DNA of 37,495 bases from Ignavibacteria bacterium (GTDB lineage: Bacteria > Bacteroidota > Ignavibacteria > Tepidaquicellales > OLB5). Shown in pieces: positions 1 to 37,495 of this stretch. The stretch lies in the NCBI GenBank assembly GCA_020852705.1, contig JADZAP010000049.1, positions 1 through 37,495 on the forward strand, given 5' to 3'. The position numbers and the translations under genes were made by a program. Each line of letters starts with the position of its first letter. The stretch's first letter is position 1. Under the pieces are notes generated by a model. It was not told the origin of the DNA, made no database searches, and saw only the letters and a list, made by a program, of their open reading frames with translations.

Positions 1-782
1 TATTCATGTCTGAAGTAACCTATTGCAGCGCCAACAGGCATTTTCCATCCATTGATTCCCATAACGCCAGAGCCTTCATAACATAAACCGCAGCCGTTTA
101 TTTGTTTGTTGTAATTCAAAGTTGAGTAATTTACTCCCAGCAGACCATAACCACCTGAAGTCATTCCGCACATATCCGCTCTTCTGAATTGAACATACAT
201 CATATCGATATTACCGTCTGATGTCATCTCAAATTCTTGAGTTGAACTGTTCCAGCTCCACAAGTCATAATTTCGCCAGTCTGCTCTTTCACTTAAATTA
301 CTACTTGTATCAAGTACTTTCATAACATCAAGCATAGCTTCAGTGTAACAATTTCCAGATGAATAATGAGTGTATTCATAAGGCAGAGTGATATGTTTTA
401 CGTCACCTATCATATCAAATTTATCGTTTGAGATCTTATTGAAATAGTTGCTTAAATAATAACCAGAATAAGCATTTAAGCCTAATTCTTTTTCCGGTGC
501 AAACAGATCATTACCATAGGCGGGAATTTCGCCCGGTTCCCAATAGGTTGTTTCACCGGTATCATCATTTTTAAACTCTACATATACAAGCAAAACACGA
601 AAATAAACATCCGTATTGTTTAAAGGCAAAGTGGACATAGGTTTTGCCATTCCGTCACCAAATGAAGAAGTGCCCGGAACATCAAAAGTATCAGGCATTC
701 CGCAATTAAAATTATATAGCCACTGTGAATTTACCGTTACTGTAACCAATAACAATAAAATAATGATTTTTATATGTTTCAT
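1..782 (-). CDS. Secreted protein, possible M6-like metalloprotease (3' end beyond window)
   Basis: This reading frame starts at the ATG at 782-780 and is open to the left edge, giving 260 codons. The N-terminus is a signal peptide (Lys then a Leu/Ile/Val core) with likely cleavage before Q20-W21. The mature part contains RVLLVYVEF near residue 63, a pattern seen in secreted M6/immune-inhibitor-A-like peptidases, followed by aromatic and Gly-rich sequence and Cys pairs. The last readable residues are F-R-H-E followed by TA-, which would allow HEY and so could be the start of an HExGH zinc motif; the catalytic part is not visible. No T9SS tail can be checked because the C-terminus is missing. 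It lies downstream of two T9SS cargo genes on the same strand. The family call is an inference; a secreted surface protein is well supported. Confidence 0.6.
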   Translation of the reverse strand, partial: MKHIKIIILLLLVTVTVNSQWLYNFNCGMPDTFDVPGTSSFGDGMAKPMSTLPLNNTDVYFRVLLVYVEFKNDDTGETTYWEPGEIPAYGNDLFAPEKELGLNAYSGYYLSNYFNKISNDKFDMIGDVKHITLPYEYTHYSSGNCYTEAMLDVMKVLDTSSNLSERADWRNYDLWSWNSSTQEFEMTSDGNIDMMYVQFRRADMCGMTSGGYGLLGVNYSTLNYNKQINGCGLCYEGSGVMGINGWKMPVGAAIGYFRHE

Positions 783-851
783 AGTATTATTTTTTATGTG
801 TTTATAAATAGAAACATTATTTAAATTGCAACGGTTAAAAAATAAGGCAGG

Positions 852-873
852 CAAAAGGAAAGAATTCCTTTTG
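852..873 (-). terminator. Probable terminator after the YCF48-repeat gene
   Basis: A 9-bp stem (CAAAAGGAA at 852-860, TTCCTTTTG at 865-873) has a 4-nt loop. On the minus strand it is followed within about 10 nt by a TTATTTTTT stretch. It lies about 145 nt past the stop of the gene ending at 1017 and before the start of the gene at 782. Confidence 0.5.
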
Positions 874-911
874 TAAAAAAGTGAATTTTATATATAATTG
901 CGCGCCAACGT

Positions 912-1257
912 ATTATATAACCTTTGAGCCTGCCTTTTAATTTAAACCTGAAATAATCAGCTTTGAATTAATTTAAAGATTTCTTAGGATGAATCATACA
1001 TTGTAGAACCTCCTTTCTATTTGTTTAAAATCATTTTCTTAGTTATCTTGCCTTTTGAGTAATACATTGTATAAAAATATATCCCGGAACTTAAAACTGA
1101 ACCATCAAATTCAAATCTATAACTGCCTGCTTTTAGCCGTTCTTCAATTACTTTGTGAACTTCTCTTCCCAAAATATCATGTACCAATATTTTAATATTG
1201 TCCTCTATTGGCAATTCAAATTCAATAGTAGTAGCAGGGTTAAAAGGATTTGGATAA
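912..1257. repeat. Long direct repeat, copy A (3' end and flank of YCF48 gene)
   Basis: About 345 bp is nearly identical to 2409-2753. It covers the last 80 or so codons of the gene ending at 1017 and about 105 bp past its stop. The coding part differs at a handful of bases and the flank is a little more diverged. Identity stops abruptly upstream of the sorting domain. Confidence 0.9.
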
Positions 1258-2237
1258 CTTTGATTAAGATTAAAACTTAAAGGAGTGATATTGCTTAACG
1301 GTTCTATTGCTACATAAGTACCCCCATTTGTAGTATGCAGTATCGCAAAAACATCTACAGCCCAACCGGTAGTATCGTTAACAAATTCAATATCTGTAAA
1401 AAAACCCCCGGTGACCGGTATAGTTTGCGGATAAAAATTTAAACCTCCATTTGTAGTCTTATAAATATCGCCGTCATCACCGGCAGTCCAGCCGGTCAAG
1501 CTATTGACAAAATGTAAACAAATACCGGGAGTTAACGAAACAGTGTCCCAATTATTTCCGGAATTGGTTGTTCTGAAAATTCGATTATTTCTACCAGCAA
1601 CCCACCCAGTATTTACATTAATGAATTGCAAAGAATTATACCAAAAGTCAGCAGTTGTACCAAAAAATTGAAAGAACCAGTTTAAACCTCCATTTGTTGT
1701 TTTTCTGATATATCCTCCATCACCCACTACCCAACCTGTTTGAAAGTTCAGGAATTGAATATCCCTCAAAGGTCCCCCGCTGCCTGTTGATAAAGAATCC
1801 CAGTTGGAGCCCCCATCAGTAGTTCTTCTGATCACTCCCTGGAATGTACAAAGCCAGCCTGTTTGTTCATTAAGGAAACTTAATGCGTTATACTGTCCCT
1901 GCGGTACATTTGTGTTTGTCCAGTTAAGTCCGCCATCGGTTGTTTTTAAAAATGTATTTGTCCACCCGGCAATATAACCGGTATTTGCATCAAACATTTG
2001 TATATCGTTCAGTTCTCTATTGAGAGGTATTGCAGGAATCTGAGTAATCCAGTTTATACCACCGTTTGTGGTTTTTAGGATCTTGCTTGCAGTACCAACT
2101 ATCCAGCCGGTATTTGCATCGACAAAATCGATGTTATACAGCGTTACAGTTGTTCCGCCGTTTTGTTGTATCCATTGAGAAATTACAAACTGGTGGAATA
2201 ATAATAAAGCAAATATAAAATATAAAGTTCTTCTCAT
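1017..2237 (-). CDS. T9SS-secreted YCF48/BNR-like repeat protein
   Basis: A 406-residue secreted protein. Residues 1-20 are a signal peptide with predicted cleavage before Q21-W22. Residues 22-320 hold about seven repeats of roughly 40 residues, each with a V.TGW.VG strand and a TTNGG.NW turn, as in YCF48/photosystem-II-stability-like and BNR beta-propellers. Residues 323-406 are a type A T9SS C-terminal sorting domain: YPNPFNP, then an immunoglobulin-like strand pattern, ending in a Lys-rich tail (KITKKMILNK). By family knowledge such proteins cross the outer membrane through T9SS and are released or anchored at the surface. Propellers of this kind usually bind ligands or proteins, but no specific role can be read. 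The downstream neighbour is a probable secreted peptidase; the upstream neighbour is a shorter paralogue. Confidence 0.9.
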   Translation of the reverse strand: MRRTLYFIFALLLFHQFVISQWIQQNGGTTVTLYNIDFVDANTGWIVGTASKILKTTNGGINWITQIPAIPLNRELNDIQMFDANTGYIAGWTNTFLKTTDGGLNWTNTNVPQGQYNALSFLNEQTGWLCTFQGVIRRTTDGGSNWDSLSTGSGGPLRDIQFLNFQTGWVVGDGGYIRKTTNGGLNWFFQFFGTTADFWYNSLQFINVNTGWVAGRNNRIFRTTNSGNNWDTVSLTPGICLHFVNSLTGWTAGDDGDIYKTTNGGLNFYPQTIPVTGGFFTDIEFVNDTTGWAVDVFAILHTTNGGTYVAIEPLSNITPLSFNLNQSYPNPFNPATTIEFELPIEDNIKILVHDILGREVHKVIEERLKAGSYRFEFDGSVLSSGIYFYTMYYSKGKITKKMILNK

Positions 2238-2408
2238 ATAAAAATATCTTTAAAAGTCAATTTAGAATTCACGCTTTTAAATTAAACAAGAAAGGGGCAT
2301 CACCTTTTCTTGGTGAAACCCTCTAAATTCACAGATTTTAAATACTAACTTTTTTCATTATTGGAAACATATTTCATTTTTTACCAATTTTTGATTGTAT
2401 GTCAGCTC

Positions 2409-2753
2409 ATTATATAACCTTTGAGCCTGCCTTTTAATTTAAACCTGAATTTAACAGCTTTAAATTAATTAAAAGAATTTTTTAAGACGTATTGTACATT
2501 TATTCCTCCTTTCTATTTATTTAGAATCATTTTCTTAGTTATCTTGCCTTTTGAGTAATACATCGTATAAAAATATATCCCGGAACTTAAAACTGAACCA
2601 TCAAATTCAAATTTATAACTGCCTGCTTTCAGCCGTTCTTCAATTACTTTATGAACTTCTCTTCCCAAAATATCATGTACCAATATTTTAATATTGTCCT
2701 CTATTGGCAATTCAAATTCAATAGTAGTAGCAGGGTTAAAAGGATTTGGATAA
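2409..2753. repeat. Long direct repeat, copy B (3' end and flank of second YCF48 gene)
   Basis: This is the partner of 912-1257. It contains the sorting-domain coding region of the gene ending at 2513 and about 100 bp beyond its stop. The two encoded sorting domains differ at only two of 84 residues (S/N and R/K), while the propeller parts are clearly more diverged. Confidence 0.9.
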
Positions 2754-3508
2754 TTCTGGTTTAAATTGTATTCGTAAGGTAAATTATAGCCTGCGGCTAC
2801 TACGCCTACATATGTTCCACCATTGGTTGTATGAAGAATTTTATTCCCAAAAGTAGCCCAAACATTACTATCGTTTTGAACTGCTAATGACCCGCAAAAA
2901 CCAAAGATTACCGGTAGATTTTGTTCAATCCAGTTTAAACCGCTATTAGTTGTTTTATAAATTATAGACTGATTAGAACCTGTAAAACTTCCTCCACACC
3001 AACCTGTCATAAAATTAGAAAATTTGATAACTTCACCGCCATTAATTATTGATAGCGAATCCCATTGCAAACCGCCATTTGTTGTTCTAAAAGCCCGATT
3101 ATTTCTGCCAACTACCCAGCCGGTTTGAGAATTAACAAATTGTATATCTCTTAGTGTGCCAATGTTTCCAGTATATAACGAATCCCAGGTAGCACACCCG
3201 TTCGTTGTTTTCCAGATAACACCTAATGATGCACAAACCCACCCGGTGTTTACATTAATAAAACTTATTCCGTTTAGTGAGCTATTGGTTGTTGCTGACC
3301 CGGTCATTTGGATCCAATTATTTCCTCCATTTGTTGTTTTTAGAATTAAGCTATTAGTTCCGGTTACCCATCCAGTGTTTTCATTAACAAATTTCACATT
3401 GTATTTTGTAAGTTTAGATCCCGTTATTTGTTCAATCCATTGAGTGTGGGTACGCTCGGTAATATAAAATAATACAACAAATAAAATAAAACGGGTAATT
3501 TTTTTCAT
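2513..3508 (-). CDS. T9SS-secreted YCF48/BNR-like repeat protein, shorter paralogue
   Basis: A 331-residue paralogue of the gene at 1017-2237. The N-terminal hydrophobic signal ends in THTQW, so Q24 would again be the first mature residue. About five TGW...TTNGG.NW repeats follow, two fewer than in the neighbour, which accounts for the 75-residue length difference. One repeat reads TTNGCATW, introducing a Cys. Residues 248-331 are the T9SS type A sorting domain, almost identical to that of the neighbour. The gap to the neighbour (2238-2512) is 275 bp and includes most of the repeated flank. A 19-bp A-run lies about 80 bp upstream of the start. Function is unknown beyond surface secretion. Confidence 0.9.
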   Translation of the reverse strand: MKKITRFILFVVLFYITERTHTQWIEQITGSKLTKYNVKFVNENTGWVTGTNSLILKTTNGGNNWIQMTGSATTNSSLNGISFINVNTGWVCASLGVIWKTTNGCATWDSLYTGNIGTLRDIQFVNSQTGWVVGRNNRAFRTTNGGLQWDSLSIINGGEVIKFSNFMTGWCGGSFTGSNQSIIYKTTNSGLNWIEQNLPVIFGFCGSLAVQNDSNVWATFGNKILHTTNGGTYVGVVAAGYNLPYEYNLNQNYPNPFNPATTIEFELPIEDNIKILVHDILGREVHKVIEERLKAGSYKFEFDGSVLSSGIYFYTMYYSKGKITKKMILNK

Positions 3509-3587
3509 GCTTTATAAAAAAATGAATATGGAATCTTTCGCAAAGGTGTACAGGAAGTATGATAAGAAAATTCCCTTTGCTTAACCT

Positions 3588-3606
3588 AAAAAAAAAAAAA
3601 AAAAAA
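3588..3606. repeat. 19-bp poly-A/T homopolymer
   Basis: Nineteen consecutive A on the plus strand (T on the minus strand), 80 to 98 bp upstream of the start of the surface-protein gene at 3508. It is the longest homopolymer I noticed in the window. Such runs are slippage-prone, so its length may vary between cells or be a sequencing error. Confidence 0.95.
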
Positions 3607-3698
3607 GATTGCAATAGCAAGGGGAAAATGTAAGTATAACAGGTTGCTGGTAGTTTTGCCATAAGTATTATAAGAATAAAGATAAACTAAAAGAAGCC

Positions 3699-3782
3699 GT
3701 ATCAAACTATGCTTTAATAAAAATGTTTTTAAAATTACAAAATATTCCTGCTTTCACAGGAAAGATAAAGCACTTTTGATAC
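3699..3782 (-). terminator. Large imperfect stem-loop after proline dehydrogenase
   Basis: The outer arms are GTATCAAA (3699-3706) with TTTGATAC (3775-3782) and GCTTTA (3711-3716) with TAAAGC (3766-3771). An inner hairpin is TTCCTG (3745-3750) with CAGGAA (3757-3762). It starts 25 nt past the stop of the gene ending at 3808. On the minus strand T-rich sequence follows, so a terminator or mRNA 3' structure is the simplest reading. Confidence 0.45.
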
Positions 3783-3807
3783 AACCTTTTTTGCTAAACG
3801 ATAATTT

Positions 3808-4710
3808 TTATCTGCCGCCGGTGAATATACTTTTCACAATGTAGCCTGCCATCTGCGGGTTTTCCTGGAACCGCCTTATTGAATACTGATACCAGTGTGT
3901 ACCGAAAGGAATATAAATCCTCATCCTGTGTCCATCATTAACTATCTTATCACGCAGTCCTTCACGCACACCAAGCAGCATCTGGAATTCATAACTTTCA
4001 ATAGATTTATTCAGCTCTTTTATCAGCTTATAAGCACCCTCTACAAGGTAGTCATCATGCGTAGCAATTCCAACGTAAGAATTCTTAACCAGCATTAACC
4101 TTAGAATTTTAAGAAAATTATCACGTATTTCATTCCTGTTTTTATAGGCAATATCTTCCGGCTCAATATAAATTCCTTTGCATAAACGGAAGTTTGTACC
4201 GCTTTCAATAAGCCGTAGGGCATCATCATAAGTCCGCTTTAAATATGCCTGCAGTACAATTCCGCAATTGCTGTAGGTTTTTCTTGCCTCTTCAAATACC
4301 CAAATAGTATCTTCGGTAACAGAGGAATCTTCCATATCAATTCTAATGAATATATTATTTTCTTTAGCTTTGGCAAAAATTTCATTAACATTGCTTAAGC
4401 ATAACTCGCGGTCTATTTTTAATCCAAGTGAAGTAAGTTTTATTGATTGGTTTGAACTTAGTTTATTCTTAACAATCATATCCAAAACTTCAAAACACTC
4501 AACCGTAGCTCTTGCGGCATCATCTTTGTTAAAAACATCTTCCCCAAGTACATCAATTGTTCCCATAATACCAGTATCATTCAGTTTTTGGGAAACAAAA
4601 ACGGCATCTTTAACAGAATCACCTGCAATGTAAGTTTTTGCAAAAAATTTCACAATTCTTCTTGGCACATAAGGCAGGGTACCAACCACCATTTTATTTA
4701 GAATGCTCAT
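3808..4710 (-). CDS. Proline dehydrogenase (monofunctional PRODH)
   Basis: A 300-residue FAD-dependent proline dehydrogenase, the first step of proline catabolism (proline to pyrroline-5-carboxylate, electrons to the quinone pool). The length fits the monofunctional family rather than the large PutA fusion. Visible PRODH motifs, in order: DVLGE near residue 54, RIDMED near 122, QAYLKRT near 154, LCKGIY near 176 (the conserved active-site Lys), ATHDD near 217, QMLLGVR near 244, and the C-terminal Y.P.G..W..Y..RR block near 270-280 whose Arg pair binds the substrate carboxylate. No P5C dehydrogenase gene is next to it. The start at 4710 gives the usual family N-terminus. The gene appears to be transcribed alone; 130 bp separate it from the DUF2203 gene upstream. 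Confidence 0.93.
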   Translation of the reverse strand: MSILNKMVVGTLPYVPRRIVKFFAKTYIAGDSVKDAVFVSQKLNDTGIMGTIDVLGEDVFNKDDAARATVECFEVLDMIVKNKLSSNQSIKLTSLGLKIDRELCLSNVNEIFAKAKENNIFIRIDMEDSSVTEDTIWVFEEARKTYSNCGIVLQAYLKRTYDDALRLIESGTNFRLCKGIYIEPEDIAYKNRNEIRDNFLKILRLMLVKNSYVGIATHDDYLVEGAYKLIKELNKSIESYEFQMLLGVREGLRDKIVNDGHRMRIYIPFGTHWYQYSIRRFQENPQMAGYIVKSIFTGGR

Positions 4711-4840
4711 TAAATACAGTAATTAGCAGAATAAAATTAAAATATTAAGGAAAAATTTATAATTCCGTGTAACTAACTTTGATTTGAAAATATATAATTA
4801 ATTAAAATAAAAAAAGGATTCAATATTATTCCAGTATTTT

Positions 4841-5233
4841 TTATAACTCACTGATAACTCTTCTTCCGCTAAAGCCATCCGGTAAAGTATGCCACCAGTT
4901 GATATCGCTTTCACCGTATTTCCAGCATAAATAAACCTCTTCACCGTTATTTCTTATATGCGGAAAGTCAACAAGTCCGTTTTCAATATCCTTAATCATA
5001 ACACCATCATCATTCAGACCTTTTAAAATACCAACAAGTAGCTCCATTTCATCGGGAAAGGCACCTTTGCCGTTAGGACCGGAGCCGCCAAGATAACTGT
5101 GACTGTAAACATCAAATCCTTTTTTATCAAGTTTTCTTTTTAAGCTCATCATTTCTTCAATTTCCGGCTTAATGTTATCCAGTTTATTGTTAGCTTCTTC
5201 AAGTGTAAAATGTATGTTATGAAAATAGCTCAT
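4841..5233 (-). CDS. DUF2203 family protein
   Basis: A 130-residue soluble protein. The N-terminus has a helical segment (FTLEEANNKLDNIKPEI) and the C-terminus has the DUF2203 signature: GVMIKDIENGLVDFP, then EVYLCWKYGE, then a W-W-H-T-L and GFSGRR ending. Family function is unknown. The mid-region insertion (residues 40-70, Gly/Ser-rich) differs from the short helical hairpin usual in this family as I know it. The start is 22 bp after the stop of leuS on the same strand, so co-transcription with leuS is likely. Confidence 0.85.
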   Translation of the reverse strand: MSYFHNIHFTLEEANNKLDNIKPEIEEMMSLKRKLDKKGFDVYSHSYLGGSGPNGKGAFPDEMELLVGILKGLNDDGVMIKDIENGLVDFPHIRNNGEEVYLCWKYGESDINWWHTLPDGFSGRRVISEL

Positions 5234-5255
5234 TTATTTATTTCATCCATTCAGG

Positions 5256-7691
5256 TTATTTTACCACTATATTAACTAATTTATTTTTAACCGCAATTTC
5301 CCGTACTATTTGTTTTCCATCAATGTATGATTTAATTTTATCATTTTGTTTCATCAGGTCTATAAGCTTACTCTCTGGAGTATCAGTATCAACTTCAATT
5401 TTAGCTCTTACCTTGCCGTTTATCTGTCCAACAACAGTAATAACGCTTTTTTGCACTTTAGATGGATCAAACTCAGGCCATTTTTCAAAACTTAAAGTAT
5501 CTGTATTTCCAAGTTTGCTCCAAAGTTCTTCAGCTAAATGAGGTGCAAACGGGGAGAGTAGTTTTACAAGTGTTATTATTAATACTTTCGGAATAATTTC
5601 AAGTTTTGAAATTTCGTTTACATAAATCATCAGTTCGCTAATACAGGTATTGAACTTCATATCCATATCTTCAATATCACGCGTGATATTCATAATGGTT
5701 CTGTTCATAATTCTTTCAGCATCACCATTAGTATTAATATCCTGAATTTTGCTGTTTATATTTCCGTTATCATCAGCAACCAAACGCCAGATTTTATTCA
5801 GGAATCTGTGAACTCCTTCAATTCCTTTTGTTGACCACGGTTTTGTGGCGCTAAGCGGACCAAGGAACATCTCGAACAGTCTAAAGGAATCCGCTCCGTA
5901 ATTTTTTATTACATCATCAGGATTAACAACATTACCGCGGCTTTTAGACATTTTATTGGAGTCTTCTCCAAGTATCATTCCCTGATGATATAGTCTTACA
6001 AACGGCTCACGGGTTGAAACATATCCCAGATCAAAAAGTACTTTATGCCAAAACCGTGCATATAACAAATGAAGTACAGCATGCTCGGCTCCGCCAAGAT
6101 ATAGATTTACGGGCATCCAGTATTTCTCTGATTCTTTATTTACAAACTCTTTATCATTATCCGGATCAAGAAACCTTAAATAATACCAGCAGCTGCCTGC
6201 CCATTGAGGCATAGTGTTTGTTTCACGTTTTGCTGATTTACCGGTCTCTGGATCGGTAGTGTTAACCCATTCAGTTATACCTGCAAGCGGGCTTTCACCC
6301 GTTCCGATAATTTTATAATTTTCAACCTCAGGAAGCATAACAGGCAATACATCATCAGGCAATAATTTTACAGTGCCGTCTTCAAGATGTATAACAGGAA
6401 TTGGTTCTCCCCAAAACCGCTGACGTGCAAAAAGCCAGTCACGCAGTTTATATTGAGTGGTACCATGACCAAACCCTTTTTCTTCAAGCCATGCTATTGT
6501 TTTTTTCTTTGCTATTTCTGTTTTTAGTCCGTTTATAAATCCGGAATTTACAGCAATGCCATCGCCTGTGAAAGCAGCTTTTGTAACATCTATTTTTTCT
6601 GTTCCAATTGGTTTTACTACTTCTTTAATGGGTAAATGGAATTTTACTGCAAATTCACGGTCTCGTTCATCATGTGCAGGAACTGCCATTATTGCACCTG
6701 TACCATATCCCATAAGTACATAGTCACTAATCCAAATTGGGATTTCTGCATTGTTAACCGGATTTACAGCAAACGATCCAGTAAATACACCTGATTTATC
6801 TTTTTCCTGCGATTGCCTTTCAAGATCACTTTTCTGTTTGGCGTTATCTTTATATATATCTATTGCGGTTTTACACTCCTTTGTTGTAATTTTATCAACT
6901 AAAGGATGTTCAGGTGCAAGAACTAAATATGAAGCGCCCCAAAGAGTATCGGGACGTGTTGTGAAAACTTCTACCACACCTAAATCCACCCCGGCTATTT
7001 TAAAAATTACCTTTGCACCCTCTGATTTTCCTATCCAGTTTCGCTGCATTTCTTTTGTGCTCTCGGGCCAGTCAAGCATGTCAAGGTCTATCAGCAGTCT
7101 TTCAGCATACTCCGTAATTTTAAGCATCCACTGCTTCATTGGTCTGCGAACAACTGTGTAACCCTTTTCAATCTGTTCGGGTACTTCTTCATTTGCAAGA
7201 ACCGTACCAAGCTCAGGGCACCAGTTAACGGGGATTTCTGCCTGATACGCCAGACCTTTTTTATACAACTGTGCAAAGATCCATTGTGTCCATTTGTAAT
7301 ATTTTGGATCAATAGTTGCAATTTCTCTTCTCCAGTCAATTGATAAACCAAATGACTTTAGCTGCTTTTTAAAATTATCAATACTTTTTTGAGTGGTTAC
7401 TCGAGGATGTATGCCTGTTTTAATTGCATACTGTTCTGCGGGCAGCCCAAATGCATCCCATCCCATTGGATGAAGTACATTAAAACCCTTCATTCTTTTA
7501 TATCTGGCAATAATATCTGTTGCAGTGTAACCTTCAGGGTGTCCTACATGCAGACCTTCGCTTGAAGGATATGGAAACATATCAAGCACATAATATTTTG
7601 GTTTGCTGTGATCAATTTTTACGGAAAATGTATTATTATTTTCCCAATAATCCTGCCATTTTTTCTCAATTTCACGGAAATTATACTTCAT
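5256..7691 (-). CDS. leuS: Leucyl-tRNA synthetase
   Basis: An 811-residue class I aminoacyl-tRNA synthetase that charges tRNA-Leu. The HIGH motif is HVGH at residues 48-51, followed by the LeuS-typical [16 protein letters not shown]. The CP1 editing domain carries [12 protein letters not shown] and a [15 protein letters not shown] block, the hydrolytic site that clears mischarged tRNA. The KMSKS motif is intact near residue 580 (KMSKSRGN). The C-terminus has the anticodon-binding helical domain and the small terminal domain ([15 protein letters not shown]). Length matches bacterial LeuS. The start at 7691 gives the standard [14 protein letters not shown]-terminus. A DUF2203 gene follows after 22 bp. 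The T-box type of regulation common in Firmicutes is not seen upstream. Confidence 0.98.
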
Positions 7692-7828
7692 AATCTGTCA
7701 AATTACTAATTTATGCCTTCATTTTCAGTAGATTAAATTACCACACATAATTAAGCCTTTTTAAATTTCAGAGCGATATACCAATTACATAAATATTTAT
7801 ATGAATTTTTTTTTATATGCCAATACAT

Positions 7829-7836
7829 TAAATTTG
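7829..7836 (+). promoter_or_regulatory. Possible -7 box (TAAATTTG) for the HAD gene
   Basis: TAAATTTG matches the Bacteroidota TAnnTTTG -7 consensus and lies 55 bp before the TTG start at 7892. I see no TTG at the -33 position, so support is weak. Confidence 0.3.
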
Positions 7837-7891
7837 CATACTTTCTGCAGATAATATTAACAAATAGCAGGAATTTAACTTTGATTCTTTT

Positions 7892-8725
7892 TTGACCAGC
7901 AGATTAAAAAACATACGATTAATTGTAATTGATATTGATGGTACCTTAGTTGACCATGAAGGAAATGTTGGTGAAAAAACTCTGCAGCTTGCCAAAGAAC
8001 TTAAAAGCAGAAATATTTACTGCACGTTATCCTCAGCACGTTCGTTCAATTATTCTGCTCATATTGCCGAAGAAATGGGTATTGATATTCCGTTTGTTAC
8101 ACTTGATGGGGCGCTTATAAAAGGCGTTAAGGATGATGCTGTATATAAAGGAGTGTTAAAAGATTCAACTGTTCATAAAGCAATAGCTCATGCGGAAAAG
8201 AATTACGGAAAAATTACGATGTGCGATGAACATAATCTTTTTGTTACTCCCAATAATGCAATAGTAAAAGAATACACAAAACTTTCAGCACCTATAAAAG
8301 AAATTAATGATTTCACAGGGGTGAAAGATATACTGGAGATCTTAATTTTTTGTGAGGATAAAGCTTCCATGAAGCATATTAAGCAAAGTTTTGGCTTTTT
8401 TGAAACCCGGGGCATTCACCTTTCTGTTACTAAATCACCCCGAAATGACTATTATTTGCTTACCATTAAAAAGAAACACAGTAACAAACTTGAAAGTGTA
8501 AAACGGCTTGTAAAATATCTTGGATTTAAAAAGGAACATGTTGCTGTGATTGGTGACTGGCATAACGATATGCCGTTGTTTGATTTCGGTGCATATAATG
8601 TAGCAGTTCAAAACGCTATACCTGAGCTTAAGCGAAAAGCGGACTATATTACAAACTCAACAAATAACGAAGATGCAGTTGGCGAAGTACTGGAGATGGT
8701 AAAAACTCATTCAATAAATAATTAA
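7892..8725 (+). CDS. HAD superfamily (Cof-like, subclass IIB) phosphatase
   Basis: A 277-residue soluble hydrolase. HAD motif I is D-I-D-G-T at residues 14-18 (nucleophile and acid/base Asp), motif II is the SSARS segment near 48, motif III is a Lys in the KKKHSNK region, and motif IV is GDWHNDMPLF near 220. The region between motifs II and III has the size of a C2 (type IIB) cap, which in this family usually means sugar-phosphate or nucleotide-type substrates; the substrate cannot be read. The start is a TTG: the upstream in-frame codons reach a stop at 7865 without an ATG, and the next Met is beyond motif II. It is a single gene facing leuS divergently and the M15 peptidase convergently. 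Confidence 0.88.
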   Translation: MTSRLKNIRLIVIDIDGTLVDHEGNVGEKTLQLAKELKSRNIYCTLSSARSFNYSAHIAEEMGIDIPFVTLDGALIKGVKDDAVYKGVLKDSTVHKAIAHAEKNYGKITMCDEHNLFVTPNNAIVKEYTKLSAPIKEINDFTGVKDILEILIFCEDKASMKHIKQSFGFFETRGIHLSVTKSPRNDYYLLTIKKKHSNKLESVKRLVKYLGFKKEHVAVIGDWHNDMPLFDFGAYNVAVQNAIPELKRKADYITNSTNNEDAVGEVLEMVKTHSINN

Positions 8726-8824
8726 AATACGTTGCTGAAATACTGCAATTATATCTTCGCTTAAAATATAGATATAAAATTCTTTCAGGTGAGAGAATTT
8801 AATTAAACAAATTAGCACTCTAAT

Positions 8825-9670
8825 TTACTCCACAAGTAATTCAGGTCTGTATTCAAAGTGCATAGTATCGTAGTGGTACCACTTTCCGCCCCAGATGAAT
8901 CCGTGCTTTTCAAATATTTCCACAATTTCAATCGGAATCTGATTACGCCATGTTGTACTGCCTTCCCACTTCCAGTAATTGCTGTATTTGGTGTTAATAT
9001 CAATAGATGTGCCAAAAGCATGCGTACTTAATCTGTTAGTACCGGCAATTTTTCGCCAGTTAAAAGTACCGGAAGTTTTACTTACATATTTGTATAAATC
9101 CGCTGGAAGTGTTGCTTCAATTTCATCTGAAACTTCCCGCATTTTTTCAGCGGCTTGGTTTATGCTGTTAAACTGTATGGTGCAGCCGCAAATAGAAGGA
9201 AGCCAGTTTACATTTACCAGATTTTGCTGTACTTCACCTGATGACGAACCATACATTTTCGTGAAAAATGGTTCATAGCGAATTCTGCCCGGTTCAAAAT
9301 TTTCATCCGGAGGTGAGCCCCAGTTACTGCCCTTAACATACTTTTGCGACATCATATCTTCAAGGTCAGGGTTATCAAGCATTTCTTCATGGGTCTTGTT
9401 TTTAATTCCGTCATCCCATTGCATTATTGTACCATCTTTCCAATATAGGTTGTTATCATCAGCGGAATCTAAAAAATCGGGATATGCTTTAAGCAGTTTA
9501 CGCAAGCCTTCTGGGATATTTTTATTCCCCTTAATTCTATCCGTTTGGTTTTCCTTATTATTTTTTTCAGAATTTGAGTAACTTGTGCGGTTTTCTGTAT
9601 TGTTTTCAGTTCTATTTTCATTGCAGGAAAATAAACTGAAAATTGCAATTATGCTGATTATGAGATTCAT
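8825..9670 (-). CDS. M15-family peptidoglycan peptidase lipoprotein (D-Ala-D-Ala carboxypeptidase-like)
   Basis: With the start at 9670 the protein has 281 residues and a short lipoprotein signal ending in LFSC, with lipidated Cys16; an upstream in-frame ATG at 9697 would add nine mostly acidic residues before the signal, so I prefer 9670. Residues 20-50 are an Asn/Glu-rich linker. The catalytic C-terminal half shows the M15 zinc pattern: S.HAFGTSIDIN near 215-226 (His and Asp ligands) and D.MHFEY near 268-274 (catalytic acid and third His). This fits the VanY/M15_4-type peptidases that trim peptidoglycan stem peptides. A Cys-G-Cys pair lies near 161-163. It probably acts in the periplasm, tethered to a membrane. 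Convergent with the HAD gene, divergent from the methyltransferase gene. Confidence 0.82.
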   Translation of the reverse strand: MNLIISIIAIFSLFSCNENRTENNTENRTSYSNSEKNNKENQTDRIKGNKNIPEGLRKLLKAYPDFLDSADDNNLYWKDGTIMQWDDGIKNKTHEEMLDNPDLEDMMSQKYVKGSNWGSPPDENFEPGRIRYEPFFTKMYGSSSGEVQQNLVNVNWLPSICGCTIQFNSINQAAEKMREVSDEIEATLPADLYKYVSKTSGTFNWRKIAGTNRLSTHAFGTSIDINTKYSNYWKWEGSTTWRNQIPIEIVEIFEKHGFIWGGKWYHYDTMHFEYRPELLVE

Positions 9671-9735
9671 ATAATCTTCGTCAAAGTTTGCTCTCATTAT
9701 AGGATTTTGAGAGAAAATTAATATTAAATAAATAT

Positions 9736-9765
9736 AATATACTTTAATATTAAATATACTTTAAT
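9736..9765. repeat. Two 13-bp direct repeats before the methyltransferase gene
   Basis: AATATACTTTAAT occurs at 9736-9748 and 9753-9765 (17-bp period), 16 bp before the start codon at 9781. It could be an operator or just low-complexity AT sequence. Confidence 0.4.
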
Positions 9766-9780
9766 GCAAAAAATTTTAAA

Positions 9781-10488
9781 ATGAATAAAGGTAAACTGTA
9801 TTTAATTCCCAACACATTGGGAAGCGAAAATGTTCAAATGGTAATTCCTTCAGGCATTTTGGGAATAATAAATAATATTAACCATTATATAGTTGAAAAT
9901 ATCCCAAGCGCTGTAAGTTTCTTAAAGCAAGCTGGTCTTAAAACACCTATAAAAGATCTTACGTTCAGGGTTCTTAATAAAAATACTGAACCAAACGATA
10001 TTTACACCTATCTTGATGAACTTGAAAACGGAAATAATGCGGGCTTAATTTCAGAAGCAGGTCTTCCGTGCATTGCTGATCCGGGCAGTATTATTGTAAA
10101 ACTTGCACACACAAGGTCAATTACCGTAATACCTTTAACAGGACCTTCATCAATTATGCTGGCATTAATGGCATCCGGCTTTAACGGACAGCAATTTTCA
10201 TTTAACGGATATTTGCCGATTGAAAAAATTGCGAGGATGAAAAAATTAAAAGAACTTGAAAAAAAAGTTAAATTCTCCGGTGAGACACAAATATTTATTG
10301 AAGCACCTCACAGAAATGATAAGCTGTTTGAGGATATAATTTCAATATGTGCAAATGAAATTTCACTTTGCATTGCTAAGGAGCTTACAAATGAAAATGA
10401 AATGATAGCAGTAAATACCGTTATCAACTGGAAAAAAAATAAAATTGTAATTGGCAAAGTACCTGCGATTTTTATTTTGGGAAATTAA
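9781..10488 (+). CDS. RsmI-like SAM-dependent methyltransferase (tetrapyrrole methylase fold)
   Basis: A 235-residue protein of the tetrapyrrole methylase superfamily in the RsmI/YraL branch. Diagnostic blocks are GLISEAGLPCIADPGS (residues 87-102), PLTGPSSIMLALMASG (119-134), FSFNGYLP and ETQIFIEAPHRN. By family, RsmI 2'-O-methylates C1402 of 16S rRNA. This protein is about 50 residues shorter than E. coli RsmI and its N-terminus departs from the usual GTLYVV start (here GKLYLIPNTLG), the pattern of the short version common in Bacteroidota. The exact target is therefore an inference. The start codon is preceded by AT-rich repeats rather than a Shine-Dalgarno sequence. Divergent from the M15 gene. 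Confidence 0.85.
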   Translation: MNKGKLYLIPNTLGSENVQMVIPSGILGIINNINHYIVENIPSAVSFLKQAGLKTPIKDLTFRVLNKNTEPNDIYTYLDELENGNNAGLISEAGLPCIADPGSIIVKLAHTRSITVIPLTGPSSIMLALMASGFNGQQFSFNGYLPIEKIARMKKLKELEKKVKFSGETQIFIEAPHRNDKLFEDIISICANEISLCIAKELTNENEMIAVNTVINWKKNKIVIGKVPAIFILGN

Positions 10489-10611
10489 AATTTCAACATA
10501 ATCATAAATACTAAGTTATAATTACAATTACAGTCAAATATATATTGGTTTTACAGTAGTTTAACAAAAGCATTTTTAAAGATACCCTTTGAATAATAGG
10601 AACAATTAAAT

Positions 10612-10639
10612 AAAAAAGGACGGTAATATTGCCGTCCTT
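10612..10639 (-). terminator. Rho-independent terminator of the HU gene
   Basis: A stem of AAGGACGG (10616-10623) and CCGTCCTT (10632-10639) with an 8-nt loop is followed on the minus strand by six T (10617-10612). It lies 25 nt past the HU stop codon. Confidence 0.9.
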
Positions 10640-10663
10640 CTGAATTTATTTTAATGGTAAAAC

Positions 10664-10942
10664 TTATCTGCCGTTTACAGAATCGCTGAGACTTTTACCT
10701 GCTTTAAAACGTGCAACTTTTCTTGCGGGAATTTCAATAGTTGCACCGGTCTGGGGGTTTCTGCCCTGTCGTGCGGCGCGTTTTGAAACTGAAAAAGTTC
10801 CAAATCCAACCAGTGATACTCTGCCGCCTTTTTTAAGTGTTTTTGTTACTGATTCCAGAAATGAATCCAAGGCTGCCTTAGCTGATACTTTTGTTGTTTT
10901 GGCATCACCCGCCATTTTGGAAATAATTTCTTCTCTTGTCAT
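10664..10942 (-). CDS. hup: HU-family DNA-binding protein
   Basis: A 92-residue histone-like protein. The N-terminal helices (TREEIISKMAGDAKTTKVSAK) are followed by the HU signature GFGTFSVSKRAARQGRNPQTG near residues 46-66, with the beta-arm Arg/Pro residues that insert into the DNA minor groove, and a basic C-terminus (ARFKAGKSL). Length and motif are canonical. It compacts and bends DNA as a dimer. Monocistronic, with its own promoter candidate (10989-11022) and a clear terminator. Confidence 0.97.
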   Translation of the reverse strand: MTREEIISKMAGDAKTTKVSAKAALDSFLESVTKTLKKGGRVSLVGFGTFSVSKRAARQGRNPQTGATIEIPARKVARFKAGKSLSDSVNGR

Positions 10943-10988
10943 TTGATTGATGTTTAAATAGTTATTAAATATGTTTATGGAAGTTTCA

Positions 10989-11022
10989 CAAAGATAACAA
11001 TTTATTAATAAAATAAAAACAA
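10989..11022 (-). promoter_or_regulatory. Promoter candidate for HU
   Basis: On the minus strand TATCTTTG (10996-10989) matches TAnnTTTG, and a TTG (11022-11020) lies 23 nt upstream, slightly more than the usual 19-21. The predicted start of transcription is near 10985, giving a leader of about 43 nt. Confidence 0.5.
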
Positions 11023-11300
11023 GTTTAATACGTCTTAAACACAGTATATATAAGGGTTAAAGGATTCGATAAAATTGTACTTTGTTCAGAACTATTTTTA
11101 TGTAAATGGAAAATATACTAAAACTCAAGTAAAAATTCTCCAAAATAATAATGCAAGATAATTAAAAATTGATATATTTTGAAAAATTAATACAATAATA
11201 CCTTTTTTGATAAATCATATTTAATTAACATTGCAGGCTTGATAAAAAGAATATCTATATATATGATAAACAATAGGATGTTAATCTCCAGATAAACCGG
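11023..11300. other. AT-rich intergenic stretch between HU and the ABC exporter
   Basis: I see no gene, clear hairpin or exact TAnnTTTG box here. Near-matches (TACTTTG near 11079, TATATTTTG near 11172) have the wrong internal spacing. It presumably holds the promoter of the exporter. Confidence 0.5.
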
Positions 11301-13088
11301 ATGAAAATACTTTTAAAATATTTAAAAACGTACCGCGGATTTATTATTGTAGCACTTGTTTTAGCTGCTGTAAATCAATTATTTTCAATGATGGATCCGT
11401 TAATTGTAAGATATATAATAGATGATTATGCTACAAAATTTGATAAATATTCATCAGAGGAGTTCTTTAAAGGTGTGGGATTCCTTCTGGCTCTTGGTAT
11501 AGGCGCAGCATTTGTTTCAAGGATTGCTAAGAATTTTCAGGATTATTATATAAATATGATAACTCAAAAGCTGGGTGCCAAAATGTATGCAGATGGTATA
11601 AAACACTCGCTTGAGCTGCCTTATCAGGTATTTGAAGATAAGCGGAGCGGTGAAACACTTGGAGTTTTGCAAAAATTGAGAACTGATGCAGAAAAACTAA
11701 TAGCTCTTGCAATAAATATTGTTTATACTACTTTAATCGGACTGATTTTTGTAACTATATATTCATTTTCAATTCATTGGGTAATTTTTCCGGTGTATGC
11801 AGTTACCGCTCCGTTAATTGCATTTATAAGCTCAAAGCTAAGTAAGAAAATAAAGTATATACAGAAAAAAATTGTTGGCGAAACCACCGCTTTAGCAGGA
11901 ACTACAACAGAATCATTAAGAAATATTGAGCTTGTTAAAAGTCTGGGACTTGCTGGTCAGGAAATAAACCGGCTGAATTCCACAACTGAAAAGATTCTGG
12001 GGCTTGAGCTTAAAAAAGTAAGATTTGTAAGGAGCTTAAGTTTTATACAAGGCACCATAGTAAATTTTTTAAGAACATCTATTCTGTTTATAATGATGTA
12101 CCTTATATTTTCCAGAGTAATTACAGCGGGTGAATTTTTTTCGCTCTATATATACTCATTTTTCATTTTCGGACCGCTGCAGGAGCTTGGTAATATTATA
12201 AATGTTTACAGAGAAACCGAAGTATCACTGAATAACTTCAGAGATATAATTGAAACACCCGTTGAAAAAAAGCCCATCAACCCTGTTTCAATTGGGAAGA
12301 TAGAAACTTTTGAGTTTAATAACGTTACATTTAAACATCAAAGCGCAGCTAACCACGCATTAGAAAATATTTCATTTAAAACAAACATTGGCGAAACTAT
12401 TGCATTTGTTGGACCATCTGGTGCCGGAAAAACCACGCTTGTAAAATTACTTGTTGGTTTATATACTCCTCAAACAGGAACAATATTTTACAACGGTGTT
12501 GCTGGAAATGAAATTGAATTTGATAAACTTCGCAACCAGATAGGTTTTGTAACGCAGGATACACAATTATTTGCAGGAAGTATAAAAGAAAACCTGCTTT
12601 TTGTAAATCCCGGTGCAAGCGATAAACAGATTATGGATGCACTTAACAAAGCCGCATGCCAAAATCTTTTGGCAAGGGCAAATAAAGGAATTAATTCTGT
12701 AATTGGTGAAGGTGGTGTTAAAGTTTCAGGTGGCGAAAAACAGAGACTCTCCATAGCCCGTGCACTTTTACGGCAGCCAAGACTGTTAGTGTTTGATGAG
12801 GCAACTTCGGCACTTGATTCATTAACTGAGGAAGAAATTAGCCAGACTATACGAAGTGTATCCGAAAAAAAAGATCATATCACTATACTGATTGCACACA
12901 GACTTTCAACCGTGATGCATGCTGATAAAATTTACGTACTTGAAAAAGGGCAGATGACAGAAGAAGGCAGGCACGAAGAATTACTTGAGATGAAGGGATT
13001 GTATTATGCAATGTGGCGTCAGCAAATTGGTGAACGCCACCGGCTTATAGAAAATGGGAATATCAAAAGTGAATTAGTCAATAATTAA
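11301..13088 (+). CDS. ABC exporter, fused membrane and ATPase domains (MsbA-like)
   Basis: A 595-residue half-transporter that would act as a dimer. Residues 1-320 form the type IV exporter membrane domain with six predicted helices, the first at about 15-35 and the next at 57-75. The ATPase domain follows: Walker A GPSGAGKT near 371, Q-loop VTQD near 414, signature VSGGEKQRLS near 475, Walker B LLVFDEATSALD near 495 and H-loop IAHRLST near 530. All catalytic residues are intact, with Glu after the Walker B Asp. Family members export lipids, peptides or drugs; nothing here fixes the substrate. There is no partner half-transporter next to it, so a homodimer is likely. The gene is transcribed alone and no Shine-Dalgarno sequence is evident. 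Confidence 0.93.
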   Translation: MKILLKYLKTYRGFIIVALVLAAVNQLFSMMDPLIVRYIIDDYATKFDKYSSEEFFKGVGFLLALGIGAAFVSRIAKNFQDYYINMITQKLGAKMYADGIKHSLELPYQVFEDKRSGETLGVLQKLRTDAEKLIALAINIVYTTLIGLIFVTIYSFSIHWVIFPVYAVTAPLIAFISSKLSKKIKYIQKKIVGETTALAGTTTESLRNIELVKSLGLAGQEINRLNSTTEKILGLELKKVRFVRSLSFIQGTIVNFLRTSILFIMMYLIFSRVITAGEFFSLYIYSFFIFGPLQELGNIINVYRETEVSLNNFRDIIETPVEKKPINPVSIGKIETFEFNNVTFKHQSAANHALENISFKTNIGETIAFVGPSGAGKTTLVKLLVGLYTPQTGTIFYNGVAGNEIEFDKLRNQIGFVTQDTQLFAGSIKENLLFVNPGASDKQIMDALNKAACQNLLARANKGINSVIGEGGVKVSGGEKQRLSIARALLRQPRLLVFDEATSALDSLTEEEISQTIRSVSEKKDHITILIAHRLSTVMHADKIYVLEKGQMTEEGRHEELLEMKGLYYAMWRQQIGERHRLIENGNIKSELVNN

Positions 13089-13237
13089 TCATGGAATATT
13101 TTAAACTTTAGAAATTATAACATATATCTGCCGATTTTATGTTATTACCGCATTTTAATCTTGTTATTGCAATCAAATTTTTTCTATTCTATTACAGCAG
13201 GTACATTTAAAGATGTTAAGAAGTGGTATTGATAAAG

Positions 13238-13279
13238 TAAAAAATTAAAAGGGCTGTATCAGATAAGACACAGCCCTTT
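13238..13279 (-). terminator. Rho-independent terminator of the Rieske gene
   Basis: A 10-bp stem AAAGGGCTGT (13248-13257) / ACAGCCCTTT (13270-13279) with a 12-nt loop is followed on the minus strand by TTAATTTTTT. It lies 17 nt after the stop at 13297. Confidence 0.88.
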
Positions 13280-13296
13280 GATTTTCAAAACAAAAT

Positions 13297-13830
13297 TTAT
13301 TTCTCTTCCTTCTTATCTGTAGGTTGTTCATTTTTATCTTTTGACTTGTCGTTCTTATCCTTTGGCTGCTCATTATTATCTGTGGTTTGTACTTTTATAG
13401 TAACTGTTCCTTTATCGCTGTCAAAAATTGTTTCAAAAGTTTTCAGGTTATCCTTTGCCGGTCCTTGAGTTACAGTCCCGTCAAGTGTGTATTCACTGCC
13501 GTGGCATGGGCAAACAAACTTATTGCCTTCAAGTTCAACATCGCACCCTTTATGGGTGCAGATAGTTTTTACAGCAGTAAACTCCGTTTCAGATTTCCGT
13601 ATGAGCATCAGCTCATCATTAACCCTTACACTGCCCCCGGTTTTTGAAAGAGCAGCATTTTCGCTAAGCGTAACTACAATATCATCTCCGCTTTTGCGGT
13701 ATATTGCTTTACGTGCTGCCGAAGTTTTTGTTAATGCTTCAATATTAACAGTTGAAAACATTGCCCCGCCAGCTATAACTCCAACTGCCGAGCGCTTTAT
13801 AAAATCTCTTCTTGAAAGTTTTTTTGACAT
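13297..13830 (-). CDS. Tat-exported Rieske [2Fe-2S] protein
   Basis: A 177-residue Rieske protein. Residues 6-12 (S-R-R-D-F-I-K) are a Tat motif followed by a hydrophobic helix to about 25, which may be cleaved or stay as an anchor. The cluster motifs are C-T-H-K-G-C at 91-96 and C-P-C-H-G-S at 107-112: ligands C91, H93, C107 and H110, with C96 and C109 able to form the disulfide of high-potential bc1/b6f-type Rieske proteins. Residues 152-177 are a low-complexity Lys/Asp/Glu tail with near-repeats of KDKN.Q. There is no cytochrome b gene nearby, so its electron partner is unknown. A Shine-Dalgarno sequence (AAAAGGAG) precedes the start by about 9 nt. Confidence 0.92.
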   Translation of the reverse strand: MSKKLSRRDFIKRSAVGVIAGGAMFSTVNIEALTKTSAARKAIYRKSGDDIVVTLSENAALSKTGGSVRVNDELMLIRKSETEFTAVKTICTHKGCDVELEGNKFVCPCHGSEYTLDGTVTQGPAKDNLKTFETIFDSDKGTVTIKVQTTDNNEQPKDKNDKSKDKNEQPTDKKEEK

Positions 13831-14024
13831 TAATGTTTACTCCTTTTAACCTTTATCACCGGTTTTATATTATATAAAATTACGTTATACTTTTTTAACA
13901 ATCAATATAAATTTATAATTGTTACACTAATTTACAGTTAAAACAATAATCTATATCAAATTTTAAGCTGTTTTAGTAAAAATTATCCACTTAATTTACA
14001 CAATATTTATATTATTTTAGCTGA

Positions 14025-14855
14025 ATGAAAAATCGTTCGGGTTATATATGGGTTTTATTTATATTGCTGTTAATTCTGGTTATTGACGCATACTATCAGA
14101 TTGAAAGCTCAACGGTTCCAATTTGGCAGACCGAGTGGTTTCTTTGGAGAGTGCTGGCTGTTATTCTTTTAATACTTGGTGCTTTATTCTACTACTACTT
14201 AAAAGCTAAACAAAAAAATATAAATGAACTAAATAAGTTCAAACAAAAAGTTATTGAAGAACAGGAACAGCAATGGAAAGTAATTGCAGGTGAACTGCAT
14301 GATAGTATTGGACAAAATCTGAGTGCTATAAATATTTTTTTGCAGCAGCAGCTCAAAGCTGTAATTGATGAAAATAGCAGGTTAAAACAGGCATCAGTGC
14401 TTACCGTTGAAACAATAGATGAAGTACGTAGAATATCTCAAAGGCTTTATCCAAAGCAGATTGAAAGACTTGGTTTAACTATTTCAATAGAAGCAATGAT
14501 AGAACGAATTACTGCAGCTTCGGGTATTAAATTTATTTACAATATTGAAAGCATTGATAACATACTTAGCCGCGAAGCAGAGGTGCAGTATTTCAGGGTA
14601 ATTCAGGAACTGCTTAATAATATTATGAAACATTCCGGGGCTAAAGCAGTTACTGTAAATGTACATAAATCGGTAATGTTTATTGTAACAGAAATTATTG
14701 ATGACGGTGTTGGTTTTGAAACTGCCGACCCTGCCAAACTTGGATTTGGTTTGATAAATATTGAAGAACGGATCCGCATGATAAAAGCTGTATATGAATT
14801 CAATTCAGAAAAAAATAAAGGTACAAGATTTAAAATTACTGTTCCTGTAAAATAA
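14025..14855 (+). CDS. NarL-type sensor histidine kinase (HisKA_3)
   Basis: A 276-residue membrane kinase. Two helices (about 7-22 and 40-59) enclose a periplasmic loop of under 20 residues, too short for a typical sensor domain, so the signal is likely sensed in the membrane or by a partner. A coiled linker (60-85) leads to the dimerisation helix with H92 in ELHDSIGQ. The ATPase domain has the N-box QELLNNIMKHSGAK, DDGVGFE and GLGLINIEERI. These are the hallmarks of the HPK7/NarX class. The cognate regulator gene starts 51 bp downstream on the same strand. Confidence 0.93.
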   Translation: MKNRSGYIWVLFILLLILVIDAYYQIESSTVPIWQTEWFLWRVLAVILLILGALFYYYLKAKQKNINELNKFKQKVIEEQEQQWKVIAGELHDSIGQNLSAINIFLQQQLKAVIDENSRLKQASVLTVETIDEVRRISQRLYPKQIERLGLTISIEAMIERITAASGIKFIYNIESIDNILSREAEVQYFRVIQELLNNIMKHSGAKAVTVNVHKSVMFIVTEIIDDGVGFETADPAKLGFGLINIEERIRMIKAVYEFNSEKNKGTRFKITVPVK

Positions 14856-14906
14856 CTGTTATTTTAAAATAATTGAATATGTTAAATAATTATTACTAAA
14901 AATAAA

Positions 14907-15548
14907 TTGGTACAAAAAATAAAAATAATTATCGCTGATGACCATCATATATTCCGTAAAGGTGTATTAAGTATTGTTTCAGAAAGTAATTCCATTGAAG
15001 TAATAGGCGAGGCATCTGCAGGAAATGATGCATTAAAGCTGATTGAAGAAAAAAAACCGGATATTGCAATTCTTGATATTGATATGCCCGGTTTAAGCGG
15101 ACTTGATATTGCAAGAAAGATCAAATCAGAAAAGTTACCGACTAAAACCGTAATTTTAACAATACACAAAGATAAGGAATATTTTGATGAAGCACTTGAA
15201 CTTGATATTAAAGCTTATATTTTAAAAGAAAGCATTGCAAATGACCTTATTGACTGCATAATAAAAGTATATGAAGGTGATTATTATATCAGCTCCGCTA
15301 TTTCAGGATATCTTATAGAAAATAAAAAATTAAAAGATAACAAAAACGGTCTTGATATACTTACTCCCGCAGAACTTGAAATATTAAAATTAATTTCACA
15401 AAACAAAACAAGTTCGCAAATTGCTGACTTGCTTTACCGCAGTATCCGCACAATAGAAAACCACCGAAATAATATTTGCAATAAACTTGGCTTAAAAGGT
15501 CCGCATGCACTGCTGCTATTTGCAATTCAGCATAAATTAAAGCTTTAA
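14907..15548 (+). CDS. NarL/FixJ-family response regulator (LuxR-type HTH)
   Basis: A 213-residue regulator. The receiver domain has acidic D11-D12, phospho-acceptor D57 (ILDIDMPG), T85 and K107, all intact. A linker leads to the LuxR-type helix-turn-helix at about 150-210 (LTPAELEILKLISQNKTSSQIAD, RTIENHRNNICNKLGLK). The start is a TTG at 14907; upstream in-frame codons reach a stop at 14883 with no ATG, and this start puts the first beta strand in the usual place. It is paired with the kinase at 14025 and precedes the GldM-like gene by 126 bp, so that gene is a candidate target or operon member. Confidence 0.93.
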   Translation: MVQKIKIIIADDHHIFRKGVLSIVSESNSIEVIGEASAGNDALKLIEEKKPDIAILDIDMPGLSGLDIARKIKSEKLPTKTVILTIHKDKEYFDEALELDIKAYILKESIANDLIDCIIKVYEGDYYISSAISGYLIENKKLKDNKNGLDILTPAELEILKLISQNKTSSQIADLLYRSIRTIENHRNNICNKLGLKGPHALLLFAIQHKLKL

Positions 15549-15635
15549 TTCCTTAAAATCAAAGGTTTAAAATTAAGTAGTTCTACTTATATAAAAGAAG
15601 TATCTCTCTCTATTTATATCCCGCTACAGTATTTT

Positions 15636-15643
15636 TATTTTTG
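15636..15643 (+). promoter_or_regulatory. Possible -7 box (TATTTTTG) for the GldM-like gene
   Basis: This matches TAnnTTTG, 31 bp before the ATG at 15675. There is no TTG at -33, so if it is real it may need an activator; the adjacent NarL-type regulator is the obvious candidate. Confidence 0.3.
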
Positions 15644-15674
15644 TATATCAAAAAAAAATTCAACTTATACAAAA

Positions 15675-16586
15675 ATGAAAAAACAAAGAGACGTAAAATT
15701 CATTATATATCAGGCATTATACATATTTGTAGTTTGTGTAGTTGCCATTAAAGGTGCAAACCTTGATTTATCTCAGGTAATAGAAGATGACGGCAAACCT
15801 AAAGTTATACTTACCCCTGAAGAAATGGATTCTATAAAGAAACTTTTGGAAAAAGCTATAATTGTTGATACAAACCGTTTTGCATTGGTAGATAAAGATC
15901 TTTTAAAAGATAATGAGAAAATGAAAGAGCTTGTAAGGCAAACAATGGTTTCAAACACTTCATTTGTTTCCAGTTCACCTGTAGTTGAAACAACACCGAT
16001 TGTTGAGAAAAATGAAAAAATTGAAAAAATTGATCCCACTACCGAGCAAAAAATAGAAAATGAAATTGTATTAGGTGATATTGAGCTTTATCAGTATCAT
16101 GTTAATTCTGTTAGCAACAGAGGGAATAATCCTATTGTTGTAGCAGGAGTAACTATTCCGGCACACTCAACTAAACAGGTGCAATTAGGCGGTGAGTCAA
16201 CTGTAACCATTTCGGCAGGTGATAAATCCAAAACTGTTAATGTAAAAGATAACTCTAAACCAAAAATTAATATACAACGAGTCTCTTCAATGGGTGAAGA
16301 TGCAAGGGCTTCTGATTTGCAAAGAAGTATTGGATTCCGTGTTACTATTTCAGATGATTTCCCAGAACAGCTTGATGTAAAATTTAATGGTCCGGTAACT
16401 ATTGAAAATAAAGGTAACGGTGTTTATGATGTTAAAATGAATGCATTTGGTTCAAAATCAGCATTTGATAATTTTATAGATAACAAAGATGCTCCCTATA
16501 ATGTTGGATTTACGGTATCGGTTTCCGATAGGCTTTCAGGACATAAAATAACAGGTCAGCAGTCATTCCAGTTTGGTGAATGGTAA
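15675..16586 (+). CDS. Inner-membrane protein, possibly GldM/PorM-like
   Basis: A 303-residue protein with a short basic N-terminus, one membrane helix (about 8-27) and a large exported part. Residues 80-130 are a Val/Thr/Glu/Lys-rich linker. Residues 135-185 form a small beta domain (GVTIPAHSTKQVQLGG). Residues 190-303 read like the last GldM/PorM domain: an Arg/Ser/Met-Gly-Glu stretch, D-L-Q, then RVTISDDFPEQLDVKF, and a closing strand. The N-terminal pattern (RDVKFIIYQALY, helix, then ANLDLSQV) also resembles GldM (RxKMI..MYLVL). GldM/PorM forms the energised T9SS core with GldL. This similarity is judged by eye, the protein is much shorter than the usual 500 residues, and no gldL, gldK or gldN gene is adjacent. 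It could be an unrelated envelope protein. Confidence 0.55.
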   Translation: MKKQRDVKFIIYQALYIFVVCVVAIKGANLDLSQVIEDDGKPKVILTPEEMDSIKKLLEKAIIVDTNRFALVDKDLLKDNEKMKELVRQTMVSNTSFVSSSPVVETTPIVEKNEKIEKIDPTTEQKIENEIVLGDIELYQYHVNSVSNRGNNPIVVAGVTIPAHSTKQVQLGGESTVTISAGDKSKTVNVKDNSKPKINIQRVSSMGEDARASDLQRSIGFRVTISDDFPEQLDVKFNGPVTIENKGNGVYDVKMNAFGSKSAFDNFIDNKDAPYNVGFTVSVSDRLSGHKITGQQSFQFGEW

Positions 16587-16671
16587 TCCAATAAATTGGA
16601 CTATTGGATGGTTAATGTGATAAGGTAAATAAGATATTTTGTTCTATTATATTTGAATGTAAAAAAAAGGC

Positions 16672-16741
16672 AAGCCTGTAAATGAGTTAAATTACCTTAT
16701 AATAACTTTTTACAGGTTTATTTTTTACAGGTTTATTTTTT
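16672..16741 (+). terminator. Terminator with a duplicated 3' arm
   Basis: The 5' arm AAGCCTGTAAA (16672-16682) can pair with TTTACAGGTTT at 16709-16719, followed by TTTATTTTTT. An exact 15-bp tandem duplication (ACAGGTTTATTTTTT at 16712-16726 and 16727-16741) gives a second possible 3' arm and U-tract. It serves the gene ending at 16586. Confidence 0.6.
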
Positions 16742-16761
16742 GCTGGAAAATAAACCAGCAA
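16740..16761. other. Short perfect hairpin
   Basis: TTGCTGG (16740-16746) and CCAGCAA (16755-16761) with an 8-nt loop lie 20 nt past the ppa stop codon. There is no T-tract on either strand directly after it, so a terminator role is uncertain. Confidence 0.45.
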
Positions 16762-16781
16762 GGAATAAAACAAGAACAGTC

Positions 16782-17489
16782 CTACAAATTGTTTCTGCTG
16801 CTATGCATTTTTAAAAGTTTATCCAGATCTCCGTATTTTTCAAGGTAATCTTCATAACTCCTTTTAATAACTTCAAAAGCTTCTTCTTTTGGGTAGATAT
16901 GAGTAATTTCAACGTTACGGCTCGTGGTACCCGGTGCATCTTTATAAGTTAAAAAGTAATGCTTCAGTCTTTCTGTTAATGAGGCAGGTGCATCGGTAAT
17001 ATCTGCCCAGTGCCCAAAAATTCCGTCACCTTCCATTACAGCAATTATTTTATCATCAGCTTCGCTGCCATCAATCATACGAAGACCGCCAATTGGTACA
17101 GCTTTAAGAAAAATATCGCTGTGGGTAATTTCCTTTTCGCTCAAAACACAAATATCAAGCGGGTCTCCATCTCCTTTAATTCCGGCTCTGCCGGTTTTTT
17201 GCATGCAAAACTCAGCCACCTTATTTCCGCATAAGGTCTGAGGAACAAATCCATACAAGGTTGGACATACATTTGAATATTTCTGAGGTCTGTCAACTTT
17301 TAAATATCCGCTGCTTTTATCAATTTCATATTTAACAGTATCAGATGGTACTATTTCAATATAAGTATTTACAACCGTGGGCATAGTGCTTCCAATAAGC
17401 ACTCCGTGCCAAGGATGTGATTTAAGCACAAGTCTTATTTGTGCCCACATTTTGCCAAAATTATCTAAATCCACAATTTTCCCTTTCAC
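16782..17489 (-). CDS. ppa: Inorganic pyrophosphatase, family I
   Basis: A 235-residue soluble enzyme hydrolysing pyrophosphate to phosphate, which pulls biosynthetic reactions forward. The family I signature D-G-D-P-L-D-I-C-V lies near residue 110, with the preceding YGFVPQTLCG block and Lys/Glu/Asp residues of the Mg site, and later DDKIIAV. It is about 60 residues longer than the typical bacterial enzyme. The extra N-terminal sequence (W.GV.IGSTMPTVVNTYIEI.P) is of the longer kind seen in some bacteria and eukaryotes. It is the last gene of the coupled cluster that starts at 19170, 30 bp after the MBL hydrolase. Confidence 0.93.
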   Translation of the reverse strand: MKGKIVDLDNFGKMWAQIRLVLKSHPWHGVLIGSTMPTVVNTYIEIVPSDTVKYEIDKSSGYLKVDRPQKYSNVCPTLYGFVPQTLCGNKVAEFCMQKTGRAGIKGDGDPLDICVLSEKEITHSDIFLKAVPIGGLRMIDGSEADDKIIAVMEGDGIFGHWADITDAPASLTERLKHYFLTYKDAPGTTSRNVEITHIYPKEEAFEVIKRSYEDYLEKYGDLDKLLKMHSSRNNL

Positions 17490-17519
17490 AGCTAATTATC
17501 ATTTAAGTATATTTAGTAA

Positions 17520-18299
17520 TTAAATTTCAACAATTAATCCGTCATAAGCAAGTTCAATGCCTGCAGGAAGTATTTTTGAAGTATCGGCGTGTACAACATC
17601 ATGTGTCATGTGTGTAAAATAGGTCTGCTTGGCGTCAATCCTTTTTGAAACTTCAATAGCTTCATCAATTGAAAAATGGGTTTCATGTTTACGGTAGCGC
17701 AGAGCATCAATAATTAAAACATCAAGTCCCTGAAGTTTTACATATTCGCTTACAGGGATAAAATTACAATCTGTGATATATGCAAAATTTCCAATTCTGT
17801 AGCCGTAAACTATTGTCGGACCGTGCAAATATTCTATTGGAATAATTTTTACACCCAAAATATCAAACGGTTCGGTATTAATTTCATGCATGTTTACCTG
17901 CGGAATGCCTCCGCCTTTATATGTTTTTTCATCAAAAACATAACTGAAGGTCTGCTTTAGCCGGAGGGCTGTTTCTTTGTTTGCATAAAGCTCAACAAGT
18001 TTCTTATTCAGCTGATTTATCTGCCGAATATCATCAAGTCCCATAATATGATCAATATGATAGTGCGTATATAAAACAGCATCAATATCAGTAATATTAT
18101 TAACTAACATCTGCTGCCTGAAATCAGGCGATGTATCAATTAATAATCTTAAAGGTTTTTTGTTACCTGCGTCAGTTTCTATATAAACCGAAACTCTAAG
18201 CCGTTTATCTTTGGGGTCATTTGAAGTGCATGCAGGGCATTTACAGCCCACTATGGGAATACCTTGTGAGGTACCGCTTCCCAGAACTGTAATTTTCAT
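17520..18299 (-). CDS. MBL-fold hydrolase, PhnP-like
   Basis: A 259-residue metallo-beta-lactamase-fold enzyme. The N-terminus LGSGTSQGIPIVGCKCPACTS carries the Cys cluster that binds a structural zinc in PhnP-type phosphodiesterases. The metal motif is H79-x-H81-x-D83-H84 (THYHIDH), followed by GLDDIRQ, a later YLHG, a D near residue 192 (IIDALR) and THMTHD at the C-terminal side. PhnP cleaves cyclic ribose phosphates; homologues in Bacteroidota are mostly uncharacterised, so the substrate is open. Its ATG overlaps the stop of the upstream gene (TAATG), indicating translational coupling. Neighbouring pyrophosphatase hints at nucleotide or phosphate metabolism, but this is only context. Confidence 0.9.
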   Translation of the reverse strand: MKITVLGSGTSQGIPIVGCKCPACTSNDPKDKRLRVSVYIETDAGNKKPLRLLIDTSPDFRQQMLVNNITDIDAVLYTHYHIDHIMGLDDIRQINQLNKKLVELYANKETALRLKQTFSYVFDEKTYKGGGIPQVNMHEINTEPFDILGVKIIPIEYLHGPTIVYGYRIGNFAYITDCNFIPVSEYVKLQGLDVLIIDALRYRKHETHFSIDEAIEVSKRIDAKQTYFTHMTHDVVHADTSKILPAGIELAYDGLIVEI

Positions 18300-18622
18300 T
18301 AACTCTCCGCTTGTTCTGTTACTTCATCAATATCCTTCAGTTTTCTGGAGCTTTCTTTTTCAATAAGCTCACGTATATTTGGTTTTATAAAAATATCATC
18401 TATACCTATTTCTTTTAATGATTTTGCCACAATAATTATTCTCCGCTCAATTTCATTTCTGGAATTAACCACTAGAAGTTTTGATTCTTTTAACACACAA
18501 TAACCGCCTGCAAAATTACCTTTTTCAAAACGTATCTTATAGCCAAGCTTATCTGCAACATCTTCCAGTTCGCTGAGCATTTGTTTCAATTCAGGATCAA
18601 CTGTCTTTTTTTTCTTCTGCAT
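18299..18622 (-). CDS. Conserved small protein of unknown function
   Basis: A 107-residue soluble protein. After a Lys-rich start there is a helix (ELKQMLSELEDVADKLGYKI), then a compact alpha/beta core with KGNFAGGYCVLKESKLLVVN, NEIERRIIIVAKSL and IFIKPNIRELIE, and a charged tail. I recall similar short proteins in Bacteroidota next to unrelated genes but no assigned function. Both ends overlap neighbours by one base in TAATG arrangements, so its translation is tied to the four-TM protein upstream and the MBL hydrolase downstream. Confidence 0.8.
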   Translation of the reverse strand: MQKKKKTVDPELKQMLSELEDVADKLGYKIRFEKGNFAGGYCVLKESKLLVVNSRNEIERRIIIVAKSLKEIGIDDIFIKPNIRELIEKESSRKLKDIDEVTEQAES

Positions 18623-19170
18623 TACTTGTCTTCAGATACCTCGTCTGTTTTTTTATTTTTGCTCAGGGGCTTAAATATAACAATTGGAATGATAGTATAA
18701 TAACATAAAACTGCAATTACAGGCACTCCCCTGAAGGCACCAAGTCTTTCACCAAAAACTTTTAACAGCTCATCATGATTTGGCGGACCTTGAAAAAATA
18801 GGAGCATAAATTTTATATCTAGAAAGTTGGTGTAAATTTCTACAGGTACAAACATAAAAAATAAAATTGCACTCATTAACAGCCAGCCGTTTTCACGCAT
18901 TTTAAGTTTTGTAGTGGAGATATACCAGATTGCAGATATAAGTACTATTGCATAACTGATAACAACAACAAGAGATGCATTTGAGAGCATCTGGAAAATT
19001 GTGTTTTCCCTATCCGGAGGTATAGATACCCGGAAATCAAACTGGTCATAATCAAGAAGCTCGTTGCCGATTAAAGTACGGATATTTATACCGCCTAACC
19101 AAAATACCGCTGATACAACAAGCAGCATCAGGGCTATTTTATTTGATCTGGATTCTGTAAGTTGTGCCAT
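18622..19170 (-). CDS. Four-helix membrane protein of unknown function
   Basis: A 182-residue integral membrane protein. Hydrophobic segments lie at about 11-29, 66-84, 96-116 and 148-168, with a soluble loop between the first two that is rich in Asp/Arg and another between the third and fourth containing FFQGPPNHDEL. The short C-terminus is charged. I recognise no family motif. It is the first gene of the cluster that includes the small conserved protein, the MBL hydrolase and ppa, and overlaps the next gene by one base. A TAnnTTTG match is found 17 bp upstream of its start. Confidence 0.8.
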   Translation of the reverse strand: MAQLTESRSNKIALMLLVVSAVFWLGGINIRTLIGNELLDYDQFDFRVSIPPDRENTIFQMLSNASLVVVISYAIVLISAIWYISTTKLKMRENGWLLMSAILFFMFVPVEIYTNFLDIKFMLLFFQGPPNHDELLKVFGERLGAFRGVPVIAVLCYYTIIPIVIFKPLSKNKKTDEVSEDK

Positions 19171-19186
19171 TTTATTGATTAATCAG

Positions 19187-19194
19187 CAAAAATA
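19187..19194 (-). promoter_or_regulatory. Possible -7 box (TATTTTTG) of the 19170-16782 cluster
   Basis: On the minus strand it matches TAnnTTTG, 16 bp before the first start codon, giving a leader of about 12 nt. No TTG lies at the right distance upstream. Confidence 0.4.
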
Positions 19195-19596
19195 CCATTA
19201 TTAAAAGTTAATTAACATATAAAAAACAGTGAACTTTACCTCTTTGTGAATTGCAGCCTTTTAAATAAACAAATGCAATTTTTTTTGTATGTTATTATTA
19301 CATTTTCATCCATAAAATATACCAATACTGTTAATTTATGTTGTAATTTTTCAAAATTAACAACTTATTTCAATTTAACATCCTTTGTAGTTATCCGGTT
19401 AAAATTTTTACCTGAGAAAGAATGAATGCATATACAGTTAACAACGAAATTTATACAGATTTTTTTTACCTGTTCACGTTTAACTAAATGAAACATTTCT
19501 AACAGGGGCAAATGGGTTTGTTTTGGCTGGATGTTTTGACAAAAATAAAAGCTTATTATAAAAACTTATTATAGAACAAAAATAGAATATTATTTT
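19195..19596. other. AT-rich intergenic stretch, no gene seen
   Basis: About 400 bp upstream of the membrane-protein gene and downstream of the zinc-ribbon gene. The only structure I see is a 9-bp direct repeat (CTTATTATA twice within 19552-19573). There is no clear terminator for the zinc-ribbon gene's opposite side and no RNA gene. Confidence 0.5.
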
Positions 19597-20703
19597 TCAT
19601 TTTCCAAATAACTTAGATAAAAAGTTTGTTTTCATTTTTGCCGAAGCTTTTTTAACAGTGGCTGAATTATCGCTTTGCAAAAGCTTAATTATGTTTTTTG
19701 TAAGTCCCTTATTTTGCGTTAATGCTAACCTTACTTTTTCATCTTTATCTTTAGCTAATTTATATTGAAGTTCTTCATCCATATTTTTGCCAAATTCAGC
19801 TGTTAACAGTTTTATTTCAATTGGGTGAGAATCAAATGAAAGTTTTACATTGTTTAAAAAATTCTTTTGAATTTTTTCCATATCCATATTGAACTCTACT
19901 TGCTTATTGTTTTCTGCACTTAAAAATTCTTTAAGCCACCAAATTAATGCGTCATTTACAAAAGGTCTTTCAAAGTACTCTCTAATAAAATTATCAAAAT
20001 GTTTGCTGTATATTTTCAATGCTGTTACACTTAAAAAGTATTCAATTGTGTTTATAATATCCTTTTCATCTATATCAAGTATTAAAAACAGAGGTTGAAC
20101 TTCTTTATTTGGATGAAGTTTAGTCCAGATAGAATCCGGCAGGTAATTATCATTATCGCAATAATTACAATTAATTGTCCTTTTGGTTTTTGAGCTCAGC
20201 TCTAAACCAGCTCCGCATGTCATACATTTAAATACTAACATTGAATCTTTTTCTGTATTACGTTCACCTGAATCTATACCATTAGCATCATTAAGAACGC
20301 CAACAGCTTTTGGATGAAATTCCAGAAGTAAATTATCGGCTGCTCTTACGGGCATTATATGCCCGCACTTTGTACATTTAAAAACATTTCCTGAGCTTAT
20401 TGCCTGCACTGCTGAATCTTCGTCAATTGTAACAAAACATTCTTCGCAATACGGCTGCATTGATGAATAAGAAAGTTTATATGCTCCGCTTCCGCCTAAC
20501 TGTTCAATGCTTCCTGAAAGAAAACCGGTCAAGTATTTATCTTTATGCATAATACCAAAAAGGTTATTATTTATAACAGATAATACATTAATTTTTTTCC
20601 CGCAATTCTGGCAGGTATCAAAGTCAGTAATTCCCGATACTGTAATGTAATTGTTGCATCCATCACAAACTATCTGAAGCTGAAAGATTGAAGTTTTATA
20701 CAT
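19597..20703 (-). CDS. Protein with three zinc ribbons and a helical repeat tail
   Basis: A 368-residue soluble protein of unknown function. Three four-Cys zinc-ribbon pairs are visible: C13/C16 with C31/C34, C86/C89 with C110/C113, and C160/C163 with C179/C182. Residues 190-300 are an alpha-helical region with Trp and Phe. Residues 305-360 resemble a leucine-rich-repeat-variant or HEAT-type unit (DKDEKVRLALTQNKGLTKNIIKLL, then a second shorter one), and the C-terminus is basic. Zinc ribbons of this kind bind nucleic acid or protein partners. No membrane segment or signal peptide is seen. It stands alone, with long non-coding stretches on both sides. Confidence 0.82.
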   Translation of the reverse strand: MYKTSIFQLQIVCDGCNNYITVSGITDFDTCQNCGKKINVLSVINNNLFGIMHKDKYLTGFLSGSIEQLGGSGAYKLSYSSMQPYCEECFVTIDEDSAVQAISSGNVFKCTKCGHIMPVRAADNLLLEFHPKAVGVLNDANGIDSGERNTEKDSMLVFKCMTCGAGLELSSKTKRTINCNYCDNDNYLPDSIWTKLHPNKEVQPLFLILDIDEKDIINTIEYFLSVTALKIYSKHFDNFIREYFERPFVNDALIWWLKEFLSAENNKQVEFNMDMEKIQKNFLNNVKLSFDSHPIEIKLLTAEFGKNMDEELQYKLAKDKDEKVRLALTQNKGLTKNIIKLLQSDNSATVKKASAKMKTNFLSKLFGK

Positions 20704-20943
20704 TTTTCAAACTTTTATTTTATTTTATTTATTGTGATATATCCCAAAACTGGTTTAAATTTATTTACTTTACAATGAATTTTAAATATCCCTTAACAAA
20801 TTTTTTCAAGTAATTGTAATAGTATAGTATTTTTCACAAAATTTTTCTAAAATACAGGTATAAAAATGGTGAAAATGGGGTAAAATATGGGAAAATTAAG
20901 ACCGTAATATATTTCAACTTCTAAAATACAGAAAATTTAACTT

Positions 20944-20974
20944 TTGATTTAGCAGAGTTTTATTATTATGTTTG
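20944..20974 (+). promoter_or_regulatory. Strong Bacteroidota-type promoter
   Basis: TTG at 20944-20946, a 20-nt spacer, and TATGTTTG at 20967-20974 match the TTG-N19-21-TAnnTTTG consensus. Transcription should start near 20979, almost 200 bp before the lipoprotein start codon, so a long structured leader or a small RNA is expected. Confidence 0.65.
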
Positions 20975-20982
20975 TTTTCAAA

Positions 20983-21107
20983 GGCTATACTTGATGCTCA
21001 ATTTCAATAAGAAAATATTACATCCCCTGAAGATTTCCATAACACTTCCTGGAGCATCGTATAGCCGACGATTTCAGAAATTATGGCTTCAGGGGATTAG
21101 ATTTTTT
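20983..21107 (+). ncRNA. Candidate structured leader, attenuator or small RNA
   Basis: Two long helices share this segment. Helix 1 pairs GGCTATAC (20983-20990) and GATGCTC (20993-20999) with GAGCATC (21052-21058) and GTATAGCC (21059-21066): 15 bp with a 2-nt bulge. Helix 2 pairs ATCCCCTGAAG (21022-21032) and CCATAA (21037-21042) with TTATGG (21081-21086) and CTTCAGGGGAT (21087-21097): 17 bp with a 4-nt bulge, capped by ATCGT/ACGAT and followed by six T (21102-21107). The helices interlock, so they are either alternatives (antiterminator versus terminator) or a pseudoknot. The start of helix 1 coincides with the predicted 5' end. The rest of the gap, 20704-20943, is AT-rich with nothing I can name. 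Confidence 0.6.
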
Positions 21108-21170
21108 ATACTATAATTTATAATTTTTATTTGTATTATTATATTAATAATTTAGAAAAGGAAACAAAAA

Positions 21171-21548
21171 ATGAAAAAAACATTATTACTTTTTTTACCG
21201 GTTTTTATCATTACAATCGCAATAATTTCCTGCGGTGATAACACAACCGGTACTGGCTTGGGTTCAGTAACATTTACTATGGGTACACAGCAGGGACCCA
21301 ATGGCGGAACCCAGTTCACTTGGTCACCTTCTAAAAGCGTAAAAGTAACTAAACTTATACTTGGTACCACAGGATTTTCTGATACAATTACAGATAACTC
21401 AGGTACAGTATATACAGGCAATCAAACATGGGCTTACCCCAATGAATATACAGGTGTTACAACCGGTCAGCAGTGGACATTTAACTTCACCGGAACAGAT
21501 TCAAGTAATCAGGCATATACATCAACAGCAAATTTAACAATTCCATAA
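21171..21548 (+). CDS. Small lipoprotein
   Basis: A 125-residue lipoprotein. The signal peptide ends in I-I-S-C with lipidation at C21; the residues after it (GDN) do not fix the destination membrane. The mature part is Thr/Gly/Ser-rich with alternating hydrophobic residues typical of a single immunoglobulin-like beta-sandwich (residues 35-125), with Trp residues in WSPSKSVKV, TWAYPNEY and QWTFNFTG. No enzyme motif. AAAAGGAAA precedes the ATG by about 5 nt. It follows the structured leader and is 38 bp upstream of the beta-barrel gene, so the two are probably co-transcribed and may work together in the outer membrane. Confidence 0.85.
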   Translation: MKKTLLLFLPVFIITIAIISCGDNTTGTGLGSVTFTMGTQQGPNGGTQFTWSPSKSVKVTKLILGTTGFSDTITDNSGTVYTGNQTWAYPNEYTGVTTGQQWTFNFTGTDSSNQAYTSTANLTIP

Positions 21549-21586
21549 TTTCATTAACGGAATATTTAAAAATTAAAGGAGAAAAA

Positions 21587-22210
21587 ATGAAATCAAAATT
21601 TCTTTATCTTTTCATAGCAGCTGCATTATTGTTTTCAGCATCTAATTCAATGTCACAGGTTTCATTTGCGTTTGGTCCAGAGTTCGGTATAAATCTGTCA
21701 AATGTAAGTGTAAATCCTACAGCTACAACAGACTCTAGAACAGGATTTATTATTGGCGGCATTGCAGATATTAATATAGGAAAGGTTATGGGGGTAACTT
21801 CCGGTTTAAGGTATGTAATGAAAGGTTATACTACTTCGCAGGGTAATACTACATTCAAAGTAAAACTCAATTATATTGAAATTCCGGCATTACTAAAAGC
21901 TAGGTTTCCATTAACTGAAGTAAAGCCTTATCTTTTAGGCGGACCGGTTTTAGGAATAAATCTTGCTGCAAACCAAGAGTCAAACAATGGTCAGCAATCA
22001 AGTAATACTGATGTAAGTAATTCAATTGAATCAATTGATTTTAGTTTACTATTTGGTGGCGGATTAGATTTTAAAATCGCTACCAAAACTTCATTATTTG
22101 TACAGTTTGGTTATCAATTAGGACTTTCAAATGTTCTTAAAGGTCAAACAACCACAACTGCAAAAAACTATGGTATTCAAATTACAGCAGGTGCTAAATT
22201 TAATATGTAA
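21587..22210 (+). CDS. Outer-membrane beta-barrel protein (PorT/OMP_b-brl_2 type)
   Basis: A 207-residue exported protein. The signal peptide is followed by Q24 as likely first mature residue. The rest is a series of amphipathic strands of alternating hydrophobic and polar residues with Gly-rich turns (FAFGPEFGINLS, YLLGGPVLGINLA, SLLFGGGLDFKI, FVQFGYQLGLS) ending in GAKFNM. This is the pattern of the 8-stranded outer-membrane barrel family common in Bacteroidota, which includes porins and PorT-like proteins of unknown role. A good Shine-Dalgarno sequence (AAAGGAG) lies 7 nt before the ATG. It is the second gene behind the 20944 promoter and is followed by two hairpins. Confidence 0.88.
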   Translation: MKSKFLYLFIAAALLFSASNSMSQVSFAFGPEFGINLSNVSVNPTATTDSRTGFIIGGIADINIGKVMGVTSGLRYVMKGYTTSQGNTTFKVKLNYIEIPALLKARFPLTEVKPYLLGGPVLGINLAANQESNNGQQSSNTDVSNSIESIDFSLLFGGGLDFKIATKTSLFVQFGYQLGLSNVLKGQTTTTAKNYGIQITAGAKFNM

Positions 22211-22247
22211 TTTTTCATCCTTCTATATACAACATAAACTGTGATGC

Positions 22248-22280
22248 TATAACCCCGGTATTTGTGGTGCCGGGGTTATG
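22248..22280 (+). terminator. GC-rich hairpin after the beta-barrel gene
   Basis: ATAACCCCGG (22249-22258) and CCGGGGTTAT (22270-22279) form a 10-bp stem with an 11-nt loop, 38 nt past the stop. The T-tract after it is poor, so it may protect the 3' end or act with the next hairpin. Confidence 0.65.
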
Positions 22281-22301
22281 TTTAGTTAATCCCCCCACAA
22301 T

Positions 22302-22330
22302 AAAAAAGCAGGTCAATTGACCTGCTTTTT
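22302..22330. terminator. Bidirectional terminator, 28-bp perfect palindrome
   Basis: AAAAAGCAGGTCAA/TTGACCTGCTTTTT (22303-22330) gives a GC-containing stem with A-run before and T-run after on both strands. It separates the beta-barrel gene (+) from the DUF3098-like gene (-), whose stop is at 22359. Confidence 0.9.
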
Positions 22331-22358
22331 ATTTGTATATCAAGTATATAATATGCTG

Positions 22359-22673
22359 TTAACTTGTTTTTACATTTGAAGCTTGAGCTTCCGCAGAAGT
22401 TTCTGCCGGTATGCTTATTTCGCTCTTTGGCTTCTTTAGTATTCCGTAAGGAATAACAATGCAATACCCTGCAACAAGTAAAACCGGCGAAACTACTGTT
22501 GGCAAAAAACCATTAACTGAATTTTCATTCATTAAAAAATATCCAATTATAAGTAAAACAATACCTGCTCCAATTATCATAAAATTTTCTTTTTCCAGCG
22601 GAAAAGAAAATTCCCTCTTTGGACCCTTTGATTTGCCTATTTGACCTTTTTTACTTCTTACTTTTGGCTGCAT
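22359..22673 (-). CDS. Two-helix membrane protein, DUF3098-like
   Basis: A 104-residue protein with a basic N-terminus, REFSFPLEKENFMIIG leading into helix 1 (about 32-48, ending G-Y-F-L-M), a loop with VNGFLPTVVSP, and helix 2 (about 60-76, ending in PYGIL). This order matches the small DUF3098 family of Bacteroidota membrane proteins (F.F...N....G......GF.LM). Function unknown. The Ser/Ala-rich tail is likely cytoplasmic. It has its own strong promoter candidate (22721-22751) and ends at a bidirectional terminator. Confidence 0.75.
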   Translation of the reverse strand: MQPKVRSKKGQIGKSKGPKREFSFPLEKENFMIIGAGIVLLIIGYFLMNENSVNGFLPTVVSPVLLVAGYCIVIPYGILKKPKSEISIPAETSAEAQASNVKTS

Positions 22674-22720
22674 TTAAATATAAATTTCTGTAATTATTAA
22701 TTTTATGTTAAACTATAGCT

Positions 22721-22751
22721 CAAAGATACTTTAATGCATAACTAATTTCAA
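22721..22751 (-). promoter_or_regulatory. Strong Bacteroidota-type promoter for the DUF3098-like gene
   Basis: On the minus strand TTG (22751-22749), a 20-nt spacer and TATCTTTG (22728-22721) match the -33/-7 consensus. The start of transcription should be near 22717, giving a leader of about 44 nt. The -33 element lies just past the stop of the M20 peptidase gene at 22762. Confidence 0.65.
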
Positions 22752-22761
22752 TGTAAATAAA

Positions 22762-24132
22762 TCAAGCTTTTGCAAGCTCTTCATAAAACACTGCACTTGT
22801 AATGATACCGTTAAAAAAGTTATTTAAATTCAGGTGTTCATCGGGTGAGTGGGCATTTTCATCAGGCAGACCGAAACCAAGCAGCACCGTAGGTGCTTTT
22901 AGGAATTCTTCCAGAGTAAATACTATTGGAATTGAACCGCCTTCTCTCATAAATACAGGTTCTTTCCCAAATCCCTCTTTAAGTGCTTTAATTGCAGCTT
23001 TATTCCATTTACTGTTTATTGGTGAAATCCATGGTTTGCCGTGATGCTGCCCGTAAACATTAATCTTAATTGATTTTGGTGCAATTTTTTTAACAAACTT
23101 TACAAACAATTCAGCAATTTTATCGGGGTCCTGATTTGGAACAAGTCTCATGCTAATCTTAGCAGATGCTTTAGCAGGAAGTACGGTTTTTGCGCCTTCG
23201 CCTGTAAATCCGCCCCATATACCGTTGCAGTCTAAGGTTGGTCTTGCCCAAATACGTTCAAGAGTGCTGTATCCTTTTTCACCTGAAAGTTCATCCACTT
23301 CCAGCCCTTTTGCATATTGTTTATCATCAAAGGGCAGTTTTGCAAAATTATCTTTTTCTTCTTTGCTCAAAGGTACTACATCATCATAAAATCCATCTAT
23401 AAGAATTTTACCGTCTTCATCTTTCATTTTTGCAATCATTTCAGCAAGGGAATTTATTGGATTTTCAACCGAGCCGCCGTATTGCCCTGAGTGCAGGTCT
23501 CGGTTTGGACCTGTTACATCAATCTGCATATAGCATAATCCGCGTAAGGCATATCCTAATGCGGGCAGTTCTTTTGAAAACATTGAAGTATCTGAAATCA
23601 CTATTACATCACATTTAAGAAGTTCAGTGTTCTTTTTAATAAATTCATCAAGATTAACACTTCCAATTTCTTCTTCACCTTCAATTAACAGTTTTATATT
23701 TACCGGAAGTTTTTTGGTTTCCAAAAGATGGGCTTCAATTGCTTTAAGATGAATAAATACCTGCCCTTTATCATCAGCAGAACCCCGTGCAAACAGATTT
23801 TCACCCCGTACCTCTGCTTCAAAAGGCGGTGAAGTCCACAGTTCAACCGGGTCAACCGGCTGAACATCGTAATGTCCGTATATCAATACTGTTGGTTTAT
23901 CCGCCCCTGCATCAAGCCACTCTGAATAAACAACAGGGTGTCCCTTAGTTGGATATACCCTTGTGTTTTTCATACCAATTTTTTCCATGTGAGATTTAAG
24001 GTAGTCTGCGCATTCAAGCACATCTTTTTTATTTGCAGGTTCTGTACTTATACTTGGATAGCTTAAAAAGTGTTTAAGCTCTTTTAAATACCGCTCATTG
24101 TTTTTTTTAATAAACTCAGTAATATTGCTCAT
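22762..24132 (-). CDS. M20-family dipeptidase (CNDP-like metallopeptidase)
   Basis: A 456-residue cytosolic-type zinc peptidase. Metal ligands are in place: H87 (YGHYDVQPVD, with catalytic D89), bridging D120 (GSADDKG), catalytic E153 with ligand E154 (EGEEEIGS), an Asp in ISDTSMF and a late His (DENAHSPDEHL). The lid domain (about 210-330) has the D-L-H-S-G-Q-Y-G-G block and later AKASAKISMRLVPNQ. Length and motifs fit the M20 dipeptidase group that includes carnosinase-like enzymes; substrate is not evident. No signal peptide. It starts 56 bp after the TPR gene stop on the same strand, so it may be read from the same transcript. Confidence 0.92.
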   Translation of the reverse strand: MSNITEFIKKNNERYLKELKHFLSYPSISTEPANKKDVLECADYLKSHMEKIGMKNTRVYPTKGHPVVYSEWLDAGADKPTVLIYGHYDVQPVDPVELWTSPPFEAEVRGENLFARGSADDKGQVFIHLKAIEAHLLETKKLPVNIKLLIEGEEEIGSVNLDEFIKKNTELLKCDVIVISDTSMFSKELPALGYALRGLCYMQIDVTGPNRDLHSGQYGGSVENPINSLAEMIAKMKDEDGKILIDGFYDDVVPLSKEEKDNFAKLPFDDKQYAKGLEVDELSGEKGYSTLERIWARPTLDCNGIWGGFTGEGAKTVLPAKASAKISMRLVPNQDPDKIAELFVKFVKKIAPKSIKINVYGQHHGKPWISPINSKWNKAAIKALKEGFGKEPVFMREGGSIPIVFTLEEFLKAPTVLLGFGLPDENAHSPDEHLNLNNFFNGIITSAVFYEELAKA

Positions 24133-24188
24133 ATAATTTGTTTTTACAGAAAATAAATATGCTGATACTTGCTTATGTTAATTTGATA

Positions 24189-25649
24189 TTATTTTCCGCA
24201 GAATTTTTTAACCTGTTCCTGTGCAAATGTATCATTTGGCTCAAACGAAAGATATTTCTGATAATCGGCACATGCTTCTGTATTTTTTGTTATACCTGCA
24301 TAATTATTTGCTCTCCACAGGTAAGCACTTGCAATATTAGGGTTAAGCTCAATACTCTTAGTTAAAATTTCGGCACCTTTTTCAAATTCGTTAAGATAAA
24401 AATCGCAGATTCCGGCATAAACATATGCGGCTACATTTAGTATTCCCAGTTCAATTGCTTTAGCAAATTTAATTCTTGCATCTCCGTATTTCTGTTCAGC
24501 AAAAAGGGCTTTTCCGTATTCAAAATATGTATTTTCGTCATTTGCATCAAGTGATACAGCTTTATCAAGTAATTCGTATGCCTTAGCATATTCTTTTTTA
24601 TCAACATATATCTTTGACCATTTTTGGTAATCCTCAGCATTCAGTTCATCTGTTTTAACTTTCCTGAAGTATTCTTCAGCTTTATCATACTGTTTCTTTT
24701 CAATATAAACATAAGCAGTATATTTATTTGCTTCACTGTAGTTTGGATCTATGGCAAGCACATCATTTAATATAGATAATGCTTCATCATACTCACCTTT
24801 TCCGTATCTTGTTTTAGCAAGATATGTTTTACCCCTGAGTGAGCCGGGCACAAGCTGATCATATCTTTCAAATGCATCCTGAGCATCTGTAAATTTATCA
24901 AGCAGGTAAAACATAAGTCCTTTTTCAAAAAAAGCCGGTGCAAAGTTATTATCAGATTCGGTTGCTTTAATATAATTTTCAAGTGCGGCACTGTATTTTT
25001 TCTGTTTAAAAGCAATTTTGCCAAGTCCGTATAGTGCCGGTGCATAGTTAGACTTCACTTTAAGCGCCTGATTGTAGTTTGTTGCCGCGGGTTCAAAAGC
25101 ACCGCGGGCTAAGTAAGCATCACCTAGTCCAACATAAATCAAAGGATTTTTATCATCGTATGTTTTTGCCATTGTTAAAGAATTAATGGCATTATCAACC
25201 TTGCCGTCTGCAATAAAGTTATCCGCTTCTGCGCTTAATACATAAATTATAGTTTCAATTTCTTCCTTTTCAAGATCATCTTTGGTCTTGCTTAAAGGCA
25301 GATATTTTTTTGATTTTTCAAACTCAGATGCAGCTTCACTGTATTTTTTTTGCGATGAAAAAAGTTCACCCAGCACAGCATAAGCTTCCGGACGTTCATC
25401 ATCTTTTTTAATTGCATCTTTTAAATATTTTTCAGCGTCCTTTTCAGAGCCGGTTTGGAAAAGTGCAATTCCGTAATACAGGTTTGCATTGTAAGAATCT
25501 TTTGAAACACCTTTTAATAAGTTCAAGCCGCCAACATAATCGCCTCGCTTAACAGCACTAATACCCTTCTCAAGGTTATCCTGTGCATTTACAGCAAATG
25601 TAAATATCAGCAGCAGTACAGCTATTCTTAACAAATTTTTAGTAAACAT
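24189..25649 (-). CDS. Exported tetratricopeptide-repeat protein
   Basis: A 486-residue protein. Residues 1-22 are a signal peptide cleaved before Q23 (VNA-Q). The rest is almost entirely TPR units (about 11-12 by eye), with the W/L/G-A-Y-A-F-P spacing seen in EKGISAVKRGDYVGGLNLL, ADAYLARGAFEPAATNYNQAL, YEKGKFDEAL-type segments and a final DYQKYLSFEPNDTFAQEQV. TPR solenoids are protein scaffolds. It lies 138 bp downstream of the PstS-like gene in the TonB cluster; by synteny seen in Bacteroidota such proteins accompany TonB/PstS-like genes. Likely periplasmic. No catalytic domain is present. Confidence 0.9.
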   Translation of the reverse strand: MFTKNLLRIAVLLLIFTFAVNAQDNLEKGISAVKRGDYVGGLNLLKGVSKDSYNANLYYGIALFQTGSEKDAEKYLKDAIKKDDERPEAYAVLGELFSSQKKYSEAASEFEKSKKYLPLSKTKDDLEKEEIETIIYVLSAEADNFIADGKVDNAINSLTMAKTYDDKNPLIYVGLGDAYLARGAFEPAATNYNQALKVKSNYAPALYGLGKIAFKQKKYSAALENYIKATESDNNFAPAFFEKGLMFYLLDKFTDAQDAFERYDQLVPGSLRGKTYLAKTRYGKGEYDEALSILNDVLAIDPNYSEANKYTAYVYIEKKQYDKAEEYFRKVKTDELNAEDYQKWSKIYVDKKEYAKAYELLDKAVSLDANDENTYFEYGKALFAEQKYGDARIKFAKAIELGILNVAAYVYAGICDFYLNEFEKGAEILTKSIELNPNIASAYLWRANNYAGITKNTEACADYQKYLSFEPNDTFAQEQVKKFCGK

Positions 25650-25787
25650 ATCATATTATATTAGTTAATAATTCTTTTTCTAATTTATTAATTATAGTTT
25701 TAAATTAAAATCAATGTTTCGGGTTAATAAAGCAATTAATGTAACAGTTTGTAATCTTTATAAATAACACAATGGGAAAACAATGTG

Positions 25788-26729
25788 TTAATTTAACTGA
25801 ATCAGTTTAACCGGTTGTGTTACAGGCACTAAACCTGATTTTAAAACAATTCTTTGTCCGTCATAGCTTACTAAAAAGCTGGAAAATCCCACAGAAAGAT
25901 TCATTGAAAAATCGGTTGTTAAAATATATGCTTCAGTAATTAAAGGATAAGTTTTATTTGCAATATACCCCTGATGCAGACTAACAAAATTTCCAATTGC
26001 TCCGCTGTTAGGATCAACTGATGCAATTTTTAACGGTTTTACAGAATCATCCAGCGTATCATTGGAAACTGTAATCCAAGCCATTGAAATAAATCCAATT
26101 GAATTTTCGTTTTCTTTAATTTCACGCATCATTTGTGTTGATGTGCTGCATATCACATCATTTGCTCCAAACTCAGCTGAGGCAAGTACCTTCTGCTTAA
26201 AAATATCATGAATTGAGGCATTCTTTCTTGCAATAAAAACTTTTATTCTCCCTTTATAAACATCTTTATTATCGCCATCAAGGTTTTCCCATTCCTTTTG
26301 TTCGCCTGTAAATATCCTTTTAAGCTCGTTGAAATTTAATTTTGTAAGCGGATTTTTGGGATTTACAATAACCCCAATTCCATCACGTGCAAAATCTGTT
26401 TTTTTAACTTCAATTTTATTTTGAGCAAATATATCTGATTCTTCTTTTGTAAGCTCTCTGCCTACTAAAATTGTTTTATAAGTCCCATTATTCAAATCAG
26501 CAATTAATTCTTTGGTAGTTTTTACACTAAGGGTAATTTTAGATTCATTATTAAGCCGCATGAACTCACTTGCCTCTTCACTAGCAACCGGGGAAATTCC
26601 TTCATCAACTCCAATAGTAAGCTCGCCTGTTGTACTTGCAGATTTCTTTATAGTGTAATCACATCCTGCAAATACTATTAAAACCGTTATTACAGTACTA
26701 AATATTATTTTCTTTAATGCTGTTATCAT
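25788..26729 (-). CDS. PstS-like substrate-binding lipoprotein
   Basis: A 313-residue lipoprotein with lipobox V-F-A-G-C (lipidated C23). The mature part is a periplasmic binding protein of the PstS type (PBP_like): TIGVDEGISPVASEEASEFM, ILVGRELTKEE, FARDGIGVIVNPKNPLTKL, then IGFISMAWI. The classical PstS phosphate-binding Ser/Thr/Arg/Asp set is not fully visible, and no pstC, pstA or pstB is near, so phosphate transport is not supported. It sits between a TonB gene and a TPR gene, which suggests an envelope role linked to TonB. The gap to the upstream small membrane gene is 56 bp. Confidence 0.82.
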   Translation of the reverse strand: MITALKKIIFSTVITVLIVFAGCDYTIKKSASTTGELTIGVDEGISPVASEEASEFMRLNNESKITLSVKTTKELIADLNNGTYKTILVGRELTKEESDIFAQNKIEVKKTDFARDGIGVIVNPKNPLTKLNFNELKRIFTGEQKEWENLDGDNKDVYKGRIKVFIARKNASIHDIFKQKVLASAEFGANDVICSTSTQMMREIKENENSIGFISMAWITVSNDTLDDSVKPLKIASVDPNSGAIGNFVSLHQGYIANKTYPLITEAYILTTDFSMNLSVGFSSFLVSYDGQRIVLKSGLVPVTQPVKLIQLN

Positions 26730-26785
26730 ATATATAAAACATTTTAAGTGAGGATTTCGTTTCTGTTAACAATTAAATCACGCTG

Positions 26786-27031
26786 CTAAATTACTTTTTC
26801 ATCTTCATCGTTATCATAATACCTAAGCTTTCTCCCGGAATTCTGCATTTTTAAGTAAGCATTATATGCCCTAAAAATGCCGTATATAACCAATATCCCG
26901 CCAAATATCCAGCGGAATGATTCATTACCCTTAAAAAGCTCGGCGGTATTATATGCACCTGTTAAAATAAGAATTCCCATCACCAAAAAGATGAGGGAAA
27001 TTCCTAATGTAAAATAATTATATGCTTTCAA
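26786..27031 (-). CDS. Small two-helix membrane protein
   Basis: An 81-residue protein with two hydrophobic helices (about 6-25 and 41-57) joined by a polar loop (AELFKGNESF), then a charged C-terminus (RKLRYYDNDEDEKVI). I do not recognise the family. It lies between TonB (80 bp upstream) and the PstS-like gene (56 bp downstream), all on the minus strand, so it probably belongs to the same envelope operon. Confidence 0.8.
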   Translation of the reverse strand: MKAYNYFTLGISLIFLVMGILILTGAYNTAELFKGNESFRWIFGGILVIYGIFRAYNAYLKMQNSGRKLRYYDNDEDEKVI

Positions 27032-27111
27032 TCTTATCGCATCTTAAATAAATCATTAAGGTTCGTACCGTATTTTTTATATATCTTCCGGCTTTTGCCG
27101 CAGTTAAAAAC

Positions 27112-27909
27112 TTAATTCAGTTTAAAATTGAAAGGAACCGTAACCCAAACCTTAACAGGTTTCCCGTTCTGAAGACCCGGGGTAAATTGCAGGTTCCCGG
27201 CTTTATCCCTTACTTCATCATGAAATACATCGGGACCGCTTATTGAACCAACTTTTATAACATTGCCGTCAGGTCCTACAAGTACTTTAACGGTAACTCT
27301 TCCTTCCATACCTGCTTCTCTTGCAATTTCAGGATATCTCATTGAAGATCTTACCTGTGAAAGATTTACGCATTCAGGTGCTTTTTCAACTTCAAAAGAT
27401 TGAAATACTGTTTTTTCTTCAACAACTTTTTCCTTCTTTTCAATCTTTTCTTCTATCTTCTTTTCTTCAACCTTAACATTTCCGCTGTATTGAAATTTTC
27501 CTGAATCATTATTTCCAACCGGAGCTTTTATTTCCTCTAGTTCCTGTTGTGTTTTAATAGTCTGTTCCTCAGCTTTTTCTTTAGCAACAGGTTCAGGAGT
27601 TAAAGCCGTTAAATCTTTAGGGGGAGCAACAGGTGGCTCTTCAATTTTAGGCGGCGGCGGTTCTTCCTCATCCGTTGCAGATGGAGGCGGCTCTAGATCA
27701 CTAATATTAATGATTCTTTGCTGGTTATCATTCTTTTTCTGTTCTTCCATTTTGCTTAAATAATTGGCAAATAAATATGTGCCTATTATAAAGCCGTGAA
27801 TTAAAACAGCAAATATCAATCCGCGCTGAAGATATTTTTGATATGTTTTCTTTAGCTCTGAAGCCCCGTATCCTGTATCTTGCAGGATCTCAATTTTATC
27901 GGTAACCAT
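27112..27909 (-). CDS. TonB-family energy transducer
   Basis: A 265-residue TonB protein. A cytoplasmic N-terminus of about 30 residues precedes the single membrane helix (31-50). Residues 70-115 are the Pro-rich periplasmic spacer (PPPPKIEEPPVAPPK), then a Lys/Glu-rich linker to about 180, then the TonB C-terminal domain (about 185-265) with RYPEIAREAGMEGRVTVKVLVG and a VPFNFKLN end. TonB carries proton-motive energy from ExbB/ExbD to outer-membrane receptors. No exbB or exbD is next to it in the window and 173 bp precede the start. A very good Shine-Dalgarno sequence (CGGAGGT at 27919-27913) sits 4 nt before the ATG, which is unusual here. Confidence 0.93.
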   Translation of the reverse strand: MVTDKIEILQDTGYGASELKKTYQKYLQRGLIFAVLIHGFIIGTYLFANYLSKMEEQKKNDNQQRIINISDLEPPPSATDEEEPPPPKIEEPPVAPPKDLTALTPEPVAKEKAEEQTIKTQQELEEIKAPVGNNDSGKFQYSGNVKVEEKKIEEKIEKKEKVVEEKTVFQSFEVEKAPECVNLSQVRSSMRYPEIAREAGMEGRVTVKVLVGPDGNVIKVGSISGPDVFHDEVRDKAGNLQFTPGLQNGKPVKVWVTVPFNFKLN

Positions 27910-28082
27910 AGTACCTCCGTTAAAATAAAAATCTAATTATAAATTCTTAAAATTTATACATAAGTAGTATAAATTTTGTTCCATTTTACAAAAGCAGGAA
28001 GTGCATAATATAGAAAAAAGTAAATAAATTCAAGCCCACTTTTTGCTAAAATTGTTAAAAAAACGTTTATAATAGCTGTTAG

Positions 28083-28382
28083 TTACTTAACCTTCCCAAG
28101 AAAGAAATCAACAGTTCCTTTGGCAAAATTCACCAAATCTTTTGCAGATGCCTTACCCTCAGGAGATGCCATTGCTGCATTAAATGCATCCATATCAGCA
28201 TAATACATTTCTGTCATCATATAATATTCAGAGTCCGTTCCCGGAAGAGCCTTTAACTTTGATATTTCTGATTTTATAAGTCCGGGAATTTTCTCAACAA
28301 GCGGCATGTGCTTTTCAAAGTAGTGTTTTTCAAACATTTCTATATCAGCAGGGGTTTTATACATTGCTACTAACTTTACCAT
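28083..28382 (-). CDS. EthD-domain protein
   Basis: A 99-residue single-domain protein of the dimeric alpha/beta-barrel type. The EthD pattern is visible: MVKLVAMYKTPADIEMFEKHY, then EKHMPLVEKIPGLIK, a central YMMTEMYYADMDAF strand-helix and a C-terminal helix with SPEGKASAKDL. EthD proteins are known from ether degradation clusters, but in most genomes the short members have unknown roles. It stands alone between TonB and the L,D-transpeptidase, with about 95 bp on its upstream side. Confidence 0.88.
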   Translation of the reverse strand: MVKLVAMYKTPADIEMFEKHYFEKHMPLVEKIPGLIKSEISKLKALPGTDSEYYMMTEMYYADMDAFNAAMASPEGKASAKDLVNFAKGTVDFFLGKVK

Positions 28383-28478
28383 TATTGTTTTCTTTGGCGC
28401 TTACCTAATGTGTATTTACTTTTCTAAATTTGTATTTTGAGTAGTTTTGCTTAGAGTAGAATTATGATTCCTTATAAT

Positions 28479-29615
28479 TTATCTGTTTGGCGGAAAATAA
28501 GGTAATATTCCAACCGGATTGTAAACGTACTTCTTTATCATTTCAGGTTCAACAGCCACAGATGAACTGCTGCTGCTTAATGTATCTTCTTTTGTAATTC
28601 CAAATTCCTTTTCATAGTTTGCTGATTCTGTAATATTACTGCTGATAAATTTATTTTCTTCTAATCTGTCGTTTTGCATTACTATTTTTGCAACAGTAAA
28701 TGGCAGAATTTGTTTTTCAGGTGCTTTTTCATTTGAAAGTACATTTATCCCGCTTCTCGGAATCACCTTACCATCTAATATGAATTTTTTAGGAGGTTTT
28801 GTAAAATATTTGCCCTCCATTATAGAGCTAAGATTATAAGCCAGCAAATTCATATAGTCATCCTTTGTGTATTCGATTCCATTTTTAAAGCCATCGGGAG
28901 CAAACGCCACTACTCGGTTTGTATATCCTCGGTGAGCAAGTACAAATGTACCAACATCAGTCTCCTTAAAAAGTTCTCTAACATCTTCATTGCGCATTCT
29001 TATGCACCCATGCGAAGATGGTTGTTTGCCTAAATGACCATAGTAACCGCTTCCCGGCAGCCCATGAAAACCAATTCCCATATTATACGGCATAAAGTAA
29101 TTCATCTGTGCATTATTAAACTGTGATGATTTATGAACTTCTTCTTTAAGGAATATCGCAAATAATCCGGGTCTGGATTCAATTCCCTTGCTTAAAAATT
29201 TATTGCCGGTAGATACATTATAGGTTTTTGTTTTTCCATTCCTGTAGTGAACGTAAAGAACCTGCTGGTCAATACGAAGTTCCAGCCATAAATTTTTATC
29301 GGTATAAACAGTATCTTTAAGATTTTTTGAAAATTCTTCACCTGCAAGCAGAGCCGTAAAATTTATTTTTGGTTCTGTTTTTTCTGAAAGTTCTTCTGAC
29401 TCTGCATTCAGATATTCACCGTTAATTTTCTTAACCTCCTGTTCAGAAACAAATCCGGAAAATAAAAATATACACAGCAGCATTGGTAATATATATGACA
29501 CCGCATTTTTTGAGCCTGAGCTGTTTTCTGTCTCTGGTTCATCAATTGAAATTTCTTCTGCCTCTAGAGGTATATCATTTTCAATTTTAGCTGTATTTTT
29601 ATTTTGCTCTTCCAA
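28479..29615 (-). CDS. L,D-transpeptidase (YkuD fold), membrane-anchored
   Basis: A 378-residue protein. An acidic cytoplasmic N-terminus (about 1-36) precedes one membrane helix (about 38-56). The YkuD catalytic domain covers about 105-230 with the motif S-H-G-C-I-R-M at 201-207; C204 is the nucleophile and H202 and H184 (GFHG) are in the usual places. Such enzymes make 3-3 peptidoglycan cross-links or attach proteins. Residues 240-378 are an extension with no family I recognise, Lys/Ser-rich with SSSSSSVA and a PVGILPYFPPNR end. It begins 12 bp after the citrate synthase stop, so the two share a transcript. Confidence 0.88.
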   Translation of the reverse strand: MEEQNKNTAKIENDIPLEAEEISIDEPETENSSGSKNAVSYILPMLLCIFLFSGFVSEQEVKKINGEYLNAESEELSEKTEPKINFTALLAGEEFSKNLKDTVYTDKNLWLELRIDQQVLYVHYRNGKTKTYNVSTGNKFLSKGIESRPGLFAIFLKEEVHKSSQFNNAQMNYFMPYNMGIGFHGLPGSGYYGHLGKQPSSHGCIRMRNEDVRELFKETDVGTFVLAHRGYTNRVVAFAPDGFKNGIEYTKDDYMNLLAYNLSSIMEGKYFTKPPKKFILDGKVIPRSGINVLSNEKAPEKQILPFTVAKIVMQNDRLEENKFISSNITESANYEKEFGITKEDTLSSSSSSVAVEPEMIKKYVYNPVGILPYFPPNR

Positions 29616-29627
29616 AATTATATTAAA

Positions 29628-30905
29628 TTACTTACTAACTTCCTTTTCAAGCCAATCCGTAGTAACTGATTTAGGTCTGGTAATCGGCTCTCCCATGGCA
29701 CGGCTTAAAACAAGCTGGCTGCAGATTCCAAGTGCCCTTGAAACACTGAATATTACGGTATAATATTCAATTTCTTTTATTCCGTAATGATACAACAGTG
29801 CTCCTGTGGCAGCATCAACGTTTGGCCAGGGATCTTTAGCTTTACCCTGCTCTATTAGCAAATCAGGTACTATCCTGAAAAGTTTTTCAACCATCATAAA
29901 GCGGTCATCATTAGGAATAACTTTTTTACCCCATTCAAGCGAAGCTGTAAATCGCGGATCGGTAACTCTTAACACTGCGTGTCCGTAACCCGGAATAACC
30001 AATCCTTTGTCCAGTCTCTCTTTTGCATACACACGAAGCTCTTCATCACCAGGAACTTTGCCAAAATGATTTAATACTTCAAGAATAAATTTTAGGCACT
30101 CTTGGTTGGCAAGACCGTGTAAAGGACCTGCTAAACCTGCAAGTCCAGCTGAAAGTGAATAATACACATCACTTAATGCAGAGCCAACCACGTGCGATGT
30201 AAATGCACTTACATTACCGCTTTCGTGATCGCAGTGTATCACCATATACATTCTCATCAAGCGATACCATTCATCCAGATTCTCTTCAACCCCGAGCATA
30301 TATGCATAGTTAGCGCCCCAATCAAGGTCCTTCTTGGGTTTAATTATATCACCTTTCCCAAATCTTTTTCTGTAAATAGCCGACGCAATTACCGGCATTT
30401 TTGCTATCAGGTCAAGCGAGTCTTCAAGAGTATATTCCCAGTAAAGATCTTTCTTTAATCCCTTTTCATATTCATGTTTGAACTTTGAACCATATCCCAA
30501 TGCTGTAACCATTGAGCTTAACATATTCATTGGGTGTGTATCTGCAGGGAATGCATCAAGAATATTCCAAATATGCTCAGGTACATCCATTCTCGAGTTT
30601 AATTCACTCTGTAAATCTTTTGATTCCTTTTCATTAGGAAGTTCACCGGTTAACATCAGCCATAAAACATCTTCGGGAAGCTTTTCAGTAAGTTTTAAAA
30701 TTGGAATTCCTCTGATAACCAAACCGTAATCCAAACCCACTTCGGATGTATCACAAATAAGGGATTTAACCCCTCTCATTCCTCCTAAAACTTGCTCTAC
30801 TGTTACCTGAGATATAGTTTTTGTACCGTGATTCTTTCCCAAATTCCGCACTCTTTCTCTTAAATCCGGAACTTGGGAAGAAAGCTTTGCTTTCAGCATT
30901 GACAT
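29628..30905 (-). CDS. gltA: Citrate synthase
   Basis: A 425-residue citrate synthase condensing oxaloacetate and acetyl-CoA. The sequence is close to the mitochondrial/eukaryote-like type: long N-terminal helix, GVKSLICDTSEVGLDYGLVIRG, SSMVTALGYGSKFKHEYEKG, catalytic His in GPLHGLANQECLKF and in GYGHAVLRVTDPRF, and catalytic Asp in NVDAATGALLYHYG. Length fits this group. There are two in-frame Met near the start (30905 and 30899); either is possible. A TAnnTTTG box (TATTTTTG at 30947-30940) lies 34 bp upstream. It is first in an operon with the L,D-transpeptidase. Confidence 0.95.
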   Translation of the reverse strand: MSMLKAKLSSQVPDLRERVRNLGKNHGTKTISQVTVEQVLGGMRGVKSLICDTSEVGLDYGLVIRGIPILKLTEKLPEDVLWLMLTGELPNEKESKDLQSELNSRMDVPEHIWNILDAFPADTHPMNMLSSMVTALGYGSKFKHEYEKGLKKDLYWEYTLEDSLDLIAKMPVIASAIYRKRFGKGDIIKPKKDLDWGANYAYMLGVEENLDEWYRLMRMYMVIHCDHESGNVSAFTSHVVGSALSDVYYSLSAGLAGLAGPLHGLANQECLKFILEVLNHFGKVPGDEELRVYAKERLDKGLVIPGYGHAVLRVTDPRFTASLEWGKKVIPNDDRFMMVEKLFRIVPDLLIEQGKAKDPWPNVDAATGALLYHYGIKEIEYYTVIFSVSRALGICSQLVLSRAMGEPITRPKSVTTDWLEKEVSK

Positions 30906-30939
30906 GTTGCTTTGATACCTTTCTTAATAATATTAAAAA

Positions 30940-30947
30940 CAAAAATA
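30940..30947 (-). promoter_or_regulatory. Possible -7 box (TATTTTTG) of the citrate synthase operon
   Basis: It matches TAnnTTTG on the minus strand; a TTG at 30967-30965 is only 17 nt upstream, shorter than usual. The leader would be about 31 nt and would exclude the structured element at 31017-31173. Confidence 0.35.
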
Positions 30948-31016
30948 ATTTCTCACATAAATTACAACAGCTTTATATAAAACCAATATTTCAGCAAATA
31001 CATAAACAATCGCTCT

Positions 31017-31173
31017 GCCTTTTAAAATCTATAATGTTTAATTTAAATTGTCTGATATTTTTTCAAAACCGCCTTTTGCAGGTATTTAATACCGAAATGG
31101 AAAATTCAGAGAAAATAGGTTTTGCAAAAGGCTGAACTGTAAATATATCTTAAAATCAAACAATTTAAAAGGC
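31017..31173. other. Highly structured intergenic element
   Basis: On the minus strand: closing helix 31169-31152 with 31042-31060 (18 bp, one bulge); inner helix GCCTTTTGCA (31132-31123) with TGCAAAAGGC (31080-31071); AAACC (31122-31118) can pair with GGTTT (31070-31066), making an H-type pseudoknot; and a small hairpin GGTAT/ATACC (31093-31081). A competing helix joins TTTAAAAGGC (31164-31173, plus strand) to GCCTTTTAAA (31017-31026). It could be an RNA structure or a degenerate mobile element. The remaining parts of 30906-31372 are AT-rich spacer and the terminator below. Confidence 0.55.
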
Positions 31174-31269
31174 TAAAAAAAGCATTTTTATCGGTTATTT
31201 GTTAACAAAATATTATTGTAGGATATTATTTGTGTAAACTTATTTCAGGACTGGGTACATATTATAAAC

Positions 31270-31301
31270 AAAAAACCTGTCAATAATTGACAGGCTTTTT
31301 T
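31270..31301. terminator. Bidirectional terminator of the basic-protein gene
   Basis: CCTGTCAAT (31276-31284) and ATTGACAGG (31286-31294) form a 9-bp stem with six A before (31270-31275) and a T-run after (31296-31301). On the minus strand it ends transcription from the small gene that stops at 31373. Confidence 0.88.
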
Positions 31302-31305
31302 GTAA

Positions 31306-31329
31306 GCGGCGGGGGTACTAGTCCGCCGC
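31306..31329. other. GC-rich hairpin
   Basis: GCGGCGG (31306-31312) and CCGCCGC (31323-31329) enclose a 10-nt loop. It is much richer in GC than its surroundings. It lies between the small gene's stop and the terminator, so it would be in the 3' UTR on the minus strand. Confidence 0.6.
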
Positions 31330-31372
31330 ATTCTAGCCACCACAGCTAACTTTCTATTTTATAAATTATTAC

Positions 31373-31642
31373 TTATTTTTTGTTTACGTTGTTTTGATTG
31401 TTTCCGGTTTTATTATCCTTTGGATTATTACCTCCGGTTTTATTTCCGTTTTTATTTGTTTTTGATGATGTTTTGGTGTTCTTTTTGTTCTTTTTATGTT
31501 TACGCTTATGCTTATGTTTCTTTACTACTTCAGTTTTTGAAGTATCTTTTGCAAAAACTGTATTTTGTATCGGTGATATTGCTATCAATCCTGCTGCAAT
31601 TAGTGCAAGTATTGATGCTTTGAAAATGCTTGTTGATTTCAT
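31373..31642 (-). CDS. Small exported Lys/His-rich basic protein
   Basis: An 89-residue protein with a signal peptide (1-31, cleavage after VFA). The mature 58 residues have no hydrophobic core: a cluster at 41-54 of Lys, His and Arg (KKHKHKRKHKKNKK), then a Thr/Asn/Gly/Lys tail ending NNVNKK. It should be disordered and strongly positive, able to bind anionic polymers or metals. I do not recognise a family; the acid-shock (Asr) type of exported basic protein is a loose analogy. A Shine-Dalgarno sequence (GGAG, 31652-31649) sits 6 nt before the ATG. It is downstream of an OmpR-type two-component pair and has its own promoter with three operator-like repeats. Confidence 0.75.
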   Translation of the reverse strand: MKSTSIFKASILALIAAGLIAISPIQNTVFAKDTSKTEVVKKHKHKRKHKKNKKNTKTSSKTNKNGNKTGGNNPKDNKTGNNQNNVNKK

Positions 31643-31698
31643 TTTTTACTCCATTTAGTTTAAGGTCATTGCAATAACCGGATTTAATGTTTACAATA

Positions 31699-31706
31699 CA
31701 AAAATA
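31699..31706 (-). promoter_or_regulatory. -7 box (TATTTTTG) of the basic-protein gene
   Basis: It matches TAnnTTTG on the minus strand; transcription would start near 31695, 53 nt before the start codon. No -33 TTG is present; its place is taken by the direct repeats at 31718-31748, as expected of an activator-dependent promoter. Confidence 0.5.
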
Positions 31707-31717
31707 TAACATCATTC

Positions 31718-31748
31718 TGAAAATGATATGAAAATGAAATGAAAAAAT
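31718..31748. promoter_or_regulatory. Operator-like triple direct repeat
   Basis: TGAAAATGA (31718-31726), TGAAAATGA (31729-31737) and TGAAAAAAT (31740-31748) repeat with an exact 11-bp period, one DNA turn. The array ends 12 bp upstream of the -7 box at 31706. OmpR/PhoB-family regulators typically bind such head-to-tail repeats next to the -35 region; the regulator encoded at 33281-33955 is the likely ligand. Confidence 0.6.
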
Positions 31749-31787
31749 TTTCATTTGGCTGAAGATATAATCTGTAATTGACTGTTT

Positions 31788-33281
31788 CTATGAACTATAT
31801 GGTAAATATACAGTAAATGCCGATCCTTTTTTATATTCACTCTTTACTTCTATTCTGCCACCATGTGCCTCTACAACAGCTTTAACAATAGAAAGCCCCA
31901 GCCCAAGACTGTAGCCCTCACCTCGTGTACGGGAAGAATCTTCACGGTAAAATCTTTCAAAAATGTTTTTTACAGAACTCTCAGGAATACCTATGCCCTG
32001 ATCTTTAACTGTTACATAAGCAAAGTTATCGGTTTTTGTGATTCCTGTATAACATTGTATCTCAGTATTTTCGTTTGAATATTTAATTGCATTATCAAAA
32101 ATATTCAGAAATACGTTCATAAGTTTTCTGCTATCGCCGGTTATGTATATTGCATCCGGGTTTTCTTCTTCTAATTTAAGAATTATTTTAATATTTTTCT
32201 TTTCAGCAAGTATTCTGCTTTTAGTAAGAGATTCAATTACAATATCAACTAAGTTTATTTTTTCACTCTGTATTGTAATTCTGTTGTTTTCATACTGACT
32301 AAGCGTCAGCAGACCTTCAACTATATTCTGCAGTCTGTTTACCTCTTCCAGATTATCTTTCAATATATTTTCATACTCTTGTTTATCTCTTGGTTTCTTT
32401 AATGCTACTTCAATTTCTCCGCGTATAATTGTTAATGGAGTTCTAAGTTCATGAGATGCATCGGATGTAAATTGCTTTAAAGTATTAAAAGATTGCTCAA
32501 GTCTTTCTATCATATAGTTTAAAGTTTCTGCAAGGTGAGAAATTTCATCATCTGCATCGCTAACCTTAAGTCTCAAATGGAGTTTTTCGGCGGTTATAGT
32601 ATTCGTTTTTGCAACAAGTTCACCAACCGGTGCATACGCCCGCTTACTGAAAACCCATCCGACAATTGATGCTATAAGCAGTGTTACAGGTATAGCAATA
32701 AAAATTATCAGTCTTAAATTGGCAAGCATACCCTCTACGCTTGAAAGAGGTGCAATAAGAATAACTGCATATTTATGCTGATGATGTGTTGCAGGAACAT
32801 ATAGTATTCTTGCACCTCGGCTATCCCACAAATTACCCGGGTCATCGGTATATACAGTAGCAATTTCCCTGCTTCCGTTAAGTGCTGCAAGAACCCTGTT
32901 CCTTTCAAGCGGAAGTGATATATCTTTAAGCTGTGAAGACTGCATTACTACCATCTCAGCGGAATTAAGAACTTCAGTATAGCCGTAAAATGCTGAAAGT
33001 CCCGGATTATTAAATTCCTTTACCTCGTTTAATATATCCTGATTAATCCCGTTTTCGCGAATTGTTTCTGAAATAGATGATGCAAGTACGTTCATAACAA
33101 TATCAAAATCATCTCTGCTTTGTTTTGCAAAAACATTATACAAAACAAAACTGAACCCAATAAGCGTGATGCCAAAAATTGATATGAATGAAAGGGTAAG
33201 TTTGCCTCGAATGGTTTTAAATATCTCCCAAAACCGGCGTTTAACTCTATGGTTATTCTTTGTATCTGATTTATTGATCAT
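31788..33281 (-). CDS. Sensor histidine kinase with HAMP domain
   Basis: A 497-residue membrane kinase. TM1 is at about 29-51 and TM2 at about 190-212; between them lies a periplasmic sensor of about 135 residues containing HHQHK at 166-170, which might bind metal or sense pH. HAMP follows (213-265). The phospho-acceptor is H277 (SHELRTPLTIIRGE). The ATPase domain has NIFDNAIKYSNEN, DQGIGIPES, FERFYREDSSR and GLGLSIVKAVVEAHGG. It is of the OmpR-partner class. Its ATG overlaps the regulator stop (TAATG), so the two are co-translated. The basic-protein gene follows 145 bp after its stop. Confidence 0.95.
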   Translation of the reverse strand: MINKSDTKNNHRVKRRFWEIFKTIRGKLTLSFISIFGITLIGFSFVLYNVFAKQSRDDFDIVMNVLASSISETIRENGINQDILNEVKEFNNPGLSAFYGYTEVLNSAEMVVMQSSQLKDISLPLERNRVLAALNGSREIATVYTDDPGNLWDSRGARILYVPATHHQHKYAVILIAPLSSVEGMLANLRLIIFIAIPVTLLIASIVGWVFSKRAYAPVGELVAKTNTITAEKLHLRLKVSDADDEISHLAETLNYMIERLEQSFNTLKQFTSDASHELRTPLTIIRGEIEVALKKPRDKQEYENILKDNLEEVNRLQNIVEGLLTLSQYENNRITIQSEKINLVDIVIESLTKSRILAEKKNIKIILKLEEENPDAIYITGDSRKLMNVFLNIFDNAIKYSNENTEIQCYTGITKTDNFAYVTVKDQGIGIPESSVKNIFERFYREDSSRTRGEGYSLGLGLSIVKAVVEAHGGRIEVKSEYKKGSAFTVYLPYSS

Positions 33282-33955
33282 TATTTTTCTTCACGCATTA
33301 CGTACCCTACTCCAACTATTGTATGTATAAGCTGCGGCGAAAAATCTTTATCTATCTTTTTGCGGAGCATTTTTATGTATGAATCAACTACATTGCTCCC
33401 TGTATCAAAATCAATTCCCCATACATGTTCTGAAATCTGTGTTCTTGTCATTACTTTTTTTTTATTGCGAAGCATGTACTCAAGTAATGCAAATTCTTTT
33501 TGGGTAAGCTGTATCTCTTTGCCTGCACGAATAACTTTTCGCTCAAGCAGGTCAAGCTCTAGATCTGAAAGTTTAAAATGAGTTGATTCTCCGCTTCCTG
33601 AGCGCCTGATAAGAGCACGTATGCGTGCTAAAAATTCATCAAATGCAAACGGTTTTGTTAAATAATCATCTGCTCCTAAATCAAGTCCCTTTACTTTATC
33701 TTCGGTTTCACCTAGCGATGTTAACATTAAAATAGGAGTTTTTACCCCGTTTTGCCTTATATTTCGGCATGTTTGCCACCCATCTTGTTTTGGAAGCAAT
33801 ACATCCAGAACTATAGTATCATACTCATTATATCCGGCAAGCCGTTCGCCTTCGTTTCCATCGTTAGCCGTATCTACTACGTATGCCTGCTCTTCGAGCC
33901 CTTTTCTGATAAAATCTGATACCTTCTTCTCATCTTCAATTACAAGTATTCTCAT
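33281..33955 (-). CDS. OmpR/PhoB-family response regulator
   Basis: A 224-residue regulator. Receiver residues: E7-D8 acidic pair, phospho-acceptor D51 (VLDVLLPKQDG), T79 (LMLTS) and K101 (TKPF). The C-terminal winged helix (about 125-220) has LTQKEFALLEYMLRNKKKVMTR and VDSYIKMLRKKID. The length and layout are canonical. It is first in the operon with the sensor kinase and likely controls the basic-protein gene through the repeats at 31718-31748. No such repeats are seen before its own start. A TAnnTTTG box (33967-33960) ends only 4 nt before the ATG. Confidence 0.95.
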   Translation of the reverse strand: MRILVIEDEKKVSDFIRKGLEEQAYVVDTANDGNEGERLAGYNEYDTIVLDVLLPKQDGWQTCRNIRQNGVKTPILMLTSLGETEDKVKGLDLGADDYLTKPFAFDEFLARIRALIRRSGSGESTHFKLSDLELDLLERKVIRAGKEIQLTQKEFALLEYMLRNKKKVMTRTQISEHVWGIDFDTGSNVVDSYIKMLRKKIDKDFSPQLIHTIVGVGYVMREEK

Positions 33956-33959
33956 AAAG

Positions 33960-33967
33960 CAAATTTA
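33960..33967 (-). promoter_or_regulatory. Possible -7 box (TAAATTTG), leaderless arrangement
   Basis: It matches TAnnTTTG on the minus strand and ends 4 nt before the regulator ATG, so transcription might start at or beside the start codon. No -33 TTG at normal distance. Confidence 0.3.
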
Positions 33968-34083
33968 GCAATAAGCAATTTGTTTTAAAATAGAAATATG
34001 GAATTAATAATTATTCTCATAATTAAAAGTTTAAGTCTGGAATATTGATTAAAGGTAAATTTTAAATGATAATTAAAAAGATT

Positions 34084-34758
34084 TCATTTCTTTCTGCAGA
34101 TCATTCTGATAAACGGTATGTTTTTACGCATGCAGAATTCTTCGTGATTGGTTTGTACGGGCAGGATCCATTCATTATCACTGATATATTTATAACTAAA
34201 CTTCCCGAAATCATTTAATGTTTCCTGTTGAAATTCATCCACTTCCGGAACATCAGTCATAAGGTAAAATTCTCCATCTGGTTTCATCACACGGTGAATT
34301 TCACCAAGCAGCTCTGCTGAAAACGCTCTGCGTTTATGATGTTTTTTCTTCACCCAGGGATCGGGGAAAAAATAAAATACTTTTTCTATTGTGCCTGTTT
34401 TAATGAAATGCAGCCCGTTAACTGCACTGTACCATAATGCTTTCACATTTGTAAGATTTTCTCCTGCTATAACTTTTTCTATCCATTCAACAGCATGATG
34501 CCTTAATTCAAATCCCAGGATATTTTTATCTTCATTTAATAATGAAATTTCTATTAGGAATCTTCCCAGTCCGCAGCCAATATCAAGCATATCAGGATGC
34601 ATGCCGTTTGCATAAACATCCTCCCAGTTTAATGAATCATAAACCGGAGGGTAAATAAAATTATTGCCTTTATGCTGTTTTTTGGGAAAATACAATACAG
34701 GATTTGCATGATGCCGTATTCTGGGAAGCGGATATTTGATATAATTAATTTTCTTCAC
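34084..34758 (-). CDS. trmB: tRNA (guanine-N7-)-methyltransferase
   Basis: A 224-residue SAM-dependent enzyme that makes m7G46 in tRNA. Visible TrmB features: SAM loop D-I-G-C-G-L-G-R-F near 57-65, GFELRHHAVEW near 80, FYFFPDPWVKKKHHKRR near 129-145 (the family signature with Asp and Lys/Arg for tRNA), and GEFYLMTDVPE near 165. The N-terminal basic part is short. The start is a GTG at 34758; no ATG lies in frame upstream within the intergenic space. A TAnnTTTG box (34770-34763) ends 4 nt before it. The gene ends 128 bp upstream of the response regulator start. Confidence 0.93.
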   Translation of the reverse strand: MKKINYIKYPLPRIRHHANPVLYFPKKQHKGNNFIYPPVYDSLNWEDVYANGMHPDMLDIGCGLGRFLIEISLLNEDKNILGFELRHHAVEWIEKVIAGENLTNVKALWYSAVNGLHFIKTGTIEKVFYFFPDPWVKKKHHKRRAFSAELLGEIHRVMKPDGEFYLMTDVPEVDEFQQETLNDFGKFSYKYISDNEWILPVQTNHEEFCMRKNIPFIRMICRKK

Positions 34759-34762
34759 CAGC

Positions 34763-34770
34763 CAAAAATA
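34763..34770 (-). promoter_or_regulatory. Possible -7 box (TATTTTTG), leaderless arrangement
   Basis: It matches TAnnTTTG on the minus strand, with the same 4-nt spacing to the start codon as at 33960. No -33 TTG. Confidence 0.3.
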
Positions 34771-34828
34771 AAAATGAATGTATGATTTTGAAAGGAAAAT
34801 AAATAATCAGCAATTAAATCCTTTTTGC

Positions 34829-35908
34829 TTAAATACTTTTTGCTTCACCGCGGAGTGTATTTTTTTCTAAATCAAGCAGCCACTGCTTTCGCCATAAACC
34901 TCCTCCATAACCGCCTAATCTTCCATCTTTATTCACAACTCTGTGACAGGGCAGCAGTATGGCTATCCTGTTCATACCATTGGCTGTGCCAACAGCGCGT
35001 GATGCACCTTTAATTCCGGTTTTTTCTGCAAGCTCTGCATACGATACAGTTTTCCCGTAAGGTATTTTTTTCAGATTATCCCACATTTTCATTTGAAATT
35101 CTGTGCCAGGGTAAACAATTGGTGTCTTAAAGTTCTTTAATTTTCCGATAAAATATTCATCAAGCTCAAGCTTTACATGTTCAATATGTTTATTGCTTCC
35201 GGGAATAATTGTTGCTTTAAATCTTTTCCGTAATGTCTTCATCTGATATTCAAGCATTCTGCGGTCACTGAACTCAACTAAGCAAACTCCCTTTGATACT
35301 GCGCCAATAATAATAGGACCAAGCTTGCTTTGGTATAGCGAAGTAACAATACACTCTGTGCCGGCTGATTTACCCGGAGGCTTGCCGAATTGTTTGCCAA
35401 AAGCATCACGAAAACCTGAATGTGAGTCATAACCATTCTTAAAAATTACATCATCAATCTTAGAACCTTCGCGAATGTTCATAAAAGCATTACCTAATCT
35501 GCGGCTGCGCTGATAAGCATGGAATGTCATTCCGTAATTCTTCATAAAATACCTGCGTGCTTTTTCCGGGGCTATGCCCATTGCTCTTAGTTCACCATCA
35601 CGAATTTTCTTTTCTGCTGAAAGATCAATTTTATCAAGCAATTTCTTCACCCAAACGGGGTGAGTACCTGTAAGCTCCATAGGTCTGCATTTTTTACAGG
35701 CACGGTAGCCGGCAAACAGCGCTTCTCTGGCTGAGGAATAAAATACCATGTTCTCTTCTTTTGGTTTACGGGCAGGACATACCGGACGGCAGAATATATT
35801 TGTACTTTTTACTGCCACAAAAAAAATGCCGTCATAACTTTTATCTTTATTGTAAACAGCACGTTTCATTTCTGCCGCAGGAGGCAATTGAAAATACTTC
35901 ATTTCCAT
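34829..35908 (-). CDS. ada: Ada: bifunctional DNA-methyl-damage regulator and methyltransferase
   Basis: A 359-residue protein with the full E. coli Ada plan. The N-terminal zinc domain has C40, C44, C71 and C74; starting at the second Met (35902) these become 38, 42, 69 and 72, exactly the E. coli numbers, which favours that start. An AraC-type helix-turn-helix follows (about 90-175, KARRYFMKNYGMTFHAYQR, GYDSHSGFRDAFGK). The C-terminal Ogt domain (about 185-350) has the acceptor PCHRV with C321. It repairs O6-methylguanine and phosphotriesters and, when methylated at the N-terminal Cys, activates its own and other repair genes. A TAnnTTTG box is at 35940-35933, about 25 bp upstream. Confidence 0.96.
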   Translation of the reverse strand: MEMKYFQLPPAAEMKRAVYNKDKSYDGIFFVAVKSTNIFCRPVCPARKPKEENMVFYSSAREALFAGYRACKKCRPMELTGTHPVWVKKLLDKIDLSAEKKIRDGELRAMGIAPEKARRYFMKNYGMTFHAYQRSRRLGNAFMNIREGSKIDDVIFKNGYDSHSGFRDAFGKQFGKPPGKSAGTECIVTSLYQSKLGPIIIGAVSKGVCLVEFSDRRMLEYQMKTLRKRFKATIIPGSNKHIEHVKLELDEYFIGKLKNFKTPIVYPGTEFQMKMWDNLKKIPYGKTVSYAELAEKTGIKGASRAVGTANGMNRIAILLPCHRVVNKDGRLGGYGGGLWRKQWLLDLEKNTLRGEAKSI

Positions 35909-35932
35909 AGTTAAATATTATTTATTTTGATA

Positions 35933-35940
35933 CAAAAATA
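35933..35940 (-). promoter_or_regulatory. Possible -7 box (TATTTTTG) of ada
   Basis: It matches TAnnTTTG on the minus strand, 24 bp before the first ATG. No -33 TTG at the expected position, which would suit an activator-dependent promoter such as Ada autoregulation. Confidence 0.35.
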
Positions 35941-36030
35941 AAGGGTATTGAAAATTTATTCCACCGAAAAATTGACACTGAATTATAACAAAAAGACTGC
36001 CACAAAGTCTAAAAGGAAAGAAAGTTGTAT

Positions 36031-36295
36031 CCCCTTACAAAAGGGGAGTGGACTCTATCCCGGGGGTCTTAATTCTGTTTTTTAAAAAATCTTAAACACT
36101 CCGAAGAAATGAATGGGTGTGCATAAACCCCCAGCGCAAAATAACTATAATGATAGAACACACAACTATTTTCAATTAAAGAATATTACGAATTTAGTCC
36201 CCCCTTCGTATGAAGGGGGATGAAAAACTTTCATTAAATTTAATTGCGGATTTAATATTAAGCTTCAATATCCAATAATCACAGATGGGGGTTTA
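36031..36295. repeat. Cluster of GC-rich inverted repeats in a gene-free stretch
   Basis: The gap 35909-36308 has no gene. It holds CCCCTT/AAGGGG (36031-36036, 36041-36046), GGAGTG/CACTCC (36045-36050, 36097-36102), CCCCCTTC/GAAGGGGG (36200-36207, 36212-36219) and, around the last one, TAAACCCCCA (36124-36133) with TGGGGGTTTA (36286-36295). Such nested palindromes resemble REP-like or decayed MITE sequence seen between genes in Bacteroidota. No transposase fragment is seen. Confidence 0.6.
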
Positions 36296-36308
36296 CAGGT
36301 TCCTTCGC

Positions 36309-36980
36309 TCAAAGTATTGCCATCCCTGCATTTTCTTTCAGCCACTTTTCTCTGCGTTTATGGTCAGGCATGTGTGATTGAAGCCGGCTGTAAAATTTGC
36401 GGGAGTGGTTGTGTATTTCAAGATGTACAAGTTCATGGGTAATTACATAATCAATCATTTCAGCGGGCAACATCACAAGCCGCCAAGAGTAATTTATGTT
36501 TCCACGAAGCGAGCATGACCCCCAGCGGGTTTTAGCACTGTTAATTTTAATTGAGCTGTATCTATACCCCAGAGTATTGGCAAGTTCTGCCGTTCTGCCA
36601 ACAAGATATTGCTTAGCAAATTGTTTATAGAACCATTCAATGTAATGCTTAGGGGCTTCAAGGCATTTTTCGGTTATTTTGAATTTTCCTTCAACCGTTA
36701 ATGAAAGTCCTGCTTTGCTGCCTGGGACTATCTCAAGCTCATACCGTTTACCAACGAAGTAAAACGCCTCTCCGTTAATATACTGCTTTGGTTTATGTTT
36801 TTCGTGAGCTGTAATAAACTCGGCTTGTTTCTTTTCGATCCACCTGCTTTTTTTTGCAATGAATTTCTCAGCTTTTGCAATTGAAACGCCATACGGCAGC
36901 TTAACAGTGAGAGTTGCATCACTGTTAATATGCAGTGCTATCGTTTTTCGCTGTGAACGGATGATGTTGTAATTTATCAT
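36309..36980 (-). CDS. YgjP/DUF45-type (M48-like) metallopeptidase
   Basis: With the ATG at 36980 the protein has 222 residues; an upstream GTG at 37034 would add 18 residues with no family match, and AAGGAAG precedes the chosen ATG. The N-terminus (RSQRKTIALHIN) and the block T-R-W-G-S-C at 151-156 are typical of COG1451. The zinc motif is H-E-L-V-H at 182-186 with a further H-N-H nearby. Related proteins are WLM/SprT-like; their substrates are mostly unknown. No signal peptide, so it acts in the cytoplasm. It stands alone between the palindrome cluster and the nrdJ terminator. Confidence 0.88.
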   Translation of the reverse strand: MINYNIIRSQRKTIALHINSDATLTVKLPYGVSIAKAEKFIAKKSRWIEKKQAEFITAHEKHKPKQYINGEAFYFVGKRYELEIVPGSKAGLSLTVEGKFKITEKCLEAPKHYIEWFYKQFAKQYLVGRTAELANTLGYRYSSIKINSAKTRWGSCSLRGNINYSWRLVMLPAEMIDYVITHELVHLEIHNHSRKFYSRLQSHMPDHKRREKWLKENAGMAIL

Positions 36981-37115
36981 AAAAATTAAAAACTTCCTTC
37001 GCAATTTATCGTAAGGCAGGCAAAAGATTAACACAAAGGTTCAAAGAAAATCTGAATAGTCATATTCAAAAATATGTGCAAATATTCATTATCTTTATTA
37101 TAAATATGTAATCAC

Positions 37116-37141
37116 CAAAAAAGGGAGGCGCCTGCCTCCCT
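37116..37141 (-). terminator. Rho-independent terminator of nrdJ
   Basis: AGGGAGGC (37122-37129) and GCCTCCCT (37134-37141) form an 8-bp GC-rich stem with a 4-nt loop; six T follow on the minus strand (37121-37116). It lies 37 nt past the nrdJ stop. Confidence 0.92.
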
Positions 37142-37178
37142 AATTGTTCATTTATCATTATTAATTGCTGTTTGAAAA

Positions 37179-37495
37179 CTAACTGCATCCAGATGTTTCT
37201 CCGCAGGTTACGCATTTTAGGCATGTGCCGTTGCGTACCATAGTTAAACTGCCGCAGCTTTGGCAGATATCGCCAGTATATCCTTTCTGTTTTGCCTGTC
37301 TTATTTTTTCAACTTCCTCGCTTACGCTAATGTTCTTTATAGTTGCAGCGCCAGTCATCTGTACACCAAGCGGACCGCCTGAAATTGTTTGCGAGGGGCT
37401 TACCGATGGTCCGTTTGTAACCACTTCAGTAGTTTTTACCGGTGTAACAGGAGTTACTTTATTAACCGGCTCTTCTATATATCGCTCACTGAAAA
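37179..37495 (-). CDS. nrdJ: B12-dependent ribonucleotide reductase, C-terminal end (5' part beyond window)
   Basis: The frame is open to the right edge and encodes the last 105 residues. The visible part has SERYIEEPVN, a Val/Thr/Pro-rich linker, then SEEVEKIRQAKQKGYTGD and the C-terminal zinc-ribbon ICQSCGSLTMVRNGTCLKC followed by VTCGETSGCS. This Cys-rich tail with the final GCS is characteristic of adenosylcobalamin-dependent class II reductases (NrdJ), where C-terminal Cys residues re-reduce the active site. The enzyme makes deoxynucleotides with or without oxygen. The catalytic barrel is outside the window. Confidence 0.9.
   Translation of the reverse strand, partial: FSERYIEEPVNKVTPVTPVKTTEVVTNGPSVSPSQTISGGPLGVQMTGAATIKNISVSEEVEKIRQAKQKGYTGDICQSCGSLTMVRNGTCLKCVTCGETSGCS

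Follow-up and report, generated by a model that had tools for sequence, protein, structure and literature searches.

Introduction

ANTAR targets consist of two sequential hairpins. In attenuation of the BglG/LicT/SacY type, a RAT hairpin is set against a terminator and a protein controls the outcome (PMC1489936, PMC9981650). In Bacteroides, capsule operons carry early-terminating 5' leaders that are served by dedicated paralogous factors, the UpxY proteins (PMC7819879). Two interleaved stems within a leader are a feature of H-type pseudoknot riboswitches (preQ1 and others).

Here we describe a structured leader from an Ignavibacteria genome (assembly GCA_020852705.1, contig JADZAP010000049.1). 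The window is the whole stretch of DNA that was analysed, 37,495 nucleotides in length. As in BglG/LicT/SacY attenuation, the leader lies between a promoter and a gene, has competing hairpins and has a candidate regulator next door. However, the helices of those systems overlap side by side, whereas here they are interleaved in the order 1-2-1'-2', and the candidate regulator is TPR-like, lacks a PRD or CAT match and is encoded divergently. The UpxY case is similar in that multi-copy surface loci in the wider phylum each have a leader and a paralogous factor (PMC7819879). UpxY proteins are NusG-like and encoded inside their own operons, whereas the paralogs here are divergent and without a NusG-like match, and their leaders are compact interleaved helices. 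The interleaving recalls H-type pseudoknot riboswitches, but the stems are 9-23 bp long, the classes diverge in sequence, and there is neither a common loop core nor an Rfam match. Two-hairpin leaders are shared with ANTAR antiterminator RNAs, which are protein-controlled (PMC8934654, PMC3369936); the element in the window differs in that it interleaves, and sequential leaders are found at other paralogs (L162, L176). Structured regulatory leaders are a known kind of RNA, among which the element forms a new family; it is unusual in that its geometry is kept while its sequence is replaced and in that it is coupled to a large family of paralogs.

The leader and its promoter

The features of the locus are as follows.

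19597 to 20703, minus strand: P0003, zinc-ribbon protein gene; the homolog in relatives lies beyond the divergent paralog
20919 to 20926, plus strand: TTCTAAAA block 5' of the promoter, kept in class A leaders (alignment of 11 loci)
20943 to 20974, plus strand: promoter, with the -33 TTTG at 20943-20946, N20, and the -7 TATGTTTG at 20967-20974; kept in 11 of 11 loci
20983 to 20999, plus strand: helix 1, 5' strand, with a 2-nt bulge at 20991-20992
21022 to 21032, plus strand: helix 2a, 5' strand, partner 21087-21097
21037 to 21042, plus strand: helix 2b, 5' strand CCAUAA, partner 21081-21086
21049 to 21077, plus strand: apical hairpins within helix 2, exclusive with helix 1
21049-21053 with 21073-21077, plus strand: hairpin 2c, CUGGA/UUCAG
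21052 to 21066, plus strand: helix 1, 3' strand, common to the apical hairpins
21056-21060 with 21068-21072, plus strand: hairpin 2d, (A)UCGU-AUAGCC(G)-ACGA(U), loop AUAGCCG at 21061-21067
21081 to 21097, plus strand: helices 2b and 2a, 3' strands
21098 to 21107, plus strand: UAGA and six U, a terminator-like end; the run is partly degenerate in relatives
21156 to 21164, plus strand: purine-rich AAAAGGAAA 5' of the start codon, a possible ribosome site outside the helices
21171 to 21548, plus strand: P0001, small lipoprotein gene, first after the leader
21587 to 22210, plus strand: P0002, outer-membrane beta-barrel gene (PF13568)

The initial annotation had named the promoter, both helices, their 1-2-1'-2' order and the U-tract from the sequence of the window, and all of its coordinates were confirmed to the base. 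The promoter is of the Bacteroidota type (-33 TTTG / -7 TAnnTTTG), for which transcript starts 4-5 nt after the -7 box are typical in Flavobacterium (PMC7366714; PMC6847099). With the same spacing, the 5' end is predicted at 20979-20980. Helix 1 pairs GGCUAUAC(uu)GAUGCUC with GAGCAUCGUAUAGCC (15 bp), and helix 2 pairs AUCCCCUGAAG(auuu)CCAUAA with UUAUGG-CUUCAGGGGAU (11+6 bp). Between the stem of helix 2 and the six T (21102-21107) lie four bases, UAGA.

Two further observations concern the neighbouring DNA. P0003, a locus neighbour kept in the genus, has several N-terminal CxxC zinc-ribbon motifs and no confident family. Behind the beta-barrel gene, close together on the plus strand, are two strong hairpins that resemble intrinsic terminators (22248-22280 and 22303-22330).

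Competing folds

Folding in excess of shuffled sequence, together with the consensus promoter, bears out the proposal of a structured leader behind a real-looking promoter. The segment 20979-21066 alone folds into helix 1 (-21.3 kcal/mol, z -4.2, 0/200 shuffles), and 21022-21097 folds into helix 2 (-29.2 kcal/mol, z -4.9, 0/200 shuffles). Across 20979-21107 (z -3.7) the minimum-energy nested fold is the helix 2 rod, and helix 1 is dominant in partial transcripts that end at 21066 or 21080. The score of the interleaved pair in the promoter-anchored window was reached by 0/100 shuffles. Judged by pairing order, with 1-2-1'-2' and both helices supported, the leader would be classed as an H-type pseudoknot. 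It also has the mutually exclusive competing structure of an attenuator, with modest hairpin statistics.

The two helices had been described as alternatives or a pseudoknot. Helix 1 and the base of helix 2 are not strict alternatives, because they have no bases in common. The notion of competition holds for another part of the structure: bases 21052-21066, which serve as the 3' strand of helix 1, can pair within helix 2 as well, in its apical hairpins 2c and 2d. From the pairing, the real competition is predicted to be that between this strand's pairing in helix 1 and the apical hairpins (21049-21060 with 21068-21077). Pseudoknots with such long stems may be hard to form.

Conservation in the genus

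Nucleotide searches and a covariance model identified the element, hereafter class A, in 11 of the 13 genomes of the genus, that of the window included; Ignavibacteria MAGs such as OLB5, UBA2360 and BA6 are among the genomes with it. Relatives have one copy, at most two; a second, diverged copy occurs in G007 (L034). The pattern TCCCC-N-GGGGRTT recovered no further class A copies across the genus, and also listed a class E palindrome at G008:C1:549537. One covariance-model match (L033, G017) is inside a coding gene and was taken as chance. A dispersed DNA repeat (REP/MITE), which the initial annotation had named among the findings that would speak against a leader, was rejected, as the segment has a single match in its own genome and relatives have one or two copies of class A. 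When GTDB genomes and viral contigs were scanned with exact patterns, the only matches besides Ignavibacteria were five chance ones, in Saprospiraceae, Flavobacterium, Thalassotalea and two viral contigs, all without the structure.

In the alignment of 11 loci, the conserved elements are the TTCTAAAA block, the promoter, both helices and GGGGGATTA. Cells are paired across both helices in 95.3% of cases in these 11 sequences, versus 39-42% when the alignment is slid, and the covariation score is above 499 of 500 shuffles and above all slid controls. Compensatory base changes are thus present in relatives, as had been expected of a functional RNA, and the architecture of the leader is well supported. 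Because helix 1 is nearly invariant within class A, the best evidence for it comes from the diverged L034, where GGCUAU/AUAGCC is swapped for GGCUAA/UUAGCC and two inner pairs change from G-C to A-U. In the shared strand of L034, the C of UCGU becomes U; the partner in helix 1 changes from G to A, and so does the partner in hairpin 2d (UUGU/ACAA). This triple-matched change supports two exclusive pairings of one strand.

We also scored the hairpin around the core of the helix 1 3' strand, class by class (the other classes are described below), by shuffling its flanks. Classes C, H, E and G gave p values of 0.012, 0.025, 0.03 and 0.044, respectively, and class A gave about 0.06, whereas B and D gave 0.3 or more; the full span was 0.01-0.4. 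As a set these values are suggestive; they are not decisive for the window alone.

Class A leaders always precede genes for exported proteins: a lipoprotein plus beta-barrel, or T9SS cargo with BNR or SBBP repeats. The lipoprotein/beta-barrel pair follows in nine genomes; in two (G005, G009) it is replaced by a BNR-repeat gene with a T9SS sorting domain. A leader remnant was noted before a BNR-type gene at L104 (G002:C1, divergent flank of 802526-803725), where the promoter and AGGCTATATGAT, the 5' strand of class A helix 1, are kept and the rest of the leader is missing.

Leaders of unrelated sequence with the same geometry

The initial annotation missed the wider context, namely that leaders of other classes with the same geometry stand beside genes of a protein family with many paralogs. 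On their divergent side, these genes are flanked by the same type of promoter, and a subset has leaders of unrelated sequence in 1-2-1'-2' order. An unanchored scan for interleaved helices was too noisy, and therefore promoter-anchored windows were compared with 100 dinucleotide shuffles. For about 27 distinct leaders, the 1-2-1'-2' score was reached by 0/100 shuffles; they fall into eight sequence classes (A-H) and two families. Leaders within a class are related to one another, so that only the classes count as independent cases. Classes F and G are the least certain. The pairings and named leaders are listed below (5' strand / 3' strand, helix 1 first).

Class B: helix 1 GGCGAAAnCGGUAU / AURACGUUUUCGCC; helix 2 AUUCCUGUCAGCU / AGCUGCAGGAAU
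Class C: CUAAUGGCGUU / AACGCCAUUAG; ACCCCGCAUUACUUC / GAAGUAUGCGGGGU
Class D: UUCGGCUAUG / CAUAGCCGAA; UCCGCCAAAAUCC / GGAUUUGGCGGA
Classes E, F, G and H: one named leader each (L161, L175, L111 and L199, respectively)

A GGCUAU core is common to classes A and D. Two leaders from another family (L197, L198) belong to class C, with helix 2 rewritten as ACCUUCCGCAGCUUC / GAAGUAUGCGGAAGGU. The promoter-anchored scan found no such leader in the flanks of many distant paralogs, which serve as internal negatives.

A second type of leader linked to the TPR-like protein family has two sequential hairpins (1-1'-2-2'). These were seen at L162, L133, L176, L139, L164, L180 and L184; one example has GGUCGUCC/GGACGACC followed by a GCGCU hairpin.

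The interleaved leaders are constant in place, with the promoter on one side and a gene for an exported protein on the other. The distance from the -7 box to helix 1 is 0-10 nt except in L175, where it is 17 nt. In 28 of the 29 tabulated leaders, a start codon lies 10-82 nt past helix 2, and the encoded protein has a signal peptide to judge by eye from its N-terminus; the remaining record hits a contig end. BNR or SBBP repeats together with a T9SS type A sorting domain occur in several of the downstream proteins. In the 12 nt past helix 2, T makes up 49% across classes, versus 32% in the surrounding flank. The U-tract is weak in some class D leaders and broken in class A relatives L003, L005 and L010.

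These distances bear on the free small RNA of about 125 nt that had been proposed for the window. Such an RNA, with a promoter and terminator of its own, would act in trans or titrate a protein, and the downstream gene would be a mere neighbour. It would account for the promoter, the compact structure and the U-tract, for an RNA that is kept while the gene behind it changes from the lipoprotein pair to a BNR-T9SS gene, and for its persistence in the window after the divergent gene was lost. The option is less supported because the start codon of an exported protein follows so closely in 28/29 cases. This spacing holds in several classes and leaves little room for a second promoter; the downstream genes are of one functional kind, and the U-tract is degenerate in some members. 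We consider such an RNA unlikely.

Of the proposed terminator, a hairpin and six T are present, but they are four bases apart, and termination is less supported because the U-tract is degenerate in some relatives. The imperfect U-tracts would suit a leader that works without termination, where the fold protects the mRNA or a regulator acts on translation or decay. The start of helix 1, a few nt at most from the predicted 5' end, and the strong conservation of both helix strands (mean column identity 78% in A1) are also in keeping with such a role. The ribosome-binding region, however, is outside the helices, and the T-enrichment right after helix 2 across classes points to termination, so that a purely protein-binding or stabilizing leader seems improbable to us.

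In the window, Rfam 15 gave 0 matches at the gathering threshold, in agreement with the view that this is no known riboswitch class; at E<=10, the best below-threshold matches in 20900-21250 had E values of at least 1.3. The lack of an Rfam family, the leader position and the switch-like alternative pairing would fit a metabolite-binding riboswitch of an undescribed class. Yet conservation is in the helices, the classes have no unpaired core in common, sequences differ fully between classes of the same geometry, as would not be expected of a ligand pocket, and the downstream genes are not metabolic. We therefore give the metabolite reading hardly any credence.

The divergent protein family

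In 9 of the 11 class A genomes, a gene of the paralog family and the leader stand back to back; the G007 copies are at contig edges, and the window is without the gene. The proteins are about 480-500 aa long, and there are 15 to about 50 per genome in the genus; the two-contig genome G008 has 53 family matches. Other genera of the order have the family as well, and outside the order it is rare. Searches of Pfam and NCBIfam gave no confident assignment and no CAT or PRD domain match, and neither a NusG-like match nor an ANTAR domain was seen. A toxin-antitoxin or defence role was considered and set aside, as there was no PADLOC match. We found no papers on this protein family or on such leaders in the literature.

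A structure model of one such protein (mean pLDDT 76.5) consists of helices throughout; its N-terminal domain is predicted well, and its C-terminal half is TPR-like. Comparison with PDB folds returned generic TPR superhelices and solenoids only (E > 0.006). Matches of this model to IFIT5 and designed PPR proteins may be taken as a hint of RNA binding, not as evidence.

Linkage between leader and protein is also seen in the phylogeny. Mapped on a tree with 39 paralogs, classes A to D require 4 changes, whereas none of 300 shuffles required fewer than 7; for the mere presence of a leader the figures are 4 versus at least 9. All rows with classes A-D are inside one supported protein clade. Searching with the class D DNA pattern alone gave six loci, 6/6 beside a paralog. 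The exceptions to the match between class and clade are L099 and L100, in which a class A leader is found in the class B protein clade.

These two loci suggest exchange between cassettes, as might be seen if the palindromes were DNA elements, bound by the divergent protein or used in recombination, and the RNA fold a by-product. That several other paralog loci have short GTGCAC palindromes instead would also be in line with a role at the DNA level. Against this, orientation and promoter distance are fixed, the U-rich end is on one side, G-U pairs are tolerated, compensatory changes occur, and the alternative pairing is possible only for a strand. A DNA element is thus very unlikely.

Some features of the paralog loci were noted by inspection. 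At L148-L150, L170, L179, L182 and L183 (G008), paralogs are back to back with small genes whose proteins start with 'ISKGYRLKPETHKMI...' and look ribbon-helix-helix-like by eye. At several of these small-gene loci, GTGCAC palindromes lie just past the promoter, as might be seen under autoregulation. Four to five family members lie close together at G000:C55:16670-32292 and at G008:C1:427355-435491, and one of those in G000 is a pseudogene.

Eight or more relatives have a P0003 homolog, then the paralog, the leader and the lipoprotein gene, in this order. In the window, P0003 is directly next to the leader with no paralog between, from which we deduce that the paralog was deleted. The same genome has an intact-looking class B leader beside a paralog with four internal stops. 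Because orphan and pseudogene-linked leaders both look intact, an adjacent cognate protein is not strictly needed. Such leaders either work without one, are served by another paralog or were recently orphaned.

A model for the leader

We favour an attenuator-like cis-acting leader because of its position, geometry, U-rich end and partial-transcript folds; that the segment is the 5' leader of an exported-protein operon with a folding switch of this type is, in our estimate, an evenly balanced proposition. It is probably an on/off switch for surface-protein genes. Termination and the direction of control are what we infer. RNA polymerase would start at about 20979, and helix 1 would form as the first ~88 nt emerge. 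With the next ~30 nt, helix 2 would become possible, either as a pseudoknot beside helix 1 or as a single long rod whose hairpins 2c and 2d would reclaim the 3' strand from helix 1. Together with the U-rich tract, this rod would end transcription; helix 1, by delaying the rod, would favour read-through into the genes for the lipoprotein and the beta-barrel.

This balance would most likely be tipped by a protein sensor. Foremost among the candidates is the TPR-like protein encoded back to back with most leaders; we infer this role from linkage only. In its extended form, the proposal is that dozens of TPR-like paralogs, each with its own leader RNA, bind it and decide between read-through and termination of surface-protein genes, as a lineage-specific system. 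We offer this tentatively, as a possibility that falls well short of the expected outcome.

Implications

Regulatory leaders are usually recognised by conserved sequence, whereas here the geometry is conserved and the sequence replaced wholesale. Homology searches miss the set because of this replacement, and the class in the window is accordingly without an Rfam match. If the model is true, these leaders would be naturally diversified, possibly mutually exclusive RNA switches, and a first role would be assigned to a family of up to ~50 paralogs per genome that lacks a Pfam model. The model would also explain how a large set of exported proteins is controlled in Ignavibacteria. With one paralog per leader, such a system would let these bacteria address the members of a large repertoire of T9SS cargo and lipoproteins one by one.
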